Origin: Methanoculleus frigidifontis | Lineage (GTDB): Archaea > Halobacteriota > Methanomicrobia > Methanomicrobiales > Methanoculleaceae | Direction of reading: 5' to 3' | DNA length: 64,000 nucleotides | NCBI RefSeq assembly: GCF_030464345.1 | Contig: NZ_VCYH01000003.1 | Coordinates: 1-64,000, forward strand | In this document: piece after piece, positions 1 through 64,000 of the stretch | Position numbering within the stretch: the first letter of the stretch is position 1 | How the letters are laid out: each line of letters starts with the position of its first letter | The notes under the pieces: generated by a model | The model's database searches: none | Seen by the model: the letters and a program-made list of their open reading frames with translations, nothing else | What the model was told of the DNA's origin: nothing | Translations under genes and position numbers: made by a program

Positions 1-20
1 GGAGGGGGCCTGCCCCCTCC
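1..20. terminator. perfect GC-rich inverted repeat at window edge
   Basis: Bases 1-9 are the exact reverse complement of bases 12-20, giving a 9-bp G+C-rich stem with almost no loop (or 8 bp with a 4-base loop). It lies downstream of the minus-strand stress protein gene that ends at 274, so a transcript-end hairpin is possible. No T-run follows. The other side is outside the window, so the role is inferred only. Confidence 0.3.
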
Positions 21-273
21 CCTGTCCCCACCCCCGTGAAGATATCTCTCATCGTCCGCTCTATCCTAGAACCCCGTGGCAAATCCGGGTAACATGTGGA
101 GGAAAAGATATTCTGGCGACCGGCACTCCTCCCTCTTCAAGCGAAGAGACTCCCGGGAGATTACGGCTCCTGCGAAGAAGGCTTGTCACCGATCGAAAAA
201 AGGCATCTGTGAACGGACGGTCCGCTCCTCGCATGCGTGAGCGGATCGCCGGCCGGAGATGTATGGAGAGGAT

Positions 274-732
274 CTACCGGACGATGAGAATCGGGGTCTC
301 TACCTCTCCTGCCACCTCTTCGAGCAGGGCACTGAGCCGGGTCTTGCCGCTCTTGCCGTAGGCGCCCATGATGATGAGGGAGTACCCGCCGGCGTTTGCC
401 TCGTGGATCACTTCGTCGCGGGTGATGCCTTCGGCGATCTTCGAGGAGCAGGCGAGTTTCTCCCGGTTGCAATGGTGCAGGATCCCGGCGAGATCGTCCT
501 GGACGCCCTTCTTCATATCCCTCCAGATCTGGGTTTCGTAGTCTTTCACCCGGTCGCAGATGCCGCTCTGCGCACAGAAGTTGAAGGCCAGCGACCTGGC
601 CTCCCTGATATCGAGGACCGAGAAGAAGACCACTTCCGCTCCTTTTCGTTTTGCGATCGAGACTGCGTGCAGCGCCGCTTTCTGGCTCCACTTTGAGCCG
701 TCGAGGAGAACGAGATACTTCATGCCACTCAC
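274..732 (-). CDS. universal stress protein (UspA family)
   Basis: A 152-residue single-domain Usp protein of the usual length. It opens with the strand-and-Asp start of the family (YLVLLDGSKWS) and ends with a strand-G-x-x-G region (IIMGAYGKSGKTRLS) followed by ETPILIVR. This fits the ATP-binding type, although the final G-S/T of the classic motif is weak. The start overlaps the stop of the upstream permease gene by ATGA, so the two are translationally coupled. It is the last gene of a three-gene operon with a second Usp gene at the other end, which suggests that both Usp proteins serve or sense the permease. Function beyond nucleotide binding is not known. Confidence 0.85.
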   Translation of the reverse strand: MSGMKYLVLLDGSKWSQKAALHAVSIAKRKGAEVVFFSVLDIREARSLAFNFCAQSGICDRVKDYETQIWRDMKKGVQDDLAGILHHCNREKLACSSKIAEGITRDEVIHEANAGGYSLIIMGAYGKSGKTRLSALLEEVAGEVETPILIVR

Positions 733-2057
733 ACCACGTACATCATCCAGAGTATTCCAAGGCCTACGGCCACGGTTATCACCAGCACCAGCATACCGAG
801 TTTCAGGAAGTCGATAAAGCTGATGGCGATTCCTTCACGTTCTGCAATACCGAGCACAACGACGTTCGCCGAGGCGGCGATCGCCGAGCCGTTTCCGCCG
901 AGGCAGGCGCCGAGCGAGAGCGCCCACCAGAGCGGGTACACATCCATCGTTCCGCTCATATCATGGATCAGCGGTATCATCGCCGCGGTCAGGGGAATGT
1001 TGTCCACGATCGCCGAGGCGAACGCAGCGAACCAGGTGATGATGATCATCGCCTCGCCGGTCGTGCTGACGTTGCTGATCATGAACGTGGCGATCTCCGC
1101 GATCACGCCCGTCTCCACCAGCGCCCCGACGATCACGAAGAGTCCGCCGAAGAAGAAGAGCGCCGGCCACTCGACCTTCTCGAAGATCATCTCCGGCGCC
1201 TCTCTGCTCCAGAAGAGGATGAGCGCCGCTCCTATCAGGGCAACCTCCGCGGGTTCGAGCGTCATCGCCGGATCGACGAACGGCAGCACCGTATGCAGAA
1301 TGGCACCGATGTCGTCGTGGATGAAGAAGAGGAAGACCACGAAGAGGATGACGATCACCGATTTTCTGAAGAGCGCCATGTCCCGGATCGCCGCCCGCTC
1401 GTCGAGGCCGTTCAAGGTCTTGACGAGCACCTGGCGCTCTTCCGGCGTGACCTTCATCGTCCTGCCGTAGAGGAGATACATCAGTCCGACCAGGATGACC
1501 ATGTCAACGGCGGCGATCGGGCCGAGGTTGAGGATAAACTCGTTGAACGAGAGCCCTGCCGAGGAGGCGATCATGATATTCGGCGGGTCGCCGATGAGCG
1601 TCGCCGCGCCGCCGATGTTCGAGGCGAAGATCTCCGCGACCAGGAAGGGGATCGGGTTGAGTTTCATCAGGCTTGCGACGTAGAGCAGCATCGGCGTGAG
1701 CAGCAGCACCGTCGTGACATTGTCGAGGAACGCGCTGACGACGGCGGTCACCAGCATGAAGAAGACCAGGATCAGGATCGGGCTGCCCTTCGCGAATTTT
1801 GCTGTCCGGATCGCAATGTACTCGAAGAGGCCGCTGTTCCTGGCGGTGTTCACGATGATCATCATCCCCATCAGCAGAAAGATGGTGCCGAGGTCGAGGT
1901 GTTCGAGGAGCGAGTCCCAGGGAACGATCCCGAGGAAGACCACGACCGCCGCCCCGGCCATGGCCGCGACCGCCCGGTGGATTCGCTCGTCGATGATCAG
2001 GATATACGTGAGCAAAAAGACGACTATTGCGATCAGTGCGACGCCGTTCATGACCAT
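729..2057 (-). CDS. ArsB/NhaD/CitM-superfamily ion permease
   Basis: A 442-residue integral membrane protein of the ion-transporter superfamily that includes ArsB and NhaD. Hydrophobic segments run through the whole chain. Family features are the half-repeat motifs FLDNVTTVLLLTP (about residues 110-122) and IVDNIPLTAAMIPL (about 350-363), plus the GDPPNIMI loop (about 156-163) between them. Substrate cannot be told from sequence; arsenite, Na+/H+ exchange or dicarboxylate are all possible in this group. It begins 4 bases after the end of a Usp gene and its stop overlaps the start of another, so it sits in the middle of a Usp-permease-Usp operon. A second possible start lies two codons in (both ATG). 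Confidence 0.85.
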   Translation of the reverse strand: MVMNGVALIAIVVFLLTYILIIDERIHRAVAAMAGAAVVVFLGIVPWDSLLEHLDLGTIFLLMGMMIIVNTARNSGLFEYIAIRTAKFAKGSPILILVFFMLVTAVVSAFLDNVTTVLLLTPMLLYVASLMKLNPIPFLVAEIFASNIGGAATLIGDPPNIMIASSAGLSFNEFILNLGPIAAVDMVILVGLMYLLYGRTMKVTPEERQVLVKTLNGLDERAAIRDMALFRKSVIVILFVVFLFFIHDDIGAILHTVLPFVDPAMTLEPAEVALIGAALILFWSREAPEMIFEKVEWPALFFFGGLFVIVGALVETGVIAEIATFMISNVSTTGEAMIIITWFAAFASAIVDNIPLTAAMIPLIHDMSGTMDVYPLWWALSLGACLGGNGSAIAASANVVVLGIAEREGIAISFIDFLKLGMLVLVITVAVGLGILWMMYVV

Positions 2058-2061
2058 GCCT

Positions 2062-2604
2062 TCAGTAGATGACCGCCGGGATGCTCAGCCGCTGGCATAT
2101 CCGGAGCGCGAGCGGGCTGATTGACGAAGTCTCGGTCTCGCCGCCGCCGTAACGCTTCGAGAGCGCGATCATGTCGTACTCCTCTGCCATCTGGACGACG
2201 TCGTCTCCTTTCTGGCCGATGAAGAGCCGTGTCCTGACGGTCATACCGCTGTTTTCCAGCCTGCGGGAGATCGCATCGAGGAGTTGCCGGCCGTGCTCCT
2301 CTTTCTTTCTGCGGAACTCTTCGGTCGTGTCGCGGTCGAGGGTCTTTGTGAGGAGCGAGTAGACCTGGGCGTCCACGATATAGGTGAGCGAGACCGTTGC
2401 GTTGTATGCGGAGAGAACGTCGACGAGTTCGTCGGGGATACCGGTTGCAAATGCGTCCAGGGGGAGCAAAACGGATTCTATCTCCGGAACGACCATCTCT
2501 TCCTTGGTGAGCAGGAACTCGCCGTACTCCCGTAAGACGGTCTCGTATCGCTTCCCGACGACATCCTTGAATTTGCGCTGAAGTAAGGACGAATAATAGC
2601 CCAT
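2062..2604 (-). CDS. universal stress protein (UspA family), N-terminally extended
   Basis: A 180-residue Usp-like protein. About 40 residues precede the Usp core (VLLPLDAFATGIPDELVDVL), so it is longer than the other Usp in this operon. The C-terminal part (DMIALSKRYGGGETETSSIS then LSIPAVIY) keeps the Usp topology, with a G-rich loop unlike the canonical ATP motif. The start is supported by a GGGAGA ribosome site about 8 bases upstream. It is the first gene of the operon with the permease and the second Usp. Hydrophobic content is low, so it is cytosolic. Confidence 0.8.
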   Translation of the reverse strand: MGYYSSLLQRKFKDVVGKRYETVLREYGEFLLTKEEMVVPEIESVLLPLDAFATGIPDELVDVLSAYNATVSLTYIVDAQVYSLLTKTLDRDTTEEFRRKKEEHGRQLLDAISRRLENSGMTVRTRLFIGQKGDDVVQMAEEYDMIALSKRYGGGETETSSISPLALRICQRLSIPAVIY

Positions 2605-2913
2605 CGTAGTGTTCTCCCGGTGTATGTGTTATGATCCTGGGTTTATTTTGGTGTATCTTTGCCGTAGTATACGATACGGCACTACATAAAATTGCTGACA
2701 TATCCGTCTGCGGTATCGGCGGAATTGAGCTGAAAACGGAGCATGGATGGACGACTCCTTCCTGCCCGAAACCTGTCGGGTGTGAGGTGGTGGTGGCTGC
2801 CCCGGAGAGCGGCTTTGCCGGACGTTCCCTGCAGGTGGTGATCCCCTGACGCTCACTGCAGAGCACTCGCCTGTCCGGGAGGGTGCACTTCCGCGCTGCG
2901 GGTCACTCCCGGG
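2605..2913. other. intergenic, promoter region of Usp operon
   Basis: No convincing gene lies in these 309 bases. On the minus strand an AT-rich stretch around 2680-2692 (TTTTATGT) is a possible TATA element for the operon starting at 2604, which would leave a leader of roughly 50 bases. The part next to 2913 is GC-rich and follows the archaemetzincin stop. Confidence 0.4.
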
Positions 2914-3453
2914 CTACTGCCCGGAGGAGACCGGAAGCGCCGCTCTGCAGGCCGGGCAGAACTGCTTCTTCTTCCTGTCGAGTTCGTCCAGGGTCGCCGG
3001 GCGATACATAATGCACTCGGTGTCGCTGCAGTGGCCGAGGCCCAGGAGATGGCCGATCTCGTGGGCGCCTTCCTTGGCAAGCCGGTCGATCGTATCCTGG
3101 TCGCTCTGCGTGCGGTTGTAGTAGCCGTTCTCCAGGCGTGCGGCGGAGACGACCGCGACGCCGGCGGACGGCCGCGCCAGGCCGAAGACGAAGTCGCAGT
3201 TCTGCACGAAGAGGTCGCGTGCGGTGACGAAGAGGAGCGGCTCCTGGATGCCGTAGCGGCGGACAACGGTGTTCTGCAACCGATCCAGAATCTTCTGCGC
3301 ATCGTGCTGGTCGCGTTCTCTGTCGTACCCCTCTATCAGGACCGGATATTCGACGAGCTCTGTGTCGCGTTCGAGGAGCATCGCGATGAGGCGGGAGACG
3401 GGGAGTGAAAGACCCGGAGAATACTGCTGATCCCAAAGAATATTGATGCCCAT
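2914..3453 (-). CDS. amzA: archaemetzincin, zinc metalloprotease
   Basis: A 179-residue protein of normal length for the archaemetzincin family. The metzincin zinc motif HEIGHLLGLGH lies at residues 131-141, with Glu132 as catalytic base. The extra cysteine set typical of archaemetzincins follows: C142-x4-C147, then Met149, then C166-x2-C169, which binds a second zinc in family members. There is no signal peptide, so it is cytosolic. Its start codon lies only 17 bases from the start of the divergent UPF0146 gene. A minus-strand TATA-like box inside that gene would give a leaderless transcript. Physiological substrates of this family are unknown. Confidence 0.93.
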   Translation of the reverse strand: MGINILWDQQYSPGLSLPVSRLIAMLLERDTELVEYPVLIEGYDRERDQHDAQKILDRLQNTVVRRYGIQEPLLFVTARDLFVQNCDFVFGLARPSAGVAVVSAARLENGYYNRTQSDQDTIDRLAKEGAHEIGHLLGLGHCSDTECIMYRPATLDELDRKKKQFCPACRAALPVSSGQ

Positions 3454-3486
3454 TACCTAATCTCTGGGTAATGCGTTCCTATAAAC
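3436..3486. promoter_or_regulatory. overlapping divergent promoters of amzA and UPF0146 gene
   Basis: The two start codons (3453 minus, 3471 plus) are 17 bases apart. On the minus strand TTTATAGG (3479-3486) sits about 25 bases before the amzA start. On the plus strand AAGAATATTG (about 3436-3446) sits about 25 bases before the UPF0146 start. Each box would therefore lie inside the other gene's coding sequence and both messages would be leaderless. Neither start has a good ribosome site, which agrees. Inferred from spacing only. Confidence 0.45.
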
Positions 3487-3890
3487 GTATTGAGCGGAGT
3501 ATCGGGGATTTTATCGGCGCCCGGTACCGAAACGCCGCCGAGATCGGGATCGGCACCACTCCCGAGGCCGCGGAGGTTCTCGCCGGCGCCGGGAAGCTTG
3601 CGGTCTGCACCGATATCCGTTCCGGCATCCGTCACCCGGGCATGCCGGTCGTCGTCGACGATATCTTCGAGCCCGATATCTCCCTGTACCGGGGCGTGGA
3701 CGTGATCTACGCCATTAGGCCCGGGGTCGAGATGGTCCCGCCCCTGATCGACCTTGCCCGGAGGCTCGACGTCGATCTGCTGGTCTATCATCTCGGGTGC
3801 GAGATCTACGAAAACGGCGGGGAGATCGTCGAGCCCGCCACCTGCCTCCGACGCTACCACCGCGGAACGTATCAGAAGAGCGTCGACTGA
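3471..3890 (+). CDS. UPF0146 family protein, Rossmann-like, function unknown
   Basis: A 139-residue archaeal protein of the UPF0146 family. It has a short helical N-terminus and then a methyltransferase-like nucleotide-binding fold: VEIGIG-type loop ([15 protein letters not shown], about residues 22-36), acidic strand end (CTDI, about 46-49), and [15 protein letters not shown], as in truncated SAM-dependent enzymes. No catalytic motif is evident. The 3' end overlaps the 3' end of rfcL by 19 bases on the other strand. It is widely kept in methanogens, which suggests a housekeeping role, but none is established here. Confidence 0.8.
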
Positions 3891-5245
3891 CCGGAGGAGA
3901 CGTCCGGTCGCTTCGCATCCTCTGGAGCCTTCGGTGGATCGGTTTCCGCCTTCGTTTTCCCGGTTTTCTTCCGTGACGCCGTCTCTTTCTTTTCGGCGGC
4001 CTTCGCCTCCTTTGCGACCTCCCTGACGACCTTTGCCGCTGCGGCCTTGTCATGGAGGAAGAGGGTGAGCTCGTCTGCGTCGAGGTCGAACTCCCGCACT
4101 GCGCGGGCAGGGTCCTGCTCCACCAGCAGGGTGATCGCCGTAAAGAACTCTTCGCGGAGGGTGCTCTGCGGGGTATGCGTCTCCCGGGAAAGTTTACGCA
4201 GAAGTTCTGTGCGGATCGCCTTCTGCCGGCGTGATCTGCTCATCTTCCCCCAGCGTTCCGGGGAAGTAATCCGGCCGTGGATGCCGTGTCCGCCTGCAGC
4301 ATCGGCCACGCCGAGCAGCATCAGGGCTGTGGCGTAGCGCCAGAGCGTGTAGTACTGGCGGCGGTAGGTCCGCCCGATGTACTCGTCGGCACGGGAGATG
4401 CTGTCGTATCCCCGGGCTCGGGACGCAAAATCGGGCATATGCTGGAGGTTCCCCTCGATCCACTGCTCGATGGTGTCGGGCGTGTCCTCGACGTCGTATG
4501 ACACCTTCAGCAGCGCCTCATCGCCTCGTTTGCCGAAGACGGCGGCGACGAGATCGAAGATGGTGGAGCGCTCGTCCTTCTCTCCCGTATGGATGTCCCC
4601 TGCCTGCAGCGTCTCCCTGCCGATAGCGGCGGCGTGCAGCATGTTCACGGCTGCCCGCATGTCCCCGCCGGCACGCTCGGCGATCGCTGCAAGCACCTCC
4701 TCGGGGCATGCAATCCCTTCGGCGCTGCAGATATAGCGGAGCCGCGGGGCGATGGAGCGTGCCTGCAGCGCCCGGAACTGCACCGGCTCCGTGACCTTCT
4801 TGAGCTCCTTCGCAAGACCGTAGTAGTCGTTTGCGATCAGGATGATCGGCTGGCGGGAATGTGCGATGATATCGACGATCGCCCGCGCCCCGCCGCGGTC
4901 GGCGTGGGCATGGAGGTTGTCGGCCTCGTCGAGGATGATCACCTTGCGCTGCGCCCCGGAGAGGCTTCCCGTCGTGCTGCTGCTGCCGGCAATCCTGTCG
5001 ATGACCTGTTTCGTCCGCTGATCGGAGGCGTTCAGCTCGACCACCTCCCAGTTCATATCGTTTGCGAGGGCGTATGCACTGGACGTCTTTCCGATACCGG
5101 GTTTGCCGTAGAGGACGAGGGGCTTGCTCTGCGGCGTCCAGGTCTTCGCCCACTCGTACATCTGCCGTACGGCGGAGGTGTTTCCCACGATATCCCCGAG
5201 GCTGCAGGGGCGGTACTTCTCGGTCCAGTCTGTCGTATCGTGCAT
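3872..5245 (-). CDS. rfcL: replication factor C large subunit
   Basis: A 457-residue clamp-loader AAA+ ATPase that opens the PCNA ring with the small RFC subunits. It starts at the ATG at 5245 ([13 protein letters not shown], the family N-terminus); the open frame extends further upstream but that part looks non-coding. Walker A GKPGIGKT lies near residues 47-54 and Walker B ILDEAD near 104-109, followed by the RFC collar domain. A Lys/Glu-rich linker leads to a C-terminal QSTLF, a PCNA-interacting peptide at the extreme end as in other archaeal large subunits. The 3' end overlaps the convergent UPF0146 gene. RFC small subunit is not in the window. Confidence 0.95.
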
Positions 5246-5510
5246 GGTGTTTCTTCCTTCTCTCGCGACCGCTCCTCTGGTATTCGGGCTGATTTTGGGA
5301 ACGGCGAACAGGTCTTCTCTCCCTGGTACTATTGTCCCGGAGCGGTGAAATAGGCATCGGGTAGGCGGCGTGCCGACCTCCCGGCTGAATGCAGGGGGCG
5401 CTCCTCTCATCCGTACGCACGGCATGTACTGCCGGTATCATTCGCTGGTTATATGGGGATGGACCGGAATCCCGGTCAGGTTCGCACGATAATCAAATAC
5501 ATTATCTCTG

Positions 5511-6566
5511 ATGAGGCAAAATACCATAAAGATAGATAGGAGTGTTGGTGTTCTCGTGGTAAGGGATTGCTCCACAGATTCAGTAGCAAAGGCCGTCAGG
5601 GAATACGAAGGCGTAACAAGGAAACGCGAGATCGGCGGGATGATCCGGGCGCTCCGGATTGAAGCCCCCGAGGTTATCGCCTCGTTCGGCGAGGACGCGG
5701 CCGTCATCAGGCACAATGGCGATGACGCTCTGCTGCTCGCAGCCGACGGCATCTGGAGTCGTCTCATGGAAGCGGACCCGTTCTGGGCAGGCTACTGTGC
5801 GGTGCTGGTGAACATCCACGACATCGCTGCGATGGGTGCAAAACCCGTTGCCATGGTGGATGTTCTCTCCATCTCCAGCGAGCGGATCAGAACCGAGGTG
5901 ACCCGGGGGATGGTTGCCGCCTCCACCCAGTTCGGTGTCCCGATCGTCGGCGGGCATCTTCACCCCGATACGCCGTACAGCGTCGTCGACGTCGCCATTC
6001 TCGGAACCGGCAGAATGGACGACCTTATCTTTTCCCACACGGCGAACGAGGGCGATCAGGTCATCGCCGCGATCGATCTCGACGGACGCATCCACCCCTC
6101 CTGCTGCCTGAACTGGGACTCGGTGACGATGAAGTCGGCCGACCAGGTCCGTGCCCAGATCGCCCTGCTGCAGGAGCTCGGGGCCGGGCGGCTCGTGACC
6201 GCGGGCAAGGATATCAGCAACCCCGGGATCCTTGGGACGCTCGGGATGCTGCTTGAGGTGAGCGGCAAAGGTGCTGTAATCGATCTCGAGGCGATCCCGC
6301 GTCCCGACCTTGCTGCTCATGGTATGCCCTTCGAGCAGTGGGTGCGGATGTATCCGGGAATGGGCTTTATCCTGACCGCCCGGGACGAGCATGTCGATGA
6401 GGTCTGCCGACGGTTCGCCGCTGTCGGTATGGCTGCGGCATCGATCGGGCGTGTCGACGGCACCCGGAACCTCACGGTCACCTACCTGGGTGCCCGGACC
6501 GAGGTCTTCGATCTCGACCGCGACGGCATCATGCGGATCTTTGCAGACGAGGACGCATGCCGGTAA
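5511..6566 (+). CDS. methanogenesis marker protein 2 (AIR-synthase-related)
   Basis: A PurM/AIR-synthase-fold protein (351 residues from the first ATG) of the methanogenesis marker 2 family. It has the ATP-binding N-terminal motif FGEDAAVI (about residues 59-66), DIAAMGAKPVAM (about 104-115) and GGHLHPD (about 147-153) characteristic of the fold. Its reaction is not established; it is restricted to methanogens and relatives. The gene overlaps the next one (mtxX) by 10 bases, so the two are coupled. The start is uncertain: a TATA-like AAATACA at 5494-5500 would place the transcript start after 5511, and a GTG at 5556 has a GGAGTG site 11 bases upstream, so the true start may be 15 codons further in. 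Confidence 0.9.
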   Translation: MRQNTIKIDRSVGVLVVRDCSTDSVAKAVREYEGVTRKREIGGMIRALRIEAPEVIASFGEDAAVIRHNGDDALLLAADGIWSRLMEADPFWAGYCAVLVNIHDIAAMGAKPVAMVDVLSISSERIRTEVTRGMVAASTQFGVPIVGGHLHPDTPYSVVDVAILGTGRMDDLIFSHTANEGDQVIAAIDLDGRIHPSCCLNWDSVTMKSADQVRAQIALLQELGAGRLVTAGKDISNPGILGTLGMLLEVSGKGAVIDLEAIPRPDLAAHGMPFEQWVRMYPGMGFILTARDEHVDEVCRRFAAVGMAAASIGRVDGTRNLTVTYLGARTEVFDLDRDGIMRIFADEDACR

Positions 6567-7309
6567 CCGTCGGTCTCGGAGCCGCAGGCGACTACGACAA
6601 GATCCGGGAAAGCATCGCCGGTGTGGGCGGCCGGGCACGGGTGGTCTGCTTCGCTCCCCCGGGTTCGAAACCGCGCCTCGAGGATATCTGCACCGTCGTC
6701 GAGGGTGACGATCCGGGCAAAGCCCTCGTCTCCGCCCTGATGGCGGGTACGATCGATGCGGCCGTCCGCGGTACCCTGCCCGCCTCTTCCACGCTTGCCG
6801 CCCTGAAACAGGCCTCTGGGGTGGCCGACCTCGTCCGGATCGCTCTTCTCGAGACCGCCGGCGGCCGGCTCTTCTTCCTTGCGCCGGTGGGCGTGGATGA
6901 GGGCTGGACGATTTCCCAGAAGATCGACCTCGTCGAGTGTGGCCGAGAGCTTGCACGGAAGTTCGGGCTCTCTGAGCGGGTCTCCGTCCTCTCCGGGGGA
7001 AGATACGGGGATCTTGGGCGGCATCCGGCCGTCGACCGGACGCTTGCCGATGCCGAGCTCGTCGCCCGCCTGACCGGAGCCGACCATGCCGAGATCCTGA
7101 TCGAGGACGCCATCCGGGATGCGGGTCTGATTGTGGCACCGGACGGCATAACCGGCAATCTCATCTTCCGGACGCTCACGTTTCTCGGTGGAGGTGTCGG
7201 GCATGGTGCTCCGGTGGTAAATATCGACAAAATCTTCGTCGATACATCGCGCGCCTCACCAAATTATGCGAAAGCAATTTTGCTAGCCGAATCGCTGTCT
7301 AAAGGGTGA
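6557..7309 (+). CDS. mtxX: methanogenesis marker protein 4 / MtxX
   Basis: A 250-residue protein of the MtxX (methanogenesis marker 4) family, related by fold to phosphate acetyl/butyryltransferases. Recognisable stretches are GLGAAGDYDKI at the N-terminus, AAVRGTLPASSTL (about residues 71-83) and GGRYGDLGRHP (about 146-156). The C-terminal half carries DAGLIVAPDGITGNL and FLGGGVGHGAPVVN. Role unknown; originally noted next to methyltransferase genes and found only in methanogen-type archaea. Here it is coupled to the marker 2 gene by a 10-base overlap. Two T-runs follow the stop. Confidence 0.9.
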   Translation: MPVTVGLGAAGDYDKIRESIAGVGGRARVVCFAPPGSKPRLEDICTVVEGDDPGKALVSALMAGTIDAAVRGTLPASSTLAALKQASGVADLVRIALLETAGGRLFFLAPVGVDEGWTISQKIDLVECGRELARKFGLSERVSVLSGGRYGDLGRHPAVDRTLADAELVARLTGADHAEILIEDAIRDAGLIVAPDGITGNLIFRTLTFLGGGVGHGAPVVNIDKIFVDTSRASPNYAKAILLAESLSKG

Positions 7310-7316
7310 ATACGTA

Positions 7317-7335
7317 TTTTTTGAGGTTATTTTTT
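7317..7335 (+). terminator. paired T-run terminator after mtxX
   Basis: Two runs of six T (7317-7322 and 7330-7335) begin 8 bases after the mtxX stop codon. Archaeal RNA polymerase ends at such oligo-T tracts without needing a hairpin. Confidence 0.6.
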
Positions 7336-7461
7336 GAAATGGGCTCATATGCTCATCAATTAAAAATGCGGTTTATCCCTGCCCCGTCTTCGGATGTGGT
7401 CATCAGATGTCACGCCGATGCGGGAGAACGCCGCAAATAACGAAAATAATCTCGAAACGTA

Positions 7462-7469
7462 TTTATACT
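7462..7469 (+). promoter_or_regulatory. TATA box of histone gene
   Basis: TTTATACT lies in a GC-rich genome context within an AT-rich patch, 25-30 bases before an expected start near 7490. The message would keep the GAGGTGG ribosome site that precedes the histone ATG at 7504. Confidence 0.6.
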
Positions 7470-7503
7470 AACTGATATACTTCTTTTAGAGGTGGAATTG
7501 ATT

Positions 7504-7710
7504 ATGGCAGATCTACCTATTGCTGCGGTTGTACGTATTGCAAAGAAGAATGGCGCTGAGAGAGTCGGCAGCGATGCTGCCGCTGCACTTGTTGCAAAGG
7601 CAGAGGCATACATTGCCGAACTGACCAAGGAAGCCAACAGGCTGGCTCAGCACGCAGGCCGGAAGACGATCAAAGCAGAAGATGTCGACCTCGCAGTGAA
7701 ATCTGCGTAA
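7504..7710 (+). CDS. archaeal histone (HMf family)
   Basis: A 68-residue single histone-fold protein, the usual length for HMf-type archaeal histones. It begins LPIAAVVRIAKKNGAERVG and ends with the conserved IKAEDVDLAVK helix. It packages DNA as dimers that stack on the double helix. The ATG at 7504 is chosen because it has GAGGTGG about 10 bases upstream; four more codons upstream are in frame but not typical. It stands alone, between mtxX and a long gene-poor stretch, with its own promoter. Confidence 0.96.
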   Translation: MADLPIAAVVRIAKKNGAERVGSDAAAALVAKAEAYIAELTKEANRLAQHAGRKTIKAEDVDLAVKSA

Positions 7711-8237
7711 GACCGACATCTTCTCTTACCTTTACTCAGTTATCAGTATCGACGTTACACGTGCTGCGGGAGACTGCCCCTGAACGGGGTCTCCCGTGGT
7801 CATTCCCGTTCCCCGGACCCTGGGGTTCCGGGCTGCTGTTTTGATTGTGCTCCAGGAAACGCCTGGCAGCCCTTGTTGCAGGTTGTGTTCCGCCGCAACT
7901 CCACGGAGGTGCAGCAGGGGCAACTGCACGTGGGAGGGCGGGGAGATGTCATCGTGCATCGGTAGAGTCTGCATAGGACGTGAGAAGGCCGCCATGAAGG
8001 CTTCCCTCACGGTCTTCATCCCGGAGCAGCGCACGTGAAGCCGGGCGGCCTGTGGAAGAGCACGTCTCACACGTCTCTGCGGGCTGAAGCACCCTTCCCG
8101 GATCTCGTGTACGGGCAGTCCTGCAGCGGAAGGCCGTTCCTCCTCGCGAGAGAGACGCGAGACGGCTCGGGGCATCTTCCGCGTTTGAAAAAGAGTCCGC
8201 GGAGAGACGCACCGGCAGGGAGCCCGGTTGCTGCCCC
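7711..8237. other. gene-poor stretch with hairpins, between histone and hisB
   Basis: About 530 bases with no well-supported gene. Two inverted repeats lie close together: GGGAGAC/GTCTCCC-type arms at 7768-7795, and CCCGGACCC/GGGTTCCGGG at 7812-7832. The first could end the histone or hisB transcripts, which converge here. A short cysteine-rich minus-strand reading frame (7800-7952) is listed separately. The rest (7953-8237) is GC-rich and shows no family signature on either strand. Confidence 0.4.
7800..7952 (-). CDS. possible 50-residue cysteine-rich peptide
   Basis: A short frame from ATG 7952 to TGA 7800. It has six cysteines in 50 residues, arranged CSCPCC at residues 9-14 and CNKGC at 25-29, then a Gly/Pro/Gln-rich tail. 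Such spacing could bind zinc or an Fe-S cluster. There is no ribosome site and no recognised family; further cysteines occur in frame upstream of the ATG. It may be a real small metal-binding protein, the remnant of a longer gene, or chance. It overlaps the hairpin at 7812-7832. Confidence 0.22.
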   Translation of the reverse strand: MTSPRPPTCSCPCCTSVELRRNTTCNKGCQAFPGAQSKQQPGTPGSGERE

Positions 8238-8819
8238 TCAGAGCGTTCCTTTTGTGCTGGGGATCCCGCCTTCCGAGGGGTCGGGGGCGACGGCGGCACG
8301 CAGGGCTCGTCCGAACGCCTTGAAGACTGCTTCAGCAATGTGGTGGTCGTTCCTGCCGGCGAACGTGACGTGGGCGGTGATCCCGGCGTTGGTGCAGAGG
8401 CTATAGAAGAAGTGTTCGATGAGATCGCCGGGGATGCCGCCCGGCCCCGCCGGAGAGAACGCACCCTTGAAGACAAGGTAGCCGCGCCCCCCGACGTCCA
8501 GGGCGACGCTGGCGAGGGCCTCGTCCATCGGCACCGCAGCGTCGGCGAACCGGGTGATCCCCCGGCCGTCGCCGACAGCCTCTGCGAGAGCCTGTCCGAG
8601 GACGATACCGATGTCCTCGATGGTGTGGTGGGCATCGACGGCGAGGTCGCCGGAAGCCCTGACCGCGAGATCGAGCCTGCCGTGCTTCCCGAGCGCCCCG
8701 AGCATGTGGTCGAAGAACGGAATGCCGGTATCGACGGTGCACGCTCCCGACCCGTCGAGATCGACGGAGAGGCTGATCTCGGTCTCGCGGGTCTGGCGCC
8801 GCCGCTCACTCCTGCGCAT
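8238..8819 (-). CDS. hisB: imidazoleglycerol-phosphate dehydratase
   Basis: A 193-residue enzyme of histidine biosynthesis that dehydrates imidazole glycerol phosphate. Both manganese motifs are present: HHTIED in the first half and DHHIAE in the second, on the duplicated fold. The start is the ATG at 8819, giving the family-like N-terminus [15 protein letters not shown]; upstream in-frame sequence belongs to hisA read in another frame. The first 14 bases overlap the 3' end of hisA, so the genes are coupled. Length matches monofunctional HisB, with no phosphatase domain. Confidence 0.95.
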
Positions 8820-9525
8820 GGGCCGCCTCCAGGGCTTCTTCGATCCGTATCTTCCCCGCATACAGGGCGGAGCCGAGCACCGCTCCCGCAGCCCCGGCAT
8901 CGCGGAGCGCCGCCACGTCTGTTGTCGAGGAGACGCCGCCCGAGGCGACGACGGGAAGGCGTGTCCGCGCGAGCAGCCGGACGATCGGTTCGAGGGCGAT
9001 CCCCTGCTGCAGTCCCTCCACATCGACGTTGGTGAAGAGGAGCGAGCCCGCGCCGAGGCTCTCGAAACGCTCGGCCCAGGCCAGGTAGTCGCCGGCCGAC
9101 TCCTCCCAGCCCTCGATCACCACCTCGCCGCCGCGGGCATCGACTCCGGCCATGACATGGCTGCTGCCGAACTCATCGGCGATAGCCCGGACGGCTCCCG
9201 GCTCCCTGACGGCGAGGGTGCCGAGGATCACCCGCTCTACGCCAAGCTCCAGCCATCCCGCGGCGTCCTCGACGCTCCGGATGCCGCCGCCAAGCTCTAC
9301 GGTGACCGCCGTCTCCCGGATAAGCCCGCGGATCAGGTCGGCATTCTTCGTTGCCTGTCCGAACGCCCCGTCGAGGTTGATGACGTGCAGGGCATCGGCG
9401 CCGGCGTCGAGCCATGTCCCGGCCCAGGCGAGCGGGTCGCCGTAGACCGTCGCCTCTTCGCGTCTTCCCTGGACGAGCTGCACGCACCGCCCGTCCAGGA
9501 TGTCAACTGCAGGAAGGATATCCAT
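8806..9525 (-). CDS. hisA: ProFAR isomerase (HisA)
   Basis: A 239-residue (beta/alpha)8 barrel enzyme that isomerises ProFAR in histidine biosynthesis. The N-terminal catalytic Asp is in the PAVDILDG segment. The mid-barrel phosphate-binding GGGIRS and the C-terminal SGGVSS plus AVLGSALY phosphate-binding ends are all in place. It lies between hisG (5-base gap) and hisB (14-base overlap) in the order hisG-hisA-hisB. Confidence 0.95.
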
Positions 9526-9530
9526 ACGTA

Positions 9531-10430
9531 TCAGCGTATCATTCGATCGATCGGCATAACAAGTATGTCTTTTGCCCCCGCCCGCTTGAGCTGGTTGATG
9601 AGCTGATAGACCCTTTCCTCACGGACGACCGCGTGGACGGCGACGGCGTTTTCGCTCGACGCGACGTCCATCACCGTCGGCCCGCCGAGGCCCGGAAGCA
9701 CCTGCTTCACGTCGTCGAGGGCATTCCGGTGGACGTTCATCATCAGGTAGCACTGCCCCTTCGCATGGATCACGCTCTCGAGGGCGAGGACGATTTCGTC
9801 GATCTTCTCCCGCTTCGCCGCGAGGGCGCCCTTGTTTGCGATCAGCACCGTGCTGCTCTGCAGGACTTCTTCCACAACGCGGAGGCGGTTGGTGCGCAGC
9901 GTCGTCCCCGAACTCGAGAGATCGACGATGGCGTCGGCGATGCCGAGGTGCGGCGTCACCTCGCAGGCGCCGCCGACCGTAACGATGGAGACGTCGATGC
10001 CGCGCTCCGCGAAGTATGCACGGGTTATCGTCGGAAACTCGGTGGCGATCCTGCTCCCCGCAAGATCGGCGACGGACGCAACCGGCGACTCCTCCGGCAC
10101 GGCGACGACGAGCGTTGCCCGTCCCATCCGGAGATCGAGGAGCTCCGCGACATCGGCGCAGCGCTCCATCACCATGTCTTTACCGGTGATCCCGAGGTCG
10201 GCGACGCCGTTTGCGACGTACTCGGGGATGTCGATCGGGCGGGCGAAGAGGATCTCCACGTGGGGGTCGTGTGTTCTGGCGATGAGCCGCCGTTCTCCGC
10301 CGTCCAGCATGTGGAGGCCGCTCTTTTCGATCAGTTCATTGATGGGCTGGGAGATCCTGCCTTTGTTCGGGACGGCGAGGCGGACGGTGTACTCGTCTCC
10401 TCCCGTCCGCTCGTGCGGCGTCGGGTTCAT
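9531..10430 (-). CDS. hisG: ATP phosphoribosyltransferase, long form
   Basis: A 299-residue HisG, first enzyme of histidine synthesis and the usual feedback target. N-terminal [11 protein letters not shown] and GITGKDMV segments and the PRPP-binding [14 protein letters not shown] stretch (about residues 169-182) identify it. The C-terminal 75 residues form the ACT-like regulatory domain of the long form, so no HisZ partner is needed. The ATG at 10430 is chosen; a TTG two codons earlier is also open. Only 26 bases separate it from the AdoMet synthetase stop, with a T6 run between, so cotranscription is uncertain. Confidence 0.94.
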
Positions 10431-10456
10431 AGGCAACAGATACCGAAAAAATTGTT

Positions 10457-11662
10457 TTAAAAGGTCTTAAGTTCTCCGCGGATCACCCGCTCGGTGATCG
10501 AGGTCACGTCTTCCAGCCACTCGTCGATGATCGACTCGATCTCGGAGGTGACCGTCGCGACCTTCGTGCCCGGCCGGGTAAGCACCTGGGCGCTGGCGAC
10601 GTGCGGCTGGTCGATGGGATAGCCTATCTGGGAGAGCATGCGGATGTAGATCTCCTCGATGCCGTCGACCTTTGCCACACAGTCCGCGGCGATCTGGTTT
10701 GCGAGGAGGTTGTAGATCTTGCCGATATGGTTGATGGGGTTCTTGCCGCTGGTGGCCTCCATGCTCATCGGCCGGTTCGGGGTGATGAGGCCGTTCGCAC
10801 GGTTCCCGCGGCCGACCGACCCGTCGTCGCCCATCTCGGCAGAGGTTCCGGAGACGGTGAGGAAGACGCTCTCGCTGGCGATATCGTCGGCGGTGTTCAC
10901 GGCGACCGTGACCTTCCGGGTTGTCAGGCCCTTCGCCACTGCTGCGAGCTGCTCCTGGATGAACTGCTTCATCTCGACGTACTCATCGAGCGATGCGCAG
11001 TAGCGGTCGACGAAGGCCATCGCGACTGTGAGGGTGATATCGTCGCCGTCACGGAGGCACATGATCTTGCAGTCCTGGCCGATGACCGGATACTTCGGGC
11101 GCATCTGGTCGTCAAGGTAGGCGGCGACGCCTGCCACGATGCTCTCGGCCTCGGAGAAGGGTGCGTAGCCGACACCGAAGGAGGTGTCGTTCGCCCGCGG
11201 GATGGTGGCAGTGCCGCAGGACTGGAAGACGTCCCGCAGGTCGGTCGATCCCATCCCCATGCGGGAGTCGACGGTGATGTCGCGGTCCATGTTGAGGGTC
11301 GGGAGGATCTCTTTGATGTAGTTCCTCGCCGCCTCCATCGCGATGGCGTCGGCCGGGATGTTCGTGCCATTGAAGGACTTCGTCGCCCTGCCGCTCAGCA
11401 GCACGTAGATGGGCTTTGTGATCACGCCGCCGCCGAACTGCGGTATCGACTCTCCGGCGACGACTTCGCCCTGGTCGGTGTTGTGGTGCAGGACGACGCC
11501 GCACTCTTCGAGGTATGCGGCGCTGAGCGCCCGGCTGATCGACTCGGCGACGCCGTCTGCAATGCTGTCCGGGTGGCCGAGGCACTTTCGCTCCACGAGT
11601 TCAATCCGCTGCCGCTCGATCGGGATCTGGTCGAGACCCTCTATACTGATATTTCTCTTCAT
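10457..11662 (-). CDS. archaeal S-adenosylmethionine synthetase
   Basis: A 401-residue methionine adenosyltransferase of the archaeal class (distinct in sequence from bacterial MetK). It makes AdoMet from ATP and methionine in the cytosol. Segments such as [18 protein letters not shown] near the N-terminus and [19 protein letters not shown] in the C-terminal half are typical. The ATG at 11662 is preceded by GGTGG six bases upstream, which decides it over the GTG at 11671. A TATA-like element lies at the end of dacZ, suggesting its own promoter. Confidence 0.94.
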
Positions 11663-11710
11663 CGAATCCACCGTAGTTCTAAACGATACAGTACAAAATG
11701 ACTGTAATTC

Positions 11711-11716
11711 ATATAA
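11711..11716 (-). promoter_or_regulatory. TATA element for AdoMet synthetase gene
   Basis: Read on the minus strand, TTATAT sits about 50 bases before the ATG at 11662, next to the dacZ stop codon. A start about 25 bases downstream would leave a leader of about 28 bases that contains the GGTGG ribosome site. Confidence 0.4.
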
Positions 11717-11722
11717 CCGTTT

Positions 11723-12520
11723 CTAACTTTTTATCCGCACATCGGAGCGAATGGCAAGCTTACAGATGCCGTCCCGGAAGACCCGCACCATGCCGCCGCT
11801 CTCGGAGATGGTGATGCCGACGACCGGGATCTCGCGGGTGACGAACGCCGTCGCACGGTGCCGGCCGCCGAGCCCGCCCGGGAGCATGACCGTCCTTCCC
11901 GTGACGTCGAGGTAGCGGCCTGCCGCCCGGATATCGCCGCTGGTATCGATGACGAAGACGCCGTCGAGCTGGGCAAACTCCTTGACGCTCTCCCAGTTGT
12001 CCTTGTTCTTGATGTCCCGCAGTGCGGGGGGCTGGCCCTGATAGGGGTTTAAGATCGCCTGGTGCGAGTGCCTGAAGATCTCGTCGGGATCGCCGATGAT
12101 GAACGCGGTGCCGATCGACCGGCCCTCGCGCCCCTCGATGGCGATCTCCATAGCGAGGTTTAAAACAGCGTGGAGGACGTCGCGGGGCACGATGTCGGCG
12201 AACTCCTTGAGGCTGATGAAGTTTTTGCCCTCTTCGATGTCGTAGAGGATGAGGGCGTAGGGGAAGACCCCGACGACGAGGCCGCTCTCCAGTCGGCGCG
12301 AAAGGTAGAGCTGGACGGTGGCGTCGAGCATGTGCCGCTCGCTCACCTCCAGGATGTCGTGCATCGTGAGGTCTTTTAAGACGTCGAGCTGGAGCTCCTG
12401 CACCCAGATGACCGGGATATCGGACGCGAACTCACGCGGCTCGGTGAAGGAGACGATCGCCCGGGCGCCAACCGATGCCGCCACATCCCGGGCGGCCTGC
12501 AGCATCACGTCGTCGTTCAT
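11723..12520 (-). CDS. dacZ: diadenylate cyclase DacZ (c-di-AMP synthase)
   Basis: A 265-residue archaeal protein with a DisA_N-type domain, which joins two ATP molecules into cyclic di-AMP. The two catalytic motifs are visible: DGVFV at residues 186-190 (the DGA position) and GGLGGRHRA at 215-223 (the RHR motif). The N-terminal 130 residues form the extra domain of archaeal DacZ and no membrane segment is seen. The start codon overlaps the sucD stop (ATGA, 12517-12520), so it is the last gene of the reductive-TCA operon and is translationally coupled to it. In haloarchaea DacZ is essential and linked to osmotic balance; the metabolic coupling here is an inference from gene order. Confidence 0.93.
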   Translation of the reverse strand: MNDDVMLQAARDVAASVGARAIVSFTEPREFASDIPVIWVQELQLDVLKDLTMHDILEVSERHMLDATVQLYLSRRLESGLVVGVFPYALILYDIEEGKNFISLKEFADIVPRDVLHAVLNLAMEIAIEGREGRSIGTAFIIGDPDEIFRHSHQAILNPYQGQPPALRDIKNKDNWESVKEFAQLDGVFVIDTSGDIRAAGRYLDVTGRTVMLPGGLGGRHRATAFVTREIPVVGITISESGGMVRVFRDGICKLAIRSDVRIKS

Positions 12521-13383
12521 AGCAGGTCACGGATGAGCGCCGGGATCTCCGACGGGCGGGAGGCGACCGGCACGCCGAGGTTCTTGAGGCGCTGCACCTT
12601 CGACCGGGCGTCGCCCTCGCCGCCCTCGATGATCGCGCCGGCGTGTCCCATCCGCTTTTCGGGCGGGGCGCTGATGCCGGCGATATACGTGACGACGGGC
12701 AGGTCGGCCGACCGGACGCCCTCCTCCTCGAGGTTGCCGCCGACCTCGCCGATGACGACGACCGCCTTCGTCTGCGGGTCGTCCCGGAAACGCTCCAGCA
12801 CGTCGACGAAGGTCTGGCCGATGACCGGGTCGCCGCCTATCCCGACGATGCTGCTCTGGCCGATCCCGGCGCGGGTCAGCTCGTCGACGACCTCGTAGGT
12901 GAGGGTGCCGCTGCGGGAGATGACCCCGACGGAGCCGCGGGTCGCGAGGTGGGCGGGCATGATCCCGAGTTTGCACTCGCCGGGCGAGAGGAGGCCAGGG
13001 CAGTTCGGGCCCACCACCGCACAGCCTTCGAGCTCGGCATACGAGATGGCGCGCATCGCGTCGTGCACCGGGATGTGCTCGGTGATCGCGACGACGAGCT
13101 CGAGGCCGGCGTGCGCCGCCTCCATGATCGCGTCACCGGCCGCGCCGCCCGGGACAAAGACGACGCTTGCGGCCGCATCGTGCTCCCGGAGGGCTTCTTT
13201 CACGGTGTTGTAGACCGGCACGCCGTGAACCTCCTGGCCGCCCTTCTTCGGGGCGACACCGGCCACCACGCCGCGTCCGCCGACCTCGCGGGCGTATTCG
13301 TTCATCAGGGCGGTGTGGAACGTGCCCTGCCTGCCGGTGATGTTCTGGACGATGACGCCCTGGTTCTTATCGGTGTAGATCAT
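12517..13383 (-). CDS. sucD: succinyl-CoA synthetase alpha subunit
   Basis: A 288-residue CoA-binding and phosphohistidine subunit of succinate-CoA ligase. The Rossmann CoA site is ITGRQGTFHT near the N-terminus. The phosphorylated histidine is in RMGHAGAI, followed by the Gly-rich EGGEGDA power-helix loop. The ATG at 13383 overlaps the sucC stop and the stop overlaps the dacZ start, both as ATGA. In a hydrogenotrophic methanogen it works in the reductive direction, making succinyl-CoA for 2-oxoglutarate synthesis. Confidence 0.95.
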   Translation of the reverse strand: MIYTDKNQGVIVQNITGRQGTFHTALMNEYAREVGGRGVVAGVAPKKGGQEVHGVPVYNTVKEALREHDAAASVVFVPGGAAGDAIMEAAHAGLELVVAITEHIPVHDAMRAISYAELEGCAVVGPNCPGLLSPGECKLGIMPAHLATRGSVGVISRSGTLTYEVVDELTRAGIGQSSIVGIGGDPVIGQTFVDVLERFRDDPQTKAVVVIGEVGGNLEEEGVRSADLPVVTYIAGISAPPEKRMGHAGAIIEGGEGDARSKVQRLKNLGVPVASRPSEIPALIRDLL

Positions 13384-14465
13384 GCTGCCGCCTCCACCGC
13401 CGCCTTGACCGCGGCGTCCATGCTCTCGAGCATCCGGTAGCCGTGCTCTGCGAGCAGGCGCCGGCCTTCCTCCTCGTTCGTCCCTGCCATACGGACGATC
13501 ACCGTCGGGGCAACGCCGGCGGCGATGATCCCTTTCGCCACCTCGTCGCACCGGGTGATGCCGCCGAGGAGATTGACCACGATCACCTTCACGTCCGGCA
13601 TGCCGGCGACGAGCCGCACCGCGTGCTGCACCCGATCCTGGTCGGCTCCGCCGCCGACGTCCAGGAAGTTCGCGGCTCTGCCCTGGTAGAACTCGATCAG
13701 GTCGAGGGTGGACATGGTCAGCCCGGCGCCGTTTCCGATGACGCCGATGCTGCCGTCGAGTTCGACGTAGGCAAACCCGTGCTTCTCCGCCTCCTGCTCC
13801 CGGTCGGTGAGGTCGCGGTTGACGGCGATCCCCTGCCGGGCGAGGGCGTTGTCGTCGACGATCAGCTTGGCGTCGGCGGCGTAGACGCCCTTCTCGGTCG
13901 TGACGAGCGGGTTGATCTCGGCGAGCATCGCGTCCTTTTCGCGGAACACGCGGTAGAGCCTGTTGATCACCGGCGCGAGGTCCTTCGGCGCGTCCCCGAG
14001 GAGCTCGCGCATCAGGAAGGCGGGTACCTCGGTGAGGAGCGGCGGAAGGGTGACCTTCCGGACGGCGCCTGCGTCTTCCTGTGCGGCGCTCTCGATATCG
14101 ACGCCGCCGGCATCGGCGAAGAGGATCACCGGCCCCTTTGTGGAGCGGTCGATCGCGATGGAGAGGTAGTACTCGTGGGTGATGGGGAGCCGCTCTTCGA
14201 CCAGGATCTCGCGCACCGGAAGGCCCTTGATCTCCCGGGAGAAGAGGTCGCGGGCGGCCCTGACCGCATCTGCGTCGTCCGCTTTCAGGATGCCGCCGGC
14301 TTTTCCGCGCCCGCCGACGTCCACCTGCGCCTTCAGCACCACGGTATCCCCGAGCGCTGCAAGGTGAGGGGCAACCTCTTCGGGCGCTCTGATCAGCACA
14401 CTCTTCGGGACCGGGATCCCGAAGTCTTTAAAGACCGATTTTGCCTCGTATTCCAGCAGTTTCAT
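13380..14465 (-). CDS. sucC: succinyl-CoA synthetase beta subunit
   Basis: A 361-residue ATP-grasp subunit that binds nucleotide and succinate. The N-terminus (LLEYEAKSVFKDFGIPVP) and VVLKAQVDVGGRGKAGG grasp motif are typical. NGAGLTMSTLDLI and NFLDVGGGAD mark the C-terminal ligase domain. Slightly shorter than bacterial SucC (about 390). Coupled to korC upstream and sucD downstream through ATGA overlaps. Confidence 0.95.
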   Translation of the reverse strand: MKLLEYEAKSVFKDFGIPVPKSVLIRAPEEVAPHLAALGDTVVLKAQVDVGGRGKAGGILKADDADAVRAARDLFSREIKGLPVREILVEERLPITHEYYLSIAIDRSTKGPVILFADAGGVDIESAAQEDAGAVRKVTLPPLLTEVPAFLMRELLGDAPKDLAPVINRLYRVFREKDAMLAEINPLVTTEKGVYAADAKLIVDDNALARQGIAVNRDLTDREQEAEKHGFAYVELDGSIGVIGNGAGLTMSTLDLIEFYQGRAANFLDVGGGADQDRVQHAVRLVAGMPDVKVIVVNLLGGITRCDEVAKGIIAAGVAPTVIVRMAGTNEEEGRRLLAEHGYRMLESMDAAVKAAVEAAA

Positions 14466-15001
14466 AGTTTACACGCTTCCTCGCCGAGTTCAAATCCTCG
14501 CATGAGAGCTTTTCTGTTCAGTTCTTCCGTGCCCTTCGGCACGCTGTCGAGCACCGCTTTTTCGATCGCGTCCCTGCTCACGACGCCGGTGCTGGCGACG
14601 AGCGCGCCCAGCATGACGATGTTCGCGACGATCTCCCGCCCCAAGGTCGCTTTTGCCTCTGCTGTCGCCGGGATCTCGCACGCCCTGCAGTCGGGGCGCG
14701 AGTGCACGAGACCGGAGTCGACCAGCATGATCGCGTCCTTCGACGCATGGACGCCGTACTTCTCGAACCCCTGCTGCGACATGATGACGAAGATGTCGGG
14801 GTCCGTCACCTCGGGGAAGAGGATGGGTGCATCGTCGATGATCACCTGCGCCATCGATGCACCGCCGCGGGCCTCCGGGCCGTAGACCTGTGTCTGGACG
14901 GCATATTTCCCGTCGTAGAGTGCCGCGGCCCGCCCCAGGGTGACGACCGAGAGGATGATCCCCTGTCCCCCAAACCCGGAGAACCTGACCTCGCGCCTCA
15001 T
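14462..15001 (-). CDS. korC: 2-oxoglutarate:ferredoxin oxidoreductase gamma subunit
   Basis: A 179-residue gamma subunit of the 2-oxoacid:ferredoxin oxidoreductase family, starting RREVRFSGFGGQGIIL with the GxGGQG loop. VYGPEARGGASMAQV is the other family signature. It assembles with KorA, KorB and KorD to carboxylate succinyl-CoA with reduced ferredoxin. The ATG at 15001 overlaps the korB stop, which fixes the start; the frame stays open far upstream inside korB but that part is a shadow. Confidence 0.94.
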   Translation of the reverse strand: MRREVRFSGFGGQGIILSVVTLGRAAALYDGKYAVQTQVYGPEARGGASMAQVIIDDAPILFPEVTDPDIFVIMSQQGFEKYGVHASKDAIMLVDSGLVHSRPDCRACEIPATAEAKATLGREIVANIVMLGALVASTGVVSRDAIEKAVLDSVPKGTEELNRKALMRGFELGEEACKL

Positions 15002-15789
15002 CGCCGTACCCCCATCGCAGGCCGGGCTCTCCTGACCAGCTCGCCGACCGTGAACATCCCCTCGGGGATCGGAGTTCCTTCGCTCTCGAGCCGACGCTTC
15101 TTCTCGATGAGCAGTGCGTGCGTCCGCATATGCTCGATCATGTCGGAGACGCGCCGCTGCTTGTTCCGGCGCCCGTAGTTTGTCGGGCACTGGGTCATCA
15201 CCTCTATAAACGAGAGCCCTGGTGTCTGCAGTCCGGTAGCGATCGCCTTTGTGAGCTCTTTGACGTGGTAGGCTGTCCACCGGGCGACGTAGTTTGCACC
15301 CGCGGCGACGGCGAGTTCGGCGAGGTCGAACGCCGCTTCGGCCGACCCGTAGGGCGTCGTCGTCGACTGGGCGCCCATCGGTGTGGTCGGGCTCCCCTGT
15401 CCTCCGGTCATGCCGTAGATCTGGTTGTTCATGCAGACGACGGTCATATCGACATTCCTCCTGCAGGCATGGATGAAGTGGTTCCCGCCGATGGCGGCGA
15501 GATCGCCGTCGCCGGTAAAGACGACCACGTTCAGGTCCGGTTTTGCCAGTTTCACCCCGGTGGCAAACGCCAGCGCCCGGCCGTGGGTGGTGTGAAGCGA
15601 GTCGGTCTGGATGTAGCCCGGTGCACGGGAGGAGCAGCCTATCCCGGAGACGAAGACGGTCTCGTCGCGCTCCCATCCCATCCCGGATATCGCTGCGAGG
15701 GTGCAGTTGATGACCGTGCCGTTGCCGCACCCGGTGCAGTAGATGTGGGGCAGCCGGTCGGTCCGGAGCCAGTCGCGGGCGGAGGTCAT
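14998..15789 (-). CDS. korB: 2-oxoglutarate:ferredoxin oxidoreductase beta subunit
   Basis: A 263-residue thiamine-diphosphate-binding subunit. CTGCGNG near residue 18 carries conserved cysteines. The TPP/Mg motif GDGDLAAIGGN is followed by MNNQIYGMTGGQ about 25 residues later, the standard GDG-NN arrangement. SPTTPMGAQSTTTPYG supports the 2-oxoglutarate rather than pyruvate branch. Overlaps korA and korC by ATGA. Confidence 0.94.
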   Translation of the reverse strand: MTSARDWLRTDRLPHIYCTGCGNGTVINCTLAAISGMGWERDETVFVSGIGCSSRAPGYIQTDSLHTTHGRALAFATGVKLAKPDLNVVVFTGDGDLAAIGGNHFIHACRRNVDMTVVCMNNQIYGMTGGQGSPTTPMGAQSTTTPYGSAEAAFDLAELAVAAGANYVARWTAYHVKELTKAIATGLQTPGLSFIEVMTQCPTNYGRRNKQRRVSDMIEHMRTHALLIEKKRRLESEGTPIPEGMFTVGELVRRARPAMGVRR

Positions 15790-16886
15790 CGGTGCGCCTC
15801 CAGAACACTCGCGAGCTCCGCCGGGGTGTGGAGTTCCCCGCCGAGTTTCGGGATAGGTATCACCGGCTGGTCGACGTGCCGCTCGACCTCCCGCGCCATC
15901 TGTCCCATGTTCAGCTCCGGCATCAGGAAGACCTTCGCGTCCGCAAACTCCTGGAGTGCGAACTCCGGGAACGGCCAGACGACCCGCAGCCGCAGGTGGC
16001 CGACGCCCTCGTCCTGCCGGTCGTGGAGGAGCTGCTGCACCGTCCGGGAGGGAGGGCCGTAGGTGACAAAGACGCTCTCGGCGTCCGGGTTCGTCACCTC
16101 ATAGTCCGCCATCTCACGGCGTGCCGACTCCACCTTCCGGTAGAGGCGGCGCACCAGGGCGTCGTGCGCCTCGGCGTCCGTCGTGTCCGGGTAGCCGCGT
16201 TCGTCGTGCGTCAGGCCGGTGACGTGGACGTGCCGCCCGGTGCCGAAGGGCGCGAATCCGGGAATGCCGTCGTCGCCCGCCGCGAACGGCAGTTCTCCTT
16301 CGGCGAGCGGCGGCCTGGAGACGGTCTCGACCGAATCCGGGATGACGATCCGCTCGCGCATGTGCCCGATGATCTCGTCCGACATCACGAACGTCGGGAC
16401 ACGGTAGCGGTCGGCGAGGTTGAAGGCCTTCGCCGTGAGGTCAAACATCTCCTGGACGCTATTCGGGGTGATCGCGATCGTTGCCATATCGCCGTGCGAC
16501 CCGAACCGGCACTGCATCATGTCTCCCTGCGCCGCCCGGGTCGGTTGGCCGGTGCTCGGGCCGCCGCGCTGGATGTTGACGACGACGAGCGGCGTCTCGG
16601 TCATGACGGCGTAGCCGAGGTTCTCCATCATCAGCGAAAATCCTGGTCCGCTGGTGGCGGTCATGGCGCGGGCGCCCGTCCAGGCAGCCCCGATGACCGA
16701 GGCGATGCTGCCGATCTCGTCTTCCATCGGGATGAAGGTGCCGCCGGCTTTTGGGAGCTTGCGCGCCATATGCTCGGCGATCTCCGTCGAGGGCGTGATC
16801 GGGTAGCAGCCGAAGAACCGGCAGCCCGCGGCGAGCGCCCCCTCGGCAGACGCCGTGTTGCCCTGCATGAACTCAATCCTGCTCAA
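15786..16886 (-). CDS. korA: 2-oxoglutarate:ferredoxin oxidoreductase alpha subunit
   Basis: A 366-residue alpha subunit. The N-terminus MQGNTASAEGALAAGCRFF and YPITPSTEIAEHMA match the family, as do SGPGFSLMMENLGYA and IQRGGPSTGQPT. The start is either TTG at 16886, overlapping the korD stop as TTGA, or the ATG six codons later at 16868. The overlap pattern seen at every other junction of the operon favours the TTG. Ends before the C-terminal region found in fused forms, so the gamma subunit is separate (korC). Confidence 0.93.
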   Translation of the reverse strand: MSRIEFMQGNTASAEGALAAGCRFFGCYPITPSTEIAEHMARKLPKAGGTFIPMEDEIGSIASVIGAAWTGARAMTATSGPGFSLMMENLGYAVMTETPLVVVNIQRGGPSTGQPTRAAQGDMMQCRFGSHGDMATIAITPNSVQEMFDLTAKAFNLADRYRVPTFVMSDEIIGHMRERIVIPDSVETVSRPPLAEGELPFAAGDDGIPGFAPFGTGRHVHVTGLTHDERGYPDTTDAEAHDALVRRLYRKVESARREMADYEVTNPDAESVFVTYGPPSRTVQQLLHDRQDEGVGHLRLRVVWPFPEFALQEFADAKVFLMPELNMGQMAREVERHVDQPVIPIPKLGGELHTPAELASVLEAHR

Positions 16887-17155
16887 TATTCGACCTCCAC
16901 CCGGTGTGCCTCATAGGGCTCCTCTTCCTTCCAGTGTATCGCCTGATCCGGACAGATCATCTGGCAGACCCCGCAGAGCGTCCTCCCGTAGAGGGCCTGG
17001 AGACGGCAGTTCGTGCACCGCTCGGGCCGATCGAGAACCGGGACGACGATCCCCCGGCGGTTCGGCTTTGTCCCTTCCTGAAATATTGTATACGGACAGA
17101 CCAGCACGCAGAGATTGCAGCCTTTACAGCGGCTTTCATCGATGACGAGTTTCAT
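16883..17155 (-). CDS. korD: 2-oxoglutarate:ferredoxin oxidoreductase ferredoxin subunit
   Basis: A 90-residue two-cluster ferredoxin that passes electrons from reduced ferredoxin into the KOR complex. The first cluster motif is CKGCNLCVLVCP (about residues 10-21). The second is unusual in having CTNC about ten residues before CGVCQMICP, so the half carries five cysteines. It follows fumB by 10 bases and its stop overlaps the korA start. Confidence 0.92.
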   Translation of the reverse strand: MKLVIDESRCKGCNLCVLVCPYTIFQEGTKPNRRGIVVPVLDRPERCTNCRLQALYGRTLCGVCQMICPDQAIHWKEEEPYEAHRVEVEY

Positions 17156-17165
17156 GGGACGTATC

Positions 17166-17708
17166 CTATTCGTTCTTGAATTCCCTGTTAAATTGTGTTT
17201 TCGCTTTGCTCTTCACCGATTCGAAGAGGTCTCCCCCGCAGGAATCGATGCCGACCGTCAGCGGCAGGTCGTCGACCTCGATGGCCCAGACCGCCTCCGC
17301 CATACCGAGGTCCTCGAAGAAGACGCCGCAACGGCGCATCCGGGCGGCGGCGAGTGCGGCGCACCCGCCGGTGAACGCGAGGTAGACGCCGCGGCCGCGG
17401 AGAGCCCGGGCGACCTCTTCGCCCATGCCTCCCTTGCCGATGAGGGCGCGGACGCCGGCGTCGAGGAGAAACCCGGTGAGCGCGTTCATCCGTGCGGAGG
17501 TCGTCGGGCCGGCGGCGACGATCCGGTCGCCCTGCACGACCGGGCCGCAGTGGTAGACCGCCGCCCCCTCCGGGTCGAAGGGGATCCCCTCTTCCATCAT
17601 CCGCAGGTGCGCCTCGTCGCGGGCGGTGTAGATCGTCCCGGAGAGGGTCACCCGGTCGCCTGCCCGGAGGGCGAGCACCTCCTCGCCGAGCGGCGTTGTC
17701 AGGTTCAC
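17166..17708 (-). CDS. fumB: class I fumarate hydratase, beta subunit
   Basis: A 180-residue subunit corresponding to the C-terminal half of iron-sulfur class I fumarase. Family stretches include GDRVTLSGTIYTARDEAH, GPTTSARMN and GKGGMGEEV, and CGGDLFESVKSK near the C-terminus. It starts with GTG immediately after the fumA stop, with no gap. Together with the alpha subunit it interconverts malate and fumarate. Confidence 0.93.
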   Translation of the reverse strand: MNLTTPLGEEVLALRAGDRVTLSGTIYTARDEAHLRMMEEGIPFDPEGAAVYHCGPVVQGDRIVAAGPTTSARMNALTGFLLDAGVRALIGKGGMGEEVARALRGRGVYLAFTGGCAALAAARMRRCGVFFEDLGMAEAVWAIEVDDLPLTVGIDSCGGDLFESVKSKAKTQFNREFKNE

Positions 17709-18551
17709 TCACGCCACCTCCACCGCGATCGTCGCCCGCCGGCACGCCCAGCACTGGATGTTCACGGCGACCGGAAGCGAGGCGGTGTGGCAGCCGCCCT
17801 GCTTCACCCGGACCGCGAGCGCCGTGGTGTCGCCGCCAAGCCCCATCGGCCCGATCCCGAGCCGGTTGATGGCGTCGCAGATCTCCTGCTCGCATGGGTT
17901 CATCCGGTCGATCGGCTCAAGAAGCGCCTCTTTCGCGAGCGCCGCGGCGGTATCGAACGTCCCGCCGATCCCGACGCCGACGACGACCGGGGGGCAGGGT
18001 TTTCCGCCGGCGAGCAGGACGGTCTCGGTTACGAACCGCGGGATCTCGTCCGCCTGCGAGGGGAGGAGCATCCCGATCCGCGAGACATTCTCGGACCCTG
18101 CTCCCTTCGGGAGGACGGTGACGGTGAGCCGTTCTCCGGGCTGCACGTGGATAGCGGGCATCCCGATCCCCGTATTGTCGCCGGTGTTCGCCCGTGAGAG
18201 CGGGTCGACGACGTTCGGGCGGAGCGGGACCGTCTGCGTTGCCCGGCGGACACCCTCCCGCACCGCTTCGTACAGGGCCTCGGTGAGGGGGACGGTCGGC
18301 GGAATCGTCAGGTAGATGACCGGTACGCCGGTGTCCTGGCAGATGGGCACCCGCCGCTCTCCGGCAAGAGCGATGTTGGCGAGGATGTTTTCGAGCTCCC
18401 GTGCGGCGATGGGGTTCGTCTCGTTCGCCGCCGCCCGTTTGATCGTCCCGAGGACATCGGGAGGAAGCTCAATCTCGGCCTGCTCGAGTGCACGGCATGT
18501 CGCACGGGTGAGCGCCGCAAGAAGTCGGGGATCTGCCGGATTGTTCATCAT
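17709..18551 (-). CDS. fumA: class I fumarate hydratase, alpha subunit
   Basis: A 280-residue [4Fe-4S] subunit matching the N-terminal half of class I fumarase. CQDTGVPVIYL holds a cluster cysteine; GAGSEN and GIGGTFD with the late CEQEICDAINRLGIG are further family landmarks. Two consecutive ATG codons (18551 and 18548) are possible starts. There is no ribosome site, but a TATA box about 25 bases upstream suggests a leaderless message. It is the first gene of the fum-kor-suc-dacZ operon. Confidence 0.93.
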   Translation of the reverse strand: MMNNPADPRLLAALTRATCRALEQAEIELPPDVLGTIKRAAANETNPIAARELENILANIALAGERRVPICQDTGVPVIYLTIPPTVPLTEALYEAVREGVRRATQTVPLRPNVVDPLSRANTGDNTGIGMPAIHVQPGERLTVTVLPKGAGSENVSRIGMLLPSQADEIPRFVTETVLLAGGKPCPPVVVGVGIGGTFDTAAALAKEALLEPIDRMNPCEQEICDAINRLGIGPMGLGGDTTALAVRVKQGGCHTASLPVAVNIQCWACRRATIAVEVA

Positions 18552-18571
18552 TTATAATGGAGGGAAGACAG

Positions 18572-18580
18572 TATAAAAAT
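18572..18580 (-). promoter_or_regulatory. TATA box of the fum-kor-suc-dacZ operon
   Basis: On the minus strand the sequence reads ATTTTTATA just before the start of fumA. Centre-to-ATG distance is about 25 bases, so transcription would begin at or next to the initiator codon at 18551/18548. Confidence 0.5.
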
Positions 18581-18973
18581 CTATATTCCTGTCTCTTTTG
18601 CCGCCGTCCGGGCGTTCCGGGATATGGCGGCAGGTGCCGCAGGCTTCCGGGCTGCCGGGGTTTTTTCGGCTGTTTTCGGGCGGAAAGCGGCATTTTTTGT
18701 GTTTTCCGGTCATGAACTGTGACGAAGGTCGGCGTGGCATCTTCTGCCTCTCTGCTCCGGGGACGCATCCCGCGCCCCATGCAATTGATTCGGGGTACCG
18801 GTCATCTTTGCACCCCCCGGCGTCTCCGCTGCATAGGCCGAATTGTGGGGGATAGTGCTTCGAGCTCTACCGATTCCCCGAAGCTCATGCGGATCATCTG
18901 CGATCGTAGGCTGCCCGAAAACCCCGGAGCAGGCGGTACCTGTGGAACGTCCCGGTAGCCCAAAAGAACTGAT

Positions 18974-18979
18974 AAAAAA
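18974..18979 (-). terminator. T6 terminator of L10e
   Basis: Six A on the plus strand, six T in the transcript, 16 bases past the L10e stop and preceded by a short C-run (CCCC). Typical archaeal oligo-T end. Confidence 0.5.
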
Positions 18980-18994
18980 GGGGTTTGAATATAT

Positions 18995-19507
18995 CTATGC
19001 GGCGGTCTTCTCGGTAATGACGACGCGGGCGGGCGAGGGGAGCTTGTAGGTGCCGTTCTTGATGGCGGCTTTCGCCTTCTCGACGAACTGGGGCGTCGTC
19101 CAGACGGTGATGACCTTCTGGTTCTGCTGGACGCGGGCCGCGGTTCCTACGGCTTTGCCGAACGCCATCCGCATTCCCTCGGAGACACGGTCTGCTCCTG
19201 CACCGGTCGCCTGCTTGTTCTCGCGGAGCACGTGGTGGGGGAAGGTGCGCAGTTTCATGTGGAAGTTCATCCTGCCGACCTCTTTGACGAGCTTTCTGTT
19301 GATGCTGATACGTGCCGCTTCAAGGGCGGTGTGGCGGATCTGGCAGGCTTCAAGAACGACGATGGAGAGCTCGACCGGGAAGTCTTCCCGAAGGTTCCCC
19401 ATGTCGAACTGGACGATCTTGCTGCCCGGTACCCCGCCCATGTATTCTCTTCGTGTATACGCCTTCTTGTTGATATTCCTGTACATCTTGGCTGGTTTTC
19501 GTACCAT
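18995..19507 (-). CDS. rpl10e: 50S ribosomal protein L10e (uL16)
   Basis: A 170-residue ribosomal protein of the L10e/L16 family, full length. The basic N-terminus ([24 protein letters not shown]), [22 protein letters not shown] and [17 protein letters not shown] loop that reaches the tRNA-binding centre are all present. A single-gene transcript is likely: upstream lies the ABC operon, also on the minus strand but 62 bases away, and a T6 run follows. Confidence 0.97.
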
Positions 19508-19568
19508 CGATCTTCACTCCTGCCTGTAATAACGTGCTTTATAAAATGGAGATGTATTCTAATAAACC

Positions 19569-20327
19569 TTACTGGGTCTGCTCTCCCTCATTTATCAACT
19601 GGAGCACGTACCGCCGGATATCCGCGAACTCAGTGCTCGTCCTGTCCCGCGGCCGTGCCCAGGGGAGATCGAGCACCTCCCGTACTGTCCCGGGGCGGCC
19701 GGAGAGGACGACGATCCGGTCGGCGAGGTAGACCGCCTCGTCGACGCTGTGGGTGACGAAGACGATTGTCTTTCTGGTCTTCTCCCAGATGGAGAGGAGC
19801 TCCTTCTGCATCCGGTTCCGGGTCTGGGCATCGAGCGCCCCGAAGGGTTCGTCCATCAGGAGGACGTCGGGGTCGTTCGCGAGCGCCCGGGCTATCGCCA
19901 CCCGCTGCCGCATCCCTCCCGAGAGCTCGTAGGGGTAGTGGTCGGCAAACTGCGCAAGGCCGACGAGATCGAGATACTCCCGCGCAGTCCGGGAGCGCTC
20001 GGACTTCGGAGCGCCTTTCATCTCGAGGCCGAAGGCGATGTTCTCGGTCACCGTCCGCCAGGGGAAGAGCGAGTACTCCTGAAAGACCATGCCCCGTTTC
20101 GGGTCCGGGCCGGTGATCGCCTCTCCGTCCAGGGTGACCGACCCCGCCGTCGCGGTCTCGAGGCCCGCGATGATCCGAAGCAGCGTGGTCTTGCCGCACC
20201 CCGACGGCCCGACGAAGCAGACGAACTCGTCGTCGCGGATCTCGAGGTTGATATCCCGAAGGGCGGTGATCGACTCGTTTTCCTTGGCGAACGACTTGGA
20301 GAGGCTGTTGATGATGACCCGTCCCAT
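19569..20327 (-). CDS. ABC transporter ATP-binding protein (nitrate/sulfonate/taurine type)
   Basis: A 252-residue ATPase with Walker [10 protein letters not shown], signature LSGGMRQR, Walker [13 protein letters not shown] and switch THS. Sequence type is that of SsuB/TauB/NrtD importers. The ATG at 20327 starts directly after the permease stop (one-base gap); the open frame upstream is permease sequence in another frame. Last gene of a binding protein-permease-ATPase operon. Confidence 0.92.
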
Positions 20328-20328
20328 A

Positions 20329-21117
20329 CTACACCACCTCCCCGGTCCGCCAGCGGAGGAGCCGGCTGTCGGTGTATGCACGGAAGAGACGGTCGATGAC
20401 GAGGCCGAGGAAGCCGAGGATGAGCATGTAGACGACGACGTTCGGCATGTTCTGGAGCGAGTAGGAGACCCAGAGCTTATGGCCGATGCCGTAGCGGCTC
20501 ACCCCGAAGATCTCGGCGGCGACGAGGCACATCCACCCGACACCCATGGCAACGCGGATCCCGGATGCGATCGCGGGGAGGGCTGCCGGGAGGGCGATGT
20601 GGCGGATCAGTTCGAGGTTCGTGTCGCACCCGAGCACCTTGCCCGCCTCTACGAAGGTCTTCGGGACGCCGCGCAGCCCGGTGTAGGCCCCGGTCAGAAT
20701 CGGGAAGAATGCGCCGACGAAGATGACGAAGCCCGCCGCCTGGGTCGTGAGGCCGAACCAGATGATGGCGAACGGGATCCAGGCGAGCGGGGGTATGGGA
20801 CGCAGAACTTCGATGATCGGATCGGCCAGGGAATCCAGCGTCCGGAACCATCCCATGCCGACCCCGAGCGGGATGCCGATCAGGAGCGCCGCCCCGAGGC
20901 CGACGCCGAAGTGCAGCAGGCTTGTTCCAAGGTCGATCAGGAGCGAGTTCATTACGGCCGGCGAGAGGAACGCGGCGACGACGTCGGTAAAACTCGGGAG
21001 AATGATCCGGTTGTCGACGATGAACTCCGCCACGACCTGCCAGAGTACGATGGCTGCGGCAACGGATAGTGCTGTCAGGAGTTCCCGCCTGATCCTGGAA
21101 TGCAGTCTGATGTTCAT
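20329..21117 (-). CDS. ABC transporter permease (nitrate/sulfonate/taurine type)
   Basis: A 262-residue permease with about six membrane helices. The EAA loop that docks on the ATPase is visible as EAGKVLG followed by [11 protein letters not shown] (about residues 155-175). [15 protein letters not shown] before it is typical of the SsuC/TauC family. The stop is one base from the ATPase start. It is 108 bases downstream of the binding protein gene. Confidence 0.92.
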
Positions 21118-21225
21118 GGGATTATTCCGGTTGCTTGATGAACGGGTGCTCGTATGGATCTTCCACTATTTCGTTGATATGTGCACAAAAGAATGTTTTG
21201 AAAAAAAGGATCGAAAAGATCCCGT

Positions 21226-22224
21226 TCATGCCGTGGCTTTCTCGTAGAACGAGAGGTCGAAGATCTCGTCTTTCGTGAGGGGCTTGTTGACGTAGCCAAG
21301 GTCGTACTGGATCTGGGTGTAGCTCACTACGGAATCGGTGATGAGGTTCGGGTCGTACACCCAGGTGCCGTCCCACTCCGCGAAGGACTTCTTGACGATA
21401 GCGACGTCCTGACCGGTCTTGGCAGCATAGGTCGTGGCTGCTTCGTCCTTGTTTGCGAGGCTGTAGTCGGTCGCCCGTACGTGAGTCTTCACGATCTCTG
21501 TGACGAGGTCGGGCTGCTCGCGGATCAGCTTGCCGCTGACGAGCAGCACGCAGCAGGCGTGGTTCGGCTGCATCTCACCGGAGGCAACGACCGATCGGCC
21601 GTTATTGTTGCTCTCGATGATCGCGGGTGCCGGGTGCGGGAGGAAGACGCCGTCGACCTGATCGGCGGCGATCGCGGTCATTGCGTCGCCGGGCCCCATG
21701 GCGACGATGGTGACGTCCACATCCGGGGTGAGGTTGTTCTCAAGCAGCCAGTTCTTGAGGAGCGTGTCCTGGATGGTACCGGGCGGGAAGGTCGCTATCT
21801 TCAGGCCCTTGAGGTCTGCGGGCCCCGCGTACGCGATCTCGGGCTGGAGCACGAGGTTCGAGCCCTGGGTCTGCACCGCGGCGACGATCTTTGCATCAAG
21901 GCCGCTGTTGGCCATCGCGACGATCGCCGGTGCGGCGCCGACGTAGGCGATATCAATCTGGTCGGCGATCATCGCCTGCATTTCGGGCGCACCGGTGGGG
22001 AACTCGGTGTCGGTTACGGTGGTGACGCCGTAGGATGCCAGGTCCTCCTGCCACCATCCCTTCTCCATCGCCGTCATCTCAGCGATCTGGTGGGTGCTCG
22101 GCTGATAGCCGATCCGAAGGGTCGTGACCTGCTGCGTATCTCCGCCGGTGCCGGTGCATCCGCTGGCGAGCACGAGTGCGACGACAACGACTGCGGCCAT
22201 ACAAAGTGAAATGATCCGTCTCAT
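21226..22224 (-). CDS. ABC transporter substrate-binding lipoprotein (SsuA/TauA-like)
   Basis: A 332-residue binding protein of the nitrate/sulfonate/taurine group. The N-terminus has a hydrophobic stretch ending in a lipobox (LASGC, Cys at about residue 23), so it is anchored outside the cell. LRIGYQPSTHQIAEMTAMEKGWWQ opens the mature fold; GAPEMQAMIADQIDIAYVG is the ligand-side motif. The ligand is not evident; sulfonate, nitrate or a thiamine precursor are all possible. GAGAGGT precedes the ATG. First gene of the operon. Confidence 0.9.
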   Translation of the reverse strand: MRRIISLCMAAVVVVALVLASGCTGTGGDTQQVTTLRIGYQPSTHQIAEMTAMEKGWWQEDLASYGVTTVTDTEFPTGAPEMQAMIADQIDIAYVGAAPAIVAMANSGLDAKIVAAVQTQGSNLVLQPEIAYAGPADLKGLKIATFPPGTIQDTLLKNWLLENNLTPDVDVTIVAMGPGDAMTAIAADQVDGVFLPHPAPAIIESNNNGRSVVASGEMQPNHACCVLLVSGKLIREQPDLVTEIVKTHVRATDYSLANKDEAATTYAAKTGQDVAIVKKSFAEWDGTWVYDPNLITDSVVSYTQIQYDLGYVNKPLTKDEIFDLSFYEKATA

Positions 22225-22752
22225 ACGAGTGTACCTCTCTTCCAGTAGATTTGTACGGAGTACTCATTTGCAGCAGGATACGATAAAGTATTGCTGATAA
22301 TCGCGATGAATGTTATATTATGGGCTCTTTTTTCCTGAAATTTGTATACTATGGGAGTGGTTTCTATCGCCTGCAGCAGACGGCCCGCGGGTCGTCGGCA
22401 CGGGTATCCGCCGGCGCCATCCTCCGGCCGCAGGGAGGGTCAGCTCGAAAGCTCCCTCTCGGCAGGTTCCTGATGCCTCTCCTCCGCATACGGTGTGCGG
22501 CATCGGTGAACGGTGCGCTTGCGTGGCAGTGCAACGGGCACGGAGCAGCGGAACAGAAGAACTCTGCCGGGAGCATGACGCGAGGTATGTCGATCCGCAT
22601 CGGTCTTCGTATCCCCGGATGCCTTTTGGCCGGGTTTCCCGATTCTCCCGGGCGTCCCCCACTCTCCGTTCCTCTCTCCGGCGGGATTTGCCGGGACGGG
22701 CGTGCCCTTAATCAGTCTTCGGAGCGAACCGATAAGAAGGACTGTTGATAGC
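22225..22752. other. divergent intergenic region between ABC operon and argH
   Basis: About 530 bases with no supported gene. The left 110 bases are AT-rich and hold likely minus-strand promoter elements for the ABC operon (TTTATC near 22284-22289 and ATAATATAAC near 22312-22321). A T6 run lies near 22327-22332. The remaining part up to 22690 is GC-rich and non-descript. AAGGA at 22736-22740 serves the argH start. Confidence 0.4.
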
Positions 22753-24231
22753 ATGCAGAAGGATCAGATTCGGCAGGGGAGACTCGCCGGAGACCGTTCG
22801 GAGGCGATTCTGCACTTTCTCGCGTCCATGGACGCGGATCGCTGGATCGCTGAGGCCGATCTCCTGGTGGATATGGCGCATCTCCTGATGCTCCGCCGCC
22901 AGGGCATCATCGGGGAAGAGCCTGCCCGGGCGCTGATGGCCGGGCTCCTCGACCTCCACGACACCGGCCTCCCCGAGAGCGCTTTTAACGAGCGGTTCGA
23001 GGACATCCACGCCGGGAAGGAGGCGTATCTCATCGAGCGGGTGGGCGAGGAGTTCGGCGGGCGCCTGCACATGGGGCGTTCGCGCAACGACGAGGTGGCG
23101 ACGTGTATCAGGATCCGGCTCCGAAGCGAGATGCTCGGCATGATGCACGAGATCTGCGGCCTGCGGCAGGTTCTCCTCGATGCGGCCGCTCGCCACACGG
23201 AGACGATCATGCCCGGGTTCACGCACCTGCAGTACGCCCAGCCCACAACGCTGGCGCACCACCTGCTCGCCTACGAGCAGGCCTTCGCCCGGGACTCGGC
23301 CCGGCTCCGGAGCACCTACGAGCGGGTGAACCTCTCCCCGCTCGGTTCGGCAGCCTTCGCATCGACCGGTTTTCCGATCGACCGGGAGTATACGGCACGC
23401 CTGCTCGGGTTTGCCGGCATCGCCGCAAACACGATGGATGCGGTCTCGGCACGGGACTTTGCGCTCGAGGCGATCAGCGACGCTGCTCTCTGCATGACGA
23501 CGGCGAGCCGGTTCTGCGAGGAGCTGATCCTCTGGAGCACGACGTTCGCCGGCTTCCTGCAGCTCGACGATCCCTACTGTTCGTCAAGTTCCATCATGCC
23601 GCAGAAGAAGAACCCGGACACCGCCGAGATCATGCGGGCGAAGGCCGGGTCGGTTGCCGGCGAGCTCGTCGCCGCCCTGACGATCGTCAAGGGGCTCCCG
23701 ATGAGTTACAATCGCGACCTGCAGGAGCTGACGCCCCACCTCTGGCGGGGGGTTGAGGCTGCCCGGCAGAGCCTGCCGCTCCTCGCCGGGATGATCCAAT
23801 CTGCGTCCTTCAACACCGATCGAATGCAGAGCGAGGCCGGCAAGGGCTTTTCCACCGCGACCGAGCTTGCGGACGTCCTGGTCCGCGAGTTCGATCTCCC
23901 CTTCCGGACGGCGCACCGCGTCGTCGGCCGGGCCGTCCGGCACGGTTCGCTCGATCTGGCCACGCTGGAGGCTGCCGCTGCGGACGCCGCAGGCATCTCG
24001 CTCACCGCCCGGGGTCTCACCGAGCAGCGGCTCGGCGAGGTGCTGGACGTCCGGCACGGCGTTTCCGTCAGAGTCGCACCGGGCGGCCCCGCTCCCGCTG
24101 CGACGGCCGCAGCGATCGCCGATCGGCTTGAGGCGCTCGCCGCCGACACCGCATGGCTCGACGGCACAGAGGCCGCGGTAACGGATGCAATAGAAGACCT
24201 GATACATGAAGCACGGAGGCTGATACAATAA
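22753..24231 (+). CDS. argH: argininosuccinate lyase
   Basis: A 492-residue enzyme that splits argininosuccinate into arginine and fumarate, the last step of arginine synthesis. The fumarase/aspartase superfamily signature SSIMPQKKNPD lies near residues 280-290; HMGRSRNDEVAT (about 104-115) and THLQYAQPTT are the other conserved regions. The start ATG 22753 has AAGGA upstream. Its TAA stop overlaps the apparent AUA start of gatD, forming an argH-gatD-gatE operon. Confidence 0.95.
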   Translation: MQKDQIRQGRLAGDRSEAILHFLASMDADRWIAEADLLVDMAHLLMLRRQGIIGEEPARALMAGLLDLHDTGLPESAFNERFEDIHAGKEAYLIERVGEEFGGRLHMGRSRNDEVATCIRIRLRSEMLGMMHEICGLRQVLLDAAARHTETIMPGFTHLQYAQPTTLAHHLLAYEQAFARDSARLRSTYERVNLSPLGSAAFASTGFPIDREYTARLLGFAGIAANTMDAVSARDFALEAISDAALCMTTASRFCEELILWSTTFAGFLQLDDPYCSSSSIMPQKKNPDTAEIMRAKAGSVAGELVAALTIVKGLPMSYNRDLQELTPHLWRGVEAARQSLPLLAGMIQSASFNTDRMQSEAGKGFSTATELADVLVREFDLPFRTAHRVVGRAVRHGSLDLATLEAAAADAAGISLTARGLTEQRLGEVLDVRHGVSVRVAPGGPAPAATAAAIADRLEALAADTAWLDGTEAAVTDAIEDLIHEARRLIQ

Positions 24232-25457
24232 CAGAAGCACTGGAGTCCGGAGACCGGGTTCGCTGCACGCACGGCGGCGTATCCATGACCGGCACATACA
24301 TCACCGATCGCGACGGAATGGCCGTCGTCAAGCTCGACACCGGCTACAACATCGGCGTCTCCCCGGGAGCGGTGCACCTCCTGGAGCGCCCCGCCCCGCA
24401 GCCTGCGGCAACGCCGGTGGTCGTCCAGAACCCGGAGCTCCCCGAGCTCGCCATCATTTCGACCGGCGGGACGATCGCAAGCAGGGTGGACTACCGGACC
24501 GGGGCGGTGACGAGCCAGTTCTCGGCGAGCGACATTCTCCGGGCGATCCCGGAGCTCGGCGACATCGCCCGCTACCGCTCGCGGCAGCTTGCAAGCATCC
24601 TCTCCGAGAATATGCGCCCCTCGATCTGGCAGGAGCTTGCCCGGAGCATCCACGCCGAGATCGAGAGCGGGGCTTCCGGCGTCATCGTCACCCACGGCAC
24701 CGATACGATGGCCTACTCGGCGGCGGCCGTGAGTTTCATGGTCAAAAGCCCGGTGCCGATCGTCTTTGTCGGGTCGCAGCGCTCCGCCGACCGTCCGAGC
24801 AGCGACAACGCGATGAACGCCCTCTGCAGCGCTGCGGTCGCGACCGGCGATCTCGGCGAGGTCGCCGTGGTGATGCACGACACTACGAGTGACGACCGCT
24901 GCGCCGTCCACCGGGCGACGAAGGTCCGGAAGATGCACACCTCCCGGCGGGACGCCTTTGCGAGCATCGGGATGCCGCCGATCGGCTACGTCGACTACCC
25001 CTCGCTCGAGGTCTCGCTCTCCGGCGAGGCCGTCCGGCGGGGGACACACGACCTCGAGCTTGCCGACGACCTCGAGGAGCGCTGCGGGCTTCTCCACTTC
25101 GTTCCCGGGATGCCGCCCGAGATCCTGGACACCTTTGAGGGCTACGCCGGGCTCGTCCTCTCCGGCACCGGGCTCGGGCATGTCCGGACCGAGTGGATCC
25201 CGCGGCTCTCCGAGCTCATCGCCGGCGGGACGACCGTGGTGATGACCTCCCAGTGCCTCCACGGCCGGGTCTGCGACCGGGTCTACGACACCGGGCGCGA
25301 TCTTCTCGGCATCGGCGTCATCGAGGGCGAGGACATGCTCCCCGAGGCGGCGCTCGTCAAGCTGATGTGGGTGCTCGCCCGCGAGGACGACCCGGGAACA
25401 GTCCGTGCGCTGATGCAGGAGAATCTCCGTGGCGAGATCCGCAGGGGGTCGCGGTGA
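24228..25457 (+). CDS. gatD: Glu-tRNA(Gln) amidotransferase subunit D, apparent AUA start
   Basis: The asparaginase-like subunit of archaeal GatDE, which frees ammonia from glutamine. Catalytic motifs are STGGTIAS and THGTDTMAY. The first ATG in frame (24285) would cut off the N-terminal GDRVR segment, which is conserved and is encoded upstream here as ESGDRVRC. No ATG, GTG or TTG lies between the in-frame TGA at 24207 and that segment. An ATA at 24228 overlaps the argH stop as ATAA, with GGAGG eight bases before it, and gives a 409-residue protein close to family length. CTG at 24240 is a weaker choice. The gene ends one base into gatE. Confidence 0.88.
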   Translation: MTEALESGDRVRCTHGGVSMTGTYITDRDGMAVVKLDTGYNIGVSPGAVHLLERPAPQPAATPVVVQNPELPELAIISTGGTIASRVDYRTGAVTSQFSASDILRAIPELGDIARYRSRQLASILSENMRPSIWQELARSIHAEIESGASGVIVTHGTDTMAYSAAAVSFMVKSPVPIVFVGSQRSADRPSSDNAMNALCSAAVATGDLGEVAVVMHDTTSDDRCAVHRATKVRKMHTSRRDAFASIGMPPIGYVDYPSLEVSLSGEAVRRGTHDLELADDLEERCGLLHFVPGMPPEILDTFEGYAGLVLSGTGLGHVRTEWIPRLSELIAGGTTVVMTSQCLHGRVCDRVYDTGRDLLGIGVIEGEDMLPEAALVKLMWVLAREDDPGTVRALMQENLRGEIRRGSR

Positions 25458-27325
25458 TGGAGTACGATTACGCAGAGATCGGTCTGAAGGCCGGTATCGA
25501 GATCCACCAGCAGCTCGACACTGCCGAGAAACTCTTCTGCCGGTGCCCGACGGCTCTCCGGGATACTGCGGAGCACACGGATGAGTTCTCCCGCTACCTG
25601 CGGGCGACGGAGAGCGAACTCGGGGAGATCGACCGGGCGGCGCAGGAGGAGATGCGGCTCGTCCGCAGGTTCCGCTACTACACCTACGACACGGTCTGCC
25701 TCGTGGAGCACGACGAGGAGCCGCCGGCGCCCCTGAACCCCGAGGCGCTCAGCGTCTGCCTCACGATCGCGAAGATGCTCGCGATGACGCCGATCGAGCA
25801 GGTGCACACGATGCGCAAGCTGGTCATCGACGGCTCGAACACCAGCGGTTTCCAGCGGACGGCGCTCGTGGCGCTGAACGGAACGCTCCCCGGCGACTGC
25901 AGGGTCGAGACGATCTGCCTCGAGGAGGAGGCGGCTCAGCGGGTCGAGGACGAGACCTTCTCGCTCGACCGGCTCGGCATCCCGCTCGTCGAGATCACGA
26001 CGGCACCCTGCATGCACACCCCCGGGGACGTCCAGGCGGTCGCCCGGCAGATCGGCATGGTGCTGCGCTCCACCGGGAAGGTCAAGCGCGGCCTCGGGAC
26101 GATCCGGCAGGACGTCAACGTCTCTATCCGGGACGGCGCCCGCGTGGAGATCAAGGGCGTGCAGGAACTCGACCTGATCGCCGAGGTTGTCCGGCGCGAG
26201 GTGCAGCGGCAGGTCGGGCTCCTCGGGATCAGGGACGAGCTCCGCGCCCGCGGAGCATCGGTCGACCCGGCGGTCACGGACGTGACCGATCTCTTTGCAG
26301 AGACGCAGTCTGCGATCCTCAAAAAGGCGAAGAACATCCTGGCGGTCTGCCTGCCGGGCTTTGCCGGACTCATCGGCCGTGAGATCCAGCCGGGCCGCAG
26401 GCTCGGCAGCGAGATGGCCGACTACGCCAAGAAATGCGGCGTCGGCGGGATCTTCCACACCGACGAGCTCCCTGCCTACGGGGTGACGGCTGAAGAGGTC
26501 GCCCGTCTCCGTGAGCACCTCGGCATCGGCGAGCAGGATGCGGTCGTCCTCGTGGCCGCAAGCAGGCAGCGTGCCGGCTGCGCCGCCGAGCAGGTCATTA
26601 TCCGCGCCACGATGGCGCTCGACGGCGTCCCGGAGGAGACCCGCCGGATGCTGGAGGGCGGAAGCACCGCCTATATGCGCCCTCTCCCCGGCGCGGCCAG
26701 GATGTACCCGGAGACCGACGTCTTCCCGGTCAGCATCGGCGCCGGTCTCTGGGAGAGCATCGAGACGCCGGAACTCCTCACCGACCGCGCGGAGCGGTTC
26801 CACCGCGACCTCGGTCTCGACGAGGCGCTGGCGCGGCAGATGGCCTTCTCCGAGCGGCTTTTGCTCTTTGAGCGCGCCGTTGCCGAGGGTGTCCGCCCGG
26901 TGCTCGCTGCCCGGACGCTGCTCGGGACGATCCGCGAGCTCGCCCGCGACGGCGTCGGCGTCGCCGCCGTTACGGATGACGAGGTCATCGGACTGCTGCA
27001 GGCGGTGGAGGCGGGAAGCGCGGCGAAAGAGGCGATCCCCGACGTCCTGATCGAGCTCGCCCGCACGGCAGGGGAGCGGGCGCGGCAGACGCCGGAAGAG
27101 CGGGTCGCCGCCGCAATTGAGGCGGTCGCACCCGCCATCTCTGCCGCCGATCTCGAAGCGGTCGTTCGAAACGTGGTCGAAGAGCGCGAGGAGTTCGTCA
27201 GGGAGCGGGGGATGGGAGCGCTCGGTCCGCTGATGGGTGTCGTCATGAAGGAGGTTCGCGGCAGCGTCGACGGCAAGCTGGTCGCGCAGGCGCTGAAACG
27301 GGAACTGGAACGGCGGGCTTCCTGA
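25457..27325 (+). CDS. gatE: Glu-tRNA(Gln) amidotransferase subunit E
   Basis: A 622-residue subunit that binds misacylated Glu-tRNA(Gln) and carries out the amidation with GatD. The B-family start GLKAGIEIHQQLDT and KLFCRCP, then MRKLVIDGSNTSGFQRT and TIRQDVNVSI, mark the catalytic cradle; the middle holds the archaeal AspRS-like insert and the C-terminus is the helical YqeY-like tail. Its ATG shares one base with the gatD TGA (TGATG). Full length. Confidence 0.95.
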   Translation: MEYDYAEIGLKAGIEIHQQLDTAEKLFCRCPTALRDTAEHTDEFSRYLRATESELGEIDRAAQEEMRLVRRFRYYTYDTVCLVEHDEEPPAPLNPEALSVCLTIAKMLAMTPIEQVHTMRKLVIDGSNTSGFQRTALVALNGTLPGDCRVETICLEEEAAQRVEDETFSLDRLGIPLVEITTAPCMHTPGDVQAVARQIGMVLRSTGKVKRGLGTIRQDVNVSIRDGARVEIKGVQELDLIAEVVRREVQRQVGLLGIRDELRARGASVDPAVTDVTDLFAETQSAILKKAKNILAVCLPGFAGLIGREIQPGRRLGSEMADYAKKCGVGGIFHTDELPAYGVTAEEVARLREHLGIGEQDAVVLVAASRQRAGCAAEQVIIRATMALDGVPEETRRMLEGGSTAYMRPLPGAARMYPETDVFPVSIGAGLWESIETPELLTDRAERFHRDLGLDEALARQMAFSERLLLFERAVAEGVRPVLAARTLLGTIRELARDGVGVAAVTDDEVIGLLQAVEAGSAAKEAIPDVLIELARTAGERARQTPEERVAAAIEAVAPAISAADLEAVVRNVVEEREEFVRERGMGALGPLMGVVMKEVRGSVDGKLVAQALKRELERRAS

Positions 27326-27390
27326 CCGTTCCACACCCGCCGCTACCTTTATCTGGCTGTTTGCGCATAGATGGTAAGGAGTTTGTATTT

Positions 27391-27702
27391 ATGGGTAAAA
27401 CAGGAACCACAGTCTGGGCGCAGGTTAAGGGCGTCAAGGGACAGATCCGGCTCGTCCCTGCACGTGAAGGCGAAGTGAAGAAACCGGGCCCGAACCAGCG
27501 GTACAAGACGCAGTCGTGCATAACGAAGCTCAGCCGCCAGCAGAGCCAGGATGCCCGTGGCGGCCGTGGCGGCCGCGGCGGTGCTCGTGGCGGCCGTGGC
27601 GGACGTGGCCGTGGCGGTGCCCCGACAGTCGATGTGCGCGTCCGCCGCAACATGCAGCGGTCGAAGGTCTCTGTTCTGGGCACCAAGCAGAAATCGCGGT
27701 AA
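27391..27702 (+). CDS. small basic RGG-repeat protein (probably DUF5350)
   Basis: A 103-residue very basic protein. The N-terminal 55 residues (GKTGTTVWAQVKGVKGQIRL, then GPNQRYKTQS) look like a family I believe is DUF5350, known in methanogens with no function. Residues about 56-75 are an RGG/GRG repeat of the kind that binds RNA, and a basic tail follows. AAGGAG sits nine bases before the ATG and a CTTTATC TATA element lies near 27347. RNA or ribosome association is inferred from composition only. Confidence 0.75.
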   Translation: MGKTGTTVWAQVKGVKGQIRLVPAREGEVKKPGPNQRYKTQSCITKLSRQQSQDARGGRGGRGGARGGRGGRGRGGAPTVDVRVRRNMQRSKVSVLGTKQKSR

Positions 27703-27730
27703 GGCGCCTTTGTTCTCCCCCCTAAACACC

Positions 27731-27738
27731 TTTTATAG
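27731..27738 (+). promoter_or_regulatory. TATA box, probably leaderless transcript
   Basis: TTTTATAG at 27731-27738 is about 25 bases before the ATG at 27759. There is no ribosome site before that ATG, so the message of the downstream gene is likely leaderless. Confidence 0.5.
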
Positions 27739-27758
27739 TATAAATTCCAGTATGTGGT

Positions 27759-28115
27759 ATGGATCCTAAAACAGCCGTTATGAGTTACCAGTTTGCCGAA
27801 CGGGCCAAGTCCGAACTGATCGTCGGTTCGCAGCTGACGCTCGCCCTCATGGATTTCAAGGGGAGCGAGAAACCCGGCGGAAAACGGATGCTGATTATGG
27901 TTCTTGAATCCATCCGCTCTGAACTGGAATTTGCGTACGGCTCGACCAGCCGGACGGAATTTAAGCGGGCGATCGATCATCTCGGCCAGGCGATCAGCAT
28001 GGTCGAGAGCATGGACCTCGGCGCAGCCTCCAATACGATCAGCCAGGCGGTCAGTGCGGTGACGACCAGCGCGCAGGAGGCCTGGCAGGTCCTCAAAGAG
28101 CATGAACTCATCTGA
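27759..28115 (+). CDS. conserved archaeal hypothetical protein, helical
   Basis: A 118-residue protein that I cannot assign to a named family. It is predicted mostly alpha-helical, with repeated small-residue and Met/Leu heptad-like patterns (FAERAKSELIVGSQLTLALM, then LGQAISMVESMDLGAASNTI). There are no cysteines, membrane segments or signal peptide. It overlaps the nitroreductase gene by 14 bases, so both are one transcript, and the codon use matches the neighbours. Probably a methanogen-specific cytosolic protein. Confidence 0.7.
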   Translation: MDPKTAVMSYQFAERAKSELIVGSQLTLALMDFKGSEKPGGKRMLIMVLESIRSELEFAYGSTSRTEFKRAIDHLGQAISMVESMDLGAASNTISQAVSAVTTSAQEAWQVLKEHELI

Positions 28116-28629
28116 ATTTCTCCGCTTTCTGCGGAATCGCGGTTCGGTCCGGGAGTACCGGGCAGAGCCGCTCGGCGAGGAGCAGATCGAGTACATCCTC
28201 ACCTGCGCCCGGACGGCGCCGAGTGCCGGGAACCGCGAGGCATGGGATGTCGTCGTCGTCACGGACGAGGATATCCGGCTTGAGCTCTCTCTCGCCGCAC
28301 TCGAGCAGCCCCATATCCGGGATGCGGCGGCCGTCTTCGTCGTCTGCGCCAACTACATCCGGTCGATGTCGCAGTACGGCGAGCGGGGCATCATCTACGC
28401 GGTGCAGGACGCCACGATCGCCTGCACCTATATGATGCTCGCAGCGCATGCAGACGGTCTTCGCTCCTGCTGGACCGGTGCTTTTACCGAAGACGAGGTG
28501 CGGGAGGTTCTCCAGCTCCCGCAGCATATCCGCCCGGTCGCGCTCCTCGCGGTCGGGAAGGGGCAGCCGCCGCAGGTGCGCACGGGACGGATGCCGATCG
28601 AAGAACACGTACATAGAGAGATCTGGTAG
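28102..28629 (+). CDS. nitroreductase family FMN protein
   Basis: A 175-residue flavoprotein of the nitroreductase fold. The FMN-binding [12 protein letters not shown] near the N-terminus, [18 protein letters not shown] (about residues 34-51) and [10 protein letters not shown] near residue 120 are standard. It should reduce a small organic acceptor with NAD(P)H or F420H2, but the substrate is unknown. It overlaps the helical hypothetical gene and is followed by the UPF0212 gene after 22 bases. Confidence 0.88.
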
Positions 28630-28651
28630 GAAACGCCAGGGGGACATACGT

Positions 28652-28990
28652 ATGCCCGACTATGTGGTTACACTTGAATCAGCGTGGATTATTAAAGACG
28701 TCAAATCCCTGGACGATGCCGTGAGCATTGCCATCAGCGAAGCCGGAAAACGGCTCAACCCTGCTGCAAAGTTTGTCGAGATCGAGGCGGGGATGATCGC
28801 CTGCCCCTTCTGCGAGGGTGAACTCAACAGCGCCCTCGTCGTTGCCAATACGGCGCTTGTCGGGCTCATGCTCCAGATCAAGGTCTTCCGTGCCGAGTCG
28901 AAAGAGCACGCCGTCCGGATCGCAAAGTCCGTCGTGGGAAAAGCGCTCCGGGAGGTTCCGCTGAAGGTGCAGGAGGTGGTCGAACAGTGA
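28652..28990 (+). CDS. UPF0212 (DUF555) family protein
   Basis: A 112-residue archaeal protein of the UPF0212/DUF555 family. The start [20 protein letters not shown] and a [12 protein letters not shown] motif with one CxxC pair (about residues 48-51) are diagnostic. Function is not known; a metal or redox role is possible from the cysteines. GGGGG precedes the ATG. Its stop overlaps the GTG start of the kinase gene as GTGA. Confidence 0.88.
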
Positions 28991-29877
28991 TCTCGGTCGT
29001 GGGGCATACTGCGATCGATCACCTCTTTCGCGTCCCGGCACTCCCGGGACGGCACACCTCTACCTATATCACCGAGCACAAGGTCTACTTCGGCGGCGGG
29101 GCTGCCAACATCGCCGTCGGCATCGCCCTGCTCGGCGAGAAGTGCAGCCTTATCAGCGCCGTCGGCGGCGATTTTGCGGGCAGCGACTACGACCGGTGGC
29201 TGCGGAGCCTGGAGGTCGTCCAGGACTTCACGGTCGTCGAGGACGCCTTCACCCCGACGGCGTACGTCTTCACTGACGAGGATCGCGACCAGGTGACGTA
29301 CTTTGAGTGGGGTGCATCCGCCGTCCGGTCGGATATGGAAGCGCCCGCACTCGACTTCGTCCACATGGCGACCGCAGATCCCGGTTTCAACGTCCGGGTG
29401 GCGGAAAAGGCTGCGTTTGCCTCGTTCGATCCCGGGCAGGATCTCCTCCGCTACAGCAGCGAGCAGCTTGCATCCATCCTCGGGAATATCGACATGCTCT
29501 TCTCAAACCACCATGAGATGGCGGAGATGTGCAGGATGCTTGGGACGGAGCAGGACGCGATCGTCGCCTCCGTTCCGATGGTGATCATGACGAAGAGCGC
29601 GGAGGGCAGCGTCCTCTACCATGAGGGCGCCGAGCACCAGATCCCGGTCGTCACCGTCGACGCCGTCGACCCGACGGGCGCGGGCGACGGCTACCGCGCC
29701 GGGTTCCTGACCGCCTACCGGCGGGGCTATGACCCCGTCGACTGCTGCCGTGTCGGAGCGGTGGTCTCGTCGTTCGTCGTCGAGCGGATGGGGACGCAGA
29801 CGAACCTCCCCGACTGGGAGAGGATGCTGGCGCGATACCGGAAACACTTTGGAACTCTCGAACCAACGGATCGGTAA
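28987..29877 (+). CDS. PfkB-family sugar or nucleoside kinase
   Basis: A 296-residue ribokinase-like kinase. [18 protein letters not shown] (about residues 35-52) is the substrate-side PfkB signature 1. [14 protein letters not shown] (about 226-239) is signature 2, with the catalytic Asp in GAGD. It resembles the archaeal nucleoside kinases of this family more than 6-phosphofructokinases, but the substrate is unproven. The GTG start overlaps the UPF0212 stop. Confidence 0.88.
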
Positions 29878-29978
29878 AGTATGGTGCGGGCGACGGTCTT
29901 CTCCTGCGGCACAGGGGCTCGGGCTGCATGGCGTGCAGCGGTGAGCATGCCGGCGCCGTGCCCGGGAGGCAGGCCTTG

Positions 29979-31718
29979 ATGGAGTCGAGCCCCGACGTCC
30001 GGGTGGAGCGGCTCAGCCGCTATCTCTTCAGCGCTCCGTCGTGGTCGAAGTCGCTTGGTATCCTTGTCGTCCTCGGCCTCCTCATCGATGGAGCGAGCCT
30101 TCGGACGGGCTCGGAACTCTTCTTCTTCGGCACCCTCGGGTTCACCGTTCCGGCGCTCGCTGCATTCCTGCTCACCGGGCCGCTCGTCGAGATCTCCGGA
30201 AAGTTGATGTACCGGAACCGGTCGGCGCTCCTCGCCCTCTCGTGCACGGTCTTCGGGGTGATCATCAGCTTCTCGCCGATCATCTTCATCGACCAGACCC
30301 TTCTCCCCATCCTCTATGCCCTGGCACTCGGGCTGATCTTCGGCCTGCGGCTGCTGGTGCTCGTAGCGGTCGCCGACTACCGGATCAGCCGCATGCTCCT
30401 GCCGGCATCTCCCCAGAGCCTCTGCGGCGTTGTTATGGGAGCCCACTTCTTCGGGCTGTCGTTCGTTCCCTACGCCCTCCTCCTCCAGGTGCTCTTCGGG
30501 CTGGGCTTTGTCTTTCTCATATGGCTGATCGAGCGGCCGCTGAAACGTGCGTTCCAGATCAGCGGCCTCAACTTTCTCAATACGTTCATCGCCCACCTGA
30601 CCGACGGCTCGAAGAGCATGGAGGACTTCTTCCGCGAGATAGGTGATGAGGTCTACGTGCCGGAGGTCTCGTTCTTCTTCCGGCGCACAGGTGCGCGGGA
30701 CGTGATCTTCACCGTCCCGAACGTGCACCCCGGGCCTATGGGCGAAGTGGGCGGCGGCAATCTCCCCCGCGGTCTGCACGACGCCTTCGAAGAAGAGGTG
30801 CTGGTCGCCCATGGGTGCGCCACCCATGACTTCAATCTGGTCTCCGAGAGCGAGATCGATAAGATCGTCCGGGCGGTCCGCGCGTCCCGCGACGATGTCA
30901 GGTACAGTGGTATGGCGAGCCGTTCCTGCCGGGTCAGTGTCGGCACGGTGCACGTCCTCTGCCAGCGGTTCGGCGACTCGCTCCTGATGGTCAGCACCCG
31001 GTCGCCGGAGATCACCGAGGACGTCGACTTCTCTATCGGGATGGTGATCATGGCCGAAGGGCGTCGCTACTTTGCGCACACCGGGTTTGTCGACGCGCAC
31101 AACTGTATGGCGCAGATGGGCACGGCCGTCCTGCCGGCGACCCGGACGGCCACGGAGTACCACTACGCCGCAAAGCGGGGCATCGAGGTATGCAGGGTCG
31201 CGCCCTTCGAGCCCCTCCGGGTCGGCGTCGCTCACATCCGCGTTCCGTATTCACGGGAGCAGGGGTTCGGCTCTCTCGGTATTCAGGCGCTTGTCACCGA
31301 GGTCGACGGACAGCGGACGGCATATGTCCTGATCGACGGCAACAATATTGCGTCCGGTATCCGCGAGCGGATCCTCGAACCGGTCCTCGAGCTCGTGGAC
31401 GAAGCGGAGGTGATGACCACCGATACCCACACGGTGAACACCATCTCCGGCAAGAACCCGGTCGGGTATGCGGTGCCGGTGGAGGAGTTCCTGCCCTATG
31501 TGCTCGAGGCGGTCACCGGGGCGATAGATGACCTCACGCCGGCCAGAGCCGGGGCGAGCACGGCCTGCTGCGAACGGATCGTCGTCTTTGGCTCCCAGCG
31601 GGTATCGCAGCTTGCGAGCACCGTCAACGCGATGCTCGCGTTCATCGCTCCGCTCAGCCTGACCATCCTGCTGCTGGCGTTCCTCCTCTCCATATTCGCC
31701 TACATCGCCTTCCAGTAG
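29979..31718 (+). CDS. DUF2070 family membrane protein
   Basis: A 579-residue archaeal membrane protein. The N-terminal 200 residues hold about six hydrophobic helices; the middle 330 residues are soluble and carry VPNVHPGPMGEVGGGNLP and THDFNLVSESE, and one helix closes the C-terminus (LSLTILLLAFLLSIFAYIAF). This is the DUF2070 layout; function unknown. The His/Asp-rich middle domain could bind metal. The ATG at 29979 has GGGAGG nine bases upstream. It follows the kinase gene by 101 bases. Confidence 0.88.
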   Translation: MESSPDVRVERLSRYLFSAPSWSKSLGILVVLGLLIDGASLRTGSELFFFGTLGFTVPALAAFLLTGPLVEISGKLMYRNRSALLALSCTVFGVIISFSPIIFIDQTLLPILYALALGLIFGLRLLVLVAVADYRISRMLLPASPQSLCGVVMGAHFFGLSFVPYALLLQVLFGLGFVFLIWLIERPLKRAFQISGLNFLNTFIAHLTDGSKSMEDFFREIGDEVYVPEVSFFFRRTGARDVIFTVPNVHPGPMGEVGGGNLPRGLHDAFEEEVLVAHGCATHDFNLVSESEIDKIVRAVRASRDDVRYSGMASRSCRVSVGTVHVLCQRFGDSLLMVSTRSPEITEDVDFSIGMVIMAEGRRYFAHTGFVDAHNCMAQMGTAVLPATRTATEYHYAAKRGIEVCRVAPFEPLRVGVAHIRVPYSREQGFGSLGIQALVTEVDGQRTAYVLIDGNNIASGIRERILEPVLELVDEAEVMTTDTHTVNTISGKNPVGYAVPVEEFLPYVLEAVTGAIDDLTPARAGASTACCERIVVFGSQRVSQLASTVNAMLAFIAPLSLTILLLAFLLSIFAYIAFQ

Positions 31719-31794
31719 GGCAGAGGTCGCCGGCATACCGATGCAATCCCTTTTTTGCCTGTGCACGAATAGTTTACCGTACGAGGTTTTCAGG

Positions 31795-32973
31795 ATGGAG
31801 TATCGGTTTGCAGATCGGATGTCCCGCGTTCCGGAATCGTTTCTCGAGGAGCTCTTCCGGGTATCGGCAACCCCGGGCGTGATCTCGTTTGCCGGCGGGC
31901 TGCCGTCGGCCGCTATGATCGATGTTGCGGGAATCGCAGACGCCGCCCGGGCGGTCCTCGAAGAGGAGGGACGCGCCGCCCTTCAGTACTCGACGACCGA
32001 CGGCTACCTCCCGCTTCGGGAGTACATCGCCGATCGCTACCGGCGGCGGCTCGGCATTCCGGCGGACCCCGCGGAGATCCAGATCGTGAACGGCTCGCAG
32101 CAGTGCCTGGACCTCGTGGCGAAGATCTTCCTCGATCCCGGCGACTGCGTCGGGATGGAGCGCCCCGGCTATCTCGGTGCGATAGAAGCCTTCTCCCTCT
32201 ACGAGCCGGTCGTCCGTGCGGTGCCCCTCGAGGACGACGGCCCCGACCTCGATCTCTTCGAGGCGCTGGTCCGGCAGCACGACCCGAAATTTTTCTACGG
32301 GATTCCGAACTCCCAGAACCCGTCGGGGCGGACATATTCGCAGGAGAAGCGCCGGGCGATCGCCGATATCCTCGACGGCACCGGGACGCTCTTCTATGAG
32401 GACGATGCGTTCGGCGACCTCTTCTTCGACGGAAAGCCCCGCCTGCCGGTGAAGTCGTATCTCCCGGAGCAGACGATCCTCTCGGGGTCGTTCTCGAAGG
32501 TCGTCGCACCGGGCATGCGGATCGGCTGGGTCTACGCTCCGGCGCCGATCCTGGAGCAGTTCAATGTCGTCAAACAGGCGGCGGATCTCCACTCGAACTT
32601 CCTCTGCCAGAAGATCCTCCACCGCTACCTGATTGCCCACGACCTCGACGATCACCTCCGCCGGGTCACAGAGCGCTACGGCAGGAACTGCCGTCTGATC
32701 TGCGATCTCCTCGATGACCTCTTCCCGGACTCGATGACGCATACGACGCCCGAGGGCGGGATGTTCCTGATGGCCTTCCTCCCGCCGGGCGTCTCGGCGA
32801 TGGATGTCTTTCGTGAGGGCGTCCGGCAGGGCGTGGCGGTGCTCCCCGCGGTGCCGTTCTGCGTGGACGGCGGCGGCGACGACGCCGTCCGGCTGAATTT
32901 CTCGGCGGCGGATGAAGACGCGATCGCGGAAGGGATGCACCGGCTGGCAGCGGTGGTGCGGGGGCTGGCGTAA
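31795..32973 (+). CDS. PLP-dependent aminotransferase (class I/II, ARO8-like)
   Basis: A 392-residue fold-type I aminotransferase. VISFAGGLPSAAM at the N-terminus, QYSTTDGYLPLREYIA, NGSQQCLDLVAKIF and the PLP-lysine segment SGSFSKVVAPGMRIGW (Lys about residue 228) identify it. This group transaminates aromatic amino acids, 2-aminoadipate or related substrates; which one applies is not clear. The ATG at 31795 follows CAGG. Likely monocistronic. Confidence 0.9.
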   Translation: MEYRFADRMSRVPESFLEELFRVSATPGVISFAGGLPSAAMIDVAGIADAARAVLEEEGRAALQYSTTDGYLPLREYIADRYRRRLGIPADPAEIQIVNGSQQCLDLVAKIFLDPGDCVGMERPGYLGAIEAFSLYEPVVRAVPLEDDGPDLDLFEALVRQHDPKFFYGIPNSQNPSGRTYSQEKRRAIADILDGTGTLFYEDDAFGDLFFDGKPRLPVKSYLPEQTILSGSFSKVVAPGMRIGWVYAPAPILEQFNVVKQAADLHSNFLCQKILHRYLIAHDLDDHLRRVTERYGRNCRLICDLLDDLFPDSMTHTTPEGGMFLMAFLPPGVSAMDVFREGVRQGVAVLPAVPFCVDGGGDDAVRLNFSAADEDAIAEGMHRLAAVVRGLA

Positions 32974-33027
32974 AAACGCTGCTTCGATTCGCAATGTTTA
33001 ACGGCCGGCAGGGTCTTTGTACCTTCA

Positions 33028-33780
33028 ATGGCCACTCTCCCCTCGCCACGCTCTCCTCCGGGCCGTTCCCGGGCCTGGATCGCGCTTCTCATCTTCCTGC
33101 TCCTCATCCCCGGGAACTGCAGCGCTGCGGCCGACCCCGGCGCGGCTGCCGCTTCTGCCATTGCGGATGAGGACTGGGACGGTGTCCTTGCCGCGGTTGC
33201 CGAGGGGCTTGGCGGACAGCCGGAGAACGCTTCCCTCCTCTGCATGCAGGGCTACGCGCTGCGCAAACTCGGGCGCTACCCGGAGGCGGTGGCCGTCGTG
33301 AGCGAGGCGATCGCTCTCGACCCGAAGCCGGTCCGCTACGCGAACCGCGGCTACGCCTACCTCGCGACGGGGAACTGTTCTGCCGCGCTCGCCGATGCGG
33401 AAGCCGCGCTCCTCCTCGACCCTGCGGACAGCACGTCCTGGGGAGTGAAGGCGATGGCGCTCGCCGGGATGGGCGACCTTGCCGGCGCGGAGTCGGCCGT
33501 CGACCGGGGGCTCGCCCTGGCTCCGGAGAGCGCCCACCTCTGGCACGTCCGGGGAGCGGTCCTCCGTGCGGCCGGCAACGCCACGGGGGCTGCCGCAGCG
33601 CTGAACCGTTCGCTCGCGCTCGACTCCGAGTACAGCCTTCCCTGGCCGGGCATGCAGGACGCACGCGAGGACCTGGCGGCGATGCAGGCCGCCACCCCCG
33701 CCCCGGCGGCGCCGGTCGGCGGGATGCTCGCGGTCGCCGGCATTCTTGCGGTCGGTGTGTGGTCCCTCCGGCGGCGCTGA
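33028..33780 (+). CDS. secreted TPR-repeat protein with C-terminal anchor
   Basis: A 250-residue exported protein. It has an N-terminal signal helix (IALLIFLLLIPGNCSA, about residues 18-33), then four tetratricopeptide repeats (for example YALRKLGRYPEAVAVVSEAI), a Pro/Ala linker and a C-terminal hydrophobic segment ending in Arg-Arg-Arg. The C-terminal layout resembles archaeal sorting-and-anchoring signals, which would leave the TPRs at the outer surface. No ribosome site; TGTTTAAC about 30 bases upstream suggests a near-leaderless transcript. Confidence 0.75.
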   Translation: MATLPSPRSPPGRSRAWIALLIFLLLIPGNCSAAADPGAAAASAIADEDWDGVLAAVAEGLGGQPENASLLCMQGYALRKLGRYPEAVAVVSEAIALDPKPVRYANRGYAYLATGNCSAALADAEAALLLDPADSTSWGVKAMALAGMGDLAGAESAVDRGLALAPESAHLWHVRGAVLRAAGNATGAAAALNRSLALDSEYSLPWPGMQDAREDLAAMQAATPAPAAPVGGMLAVAGILAVGVWSLRRR

Positions 33781-33784
33781 TCCA

Positions 33785-34576
33785 TCATTCCGAATGCAGG
33801 GAGAGTTCCGTGCTCAGCCACGCCATCCGGTCCTCCCGCGCTTCGTCGCTTAAGTAGTGCCCCGCATCGTACCACCGCATCGATTTCGGCTCGCTCGCCG
33901 CTTCAAAGAACTCCCGGGATATCTCCCGCGGAAAAAACTCGTCCCGCGCCAGGGTCCGGCGATACCTCTCGAGCGCCTCTCCTGCGAGATCGGGCAGATT
34001 GAGGACGGCGACGTCCGTGAAACTCCCGGTTCCCGCCATCAGGACGTAGGCCCGCACCCGCATCTCCACCGCGGAGAGGACTCCGCCGATGAGCGCCCCG
34101 AAACTGTGGCCCACGTAGCCGAGCCTGGCCGCGTCCACCTCCGGCCGTGCCGCAAGGAGGTCGATGCCGCGGCGCAGCCCTATCACGGTCAGAATATGTT
34201 CCCGCACGGCATTTTGCGGGTTCGTCACCGTTCTTCCCCACGTCGCGACCGCTTTCTCGGTCCAGGGGGCATCGACGAGGAGGGAGACTGCCCCTCGCCG
34301 GGCGAGCATCACCGCTTCGTCGAGGAACGTATCCCGGCTCCCGGGTCCGGGGTGGACGTAGATGATTCCTGCGAAGCGGCCTGCCCCCGGCGGCATAACG
34401 AGGTAGGCGCCGAACGTCCGTCCGGTGGCGGCGTTGTAGCGGACGTCATGGATGGCGATGCCGCCCCTCTCTTCGATGACGCTCTCTTCACTATCGAGCG
34501 GGAACTCCGGGTTGTAGTCGAAGAGGGCCTGCAGTCTCTCAAGCGATCTTTCGGGGGGTGGCGATCCTGATAGCAT
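33785..34576 (-). CDS. alpha/beta hydrolase (dienelactone hydrolase-like)
   Basis: A cytosolic alpha/beta hydrolase of about 263 residues. The nucleophile elbow is GHSFGA (Ser about residue 158). IIYVHPGPGSRDTF is the oxyanion-side strand, and the C-terminal SMRWYDAGHYL supplies the His. The start at 34576 is preferred because AGGA lies nine bases upstream; an ATG three codons earlier (34585) is also open. It resembles acetyl xylan esterase / dienelactone hydrolase types; substrate unknown. Converges with the TPR gene. Confidence 0.82.
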   Translation of the reverse strand: MLSGSPPPERSLERLQALFDYNPEFPLDSEESVIEERGGIAIHDVRYNAATGRTFGAYLVMPPGAGRFAGIIYVHPGPGSRDTFLDEAVMLARRGAVSLLVDAPWTEKAVATWGRTVTNPQNAVREHILTVIGLRRGIDLLAARPEVDAARLGYVGHSFGALIGGVLSAVEMRVRAYVLMAGTGSFTDVAVLNLPDLAGEALERYRRTLARDEFFPREISREFFEAASEPKSMRWYDAGHYLSDEAREDRMAWLSTELSLHSE

Positions 34577-34802
34577 GCCGTTCATTCCTGCGTGGTATGG
34601 ATGCGCCGCGGCATCGTCACGCAGAGCGCGATTGCACTCCGGCGGTATACAGTTTTATCGGATCCGAAGAGCCGTTGCCGCCCGGCATCCGCAGGGCCGG
34701 AGGTTCCCGGAATCCGGGCATCGCCCGGCTCGTCGGATCTCGGTCGTGCCGGGCGTCGGACTTAATACGTGCAATCGATAATAGATATTGGATCTTTTCT
34801 GA

Positions 34803-34887
34803 GCGAGGGTAGCCAAGCCCGGCCAAAGGCGGCGGACTTAAGATCCGTTCCCGCAGGGGTCCGTGGGTTCGAATCCCACCCCTCGCA
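34803..34887 (+). tRNA. tRNA-Leu (UAA)
   Basis: An 85-base class II tRNA. Acceptor arms GCGAGGG and CCCTCGC (34803-34809 with 34880-34886) pair fully and are followed by discriminator A. The anticodon stem GCGGA/TCCGT holds loop CTTAAGA, so the anticodon is TAA (UUA codons). A variable arm and the T-arm GTGGGTTCGAATCCCAC follow. No intron and no encoded CCA. Confidence 0.95.
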
Positions 34888-34939
34888 TATTGAATTTGGG
34901 TTATAGTTAGTAGTGAAAAATGCGCAGATCTCTGAACGG

Positions 34940-34945
34940 TTTTTT
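34940..34945 (+). terminator. T6 run downstream of tRNA-Leu
   Basis: Six T about 50 bases after the tRNA 3' end, in the 130-base gap before the converging marC gene. Plausible tRNA transcript end. Confidence 0.4.
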
Positions 34946-35018
34946 CGAACGCAGGCCCGAACGAGATGGCGAAGAGCCGGTAAGCGCATGCCTCAAGGAG
35001 AAGAGAGGGAGCGGTCCG

Positions 35019-35705
35019 CTATGCCCCCGCTCCTCCGGAGAGATGTGTCTGGATGAAGGTTGCCGCCATATCCCCGGCATCTTCTGCGAACATCTGGACC
35101 GCGATGCCGAGAAGAATGATTCCGAACACCCTGACCACGATCTCAAGTCCCTGCTTCCCGAGCACCCGCATGAGTGCGTCCGAAACGAGGTTGCAGACGA
35201 CGATCAGCAGGCAGACGATGGCGACGACGCCGATGGCGGTTACGAGAAGACCATCGGCAATCGCCTGGTGGCCGTAGAGCACCGAGGCGGTGATCGTCGC
35301 CGCCCCCACGTAGATCGGGATGACGAGAGGGGCGAGGACCGTCGGGACAAAGACCTCGGCGGCTTTCCAGGGTGTAATGTCGCTACTGGATGAGGTGGCG
35401 GCATGCACACGTTCGGTATGCGTCCCGCTGATCATCGACATGGCAATGGTTATCAGGATGATGGCGCCGGCAATCTGGAATGCCGGGAGCGAGATCCCGA
35501 AAAAGGAAACCACCGAGGAGCCGAAGAACATGCAGAGCAGAATCGTTGCGAAGATGACCGGACCGAGGAGGATGGCGACGGCATGGTGGATGCGGCCGGA
35601 GGAGAGGTCGGCGGTATACATAATAAAGAACGGGACGTTGCCGATTGGGTTTGCGATGGCAAAAAGCGCCGCAAAGAAGGCAATAAAGAATGAAACCTGT
35701 TCCAT
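35019..35705 (-). CDS. MarC family membrane protein
   Basis: A 228-residue integral membrane protein with about six helices. The N-terminus (FIAFFAALFAIANPIGNVPFF) is the family signature with the NPxGN-type motif, and FGISLPAFQIAGAIILI repeats it in the second half. MarC proteins are named from the mar locus but have no proven function or substrate. The ATG at 35705 is preferred to a start 15 codons upstream, since the extension is not hydrophobic or conserved-looking. Confidence 0.88.
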   Translation of the reverse strand: MEQVSFFIAFFAALFAIANPIGNVPFFIMYTADLSSGRIHHAVAILLGPVIFATILLCMFFGSSVVSFFGISLPAFQIAGAIILITIAMSMISGTHTERVHAATSSSSDITPWKAAEVFVPTVLAPLVIPIYVGAATITASVLYGHQAIADGLLVTAIGVVAIVCLLIVVCNLVSDALMRVLGKQGLEIVVRVFGIILLGIAVQMFAEDAGDMAATFIQTHLSGGAGA

Positions 35706-36027
35706 ATGGAAACGTGAACCGGAAAGCACGCTGAATCTTTTGGAACGCATTCTTGCAGCCGCAAATGTGAAACAGGCAGCGCGAATCGGTCATTTTCCGG
35801 AATGCCGGGGTTTGAAAGACGGGCTGATCGTGGCGGTTCGATCCCGTTTTGCCGCCCCGGACGGGGAGAAGCGAGAGCCTTTCAGTCCCGCTCGATCTCG
35901 CCGCCGGCCTCCATCGCCGGCTCAGGCCTGGGCACGCTCGCGGTTGAGGATCGTGCAGCTGCTCCTGTTCACCCGGTGTATCGGTTGCAGCGGCCGGAGA
36001 CTGGAGAGTGTCCCATCCGAGGCCGTC
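35706..36027. other. intergenic between marC and kinase gene
   Basis: About 320 bases with no supported gene. It lies upstream of marC and downstream of the first PAS histidine kinase, both on the minus strand. No strong TATA element stands out. The GC-rich part at 35900-36010 has no recognisable motif. Confidence 0.4.
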
Positions 36028-38034
36028 TTACGCGGCTTTCCGCAGCGTAAACCGGAATGCCGCCCCTGCCTCCGGGCGGCCCGGCACCCGGTCGTCGACC
36101 CAGACACGGCCCCCGTAGCGCTCGACCAGGATCTGCACGAGGAAGAGCCCGAGCCCTTCGCCGACGCCCCGTTTCTTCTGCTCGTAGCGGTGGAAGATCT
36201 CGTCCTTCTCATTGTCCGGTACGCCGGGGCCGGTGTCCTCGACCGAGACCAGCACCTCGCCGTCCCGATCCTGAGCCCTGACGGTGACCGTGACACCGGA
36301 GCCGCCGAACTTCACGGCGTTGCCGACGAGGTTGTCGAAGACCAGGGAGAGCAGGTCGTCTGCCATGACAGAGGAGTCCGCCCCGTCACAGAGAATGGTG
36401 CTGCCCGGGAAGTCCGCGATCACGTCCCGGATCACCGTATCGAGATCCACCGGCCGGAGTCCGGAGGTCGTCCGGTGGATCCGGCGGATGGTAGTGACGG
36501 TCTTTAAGATCTCGATGCTCTTTTGGACGCTGCGCTGCAGTTTCTTCGCGTAGTCGGCGTCCTCTCCCGTTCCCTGCAGGCTGTCGATCAAGAGATCGGC
36601 ATAGAGGTTTGAGACATTCTCGGTGTTCCCCATATCGTGGGTGAGGATGTCGAGGTAGAGGTTCGCCTCCCGGTTCGCGTCCTGCAGCTTCCGGTGAAGC
36701 CGCGCGAGGTCTTCGGTGTGACGCCGGAAAGCCACCTCTGCCTGTTTGCGCTCGGTGATATCCTGGGCTATCCCGAACCCGCCGAGCAGCCGGCCGGTAT
36801 CGTCGATCTCCAGATACGCCTTCTCGCGCACCCATTTCACCTCTCCGTCCACCACAATGCGGTGCTCGATGTCGTAGGGCTCGCCGCCCAGTCCTGCCCG
36901 CCACCGGCCATCCACGTACTTCCGGTCATCGGGGTGGACGCAGGCCAGAAATGTCTCGTAGGTCAACGGCGTTCCTGCAGGCACCCCGAAGATCCGGTAT
37001 GTCTCGTCGGACCAGGTCAGCACGTTCCGGTCGACATCCAGCCGCCAGCTCCCGATCTGGCCGATTTCCTGGGCTCGATCGAGATCTTCCCGGTTCTGGC
37101 GCAGCGCCTCCTCCGCTCGTTTGCGCTCGGTGATGTCCCGTACAATCACCTGAATCACCGGGCTGCCGCCGATATGGGTCATGACGCCCTTCCCCTCCGC
37201 CCAGAAGGGAGTCCCGTCCAGCCGAAGGATCTGCAGCTGGGTGGTCGGCGAGGAGTCGCCCAGAAGATCCTGTGCAACGTTCTTTCGGACACGGTCACGG
37301 AAATCGGGATGGACGATCTCGAGAAACCGCCTGCCCAGGATCTCGTCCGGGTGGGATGCGCCAAGGAGGTGCACCCCGGCCGGATTGATGTAGAGTATCT
37401 TCTTCGTGTCGTGAATGAGAACCATATCGAGAGCGGTCTCCACCAGGGTTCGGTACTTGGCTTCGCTCTCCCGGAGCGCTGCTTCCGAACGCCTGCGTTC
37501 TCCAATCTCGACCTGGAGCTGCGTGTTGGCACTCTCCAGATCGGCTGTCCGCTCCCTGACTCTCTTCTCGAGGTTCTCCCTGGCTTCCCGCAATGCCTCT
37601 CCGGCTTGCTTGCGCCCGGTTATATCGGTCGCGAATACCATGAGGCCGCCGGGTATCGGGGATAGCCGAAACCTCGCCCAGATTCCGTAGGGCTCGTAGT
37701 GGTACTCGAAGACCACCGGGACGCCGTGATCCATCGCATGCCGGAACCGCCGTTCGAGGTCGGTGCCGGTCAGTTCCGGAAAGATCTCCCACAGGGATGA
37801 GCCGATCAGCTCCTCACCGCGTCTCCTCGCCATGGCAAGCCCCCGGGTGTTGACATACGTGTACCGCCACCCGCCGTCGAAGACGAAGAGACACTCTGAG
37901 ATACTGTTGAGGACCTCTGCGGTGGACAGAAGGGTGTGGTTCGGCGCATCGTCCTCTCTCCAGAGCTCCTGTGTCTTCCCGTCGCTTTCGGCGGGATCGG
38001 TTCCCTTCCGTGGTGTTCTCGGGGGTGTGGACAT
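36028..38034 (-). CDS. PAS-domain sensor histidine kinase
   Basis: A 668-residue cytosolic kinase. Three PAS domains occupy about residues 36-140, 190-303 and 320-430, with a coiled coil (about 145-195) after the first. The H-box LTHDMGN puts the phosphorylated His at 467. The catalytic domain follows with N-box NLVGNAVKF (568-576), G1 EDTGPGVP (599-606) and G2 GEGLGLFLV. No membrane segment and no receiver domain in the gene or beside it. A close paralogue lies 196 bases upstream. Start at ATG 38034; the open frame further upstream is a shadow. Confidence 0.9.
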   Translation of the reverse strand: MSTPPRTPRKGTDPAESDGKTQELWREDDAPNHTLLSTAEVLNSISECLFVFDGGWRYTYVNTRGLAMARRRGEELIGSSLWEIFPELTGTDLERRFRHAMDHGVPVVFEYHYEPYGIWARFRLSPIPGGLMVFATDITGRKQAGEALREARENLEKRVRERTADLESANTQLQVEIGERRRSEAALRESEAKYRTLVETALDMVLIHDTKKILYINPAGVHLLGASHPDEILGRRFLEIVHPDFRDRVRKNVAQDLLGDSSPTTQLQILRLDGTPFWAEGKGVMTHIGGSPVIQVIVRDITERKRAEEALRQNREDLDRAQEIGQIGSWRLDVDRNVLTWSDETYRIFGVPAGTPLTYETFLACVHPDDRKYVDGRWRAGLGGEPYDIEHRIVVDGEVKWVREKAYLEIDDTGRLLGGFGIAQDITERKQAEVAFRRHTEDLARLHRKLQDANREANLYLDILTHDMGNTENVSNLYADLLIDSLQGTGEDADYAKKLQRSVQKSIEILKTVTTIRRIHRTTSGLRPVDLDTVIRDVIADFPGSTILCDGADSSVMADDLLSLVFDNLVGNAVKFGGSGVTVTVRAQDRDGEVLVSVEDTGPGVPDNEKDEIFHRYEQKKRGVGEGLGLFLVQILVERYGGRVWVDDRVPGRPEAGAAFRFTLRKAA
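36625..36673. repeat. 49-bp exact direct repeat within kinase H-box region (copy 1)
   Basis: This stretch recurs without a mismatch at 38825-38873, 2200 bases away. It encodes the conserved EANLYLDILTHDMGN segment of both kinases. The last 45 codons of the two genes (36028 and 38231 onward) are also highly similar at the base level, which points to recent duplication or gene conversion of the kinase half. Confidence 0.85.
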
Positions 38035-38230
38035 CTGGATCAGGGACTCCTCATAAGCAGAATGGCTATACTTTCGGTACGGTCGGTAATAACGATAGCT
38101 CCTGAGAAGGTGCGCGTGCGTGCCGCCAGCCTTCTTCGGGAGACGGAGGTGTGCTGAGCCGGGCAGGCGCGAGAGGTTCGCTGTGCACGGACGGATCCCG
38201 AAAATTGTCTTCGGCCGTATCGCGATTCCA

Positions 38231-40420
38231 TTATGCGGCCTTTCGGAGTGTGAACCGAAACGCCGCCCCTGCCTCCGGCCGCCCTCGCACCCGGTCGTCG
38301 ACCCATACCCTGCCCCCGTAGCGCTCGACGAGCGTCCGGACGATGAAGAGCCCGAGCCCCTGTCCCTTCCCCTTTGCCATGCCCCGCTCAAACCGGGTGA
38401 AGAGCTTCCCTTTCACCTCATCCGGGACGCCGGGGCCGGTGTCCTCGACCGAGATCAGTACCTCGCCGTTCTGCTCCCTGGCTCTGACGGTGACCCGGAC
38501 GTCCGGGCCGCCGTACTTGACGGCGTTGCCGATGAGGTTTGCGAAGACTTCGGGGAGGAGCGCGTCTGCACAGACCTCCCGGTGTATGTTCCGGCAATGG
38601 ATCCGAATGTGCTGCAGATGGGCGATGCCGGCCCGGATCGCCCGGTCTACGTCGATCGGTTCGAGGGGGGCACGGCCTTCGTAGATCTTTCTGATGGTTG
38701 CGACGTTCCGGAGGATCTCGGTGCTCCGGTCGATGCCGGCCTTCAGTCTCCGGGCATGCTCTTTCTCCGGCCCGTCAAGCTCCTCGATCAGCAGGTCGGC
38801 GTATATGCCGGGGACGTTGGTTGCGTTCCCCATATCGTGGGTGAGGATGTCGAGGTAGAGGTTCGCCTCCCGGTGGGCGTTCTCGAGATCGGTGTAGAGC
38901 CGGGCGCGCTCCTCCTCGGCGGACTTGCTCTCAGTGACGTCAGCGGCGACGCCGATGAGGCGGTGCGCCCGGCCGAGTTTGTCCCTGCTCACCAGGCCCT
39001 GGCTGGCGATCCAGCGCACGGCGCCGTCGGCCGGGCGCCGGATCCGGAACTCCACCCGGTATTCTCCGCCGCTCGCAACGGCTTCTTCGATGGCCGGCTG
39101 GATCCGGGGGCGGTCTTCCTCCAGCACGCAGGCCCGCCATCCGGCACGTGTCTGCAGCGCCCCCGGGTCGGAGACGCCGAAGAGTTCCGCCAGTGCTTCG
39201 GAGGGGGCAACCGTTCCCGTGATCAGATCTATCGTCCACGGGGCAAGGTGCGCAGCGTCCAGTGCCAGTGCCAGACGCTCCTGGCTCTCCCGCAGGGTTT
39301 CTTCCACCTGTTTCCGCCTGGTGATGTCGCGAACAACGCCGCCCCGGAAGAGCGGCCGCCCTTCTGCGTCCCGGGTGACGGTGAAGTGATCCGCAAGCCA
39401 GCGGTACTCCCCGTCTTTCGTTCTGAACCGGTACTCCAGGGTTCCCTGCCCGGCGGCGATCGCGTGGGCAATCTCCTCCTCTGCAGGAGCCCGGTCATCG
39501 GGATGGATCCGGTTCAGCACCTCGTCGATATCCATCGCGCCCATCTCTTCCGGCGTAAACCCGAGGATCTGCTCGATGACCGGGCTCATGTAGTCATAGC
39601 GATCGGTCACGAGGTTGCGCCGGTAGGCAGCGTCCAGGGAGTTTTCGAGGACCGCCCGGAGCCGTTCCCCGCTCTCCCGCAGGGCATCCTCCGCCTGCTT
39701 CCGGCCGGTGATGTCGAGCGCGATCACCATGCCGAGCTCGACCGTCCCCCGGTCACTCGTAACGGGGACATACCGCGAGAGGAAGGTGCGGCCATGGTAG
39801 GGTGTCTCAAACTCCAGCGTCTCCCCGGCTAGCACGCGGCGGTACCGGGGTTCGAGTATCCGGGCGGTCTCCTCATCGAGGTCCTGCACCCTCCGCCCCT
39901 CGAGCGATTCCCGGCTCCACCCGATCTGCCCGAGCGCCTGCCCTGCGGCAACGACGAAGAGGAGATCGTGGTCGAAGACATAGATGGCGCCCGGGAAGTT
40001 CGCAGCAACGGAACGCTGCAGTGTCTCGCTCTGCCGCACGCCCTCATCTGCCCGCTTCTGTCCCGGGCTCTCCCGGAACCGGACGAGCCGCATGCTCCGG
40101 AACGGCTCGTCCTGCATGACGCTGGTTGTAATGAGGACTTGTTGCTCCCGGCCGTATGCGGGGCGGATGGTGCAGGCAGTGTCGGTGCTCTCCTGCTGTG
40201 TGATCCGCTCCGTGCACGCCTCGTCCAGATACCGGCGCACGAACTGATCCGCATCGCTGCCGCAGACGGCGTCCCGATCGATGCCGAGGAGGCGTTCGAG
40301 CGTGCGGTTGACCAGGAGCACCCGGTTGTTCTGATCGATGAGAAGCGCCCCTTCGCTGAGCGCATCAAGTACAGCCGACGCAGACAGAAGTTCCGGTGAG
40401 AGGAGGGAGGGCGATTTCAT
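38231..40420 (-). CDS. PAS-domain sensor histidine kinase, tandem paralogue
   Basis: A 729-residue cytosolic kinase with four PAS-type domains and the same kinase core as the next gene. The H-box is LTHDMGN (His 528), N-box NLIGNAVKY, G1 EDTGPGVP and G2 GQGLGLFIV. The last 50 residues are nearly identical to those of the downstream kinase, while the sensor halves differ, so the pair likely arose by duplication and gained different inputs. ATG at 40420; an ATG ten codons earlier is also open. The partner response regulator is not in the window. Confidence 0.9.
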   Translation of the reverse strand: MKSPSLLSPELLSASAVLDALSEGALLIDQNNRVLLVNRTLERLLGIDRDAVCGSDADQFVRRYLDEACTERITQQESTDTACTIRPAYGREQQVLITTSVMQDEPFRSMRLVRFRESPGQKRADEGVRQSETLQRSVAANFPGAIYVFDHDLLFVVAAGQALGQIGWSRESLEGRRVQDLDEETARILEPRYRRVLAGETLEFETPYHGRTFLSRYVPVTSDRGTVELGMVIALDITGRKQAEDALRESGERLRAVLENSLDAAYRRNLVTDRYDYMSPVIEQILGFTPEEMGAMDIDEVLNRIHPDDRAPAEEEIAHAIAAGQGTLEYRFRTKDGEYRWLADHFTVTRDAEGRPLFRGGVVRDITRRKQVEETLRESQERLALALDAAHLAPWTIDLITGTVAPSEALAELFGVSDPGALQTRAGWRACVLEEDRPRIQPAIEEAVASGGEYRVEFRIRRPADGAVRWIASQGLVSRDKLGRAHRLIGVAADVTESKSAEEERARLYTDLENAHREANLYLDILTHDMGNATNVPGIYADLLIEELDGPEKEHARRLKAGIDRSTEILRNVATIRKIYEGRAPLEPIDVDRAIRAGIAHLQHIRIHCRNIHREVCADALLPEVFANLIGNAVKYGGPDVRVTVRAREQNGEVLISVEDTGPGVPDEVKGKLFTRFERGMAKGKGQGLGLFIVRTLVERYGGRVWVDDRVRGRPEAGAAFRFTLRKAA
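38825..38873. repeat. 49-bp exact direct repeat within kinase H-box region (copy 2)
   Basis: Second copy of the repeat at 36625-36673, in the same orientation, inside the upstream kinase gene. Confidence 0.85.
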
Positions 40421-40706
40421 CGAGTGGTACCATCCTGCAATAAATCTCATATTTTATAAATGTAGGTTTATAAATCTTCCAAAGGCCGGATACACTAAAA
40501 TGTATCTTGCATTTTTCCGGAACGGTGGTTGTGCAATCCGGTGGAGCGGTAGGGCATTATGCACGTGTCAGTTTTCGGAGCATGCGGCGCTTTCAGATCT
40601 CCGCACGCGGAGATAGCCGTCTGCCTGAATATTCTGCATGTTCCGGTTGCATACTTCCCACCGCCAGAATGGGTAAGCGGCAGCAGGTGCCCGAAGATCC
40701 CGGCGT

Positions 40707-41489
40707 TCACGGCTGCCTCCGAAGAAGATACTGCTCCGTGCCCACAAGGACCGCCACGGTGACAACCATCATGCCGAGCAGGAGAGCGTTCGGTGCCTGG
40801 AAGTTCGCCGGATCGATACTCTGCACCACGCCGAAGAGGGCTAAAAAGTTGTGGAAGACGATCGTCGCGTAGATCTCCCTGACCAGGAAGTAGAATACAC
40901 CGGTGACGACCCCGACAAGGGTGAGCAGCAGGATCAAGGGAAGCGTGTTGAAGGGCTGACTGTGTGCGATGTGGTATGCCCCGAATAGGACCGATGCAAG
41001 CGCAATTCCCACGATGATTGACGGGATCCTGCCGAGCGATCGCGTCAGCCAGGCCCCCGCCGCCCCGACGAGTGCGTATACGACGAGGACTTCTGCCGTG
41101 GAGGTGGTGAAGACCTGTGCAAAGACATTGAGCACGACCACCGGGTCGAGCGTCACCGGGGACTGCAGAACGAAGATCAGGAGGCCGAGGGCAAACGCTC
41201 CGGCGATCGAGACGAGTGTCCGCCCCGCCGGCTGGAACCCGAAGTACTGCCGCGGGATGCCGCCCCGTCGCCTGAAGACGTTCATGATGCCGAGAGCCGC
41301 CACCGTACCGATCAGCAGGTTGGCGACGACTGCATAGGTCAGGCGGGCGGCGGGGTCTCCACTGATCAGGAGATGTATTCTCCCCTCCAGCAGGTACGTG
41401 GCAAGCGTCCAGAGGAGGTAGAGCGCCAGCGCGATACCGAGCATCGTTGCCGGTGAGAGGCGCCCCTCTCCGTCTCCGTTCCGTGACAT
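40707..41489 (-). CDS. CPBP-like intramembrane protein, catalytic Glu pair not seen
   Basis: A 260-residue membrane protein with about seven helices. The second half resembles the CPBP (Abi/CAAX protease) family: FGAYHIAH gives an FxxxH-like motif and FHNFLALFG an H-N motif. The first motif, normally EExxxR, reads STAEVLVVY, so one Glu and the Arg are missing and protease activity is doubtful. The ATG at 41489 follows no obvious ribosome site. Stands alone on the minus strand. Confidence 0.6.
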   Translation of the reverse strand: MSRNGDGEGRLSPATMLGIALALYLLWTLATYLLEGRIHLLISGDPAARLTYAVVANLLIGTVAALGIMNVFRRRGGIPRQYFGFQPAGRTLVSIAGAFALGLLIFVLQSPVTLDPVVVLNVFAQVFTTSTAEVLVVYALVGAAGAWLTRSLGRIPSIIVGIALASVLFGAYHIAHSQPFNTLPLILLLTLVGVVTGVFYFLVREIYATIVFHNFLALFGVVQSIDPANFQAPNALLLGMMVVTVAVLVGTEQYLLRRQP

Positions 41490-42015
41490 ACGGGGCGATC
41501 CTGCGGCAGCGGCCTTATAGGTTGCCCCCGGATCGCGGCCGCCGATCCACGCCGCTCCGGTAAAGCAACCCTTATATATCAGCAATCCGGGTAGAATCCG
41601 GCCGCATTCCGACCCTCACAGATGCCCTCAGACGGACGATCTCGAGGCGAGTCATAGGAGACACCCTTCAAAAATTACCTCGCCGCATATCGCCGGTATG
41701 GCCTCGCGATCCTGCCGTTTTGCAGCAATCGGAGCGAGATAAGGCATTTAATTCCAGGGCCGGAATCCGGTATCTGAAACCTTCGTTACAATCGGAAAAG
41801 GGTGCCAATTCGGCCTTCTTTCAGGGCAGGAAGAGGGCGTCCCACGCGCAACCCCGGATGCCGCGCCGGGAGGAGCCGTAACGGTGCGTTCGCCGCCACC
41901 GCACCTCTGGGGTCTCGCGGCCGCGTGAACTCCTTCTGTCCGGATGCACCATCCCATGACCAAAACGCCTATGGTCTCGCGGGTGTCGGGGATCCGCGAA
42001 GACAGGTGATTCATT
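41490..42015. other. gene-free stretch with a strong TATA-like element
   Basis: About 525 bases with no supported coding gene. CTTATATATC at 41571-41580 is the best archaeal box A in this part of the window and fits either strand. On the minus strand it would serve the membrane protein gene ending at 40707 with a long leader. On the plus strand it would start near 41600 with no gene for 415 bases, so a small RNA is possible. AGGTGA at 42004-42009 serves the next gene. Confidence 0.4.
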
Positions 42016-42879
42016 ATGCCCCACATAAACATCGGTACAGAGAACTCGGGTGATATCTCTCTCTACTACGAAGACCACGGCACGGGCAGACCGGTCGTGC
42101 TGATCCACGGGTGGCCGCTCTCCGGTCTCTCCTGGGAAAAGCAGGTGCCGGTTCTGCTGGATGCGGGCCACCGTGTCGTCACCTACGACCGCAGGGGATT
42201 CGGCCAGTCCGGCAGGCCGGCCTTCGGCTACGACTACGATACCCTGGCCGGAGACCTGCACAAACTCGTGACGGAACTCAACCTGCGCAACGTCACGCTG
42301 GTAGGGTTTTCGATGGGCGGCGGCGAGGTGGCCCGCTACCTGGGCACCTACGGAAGCGAGCGTGCGGAGAGGGTCGTCTTCATATCCTCCGTCCCGCCGT
42401 TCCTGCAGAAGGCGCCCGACAATCCGGACGGCGTGGACGCCGCCCTCTTTGACGCAATCAGGGTGAGCATCGTCGACGACCGGCCGATGTTCCTCTCCGG
42501 ATTTCTCTCCGACTTTTACAACGTCGACGTTCTCGGGGCCGACGGCGCCAGCGACGAGGTCGTCCGGCTCAGCTGGAATATTGCGGCCGGCGCTTCCCCC
42601 ATCGGCACGCTGAACTGCGTCACGGCGTTTGCGGCGACCGACTTCCGGGGCGATCTCGGGCGTATCGACGTGCCGGTCCTGATCGTCCACGGCGATGCTG
42701 ACCGGATCGTGCCCTTCGCCGCGTCGGGGAAGCGCACCCATGAACAGATTCCGGGGAGCCGGCTGGCGGTGATCGAGGGCGGGCCGCACGGGATCCTCTG
42801 GACGCACGCCGGAAGGGTCAACCGCGAGCTGCTGGAGTTCCTCGGGAAAAAGGTCGAAGCGGCGCCGGCGCCTGCCTGA
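42016..42879 (+). CDS. alpha/beta hydrolase, cofactor-free haloperoxidase type
   Basis: A 287-residue alpha/beta hydrolase. VVLIHGWPLSGLSWEKQ is the oxyanion strand, GFSMGG the nucleophile elbow (Ser about residue 98), and the acid and base are in VHGDADRIVPF and EGGPHGI. It closely resembles the non-haem chloroperoxidase/arylesterase group that is common in bacteria, so acquisition from bacteria is possible, though base composition matches the host. AGGTGA is six bases before the ATG. Confidence 0.88.
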   Translation: MPHINIGTENSGDISLYYEDHGTGRPVVLIHGWPLSGLSWEKQVPVLLDAGHRVVTYDRRGFGQSGRPAFGYDYDTLAGDLHKLVTELNLRNVTLVGFSMGGGEVARYLGTYGSERAERVVFISSVPPFLQKAPDNPDGVDAALFDAIRVSIVDDRPMFLSGFLSDFYNVDVLGADGASDEVVRLSWNIAAGASPIGTLNCVTAFAATDFRGDLGRIDVPVLIVHGDADRIVPFAASGKRTHEQIPGSRLAVIEGGPHGILWTHAGRVNRELLEFLGKKVEAAPAPA

Positions 42880-42907
42880 GGGGCTGGCCTGCGCCGCCCC
42901 GGGCAGG

Positions 42908-43741
42908 TCAGTAGACGCCCTCGCCGGTCACGAGGATGCCCCGCACCGGGTAGGTGCCGTTGCACGCACCGGAAAACTCGTGGCGCACTCTCTCGTGGTA
43001 CGAGTTCGACTGCCAGCCCATGACCCACCACTGGTTTGTCCCCTGAAATTCGGTCGAGATGGTGAGGACGTTGTCGTCGGCGGCGTCGAATGAGAGAATA
43101 AACGGCACCTCGACGACGTACCCGGACGACCCGGCGCTCACGTAGGTGTCATCGATGCGTCCGGCGGAGGCGTTCAGATCGCCGACGACCCGGTAGGGCA
43201 TGAACAGGGGCTCGGAATCTATCGGCATTCTGGTATCTATCTCGTGGCCGACACCGGCATCATACATACGCAGCTCCATCTCGACGAGCAGCGGCGTCTC
43301 ATCCGAGTACCTGTCGGAATAGACATGGGTCGGTTTTGGAAGCTCCGACTCGTTCTGCCCCGGCATGATCGCGATCGGCACGATGCGGTTTTCATAGACG
43401 GGAGTTATGCGATCGGCCGAGAGATTCAGCATCGGCACTCCGGCGACGTCCTCGATCCGTACCGATATATTGCGTCTGTCGACGTTGGTGAAACTGACCC
43501 GGGAGAGATTGACCGGAGTCACGTTTGTTCCAAAAGCCGGATCGGGGTAGGAAGGAAGCGGAATCAGCAGGACTGCGTTGTCGATGGGCCCCGACGTGGA
43601 GAGTTTCAGTTCGTAGCTGTACACCGACTCGGCACTCTCTGCTGCGGTAGCGCCCAGAAGGAGCACTGCGGCTATGACGAAGAGCACCACCAGAGCACCC
43701 ACCGCGACGAGTACCCTCCGGATATTCAAGAGATTCCCCAT
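42908..43741 (-). CDS. membrane-anchored extracellular protein, function unknown
   Basis: A 277-residue protein with one N-terminal hydrophobic helix (about residues 10-34) and a long outside part rich in Asn-x-Ser/Thr sites (for example NVTPVNLS, NLSAD, NESEL) and beta-strand-like alternation. No domain is recognised. C-terminus has one Cys near GACNGTYPVRG. It is divergent from the methyltransferase gene (112-base gap) and converges with the haloperoxidase-like gene. Probably a surface protein. Confidence 0.7.
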   Translation of the reverse strand: MGNLLNIRRVLVAVGALVVLFVIAAVLLLGATAAESAESVYSYELKLSTSGPIDNAVLLIPLPSYPDPAFGTNVTPVNLSRVSFTNVDRRNISVRIEDVAGVPMLNLSADRITPVYENRIVPIAIMPGQNESELPKPTHVYSDRYSDETPLLVEMELRMYDAGVGHEIDTRMPIDSEPLFMPYRVVGDLNASAGRIDDTYVSAGSSGYVVEVPFILSFDAADDNVLTISTEFQGTNQWWVMGWQSNSYHERVRHEFSGACNGTYPVRGILVTGEGVY

Positions 43742-43852
43742 AGTGAATGGGTTTATCGAAGAGGTGATAATTGTAGAGCATCTGTTCCCGGGCCTTCGGG
43801 TCACCATCGCTGCTTAATACCGCGCTCATGCTATAGATCCCGCAGAGATACG

Positions 43853-44629
43853 ATGAGCGGCAGGAAGTACGTTCACGGCTATTCGGAGCGGGAAGCGGAC
43901 CGGCTGAGCGACCAGGCACGGACCCTGACCGGGCTCCTCCACCACGACACCCGGTATCCGGCGGGCTCACGGGTGCTCGAGGCAGGCTGCGGCACCGGCG
44001 CCCAGACGGTCATCCTGGCGAAGAGCAGCCCGGACGCGGAGTTCCTCTCGGTTGACCTATCAGAGGCATCGCTTGCCCTGGCGGAGAAGCGCATACGGGA
44101 AGAAGGCATCACAAACGTCACCTTCGCGGCCGGCGACATCTTCGACCTCCGCTACCGTCCGGGAACCTTCGACCACATCTTTCTCTGCTTCGTGCTCGAA
44201 CACCTCCGCCCGCTGCTCCGGGAAGGCGGCACGATCACGGTGATCGAGGGCGACCACGGCTCGGCGTACTTCCACCCGGACAGCGCGTATGCCCGCCGAA
44301 CCATCGGATGCCTCGTCGACCTCCAGCGGGAGATGGGCGGCAACGCCCTGATCGGGCGGGAGCTCTACCCGCTCGTCACGTCCGCCAGGTGCCGGGACGT
44401 CCGGGTCTCTCCCCGGATGGTCTGCGTGGACGCGTCCCGGCCGGAACTCGTGGAGGGGTTCACGAAACTGACCTTCACCGCCATGGTCGAGGGTGTCGGG
44501 GATGAGGCAGTCCGGCGGGGCATGATGAGGCGGGATGACTGGGAGCAGGGAATACGTGATTTCTACCGCACCTCCGGGCCGGACGGCGTCTTCTGCTACA
44601 CCTTCTTCAAGGCGACGGGACGAAAATAG
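43853..44629 (+). CDS. class I SAM-dependent methyltransferase with short internal deletion
   Basis: A 258-residue methyltransferase. Motif I is VLEAGCGTGAQT (about residues 40-51), the acidic strand LSVDLSEAS follows, and motif IV/V reads FDHIFLCFVLEHL. In relatives I remember, about ten more residues form a helix before the LRPGGTITVIEGDHGS strand; here EHL runs almost directly into RPLLREGGTITV. The remainder (GNALIGRELYPL, VEGFTKLTFTAMVEG, FCYTFFKA) is normal. The deletion is in frame, so the protein may be made, but the fold near the substrate pocket is shortened. Substrate unknown. Confidence 0.82.
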   Translation: MSGRKYVHGYSEREADRLSDQARTLTGLLHHDTRYPAGSRVLEAGCGTGAQTVILAKSSPDAEFLSVDLSEASLALAEKRIREEGITNVTFAAGDIFDLRYRPGTFDHIFLCFVLEHLRPLLREGGTITVIEGDHGSAYFHPDSAYARRTIGCLVDLQREMGGNALIGRELYPLVTSARCRDVRVSPRMVCVDASRPELVEGFTKLTFTAMVEGVGDEAVRRGMMRRDDWEQGIRDFYRTSGPDGVFCYTFFKATGRK

Positions 44630-44701
44630 CCGAAGGGACGATGCGGGCGCTCCCGTAAACGTTTTTTACCGGCATCCCGTATGGATGTATGAGAGAGGAG
44701 A

Positions 44702-45130
44702 ATGGATCTTTCCGACTGCGCGAAGTTCGCGAACGAAAACCCCGTGACGTATATTGCGACCATGGACGGCGACCAGCCCCGGGTCAGGGCATTTTTGATG
44801 TGGTTCGCCGATGAGACCGGGTTCTATTACCACACCGGAACGCCGAAGAGTGTCTGCCAGCAGCTCCTGAAGAACCCGAAGGTCGAACTCTGCTTCTACG
44901 CGCCCGCCGAGGATGGAGGCACGATGATGCGGGTCGCAGGCGAGGTCGAGTTCCTCGATGACGCGGCTTTGAGGGAGCGGCTCGTCAAAGAGCGGCCGTG
45001 GCTTCTCCAGATCGTCTCGGGTGCGGACGATCCCGGGCTTGCGGTCTTCCGCGTCGCCCACGGCGAGGCGTATCTCTGGACGATGGAGTACAACATGCGG
45101 GAGGCCGAAGCGCCCCGCGTCAGGTTCTAA
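44702..45130 (+). CDS. pyridoxamine 5'-phosphate oxidase-like FMN protein
   Basis: A 142-residue split-barrel flavin-binding protein. VTYIATMDGDQPRVRAF is the family opening, with FYYHTGTPKSVCQQLLKNPKVELCFY as the second strand pair and helix. The set is typical of the small methanogen PNPOx-like proteins that bind FMN or F420; catalytic activity is not known. AGAGGAGA immediately precedes the ATG at 44702. Confidence 0.86.
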   Translation: MDLSDCAKFANENPVTYIATMDGDQPRVRAFLMWFADETGFYYHTGTPKSVCQQLLKNPKVELCFYAPAEDGGTMMRVAGEVEFLDDAALRERLVKERPWLLQIVSGADDPGLAVFRVAHGEAYLWTMEYNMREAEAPRVRF

Positions 45131-45166
45131 ATCCCTTTTTCCCGAAGGGGAACCGGTCGGCGCCCG

Positions 45167-47785
45167 TCACCCCATCTCGTTGCGCCGGAGGAACTCCCGG
45201 ATCTTCCGCGACTCGATCCACCCGCGGTCGAGCTCGGTGATGTAGCCGTTTATCCGCCTGACTTCTTCCGTTATCTTCCCGGTGAGCGGATCGTCGACGA
45301 TGCCTGAAACACCGAGGATCACCTGCAGCGGCTGGCGGATATGGTCACCGAGGACGGCGAACTGCTCCATGTTCCGTTCGATCCGGTCGAGCGCCCGCAC
45401 CCGGTCGGTGATATCCTGTACCAGCGCCAGATAGCCGTGCGGGGCATCGGCGGCATGGTCGGTCCGGGTGATGAGGACGTCGAGGTGTCGGGTGCCCGAT
45501 TTCTCCGTCCGGTAGAGGTTTCGTTCTTTGACCTTCTCAAAATCGAACTCGGTGGTATAGTGCACCGTCTCGCCGCGCTCGAGCCGGAGCCGTTCGCTCT
45601 CCGGGATATTCGGGTCGGCAAAGAGATTGAATCCCAGAACTTCATCTCTGTCGGAGACGCCGAACATCCGGAGCCCGGCAGGGTTGACGTCCACCAGGGT
45701 GCCCCCGGCGTCGTAGGACTCGATTGCTATCGGAGACTCCGTAAAGATGCTCCTGAAACGCTCCTCGCTCTCCCGCAGGGCCTCTTCCGTCCTTCTGCGG
45801 TCGGTGACGTCGTGGATGATGGAGTAGAGGTACCTTCTCCCATGGATGGCGATGATCCCGCTGTAGACATCGACATCACGAACCTCCCCGCCTGCAAGGC
45901 GGTGCCTGAAGACAAAGTGGCGCTTCTCTCCGCTTCTGGCCTTCTGCAGCTCTGCATACGCTGCGCTGCTGTCGAGCGTATTGATCTCGGTGATCTTCAT
46001 CCCGGTCAGGACCTCGTGCGGGTAGCCGTAGTATGCGCTTGCAGCCGGGTTCGCATCCACGATATCTCCCGTCTCCGGGTCGAGGATCAGCATAGCCGCG
46101 TGGCTCGTCGTGAAGATGCTGCGGTAGCGCTCCTCGCTCTCTGTGAGGGCCTGTTCAGCCAGGATGCGGTCGGTAATATCGGTGATGTAGCCCTCGATCG
46201 CAACGACCCGGCCGCCGGGATCGAAGATGCCGCGCCCCTGCTCCCAGACCCATCGCTCCCTGCGGTCCCGGGTGACGATCCGGTAGATCACCTGAAAGGG
46301 CGCGTGTGCCGCAAGGCCGGCCTGCACCTCTTCCCAGACCCGCATCCGGTCATCCGGGTGGATGAGGTCGCCGTAGGCCACCTGCCGGTTCCCGACGATA
46401 TCGTCCGGAGCATAGCCGGTCATCCCGCGCGCGCCTTCGCTCAGGAACTCCATCGTCCAGCCGGGATCGTTCCGGCAGCGGTAGGCCATGCCCTGGAGGT
46501 TTGAAAGCAGGGTGGAGAGCCGCTGCTCGCTCTGTTCGAGTGCTTCCCTCGCCCGCTGCCGGTCAGTGACGTCCCGGGCGATTCCCTCGAGCGCGACGAG
46601 GTTCCCGGCAGCGTCGAGGACGGGCGTATTCAGGAGTTCAATCCAGATGAGGTCGCCGTCTTTCCGTATCAGGCGGAGCACGAGCGGCTGCTCGACGGCG
46701 GCCTCGCCGCGACCTGCCGCAGCGAGATGCGGGCGGTCGTCCGGGTGGATCATCGCATCGCCGAGTTCCGGGTCGGCAAGCATCTCTTCCGGGGTATATC
46801 CGGTGAGGGCGGTCGCCGACGGGCTGACGTAGGAGAACCGGAATGCCGGTACGAGCTCGATCCGGTAGATGAGGTCTCTTGCGCCACGGAGAAGCAGTTC
46901 AAGTTGTTCCTTGCTTCTCCGGAGCTCTTCCTCGGTGCGTTTCTGTTCGGTGACGTCGTGCAGGTGCTCGATGATGTACGCGACCTCGCCGCTCTCGCTT
47001 ACGACCGGGGTGCTCCGGCATTCCAGGTACATTCCGAGTTCGGGGAACCACCGCTCAAGCATCGCCGGCTTTCGGGTGGCGACGGCTGTTTCGGTTGCAC
47101 AGGCGGTGCAGGGCGACGTGCGGCCGATCAGCTGGTAGCACTTCTTTCCCCGCACCTCATCGGGCGTCATGCCGAGCATCTCGTAGCAGGCCTTATTGTA
47201 CCGGATGAGGGTGTGATCGGGTCGCATGACCCCGACGATGTCGCCGAGGGCGTCGAACATCCCTTCGAGGAGGGTGTGCTCCTGCACCTCGGCGGTGACG
47301 TCCTGGATGACGACGACCGCACCGGTGAGTGTCCCGCCTTCGGTGATCGGGAAGGCAGAAACCCGGGCGTGGACGGTCTCTCCCGACGGGCAGGTGAGGT
47401 CGAACCGTTGATGCCCGACGACTTCGCTTCGGAGCGCCCGGCCTGCAGGTGAGTCGTACTCCCCGACCGGGCGGCCGTCCGGGTACCGCAGGTGCAGGCG
47501 GCGGAGAACCGCCGCCATGTCGTCTCCGCAGAGATCCGATCCTGCCATCTTCTCGGCGACCGTGTTGATCCGCGTTATCCGCCCATCCGCGCCGGAGATG
47601 ATCACCCCGTTCGCTGTTCCGGCTAAAATGGCGTCGGCGAGAGCCGCCCGTTCTCCGATCTTCCGGATCTGCTGCGCGAGGCGATCGGAAACGTCGCTGC
47701 CGGCGGTGCGATCGACTGTTGCGAGGAGTTCCGCAAGATCGCCTTCGGCATGAGTGTCCCGGGAGTACAGGTGAGGTCGCCGCAT
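45167..47785 (-). CDS. multi-PAS sensor protein with H-box-like helix but no ATPase domain
   Basis: An 872-residue cytosolic protein with about six PAS/PAC repeats in tandem, each closing with a DVT/DIT-type motif (QDVTAEVQE, HDVTEQKRT, RDVTDRQRA, TDITDRILA, HDVTDRRRT, QDITDRVRA). The last 65 residues hold LGDHIRQPLQVI, which looks like a HisKA phospho-acceptor (His about 815), and then the chain stops at WIESRKIREFLRRNE. No N-box or G-boxes are present. The second PAS has a CxxC pair (SPCTACAT) that might bind metal. GTG at 47824 is another possible start. Confidence 0.82.
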   Translation of the reverse strand: MRRPHLYSRDTHAEGDLAELLATVDRTAGSDVSDRLAQQIRKIGERAALADAILAGTANGVIISGADGRITRINTVAEKMAGSDLCGDDMAAVLRRLHLRYPDGRPVGEYDSPAGRALRSEVVGHQRFDLTCPSGETVHARVSAFPITEGGTLTGAVVVIQDVTAEVQEHTLLEGMFDALGDIVGVMRPDHTLIRYNKACYEMLGMTPDEVRGKKCYQLIGRTSPCTACATETAVATRKPAMLERWFPELGMYLECRSTPVVSESGEVAYIIEHLHDVTEQKRTEEELRRSKEQLELLLRGARDLIYRIELVPAFRFSYVSPSATALTGYTPEEMLADPELGDAMIHPDDRPHLAAAGRGEAAVEQPLVLRLIRKDGDLIWIELLNTPVLDAAGNLVALEGIARDVTDRQRAREALEQSEQRLSTLLSNLQGMAYRCRNDPGWTMEFLSEGARGMTGYAPDDIVGNRQVAYGDLIHPDDRMRVWEEVQAGLAAHAPFQVIYRIVTRDRRERWVWEQGRGIFDPGGRVVAIEGYITDITDRILAEQALTESEERYRSIFTTSHAAMLILDPETGDIVDANPAASAYYGYPHEVLTGMKITEINTLDSSAAYAELQKARSGEKRHFVFRHRLAGGEVRDVDVYSGIIAIHGRRYLYSIIHDVTDRRRTEEALRESEERFRSIFTESPIAIESYDAGGTLVDVNPAGLRMFGVSDRDEVLGFNLFADPNIPESERLRLERGETVHYTTEFDFEKVKERNLYRTEKSGTRHLDVLITRTDHAADAPHGYLALVQDITDRVRALDRIERNMEQFAVLGDHIRQPLQVILGVSGIVDDPLTGKITEEVRRINGYITELDRGWIESRKIREFLRRNEMG

Positions 47786-47983
47786 ACTGGATGTGCCGCA
47801 GTATGTCGACCTGGAGTAATACACTTTCCCTTCCGGCAGGAGCGCGGCCTTTCACGGGAAACCCGGAGATCTCCGGAACGCCCGGATCCCGGGGATCGGC
47901 TGCGCTCGAAACGAACGGTACCGCTCAAAACGGGAAATTTGGCCTGGTTTCAGGCCTTCTGTGAGGGGAGAGTCCTGTTGCCG

Positions 47984-49072
47984 TCATCTGACCGTCGGCG
48001 CTTCGGCGCCCCTGCCCTCTGCCGGCGGCTTCTGCTCTTCCGTAAAGAGGTGGTCGACGCCCAGGATGGTGTTCACCCACGACCAGTCGTCGCTGAACTG
48101 CGCGATCATCAGGACGATGAGCGTCAGCGGGACGGCAAAGATCATGCCGGCGACCCCGAGCGCCCATCCCCAGAAGATGACCGAGAGGATGACCACGAGT
48201 GCGGGAATCTCAAAGCGGCGCGATGCGAAGTGCGCGAAGATCGGGTTCTCGACGAGGGCGTTCAGGACGATGACGGCCGCAACGACCGCGACGACGCCCC
48301 AGAGCCCGAACTGCAGCCAGGCGAAGAAGATCGCCGGAACTGCGGCGATGATCAGTCCGATGTAGGGGATGTATGCAAGGATGAACGTCAGGACGCCCCA
48401 GAGAATGGCTGCATGCACGCCCATCACCCAGAGAAACGCACCGAAGAGGAAACCGTGGACGAGGTTCGCCTCGGTTCTGACGATGACGAACTCGATCAGA
48501 AACCTGCTCATGCGGGAGAATCCCTCGACACTCTTGGTGCTGTTCTTTGTCAGTCTCCGGATGCGGGCCGGCACCTGCGGCACCTCCAGGAGCATGAAGA
48601 TCGTCGTCACCGCTATGAAGAAGAGGTAAAGGAGAAGGTCCGCGATGCTCATGGCGGAGGAGGAGAGGATCCCGGCGATCTGCTGCAGGTTGATGGAGGA
48701 GGGTGAGAACGCGGCTGTGCTGATCCCGTAGCGGTCCAGGAGGGCGAGGAGCTCGGAGAGCCGGGCGGTTAGTTCCTCCTGGTAGAGAGGGAGGTCGGAG
48801 ATCAGGCTCTCGAACGAGAAGAAGGTGATATAGCAGAGGAACAGGACTGCAAGACAGGCGACGACCGTAACCACGCCGACGGCGGCCATCTCCGGCACGC
48901 CGCGCTCCCGGAGCGCCTTTGTTGCAGGGTACGCGAGCATGGCGAGGATCAGCGATACGACGATGATCGTGACGAGGTATGCGAGCAGCTGAATGCCGAT
49001 GATGAGGAACACCATCGCCGCAAGCATGAGTACAATGCCGAGAGACCGGGGGAGAGCGGGAACGTCTGCCAT
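47984..49072 (-). CDS. AI-2E family transporter (PerM-like)
   Basis: A 362-residue membrane protein with about eight helices. The layout is the AI-2E/UPF0118 type: paired N-terminal helices, a soluble segment, then FGAFLWVMGVHAAILWGVLTFILAYIPYIG (key region near residues 220-245) and VENPIFAHF. Members export small molecules or ions, but the substrate here is unknown. Diverges from the C69 peptidase gene. Confidence 0.88.
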   Translation of the reverse strand: MADVPALPRSLGIVLMLAAMVFLIIGIQLLAYLVTIIVVSLILAMLAYPATKALRERGVPEMAAVGVVTVVACLAVLFLCYITFFSFESLISDLPLYQEELTARLSELLALLDRYGISTAAFSPSSINLQQIAGILSSSAMSIADLLLYLFFIAVTTIFMLLEVPQVPARIRRLTKNSTKSVEGFSRMSRFLIEFVIVRTEANLVHGFLFGAFLWVMGVHAAILWGVLTFILAYIPYIGLIIAAVPAIFFAWLQFGLWGVVAVVAAVIVLNALVENPIFAHFASRRFEIPALVVILSVIFWGWALGVAGMIFAVPLTLIVLMIAQFSDDWSWVNTILGVDHLFTEEQKPPAEGRGAEAPTVR

Positions 49073-49341
49073 CCTGGATTACACCGATTAAGGTGTTTTA
49101 CGGCAACCGTATTTTAATCCCCCGAAATTGCATGGGAGGCGCCCCTCTCTGCGAAGCGTGGAGTCCCGGAGTGCTCATCGCCGTCCGGCGGGAGCATGCG
49201 GTGCTCCCTGGGTGGAGAAACCTGCTTCGGAATGCCCGTATCGCCGAAGTGCATCAGAAAGGAGTTACTTTTTCCGAAAGTGGCCTGGAATCCGGAAGGA
49301 AATTTCGCTACTTTTTTAAATCGTTCGGTATTTTTTTCTGT

Positions 49342-51162
49342 ATGCGAAGACGTATCGCCAGAACTGACGTTTTACGGAGCGGCATCTGCCTGCTCGTCGC
49401 CTTCCTGCTTTTGTCAACGAATGCGGCGGCATGCACGACCTTTGCGATAACGCCCGGTGCATCCGAGGACGGATCGATGTATGTCGGGCACACGAACGAC
49501 GGCGTCGGGAAGTACTGGAGACAGATCGACGATATCAGCCTGATCTACGTACCGGCACGCGATCACGATCCTGGCGCGAAACGACCGGTCTTCTACGACC
49601 CGAACAGCGGTTCGGATGCGGCAGGAGGCAAGAAAGGCAGTAATGCAAGCCTGCTCCTCGGATATATCGACCAGGTGCCGCACACCTACGCCTACTACAC
49701 CTCGGCCTACGGTATGATGAACGAGCACCAGCTCCTCTCCGGCGAGTGCACCGATTACGCGAAGGTCGAGCTCGGCCCCGAGCCCGGAAAGAGGATCTTC
49801 TACTCCTCGGAGCTCGCCGACATAGCGCTTGAGCGCTGCACGAAGGCACGCGAAGCGGTCGAGCTCGTGGGCAGCCTGATCGAGACCTACGGCTACTACG
49901 GGACCGGCGAGACGCTCATCTTCGCCGACCCGGAGGAGGCGTGGGTCATCGAGATGTGCTCGAGCCTCGATCCGGAGGACGGCGGCGGTCTCTGGGTCGC
50001 GCAGAAGGTCCCGGACGGGGAAGTCTTTGTTGCGGCGAACGAGTTTCGGATCCGCGAGGTTGTTCCCGGGAACCCTGACCAGCTCTACTCAAGTGACCTC
50101 TTCAGCAAACTCGAAGAGGGCGGCGCCTGGTCCCCTGCGGACGGCCCCCTCGACTGGCTCGAGGCGGTCAGCTACGGTGAGTACGCGCATCCCTACTACT
50201 CGCTGATGCGGGTCTGGCGTATCCAGGACCGGCTCGCGCCGTCGCTCAACCTGAGCCCGTACGTCGAGAGCTCGTATACGGGTGCCTATCCCTTCAGCAT
50301 CAGGCCCGACGAGAAGGTCAACCTCACGGAGGCGTTCTCCCTCTTCCGTGACCACTACGAGGGAACCGACTTCGACCTCACAACCGGCACGGCGGCAGGG
50401 CCGTTCGGCAACCCCTACCGCTACCTCGGGCCCGACGACGCCCACTCGGACTTCCAGAACGCATCGTACCAGCAGATCCGCGGCGGCGCGAACCCGCGCC
50501 CGGTCTCGGCGGTCTTCTGCAGTTACAGTTACGTCGCCCAGGCACGCTCGCATCTCCCCGATCCGGTGGGCGGCATCCTCTGGTTCGGCCCGGCGGTCGC
50601 GTACGAGACGGTCTACGCTCCGCTGTATGCAGGCGCTACGAACGTATCCACCGCATACACCATCGGCGACCGGCTGCAGTACGACCCTGACAGCGCCTAC
50701 TGGACGTTCGACTTCGTGACGAACTGGGCGATGCTCCGCTACGATGCGATGATTGATACAATCCTCGCAGAGCAGAGCGCGCTTGAGGCCGGATCGATCG
50801 CCCTCGTGCAGGAGACCGACAGCAAGGCGGTCACGCTCATCGATGCCGGGGACGCAGAAGGGGCGGCACGCCTCCTTACGAACGTCACCGTCTCCCGGGG
50901 CGATGCGATCGTCGACGCCTGGCACGATCTCACCGGCACTCTGATCGTTACCTATTCGAACGGCCTCATAACCGACCCCGAGACCGAGGCGGTCGACGAA
51001 CCCGGGTATCCGGCGTGGTGGCTGAACGAGACCGGCTACCAGTACGGGCCGCGGGTCTACGAGCTTGAGGATCTTCGGGATACCCCCGGGCTGAACTACA
51101 CCGGCAAAACCGTCTGGGTCCCGAAGAACGCACCATTTGCAGAGATCCGGGATCTTATCTGA
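49342..51162 (+). CDS. secreted C69-family dipeptidase
   Basis: A 606-residue peptidase of the C69/U34 family. The signal peptide (about residues 1-30) ends just before ACTTFAI, so Cys31 becomes the new N-terminus and acts as the nucleophile of this N-terminal nucleophile hydrolase. VGHTNDG follows as in family members. The rest is soluble, so the enzyme is outside the cell and cuts dipeptides or short peptides. No ribosome site; a TATA-like TTTTTTAAATC near 49311-49321 would make the message leaderless. A T7 run follows the stop. Confidence 0.9.
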   Translation: MRRRIARTDVLRSGICLLVAFLLLSTNAAACTTFAITPGASEDGSMYVGHTNDGVGKYWRQIDDISLIYVPARDHDPGAKRPVFYDPNSGSDAAGGKKGSNASLLLGYIDQVPHTYAYYTSAYGMMNEHQLLSGECTDYAKVELGPEPGKRIFYSSELADIALERCTKAREAVELVGSLIETYGYYGTGETLIFADPEEAWVIEMCSSLDPEDGGGLWVAQKVPDGEVFVAANEFRIREVVPGNPDQLYSSDLFSKLEEGGAWSPADGPLDWLEAVSYGEYAHPYYSLMRVWRIQDRLAPSLNLSPYVESSYTGAYPFSIRPDEKVNLTEAFSLFRDHYEGTDFDLTTGTAAGPFGNPYRYLGPDDAHSDFQNASYQQIRGGANPRPVSAVFCSYSYVAQARSHLPDPVGGILWFGPAVAYETVYAPLYAGATNVSTAYTIGDRLQYDPDSAYWTFDFVTNWAMLRYDAMIDTILAEQSALEAGSIALVQETDSKAVTLIDAGDAEGAARLLTNVTVSRGDAIVDAWHDLTGTLIVTYSNGLITDPETEAVDEPGYPAWWLNETGYQYGPRVYELEDLRDTPGLNYTGKTVWVPKNAPFAEIRDLI

Positions 51163-51164
51163 AC

Positions 51165-51171
51165 TTTTTTT
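51165..51171 (+). terminator. T7 terminator after C69 peptidase
   Basis: Seven T begin two bases after the peptidase TGA stop. Confidence 0.6.
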
Positions 51172-51255
51172 AGCGGATGCCTGCCCATTCCTATCGGGAA
51201 GAAGCCCCTGCCCCCGGTGGAAACGCTCAAATGCCTTTCTGAACCATGTATCTGT

Positions 51256-52143
51256 ATGGATTACCGGGCGGTCGGGCGGCGGGTCGGTGAGTTGCTTGAG
51301 CCTGCGCACGAGAAAGACCGGGCAGTCCGGCGGCGGGTCTACGAGATACTGGAGCCTGCACGTGAGGGAGACCGGGCAAGCTACACCTTCGATGTCTTCA
51401 TCACGCTCGTGATCGTGGTGAACATCGCGACCATGATCTTTCTCTCCGTCCAGGAGGTGCGCGAGGATCTGCCTTGGGTCGCCCTCGCTCTCGCCCTGCT
51501 CGCGGGCGGGACACTGATCGTCTTCATCATCGAGTATATCCTCAGGCTCTGGTCCTGCGTCGAGGATCCCGACTACAGCAGGCCCGTCGCCGGAAGGCTC
51601 CGGTGGGCACGGACGCCCTACGCCCTGATTGACCTGATCGTCATCCTCCCCTACTTCCTGCTGATCTTCTTCGGCCTCAATATCACCGGGCTTGTCATCC
51701 TGCGTGTCTTCCGGCTCTTTAAGATCGTCCGCTACTCGGACTCCATCTCCCTCATCATCCGGGTGATCCGGGCCGAGAAGGACACTCTGCTCACGACCTA
51801 TGCGGTTCTCTTCATCGTCCTGATCGCAGCCGCGACCCTGATGTACCAGGTCGAGTACCCGGCCCAGCCCGAGAGTTTCTCCAACATTCCGGCGGCGATG
51901 TGGTGGGGGATCATCACCCTCACCACCACCGGCTACGGGGATATGGTCCCGGTAACGGTGGCGGGCAAGATCCTCGGCTCCGTCATCGCCCTGATCGGGA
52001 TCGGTATCTTCGCCCTCCCCGCCGGCATTCTCGCCTCCGGGTTTTCGAAGGTGCTTGCCCGGGAGATGGACGACGAGGTCTACCTCTGCCCGCACTGCAG
52101 GCAGGAAGTGAAGCAGAGCGAGCTCTGGAGAAAGGGAGACTGA
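51256..52143 (+). CDS. voltage-gated potassium channel (Kv-like)
   Basis: A 295-residue six-helix cation channel. S1 starts near residue 48 (FDVFITLVIVVNIATMIF), S4 carries spaced Arg/Lys (LRVFRLFKIVRY) and the selectivity filter is TTTGYGDM. After S6 a short cytosolic tail holds one CPHC pair. It is longer than a two-helix channel and shorter than animal Kv. The next gene begins 32 bases later with its own GAGGTGA ribosome site, so cotranscription is likely. Confidence 0.9.
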   Translation: MDYRAVGRRVGELLEPAHEKDRAVRRRVYEILEPAREGDRASYTFDVFITLVIVVNIATMIFLSVQEVREDLPWVALALALLAGGTLIVFIIEYILRLWSCVEDPDYSRPVAGRLRWARTPYALIDLIVILPYFLLIFFGLNITGLVILRVFRLFKIVRYSDSISLIIRVIRAEKDTLLTTYAVLFIVLIAAATLMYQVEYPAQPESFSNIPAAMWWGIITLTTTGYGDMVPVTVAGKILGSVIALIGIGIFALPAGILASGFSKVLAREMDDEVYLCPHCRQEVKQSELWRKGD

Positions 52144-52174
52144 CCGGTTTTTCGATCTGTAGCGAGGTGATCGC

Positions 52175-53446
52175 ATGCCGGAGAAGAGATATGCACTGTT
52201 TGCCGTGGCCGTATGCTGCGTGCTGGTTGCCGGGGCCGCCCTGGTCTTCGGTATCGGCGGCTCCGGGACGCCGGCTGCGGAGAGAAACCTGCACGTCGCC
52301 CTGTATCCGGGTATCGTGGACGTCAACGGCGACGACCACCAGCGGACCGTTGCCATGCTGACCGGCCGGTTCGAGCAGCAGTATCCCGGCATCAACCTGA
52401 CGCTCGAGATCTCCGGAAAGTACGACACCTATGACCTTGCGAACATCCCGCGGGTCTTTGCGCCGGAGGGTCCCGACCTGGTCGTCGTCGACCTGACGAT
52501 CCTCGGCCGGCTCGTCGCCGGCGGCTATATCCGGCCCTACACTCCGGAGAGCCCGGAGGCGGCGGCGCTCCTCGAGGAGAACCTTGATGGGGTCGTCGGG
52601 CCGTTCCGGGAGATGGGCGTGGCCGACGGTACCGTCTACGCCATCCCGACCTGGCTCTGCAGCGAGTTCCGGTTCTCCCGGACTCCCCCGTCGGACGCGC
52701 CGGCGAGCGGCTACTTCAGCGGGAGCTGGACGCTGCCCGAGCTCTACCTCTCCGGGTATGCCTCAAACTACGGAGACGACCCGGCGCTGCTTGCCCGCGC
52801 ACTCGCCGCTGCCGCAGAGAACAACCTCGACGAGTATACCCTGCAGGGGCTTGAGGCCTCCTTCGCCGAGGGCACCGATGCGGAGGGGCGGAACCGCTGC
52901 CTGAACGGCTACTACAACGATTCTTATCCGGGAGCGCGGGACTTTGCGGAGCACCGGACCGACCGGTATACCGGCTTTTCTGAGACCTTCCGGATCGTCC
53001 TCCTGACAAACCCGGCGGTCGCAGACGAGGAGATCGCGATCCAGGGGGCGGTCTTCGGCGACGGGACCCACCCCTCGCTCGCCTGGGCGGACGGGTTCGT
53101 CCTGAACGCGCATGCGGACCCGTCGGTGACCGCCGATGCCCTCCGGTTCGTCGCGTTCTACAACAGCCCGGAGACCAAGGAATTCCTCGCCTTCAGCCTC
53201 GACGCCGTCAATGCGTCGGCCCGGGTTCCCCGGTACCTGATGCCGGCGAGCAGCGGGTTCTACACGCTTCCGGGGGCAGTCGAGGACCCCTACTACCCGG
53301 AGTTTTACCGGATCCTATCGGGCATGTCCGCCTATCCCGTCTGGGGCATTCCCGCGACCGCCGATGCCATCTTCTGCAACATCGCGCGGGCGCTCTCTGC
53401 CGACGGCATGGATATCGATGCCGGGGACTGTGCGGTCGCCGGGTGA
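52175..53446 (+). CDS. thiaminase-I-like secreted protein
   Basis: A 423-residue protein with an N-terminal hydrophobic export or anchor segment (about residues 8-28), then a periplasmic-binding-protein type II fold. It resembles bacterial thiaminase I as I remember it, in order: VALYPGIVD opening, DLVVVDLTILGRLVAGGYIRPY, VYAIPTWLCSEFRFSR, GFSE and PRYLMPASS-FY-DPYYPEFYRIL. The Cys162 and Glu270 sit where the active-site Cys and Glu of thiaminase I do. It would break down or exchange thiamine outside the cell, but this needs proof. It may also be a plain binding protein. It follows the K+ channel gene. Confidence 0.65.
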   Translation: MPEKRYALFAVAVCCVLVAGAALVFGIGGSGTPAAERNLHVALYPGIVDVNGDDHQRTVAMLTGRFEQQYPGINLTLEISGKYDTYDLANIPRVFAPEGPDLVVVDLTILGRLVAGGYIRPYTPESPEAAALLEENLDGVVGPFREMGVADGTVYAIPTWLCSEFRFSRTPPSDAPASGYFSGSWTLPELYLSGYASNYGDDPALLARALAAAAENNLDEYTLQGLEASFAEGTDAEGRNRCLNGYYNDSYPGARDFAEHRTDRYTGFSETFRIVLLTNPAVADEEIAIQGAVFGDGTHPSLAWADGFVLNAHADPSVTADALRFVAFYNSPETKEFLAFSLDAVNASARVPRYLMPASSGFYTLPGAVEDPYYPEFYRILSGMSAYPVWGIPATADAIFCNIARALSADGMDIDAGDCAVAG

Positions 53447-53651
53447 CGGGAGATCCTGTTCTCTTCTTTTTCTCTGGCTTTTCCGTATTCCGGCGTTTGC
53501 CTGCATTCTCCCCGTGGGCGATACGACACCCCGATGCTGCTATGCATCTGCTTTGCGAGGAGCGAACCGTGGTGCACGTCTCCAGGGGGCATGATTGCGC
53601 CCTGACCGGGGGATAGTCCCGGAGCCGGAACTTTTTACGTGAAAAAAGGAG

Positions 53652-55145
53652 TTATACCCCGACGACCGGAGCCTCGGGTGCGTCTTCGTCGAGGTTGTCG
53701 GCGTGGATCTCGTCGCGGCTCAGGAAAGCCAGGACGACGACGGCAAGCGATATGAGGAAGACGGCGACGAAGACCAGGTCGAACCCGGTGGCAAGCACAC
53801 CGATCCTGATATCCGCCGGAGAAGACTCGGTAACGTGGCGGTGCGACCCGACCGTGAGCATCGCCTGGATGAAGATCATGCTGATGAAGGAGATCCCAAG
53901 GGTCATCGGGCCGTAGCGCTCTACGTTGATGAGGCTTGAGACCATGCCGTGTTTGTCGCGGGAGGCCATGCTCATCGCCATGTTCGTGCCGGGCGAGACC
54001 AGGAGGCCGACACCGAAGCCCACAACGGCGAGTGCGCCGACGATATAGAGCATCGGGCTCTCCGCCGAGAAGAACTGGAACAGCAGGTATCCGGCGGAGA
54101 CGACGAGCGCGCCGGCGACGCAGAGTTTCCGGTTCCCGATGCTGTTGATCAGCATCCCGGAGAGAATGCCGCTCACCATCATGGCAACCGAGAGGGCGGT
54201 GAGGACGAGCCCGGAGGTCGACGGGTCAAAACCCTTCACCAGTTCGAGGAAGAACGGGAGGAGGTAGTTGACGCCGCCGAAGAGGAAGTAGGAGAGGACG
54301 AGCATGAGGTTGACGTACAGGAAGTTCCTGTTCGTAAAGAGCCGGAAGTCGAGCAGCGGATCGCTCAGCTTCAACTCGTGGAGGACGAGGTAGCCGAGCG
54401 CGATCACCGCTGCTGCGAGTGCTGCGAGGATGGTCGGATCGGTCCAGCCGAGCGTCGATCCCTCGCTGACCGCATAGATCAGCGACCCGAGCCCGACGAA
54501 GACCAGAAGTGCGCCGAGCCGGTCGAACCGCGAGGGCGCAGCCTGCGCTGCCGGGCTTGCCGGTATCGCGTACGAACCGATCAGGATGGCCGCGATGCCC
54601 ACCGGGACGTTGATGTAGAAGATCCAGTTCCAGGAGAGGTACTGGGTCAGGACACCACCGAGGATCGGGCCTGCCGCGGTTCCGAGCGCCGCGAAGGTGG
54701 TCACCATGCCCATCGCCTTCCCCTTCATCTTCATCGGGAAGAATGCGGCAACCAGCGCCGGCGCGATGGCGCCGATCATCGCCCCGCCGATCGCCTGGAC
54801 GACCCTTGAGCCGATCAGCATGCCGAACGAGTTGAAGACCTCCGGGAAAAAGCCGCAGAAGAACGAGCCCGCGGTGAAGACCGCAAACCCTGCGATGAAT
54901 ATGATCTTGAAACCGATTCTGTCCGCCATCTTGCCGAAGATGAGGACGCATCCGGTCAGCACGAGGAGGTACGCCGTAGCGACCCAGGCGACCGTCGTCG
55001 AGGGGAGGTTGAAGATCTCCGATATCGTCGGGAGGGCGATGTTCACGATCGTCCCGTCGAGCGCCGTCATGAACGTCGCCAGGGAGACCGAGATCAGGAT
55101 CAGCGTGTAATGCCGCCCCGAGGCATCGCCGGTTGATTGATGCAT
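53652..55145 (-). CDS. MFS multidrug efflux transporter (EmrB/QacA, DHA2 type)
   Basis: A 497-residue transporter with about 14 membrane helices. ALDGTIVNIALPTIS in helix 1 is the DHA2 motif, GKMADRIGFK the MFS loop 2-3 motif, and GPILGGVLTQYLSWNWIFYINVP the antiporter helix 5 region. It exports drugs or amphipathic compounds with proton exchange. It stands alone and diverges from nothing; the region upstream has a likely promoter. Confidence 0.92.
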   Translation of the reverse strand: MHQSTGDASGRHYTLILISVSLATFMTALDGTIVNIALPTISEIFNLPSTTVAWVATAYLLVLTGCVLIFGKMADRIGFKIIFIAGFAVFTAGSFFCGFFPEVFNSFGMLIGSRVVQAIGGAMIGAIAPALVAAFFPMKMKGKAMGMVTTFAALGTAAGPILGGVLTQYLSWNWIFYINVPVGIAAILIGSYAIPASPAAQAAPSRFDRLGALLVFVGLGSLIYAVSEGSTLGWTDPTILAALAAAVIALGYLVLHELKLSDPLLDFRLFTNRNFLYVNLMLVLSYFLFGGVNYLLPFFLELVKGFDPSTSGLVLTALSVAMMVSGILSGMLINSIGNRKLCVAGALVVSAGYLLFQFFSAESPMLYIVGALAVVGFGVGLLVSPGTNMAMSMASRDKHGMVSSLINVERYGPMTLGISFISMIFIQAMLTVGSHRHVTESSPADIRIGVLATGFDLVFVAVFLISLAVVVLAFLSRDEIHADNLDEDAPEAPVVGV

Positions 55146-55466
55146 ACAGTACTCTGCCTGCCGGTCAGGTTAAGATTTGTGAAACGGGTGCTCCCAGAAC
55201 TCCGTTTATCTCTTATACCCGCATTCCTGCTCTGAATTCTGACTATCGCCTTCCCGGCCGTGAAACCCGGATCACGGAGCGATCGGCGGCGCCTGCGCCG
55301 GCCAGCCCCTCCTGCCGGGAGAGCAGTGCGTCTACAAAAACCGCGCTCCGGGCGAGAGCCGCAACCTCACTGCCCGGGCGGTGCGGCGCTCACTGTTGCG
55401 TTCGAACAAAAAAGTAAGGGGTTTACGGACCGGCCGCACGGATCAGCGGCAGGCTGCTCTTGCCCG
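55146..55466. other. intergenic between MFS gene and VOC gene
   Basis: About 320 bases, downstream of the VOC gene and upstream of the MFS gene on the minus strand. An AT-rich part (55200-55240) is the probable MFS promoter. A short A-run (55408-55414) would be a T-run terminator for the VOC transcript. No gene is supported. Confidence 0.4.
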
Positions 55467-55898
55467 TCATCGCGCCGGCGGGGCAGCCCGCGCCTCGGCT
55501 TCACGCCGTTCCTGCTCCGGACGTGCAGCAATCTGGCTCATGGCGAGGATGTTCCCCTCGGTGTCTTTGAACCATGCGATCTTATCCTGGCCGGTGGTTG
55601 CGATGCCTCCCTCGGTCTTCAGACCCGGCATATCGTACTCTTCGAATGTGATCCCCTTCTGTTTCAGCTCGGCAATCTCCGTCTTGATATCATCCACAAG
55701 AAATGCTGCCGCTGTGTTGTCGGCTTTCGTCGGCGCTCGCTGGTAGAGCAGGAGCATCGTCCCTCCTCCGGCATCGTAGAGCGCTCCGGCTTCCCGTTCC
55801 TCACGGAAGCGCAGGCCGAGTTTCTCCTCGTAGAACTTTCGCGCCCGGGCCATGTCGGCAACAGGGAGCGTGGGCATTATCATGGCATTGGTCATCAT
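55467..55898 (-). CDS. VOC (glyoxalase-like) family protein
   Basis: A 143-residue vicinal-oxygen-chelate protein with the paired beta-alpha-beta units: MPTLPVADMARARKFYEEKLGL and IAWFKDTEGNILAMSQI. The tail beyond residue 125 is Ala/Glu/Arg-rich and probably unstructured. Metal ligands are not obvious, as usual for the many uncharacterised members. GGAGG eight bases upstream supports the ATG at 55898 (a second ATG is next to it). Diverges from the lipoprotein gene. Confidence 0.85.
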   Translation of the reverse strand: MMTNAMIMPTLPVADMARARKFYEEKLGLRFREEREAGALYDAGGGTMLLLYQRAPTKADNTAAAFLVDDIKTEIAELKQKGITFEEYDMPGLKTEGGIATTGQDKIAWFKDTEGNILAMSQIAARPEQERREAEARAAPPAR

Positions 55899-56137
55899 GT
55901 GTCGTACCTCCGGTGCCGGGCACCTGGTGGTGCCGGGCGGTTCAGGATAGCCTGACGCATATATGTATCTTCCTGCTGAGGGAGAGAACGCAGGTATACA
56001 GCGCGAATGCCGGTATGCGGCACAGGAAGGGGGGATTTTCGGGGATCGCCCTGCAGTGAGGATGTCCGCCGCCCGGGCATAAATGCTATATGCAGGGCGG
56101 CCGGACGGGGGGCATCCCATGGCGGAGGGAGGTTTTC

Positions 56138-56899
56138 ATGAGAGGGAGTATCGTATTGTTTGCATTCGCTGCCGTCATGCTCGTTCTCGCCGGGTGCGTC
56201 ACCCCGGGCGAAGGGAGCGACGGCGGAGCACAGAACGGCACGACGGTGGATATCGAGAGCGGCGGCCGGACCTATCCGGCCTATATCGCAGCGCCGGGTG
56301 AGAACGGGACCTATCCGGGCGTGGTGCTGATCCATTCCTTCAACGGGCTCGAGCCCGGGTACCGGGATATGGTCGACCGGTTTGCCACCGAGGGGTTCGT
56401 CGTCATCGCCCCTGAGTGGCAGATGCACGAACAATCGCCGGAAGACACGGAAGTCGAGGCGCTGATCCGGGATACGATCGCCTATCTCGGGAACCGCTCC
56501 GACGTGAACGAAAGCAGCCTCGGCCTGACCGGGTTCTGCGCAGGCGGGCGCTACACCATGCTCTTCCTGCCCGGGATAGAGGAGTTCGACGCGGGCGTCG
56601 CCTGGTACGGGTTCCCCTACTCCGGTGGGCAGGCGAACGGGACGCCGCCGGCCGAGTTCATCAGCGGGCTCGAGGATCCGATGCTGATCATCCACGGCAC
56701 GGCTGACCAGGCGAGCCCGGTGGCCGATATCTACCGGTATGCGACCGACCTCGATGCTGCCGGGAAGTACTTTGAGCTTAAGGTCTACCAGGGTGAGCCG
56801 CACGGGTTCATGGTTCAGGACGGCGAGCTCGCCACGGGCTTCGTCGCAGAGGATGCCTACGGGGAGATGGTGACGTTTTTCAACCGGACGCTCGGGTGA
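56138..56899 (+). CDS. dienelactone-hydrolase-family lipoprotein
   Basis: A 253-residue exported hydrolase. The N-terminal signal ends in a lipobox (VLAGC, Cys about residue 21), then a Gly/Ser-rich linker. The catalytic Cys is in GFCAGGRY, with Asp in IIHGTADQASP and His in GEPHGF, the DLH triad. GGAGGGAGG precedes the ATG at 56138. Acting outside the cell, it might cleave esters or lactones; substrate unknown. Confidence 0.88.
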   Translation: MRGSIVLFAFAAVMLVLAGCVTPGEGSDGGAQNGTTVDIESGGRTYPAYIAAPGENGTYPGVVLIHSFNGLEPGYRDMVDRFATEGFVVIAPEWQMHEQSPEDTEVEALIRDTIAYLGNRSDVNESSLGLTGFCAGGRYTMLFLPGIEEFDAGVAWYGFPYSGGQANGTPPAEFISGLEDPMLIIHGTADQASPVADIYRYATDLDAAGKYFELKVYQGEPHGFMVQDGELATGFVAEDAYGEMVTFFNRTLG

Positions 56900-56914
56900 A
56901 GGGCCTCCCCGGCC

Positions 56915-57691
56915 TCACTTTTTCGGTGCGTGGAGCGCGTCGCTCCGTTCAATCTTCTTTATCACCTTCTCCCATGACCTGGTCGCCAGGAAACTCTCCT
57001 CCATAAAGCCGATCACGTTTTCAAACTTCTTCATGGGAAAAGCCATCGTCAGGGTGTCCGGCGGGACGCAGGGGCGCGCCGAGGGGTCGAACATCCCGAG
57101 CACGGCTTTCGGGTTTTCTTTCTGCTGCTCGAGCCACGGGTAATGGAAGACCGAGCTGCACCCGGCGCCGAACGGGCAGATGACGCCGTCCGGGTCGGTC
57201 CGGTCGAAGTTCGCGAGCGTGAAGAGGCCGGAGAGCACCTCGGGCCGTGCGAAGAAGACGGCGGCGTCCGGGTTGTCCGCCTCAGTGAGATTATCCCAGC
57301 GCTTGAAGACAAGCTCCTTTCCGGCAGTGGGCAGCCGCATCGTCGTCTTGTCGAGCTCGTCCACGATCTCCGGCGTCTGCTTGTAACGCTCGCCCTCGAC
57401 AGCGCCGGGCTTCCCGGAGGAGAGGAAGTAGCGGAAGTCGGGGAACCGCTCGGCGTCGTAGCCGAGGTAGAACCGCCCCCCGCGGCAGCTGATGGAGTCC
57501 TCGTCGAAGACGAGGCTCGTTCCTTTTCGCACCCTGACAAGATCGCAGACGAAGCACCTCCAGCCCTTCGGGGCGGGTGCTTTCTCGAGTCCGCCGGCGT
57601 TGCCCCCGACCTCGAAGACTATCGGAAGCTCCGCCCCCGGGAAGTACTTTGCAAAGAGCTCTATGAAGGTATCGCGAAGTGCTGTATCCAT
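56915..57691 (-). CDS. DUF169 family protein
   Basis: A 258-residue cytosolic protein of the DUF169 family, common in methanogens and without a known function. CRGGRFYLGY and CPFGAGCSSVFHYPWLEQ carry conserved cysteines that could bind iron-sulfur or other metal. AGAGGA six bases upstream supports the ATG at 57691. It converges with the DLH lipoprotein gene (15-base gap). Confidence 0.85.
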   Translation of the reverse strand: MDTALRDTFIELFAKYFPGAELPIVFEVGGNAGGLEKAPAPKGWRCFVCDLVRVRKGTSLVFDEDSISCRGGRFYLGYDAERFPDFRYFLSSGKPGAVEGERYKQTPEIVDELDKTTMRLPTAGKELVFKRWDNLTEADNPDAAVFFARPEVLSGLFTLANFDRTDPDGVICPFGAGCSSVFHYPWLEQQKENPKAVLGMFDPSARPCVPPDTLTMAFPMKKFENVIGFMEESFLATRSWEKVIKKIERSDALHAPKK

Positions 57692-57870
57692 AGAATCCTC
57701 TTCTGGAAGAATGGTGAAGAATCTTCTGATCGTTTCACGGACGGCGGAGTCTTTGCTCCCGGGAGTTCTCATTCCCCGATGCCGCGGGACGACCTCAAGA
57801 ATAAATACCGGCGCGCTCCACACTTGAGCGTTGCTACCATTCGTAACCGGCCGCGTCCGGAGGTTGTACC

Positions 57871-58272
57871 ATGAAGAAAGGATTTGTAGCTGATATCGAG
57901 ACAGAAACCGTACAGAACACCGACTTCCGCAGGGTCCTCTACACCGGGAAGTTCAGCCAGCTCGTGCTGATGTGCCTGAAACCCGGCGAGGAGATCGGTG
58001 CGGAAGTGCACGACGACATCGACCAGTTCTTCCGGTTTGAGGAAGGAGAAGGGAAGGTCGTGATCGACGGCGTGGAGCACGCCGTGAAGGACGGCAGCGC
58101 CGTGATTGTGCCGAGCGGCGCGAACCACAACGTGGTGAACACGTCACAGACGGCAAACCTCAGGCTCTACACCATCTACTCCCCGCCCGAACACCAGGAC
58201 AAGGTCGTCCGGAAGACCCGCGAGGAGGCCATGGCTCGGGAGGAACACTTCGACGGAAAGACGACGGAGTGA
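57871..58272 (+). CDS. cupin-domain protein
   Basis: A 133-residue single cupin. GEEIGAEVHDDIDQFFRFEEGEGKVVIDG carries the metal-binding first cupin motif (His and Glu) and GANHNVVNTS the second (His). The Gln/Glu positions are typical of the small stress-associated cupins. Ribosome site GGAGGT precedes the ATG. Ligand unknown. Diverges from DUF169. Confidence 0.88.
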   Translation: MKKGFVADIETETVQNTDFRRVLYTGKFSQLVLMCLKPGEEIGAEVHDDIDQFFRFEEGEGKVVIDGVEHAVKDGSAVIVPSGANHNVVNTSQTANLRLYTIYSPPEHQDKVVRKTREEAMAREEHFDGKTTE

Positions 58273-58424
58273 TCGCCTCCGGCATCTCTTTTCAGATCCT
58301 CATTTTTCACGCATGCTCCCCGGGGCGGTGCGGCAGAACCTTCAAGTCTCTGCCCGTCAGCTCATGTACAGATACGTTCCGTGCGCCTCTGCCGCAGACG
58401 GGACAGCATGTGGAGCACCCGACA

Positions 58425-59222
58425 ATGACAGCGACCCCCCCGCCCCTGTTTGAGTTTGAGAAGATCACTGTCGTTCGGGACGGCAGAACGATCCTCGACT
58501 CGCTCTCGCTTACCGTCCGTGCCGGGGAGCAGATTGCCCTGCTCGGGCCGAACGGTGCGGGAAAGTCGTCGTTCGTCAGGTTGATCACCCGCGAGTATTA
58601 TCCGTCGGGCCGGAGAGAGGACGTCGTCTTCAGAATCTGGGGCAACGACCGGTGGGACGTCTTCGACCTGCGCTCCCATCTCGGCGTCGTCTCAAATGAC
58701 CTGCAGCAGACCTTCTCCCGGGATATCTCCGGCAGGGAGGTCGTCCTCTCCGGTTTCTTCTCGAGCGTCGGGCTCTTCACCCACGCCGTGACGAGCGCGA
58801 TGGAAGCGAAAGCGGACGAGGTCCTCGCGTTCCTCGAGATCGAACATCTCGCGGACCGCCCGATGACGGAGCTTTCCTCGGGCGAGGCACGGAGGCTCCT
58901 GATCGGCCGGGCGCTCGTCCACGACCCGGCAGCCCTCCTCCTGGACGAGCCCACGAACAGCCTCGACCTGCATGCCCTCCATACCTTCCGCAAGACCCTC
59001 CGCACGATCGCCCGGTCCGGCACCGGGATCATTCTCGTGACCCATAACCTCCACGACATCATCCCCGAGATCTCGCGGGTCGTCCTCATGCGGGACGGCC
59101 GGTTCTGGAGAGACGGGCCGAAGGCGGAGGTGCTGACCGACGAGAACATCGGCGGACTGTTCCGCGTGCCGGTGCACGTAAAGCAGGATGAGGACGGCTA
59201 CTACTACGCGACCGGGTACTGA
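58425..59222 (+). CDS. stand-alone ABC ATPase
   Basis: A 265-residue ATPase with Walker A GPNGAGKSS, signature LSSGEARR, Walker B ALLLDEPTNSLD and switch THN. No permease or binding protein gene is beside it. Its sequence type is nearer to the lone ModF/YlmA-like ATPases than to importers. The ATG at 58425 has GGAG upstream; the earlier open frame is not conserved-looking. Confidence 0.88.
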   Translation: MTATPPPLFEFEKITVVRDGRTILDSLSLTVRAGEQIALLGPNGAGKSSFVRLITREYYPSGRREDVVFRIWGNDRWDVFDLRSHLGVVSNDLQQTFSRDISGREVVLSGFFSSVGLFTHAVTSAMEAKADEVLAFLEIEHLADRPMTELSSGEARRLLIGRALVHDPAALLLDEPTNSLDLHALHTFRKTLRTIARSGTGIILVTHNLHDIIPEISRVVLMRDGRFWRDGPKAEVLTDENIGGLFRVPVHVKQDEDGYYYATGY

Positions 59223-59392
59223 CCGGTCAAAAGAGGGAGTTTTCAGAGCAGCACTGCGGCGAGGGCGAGTGCGGTGGGTAGCCGGGAAGCGTGACCGCTG
59301 CCGTCGTGCGGGTGCTGTCCGGTCGGTCGGCGTCGTACGAGGGTGCGGTCGGAGCCGGCACGGGTCAAAAGAGTGGATACGGGTGTCGGCGT

Positions 59393-60667
59393 TCAGGCGC
59401 CGATCACTGCGAAATTCGGAGGCATACCCGCCGTCCAGATATCGTACTGGGCAACCGGCACCCACTGGTATGCGTCGCCGCCCTCCACCGACCAGAAGCA
59501 GTAGTGCGCAGTCGACCGGTCGCCGGCGGCATTCAGAGAGACCTCATCGCAGAAGGATCCGCTGACCCTCGCCGCGACCTCCGTTAAGGCGACCTTCAGC
59601 TCCGATGCATCTGCCGATGCGGTCTGCGTGCAGACTGTGGTGACGATCCAGAGTACATCGTAGGATGCCAGGCTGTAGCCGTCGGGCTGACGGCCCAGCC
59701 GGTCCTGGATCTTCCGGACGGTGGCCTCGTGTGCCGCGACAAGATCCTGCTGCCAGAACGCCGGGCCGGTGAAGCTCGTCCGTGCTGCGAACCGGGCGGC
59801 ATCGCCGGGTGTCGCCAGCGCACCGATGAGAACGTTCGCGTCGCTTCCGTACCATCGGACCTGCGAGAGGTTCTGCATCCCTGCGGCCGCCTCCATGATC
59901 GGCGCTGCCTCTTCGAGGGTGATAGCGTAGACGCCGACCTTTTCCGCGCCGTATACTGCGATGGCATGCCCGACCTGCACGTCGAGGTCCGCTACCGCAG
60001 CGGTGTAGTCCGCCGTGCCCGGTGTGTACCTGACCCCGTCAAAGACGGTTCCGCCGTTCTCTTCGACCGCCGCCGCCGTCAGGTTCCGGAGTTCGTCGCC
60101 CCAGACGTCGCCGCGGGAGATGGGCACGATCGCTGTGACCCCACTCTCGTTCAGGAAGTATGCCATCGCATCTGCCTGGAAGGTGTCCGGCGGCACGAAC
60201 CGGAAGACGTTGTCGCCGACAATCGCGAGTGACGGCGCCGTGCTCATGGTGCTGACGATGATGATCCCGTGCTCGTCCGCGTAACCCCGAACCGCCTCTC
60301 GGCGCTGGATACGGGGCCGATGACCATCGTGACCCCCTGCGCATCGAGTTTTTTCAACTTCTCAAGCGCAACGGCGGGCTCGGTCTCTGTATCCTCGACG
60401 ACCAGGCGTACCTGGTAGTCTGAGCCGATTGAGGCAAAGTACCTGTTGATATCCTCAGCAGCCACTTCAAGGGCGGCATTGCTGGCCTGTCCGGCCTCCG
60501 TATAGTCGCCGGTGAGCGGCAGCAGAATGCCGATGACATTCTCCTGCTCGCCTGCCCGCGGTGTGGTCGTAGTTCCCGTGCATCTGCAGGCGAAGACGAC
60601 TGTTGCGAGGATGATGAGCGTGAGGAATCCCGGAAAGTCTCTCCCGAGGCTTTCGAAGCGTATGCAA
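59393..60667 (-). pseudogene. substrate-binding lipoprotein (branched-chain amino acid type), two frameshifts
   Basis: Together the pieces form one type I periplasmic binding protein (LivJ-like) of about 425 residues. From TTG 60667 the reading is MHTLRKPRERLSG, then a frame change near 60620-60640 gives the hydrophobic signal LTLIILATVVFAC with a lipobox. It continues VIGILLPLTGDYTEAG to VIGPVSSAE. A second frame change near 60297-60300 leads into GYADEHGIIIVST and on to the stop at 59393. Both changes sit at AG repeats: one AG missing at the first, one AG too many at the second. This is either a young pseudogene or sequencing error. Confidence 0.75.
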
Positions 60668-60988
60668 CCGCCGCCGACGCGATGAGATCGGCGTTCGACT
60701 CCCTCACGGCATCGGTTATCGCGAAACTGTGAAGATCACTTCTCCTTTTTTCCTGCGTGCGTGAGCGCCGTCACCCTGCATCCCTGCCCCCTTGTCGCAT
60801 TGCCGGCGGCCGAAAGCAATCCGCCGTGATGGATGTTCTCCCGTGCCGAACCTCGCGGATGGGCGGTACTTTTTTACGGCAGTTGCTCCATCCCGGGGAA
60901 AGGCGCTTTGCCGGAGGGGCCTTATCCGGCGGACGGCGGGAATTCTTCTCTGCTCCCGCGCCCGTGCAGAGAGGTGAGGAGGAAAGGA
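60668..60988. other. intergenic, possible gene remnant
   Basis: About 320 bases between the frameshifted binding protein gene and the next gene. On the plus strand a frame without a start (60598-60731) translates to a plausible helical C-terminus that ends VIAKL and overlaps the binding protein start. The right end holds GAGGAGG, the ribosome site of the next gene. Nothing else is recognised. Confidence 0.35.
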
Positions 60989-62152
60989 ATGATACGGGAT
61001 ACGGCAACCGGCTTTCTCCAAAAGACGATGCGGGAGTATGCCGCCCGGACCGGGCTCGATCCCGCGAGTGACCGGCCGCGGCGCTACCTCTGGACCGACG
61101 CTTATGCGGTCTGCACCTACCTCGACCTCTTCCGGCTGACCGGCGATGCGGCGTATCGCGCCCTCGCTCTCGCCCTCGTCGGCCAGGTGCACCACACACT
61201 CGGCCGCCACCGTGACGACGACCCGAGGGCAGGCTGGATCAGCGATCTACCCGCAGCGGAGGGCGAGGAGCACCCGACGGCCGGAGGGCTTCGGATCGGG
61301 AAAAAAATGAACGAACGCGCCGCCGGCGAGCCGTTCGACGAGCGGCTGGAGTGGGACCGGGACGGGCAGTATTATCACTACCTGACGAAGTGGATGCATG
61401 CCTTAAGCCGCGTCGCCGCCGTCACCGGCGATCCCGTCTACCTCCGGTGGGCGATGGAGCTTGCCCGGGTCGCTCACGAGGCGTTCACCTACGCCGCCGG
61501 TGGCGGGAAGCGGATGTACTGGAAGATGAGCATCGATCTCTCCCGGCCGCTTGTCCACGCCATGGGGCAGCACGACCCGCTCGACGGTCTCGTCACCTAC
61601 AGCGAGCTGCAGGCGGCGGTGAAGAACCTCCCCGGGACGGCTGCCCGGATCGATCTGGCGCCCGGGATCGCTGACATGGCCGGGATATGCCGGAAAGTGC
61701 ATCTTGTTACCGACGATCCGCTCGGGATCGGCGGCCTCCTCTTCGATGCGACGCGGATCGCCCGGCTGATGATCGAGGGAGAATGGACATACGCCGAACT
61801 GCTGGAATCAGTCCTGGGCGCTGCAGGGCCGGGCCTTGTCTCCTTCGCACAGCGGGGGGTGCTCCGGCATCCCGCCGCATATCGCCTGGCCTTCCGCGAG
61901 CTCGGGCTTGCCGTCGGGCTTGCGGGCGTTCCCATGATGCTGGAGGCGTTCGAGGAGCACCCGGACGCTTTTGCCCCCTCCCTGCAGCGGCAGGCGCAGG
62001 CCATCGCAGAGTACCTGCCGCTCGGCGAGGCGATCAGAGAGTTCTGGCTGGATGAGAAGAACCGGCAGGCCGCCACCTGGACCGAACACCGGGAGATCAA
62101 CACGGTGATGCTTGCAACCAGCCTCGCCCCCGGCGAGTTCCTGATGGTATAG
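60989..62152 (+). CDS. hypothetical helical-toroid protein
   Basis: A 387-residue cytosolic protein. It has repeated helix pairs with aromatic patches (RYLWTDAYAVCTYLDLFRLT, YYHYLTKWMHALSRVAAVTGD, RWAMELARVAHEAF), which suggests an (alpha/alpha)6 barrel like six-hairpin glycosidases or epimerases. No catalytic motif is certain; conserved-looking His and Asp occur in AMGQHDPLDG. The start ATG has GAGGAGG upstream. Not recognised further. Monocistronic by context. Confidence 0.7.
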   Translation: MIRDTATGFLQKTMREYAARTGLDPASDRPRRYLWTDAYAVCTYLDLFRLTGDAAYRALALALVGQVHHTLGRHRDDDPRAGWISDLPAAEGEEHPTAGGLRIGKKMNERAAGEPFDERLEWDRDGQYYHYLTKWMHALSRVAAVTGDPVYLRWAMELARVAHEAFTYAAGGGKRMYWKMSIDLSRPLVHAMGQHDPLDGLVTYSELQAAVKNLPGTAARIDLAPGIADMAGICRKVHLVTDDPLGIGGLLFDATRIARLMIEGEWTYAELLESVLGAAGPGLVSFAQRGVLRHPAAYRLAFRELGLAVGLAGVPMMLEAFEEHPDAFAPSLQRQAQAIAEYLPLGEAIREFWLDEKNRQAATWTEHREINTVMLATSLAPGEFLMV

Positions 62153-62187
62153 GGGCGATCCGTGCGGAGCAGACGTTGCACCGGCGA

Positions 62188-63042
62188 TCAGGGCGGCAGG
62201 AACCCATACTCACGGTACACCGCCTGCCCGCCGGGGCCGGCGAGAAAATCGAGGAATTCGGCGGCGGCCTGCGGGTGGGGGGCATCGCGCAGCCGTGCGG
62301 CGGCATAGGTGCCGGTCTGGTTCTGCTCCGGGGGAACCGTCACCAGCGCTATCGGGTTTCCGATCCGCTGCTGGAAGAGCGCTTCGGTGCACCACACCGG
62401 TCCCGCATCGGAAAGGCCCTGCAGGATCCGCATGGGCGTCTGCCGGTGGTGGATCTCGGTCAGGTAAGTGGCTCCCGCATCGACTTTCTCCCGCATCACG
62501 GCATCGACGAGCGCCTGCCCCCCCGCCTTTTCATATGCCTCCAGGATCAACCGCCCGACACCTTCGGACCGCGGGTCGGGCATGCTGACCCGCACGTCCG
62601 GTCTGCCGAGGTCGGCAAGCCCGGCGACCCGGCAGGGGTTGTCGGCACGGACCATGATCCCGAGCCGATTTTTCGCGTAGGGCTCAATTCGGTCGAACCA
62701 GCCGTTTTCCCGGTCGAAGTGCTCGATGCGTGACCTCCCGGCGGTGAAGATGTCCGGCCGGAGTGCGATCCGCAGATTGCCGATCAGCAGAGCTCCGGCA
62801 CTGATCTGCTCGGCCAGCACGCCGGGCGGCAGGGTCTGCCAGTAGATCCTCCGGTACCCGGGATATTCCTGCCGGAATGCGGTGATCAGATCGTGGGTGA
62901 CCATGAACTGGTTGCCGTTGAAGAAGATCACGAGCTCGGGGTCGACGATATCCCCGTGCAGGTCCGGAACGTTGTTGACCTCCGGGACGGTGAATCTGCG
63001 GCCGCTTCCGTGCGGTTCGGTCCAGGGCGGATAGATCTTCAT
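62188..63042 (-). CDS. substrate-binding-fold protein without signal peptide
   Basis: A 284-residue protein of the type II periplasmic-binding fold, nearest in feel to molybdate/tungstate or AcfC-like proteins. It has LVIFFNGNQFMVTHDLITAF, AGLADLGRPDVRVSMPDPRSEG and GPGGQAVYREYGFLPP at the C-terminus. The ATG at 63042 has AGGAGG five bases upstream and begins MKIYPPWTEPHG, with no signal peptide or lipobox. So the protein should stay in the cytosol, unusual for this fold. It lies eight bases after the DsrE gene in one operon. Confidence 0.78.
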   Translation of the reverse strand: MKIYPPWTEPHGSGRRFTVPEVNNVPDLHGDIVDPELVIFFNGNQFMVTHDLITAFRQEYPGYRRIYWQTLPPGVLAEQISAGALLIGNLRIALRPDIFTAGRSRIEHFDRENGWFDRIEPYAKNRLGIMVRADNPCRVAGLADLGRPDVRVSMPDPRSEGVGRLILEAYEKAGGQALVDAVMREKVDAGATYLTEIHHRQTPMRILQGLSDAGPVWCTEALFQQRIGNPIALVTVPPEQNQTGTYAAARLRDAPHPQAAAEFLDFLAGPGGQAVYREYGFLPP

Positions 63043-63050
63043 GGCTCCTC

Positions 63051-63509
63051 CTAGTAGTGCATCAGCGCGTAGCCCTTCATCTGATAGGCGGGCAGGACGG
63101 AGAGTGCGGAGAGGGCGTATGTCACCTCCGGGTTCACGTCGTCCCGCCGGTATCCGTGTTTGAGAACCGACTGCCCGCAAACGTAGAGTGCAACGCCGTT
63201 CTGCGTGAGCTGGTGGATGAGGTCGGCGTCCGGATTAACCCTGCCGAAATCCCTCCGATATGCTTCGAGGGTGAGCGTTGCGGGGGTCGCTCCACTATGG
63301 ACGACTCCTGCCAGGTGCAGGTGTTCGCCGGGCACCCCGGCCCACTCGAAGAGGTTGATGGTAAGAGCGATGTGCGAAAGCCCCGGGGTGGGATCGCCCT
63401 CTTTTTCGGGCGGGCTTGATATCCGGTATACGATCCGGTATTCCAGATTTTTATCGGGCTGGCAGGCCGCATCCGGCAGTTTTCGTATTGCACCGTACCC
63501 CTCGATCAT
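63051..63509 (-). CDS. DsrE family protein
   Basis: A 152-residue protein with the DsrE/F fold. The C-terminal half LIHQLTQNGVALYVCGQSVLKHGY carries the single conserved Cys of sulfur-carrier-like members (Cys about residue 111), and VLPAYQMKGYALMHY ends the domain. The first 45 residues are an extra N-terminal strand region. It may bind sulfur or a small ligand; role unknown. The gene ends TAG, right before the ribosome site of the binding-fold gene, which shows TAG works as a stop here. Confidence 0.8.
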   Translation of the reverse strand: MIEGYGAIRKLPDAACQPDKNLEYRIVYRISSPPEKEGDPTPGLSHIALTINLFEWAGVPGEHLHLAGVVHSGATPATLTLEAYRRDFGRVNPDADLIHQLTQNGVALYVCGQSVLKHGYRRDDVNPEVTYALSALSVLPAYQMKGYALMHY

Positions 63510-63764
63510 CGTATCACCGGTTTTACTTCTCCCCATTCTGGAGTACGGTAATAAAGGTATCCCCTGCGGTCGCGTTACCGTATCCGCCTCCTGGTTGCGG
63601 GGCCTCGATTGGCAAAGGGGCGCGGTCGGTCTGATATCTCCGCGATAGGTATCCGGAAATCTGCCCTGCCCCCGATCAGAAAATCTGCGCGTTTATTGGT
63701 GTTAAACTCTCCGAGATCGGGTAAATGCGGTTAAAATACGAATTGGAAGCGCTTTTCATCGTCT

Positions 63765-63773
63765 CTTTATAAA
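63765..63773 (+). promoter_or_regulatory. TATA box before the right-edge gene
   Basis: CTTTATAAA, a strong archaeal box A, about 30 bases before the ATG at 63801. GAGG lies 6 bases before that ATG. The 290 bases from 63510 to this point hold no other gene. Confidence 0.6.
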
Positions 63774-63800
63774 TACCCGCGTATAGCTTTGAGGTTTACC

Positions 63801-64000
63801 ATGGCGGCTCCGGATCTCTCCCTGCCTGCTATCGATGCTTCCCGTATTATGTAGCTGTCTCTCGAAAACAGCGCGTGTGCGATACTCACCATCATTATTG
63901 GATATATTATCGTTCGGATACTCATTTTCAAACTCGAGGATTAGTCCGAGAAGCATATCCAGATACCCAAAATAATGATGACCCATATCATCAACGCGAT
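63801..64000 (+). pseudogene. membrane protein N-terminus with two in-frame TAG codons, partial
   Basis: After a good promoter and ribosome site (GAGG, six bases) the frame from ATG 63801 reads MAAPDLSLPAIDASRIM, then TAG (63852). It continues LSLENSACAILTIIIGYIIV and on to LED, then TAG (63942), then SEKHIQIPKIMMTHIINA to the window edge. With both TAGs read through this looks like the N-terminus of a small-conductance mechanosensitive-type channel: short lead, one strong hydrophobic helix, amphipathic follow-on. Either it is a decayed gene or the TAGs are read. Because DsrE next door uses TAG as a true stop, decay is more likely. Confidence 0.55.

Follow-up and report, generated by a model that had tools for sequence, protein, structure and literature searches.

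We identified a gene for a thiaminase-I-like protein in the 64,000-nucleotide stretch of archaeal DNA analysed here (the window). The predicted product is probably a thiaminase-I-type enzyme that is exported or anchored in the membrane, as indicated by its relatives and by a structural model. We regard it as a divergent form of an enzyme already known, here in an archaeon. Thiaminase I, which destroys vitamin B1, has been described mostly in a small number of bacteria and eukaryotes. No report of an archaeal thiaminase I was found in the literature searched, and a thiaminase-I-like enzyme is, as far as we can tell, new for archaea. The original prediction had proposed the resemblance to thiaminase I, and it was right in substance. 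It was carried by a profile built without the window protein, by the Cys and Glu columns of the family alignment and by a Foldseek search; single-sequence searches were weak. The gene and its surroundings contain the following features.

51217 to 52143, + strand: Kv-type K+ channel gene, upstream, possibly co-transcribed (Pfam Ion_trans, E 1.1e-30)
52153 to 53655, no strand: stretch missing at the syntenic site of the sister species G001, which has 44 bp there (blastn against L073)
52164 to 52171, + strand: Shine-Dalgarno-like GAGGTGAT, ending 3 nt 5' of the ATG (read from the sequence)
52175 to 53446, + strand: coding sequence of the thiaminase-I-like exported protein, predicted, 423 aa plus stop, ATG start (ORF, TIGR04541, family profile, Foldseek)
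52190 to 52246, + strand: hydrophobic N-terminal segment, residues 6-24, putative Sec signal or membrane anchor (hydropathy, model helix)
52304 to 52306, + strand: Tyr44, conserved as Tyr or Phe in every relative, opposite the Tyr of the 2THI VAIYP segment in the alignment
52430 to 52432, + strand: Tyr86, invariant (alignments)
52490 to 52492, + strand: Asp106, invariant (alignments)
52658 to 52660, + strand: Cys162 in IPTWLC, predicted catalytic nucleophile, equivalent to Cys113 of 2THI (alignment)
52682 to 52729, + strand: lineage-specific in-frame shortening, about 20 residues (one helix) missing (alignments)
52982 to 52984, + strand: Glu270 in GFSE, predicted catalytic base, equivalent to Glu241 of 2THI (alignment)
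53090 to 53092, + strand: Asp306, invariant (alignments)
53652 to 55145, - strand: MFS transporter gene, downstream and convergent (Pfam MFS_1, E 1.2e-52)

Cys162 in IPTWLC and Glu270 in GFSE were present at these codons as originally described. The hydrophobic N-terminus that had been noted was also seen. The mean Kyte-Doolittle value of the segment at about residues 6-24 reached 2.8 over 15 residues, and the segment formed a helix in the AlphaFold2 model. This helix is predicted to act as the export signal expected for the wider thiaminase I family. No lipobox Cys was found after it.

Direct searches with the single sequence were performed against several collections. TIGR04541 (thiamine pyridinylase) was the only NCBIfam match of the window protein, with E 7.9e-8 and 31.6 bits against a curated equivalog cut-off of 175 bits. 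Since this cut-off was not reached, we filed the protein as thiaminase-I-like and not as a member of TIGR04541. A TIGR04541 search of the phylum was non-specific and gave sub-cut-off matches also in three control genomes, so that such a match alone means little. In Pfam, the only match was SBP_bac_1 (PF01547) at E 0.0083 and 16.6 bits, which is below the gathering threshold of 26 bits and does not make the protein a member by score. The TENA_THI-4 domain of thiaminase II (TenA, PF03070) was not found in it by Pfam. The phmmer search against the PDB gave no thiaminase, and its only sensible match was a trehalose/maltose-binding protein (E 0.046). When the protein was searched against the phylum genomes, ordinary solute-binding proteins alone were returned, apart from its own gene. 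The viral fold search gave nothing of note, and the defence library gave no match. On the sequence data, direct searches would leave undecided whether this is a thiaminase or a solute-binding protein, and it is the relatives that decide.

A tblastn search led to P0002, a protein with 24% identity to the window protein, encoded on the Bradyrhizobium japonicum conjugative plasmid p1S06B (L008:5860-7158). P0002 was annotated as an extracellular solute-binding protein, and it is a clear thiaminase homologue (TIGR04541, 109.6 bits; 2THI, E 1.8e-20). A hand-written DNA pattern for [YF][AG]xPxWLCxx[FL]xF was then scanned over species genomes. It gave 40 matches, 13 of which lay in ORFs that aligned with the family as bacterial homologues; the remaining matches look like chance. 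G-[YF]-S-E was located 122-128 residues from the motif start in 12 of the 13 ORFs, the exception being truncated at the locus end. Pro158, Trp160, Leu161, Cys162 and Phe167 were fixed by the scan pattern, and their conservation in the bacterial set was therefore not independent evidence. The GxSE motif, Tyr86, Asp106, Tyr191 and Asp306 were outside the pattern, and P0002, 2THI and the proteins of the archaeal genomes G520 and G522 were found independently of it.

These relatives included a subgroup with a W-[L/I]-C motif, to which Nostoc paludosum L034, Anabaena azotica L011, Sorangium cellulosum L027, Eilatimonas L037, P0002 and others belonged. We know of no member of this subgroup that has been assayed. 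Four bacterial relatives (L012, L015, L037 and L044) had additional sequence N-terminal to the thiaminase-like part, which may be a separate domain. Phylum matches L002, L003, L061 and L062 spanned the first domain only. A Nonomuraea match (H3) was rejected as an ordinary solute-binding protein that adjoined a permease and was without the Cys. Profile A2 matched 2THI at 3.9e-46 and 4KYS at 2.5e-44, and non-thiaminases were matched at 4.1e-10 or worse.

An alignment of 15 sequences including 2THI was used to compare the active sites. Cys162 fell on Cys113 of 2THI, the catalytic Cys of the first cleft strand, and Glu270 fell on Glu241, the catalytic Glu of the G-[YF]-[ST]-E motif. The 2THI piece began at residue 7, and literature numbers are obtained by adding 6 to the piece numbers. 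Both columns were invariant in the 15 sequences, which agreed with the original placement of this pair at the thiaminase I active site. Tyr86, Asp106, Tyr155, Pro158, Tyr191, Gly267, Ser269 and Asp306 were also the same in all 15 sequences. In the C. botulinum enzyme, we take the thiamine site to be lined by Tyr46, Tyr80, Asp94 and Asp302, the counterparts of Tyr44, Tyr86, Asp106 and Asp306. The identity of the window protein to 2THI was 21.5%. Since the Cys and Glu were invariant in the family and a profile built without the window protein found the gene, the resemblance was beyond chance. In known enzymes, activity is lost on mutation of the catalytic Cys, through C113S in P. thiaminolyticus and C143S in C. 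botulinum (PMC10147936), and CcThi1 carrying both C148A and E269A shows no activity (PMC10499793). CcThi1 is a working thiaminase I at only 17.95% identity to 2THI, with a Km for thiamine of 22.3 uM (PMC10499793).

The fold was predicted with AlphaFold2 from 14 sequences, and the model had a pLDDT of 83.8 and a pTM of 0.85. Foldseek against the PDB gave thiaminase I 4KYS as the best match (E 7.1e-17, TM 0.77 by target length, rmsd 3.4) and thiaminase I 3THI as the second (TM 0.74), these two being ranks 1-2 of 1373 matches. Sugar-binding proteins were found in the lower ranks, with TM 0.66 or less by target length. The original prediction had named a best match to an ordinary sugar-binding protein, with the Cys and Glu lying off the cleft, as the outcome that would speak against it; the best match was instead thiaminase I, and the two residues aligned with the catalytic pair of 2THI. 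The computation showed, for the model, a two-domain periplasmic-binding-protein fold whose closest solved structure is thiaminase I. Compared with all aligned relatives, the protein was shorter by about 20 residues, a helix that directly follows the Cys strand in them. The G520 and G522 proteins kept this helix, so the loss arose in the lineage of the window.

A profile of 12 bacterial homologues, from which the window protein was left out, was run over 232 genomes of the order; terms of kinship such as same family or same order follow the genome set used. The profile recovered the window gene in two pieces (E 8.8e-43 and 6.4e-22). It also found intact homologues in two other genomes of the order, G520 at E 1.7e-81 and G522 at E 3.2e-82, and gene remnants in G409 (L054:1447-1770) and G507 (L053:960-1469). 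This was the search of other methanogens suggested with the original prediction. The other genomes among the 232 gave no match to this profile, and 393 genomes drawn from the phylum gave no further full-length match. The two archaeal homologues also matched TIGR04541 (E 9.3e-17 and 2.7e-12). Of the gene, G409 had only a short C-terminal stretch, next to the same histidine-kinase gene that adjoins the intact copies in G520 and G522. This shared position indicated that the gene is being lost in G409, and the remnants in G409 and G507 suggest repeated loss in the order.

Trees were built both with solute-binding proteins as an outgroup and without them. The three archaeal proteins formed one clade with support of 98/96, nested in a group of cyanobacterial, alphaproteobacterial, acidobacterial and myxobacterial proteins, and the window protein was on a long branch. 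We propose that the archaeal genes descend from one bacterial-type lineage that was kept in few species.

The host is a methanogenic archaeon, as the window carries methanogenesis markers 2 and 4 and a eukaryotic/archaeal-type uL16. An archaeal-type methionine adenosyltransferase is also encoded in it. The neighbours of the gene are a K+ channel, a C69 peptidase and an MFS transporter, and an ABC permease or ATPase is not adjacent. The C69 peptidase ORF at 49093-51162 probably starts downstream of 49093; its Pfam match takes in only residues from 113 onwards, and resemblance to the G001 locus sets in near 49304. In G001, the C69 peptidase, K+ channel and MFS genes follow one another directly, and 44 bp stand where the window has about 1.5 kb. 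These contiguous flanks indicated a single-gene insertion in the window or a clean loss in G001. No repeats, transposon or mobile-element hallmarks were found at the junctions of the 1.5 kb stretch. The GC3 of the gene was 0.86 compared with 0.79-0.87 in its neighbours, which is ordinary for the window.

Based on thiaminase I chemistry, thiamine or a close aminopyrimidine analogue would be bound in the cleft. Cys162 would attack the pyrimidine ring and expel the thiazole, with Glu270 as the base, and the covalent intermediate would be resolved by a second nucleophile (thiol or amine). Catalysis of this type is quite probable. On a modest balance of probability, thiamine would be the true substrate. 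The long branch and the loss of about 20 residues after the Cys strand mean that the substrate may have changed. In the host genome, ThiC was matched twice and Thi4 was present, but a search for TenA found nothing. Thiamine synthesis by the host is therefore probable, and it shows no obvious need to salvage thiamine through this enzyme. At least two near-full-length ThiC matches were found in each of G000, G001, G005, G011, G520 and G409. No TPP riboswitch was found in the window or in seven genomes. Most economically, the enzyme would act on thiamine outside the cell and destroy it, most likely against thiamine-dependent neighbours. This role is suggested because the host appears to make its own thiamine, and we regard competition as possible, on the doubtful side.

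Several other explanations were weighed against a thiaminase-type enzyme. The protein could be a non-catalytic solute-binding protein for thiamine or a sugar, having only the fold in common with thiaminase I and an incidental Cys/Glu pair. The sub-threshold SBP_bac_1 match, the trehalose/maltose-binding protein found by phmmer and the sugar-binding proteins in the lower Foldseek ranks fit this reading. However, thiaminase I was the best match by profile and by fold, the Cys, Glu, Asp and Tyr were invariant across several bacterial phyla and archaea, and no ABC-type transporter genes were adjacent to a gene that stood alone in the sister-species comparison; we consider such a protein improbable. 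An enzyme of thiaminase type acting on another aminopyrimidine or thiazolium compound, for example a thiamine antagonist or degradation product, is unlikely but worth keeping in view. The long branch, the lost helix and the low identity to 2THI leave room for a changed pocket, but the invariant Tyr86, Asp106 and Asp306 are common to thiaminase I itself. It is rather unlikely that the enzyme serves salvage by cleaving external thiamine or its breakdown products and supplying pyrimidine or thiazole to the cell. A contribution of bacterial thiaminase to thiamine salvage has been mentioned (PMC10147936), whereas the biosynthetic genes of this host do not make a need for salvage apparent.

The adjacency of the K+ channel noted in the original prediction held, with a gap of 31 nt between the channel gene and the thiaminase-like gene downstream of it, both on the + strand. 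A pair that works together or an operon could be read from this gap and from G520, a genome of another family of the order, where a related channel (38% identity to the window channel) is the divergent neighbour of the homologous gene (L056:7258-8187 and 8389-9849). However, a channel 85% identical to that of the window is at the same place in G001 without the gene, so the functional link is weak. The G409 remnant is not beside a channel, and channels occur in genomes without the gene. We consider a functional pair very unlikely, and the adjacency is probably incidental. Bacterial contamination of the assembly is hardly credible. Outside the archaea its closest relatives are bacterial, and few archaea have the gene, but it lies within a 349,826-base contig carrying methanogen marker genes, its flanks are syntenic with the sister archaeon, its GC3 is that of its neighbours, and other archaeal genomes have homologues.

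A thiaminase-I-like enzyme remains the preferred explanation. The whole scenario, which we offer tentatively and with considerable doubt, is a small archaeal clade acquired from bacteria and sporadic in few methanogens of one order. These prototrophs would destroy surrounding vitamin B1 and limit thiamine-dependent competitors in anoxic communities. If active, the protein would be an archaeal thiaminase I and would give methanogens a route to affect vitamin B1 supply in anoxic communities, sediments, digesters and guts among them. The question of what thiaminase I is for would become testable in an organism that seemingly makes its own thiamine. In addition, the curated thiaminase model misses a whole subgroup from archaea, cyanobacteria, alphaproteobacteria and myxobacteria, and at least one protein of this subgroup carries a solute-binding-protein annotation.

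Compared with known systems, TbpA/ThiB and maltose-type ABC solute-binding proteins have the same overall fold as the window protein. No catalytic Cys/Glu pair is expected in them, and they are normally encoded with an ABC permease and ATPase, which are absent beside the window gene. The W-[L/I]-C subgroup has the same motifs and 20-32% identity over most of the window protein, but its members are bacterial and keep the helix that the window protein lacks. The myxobacterial CcThi1, compared by description, is similar as a highly divergent thiaminase I that was first annotated as a solute-binding protein and requires its catalytic Cys and Glu; unlike the window protein, it is a lipoprotein delivered via outer-membrane vesicles (PMC10499793). 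The search of myxobacterial genomes gave no identified CcThi1 sequence. Thiaminase I itself (TIGR04541; 2THI/3THI/4THI of Paenibacillus thiaminolyticus and 4KYS of Clostridium botulinum) is a thiamine pyridinylase. It has in common with the window protein the export (predicted here), the group II periplasmic-binding-protein fold, the Cys and Glu columns and the invariant Tyr86, Asp106, Tyr191 and Asp306. The window protein differs from it in having PxWLC and not PQILC, in the absence of one helix of about 20 residues, in a score below the curated cut-off and in its archaeal host.
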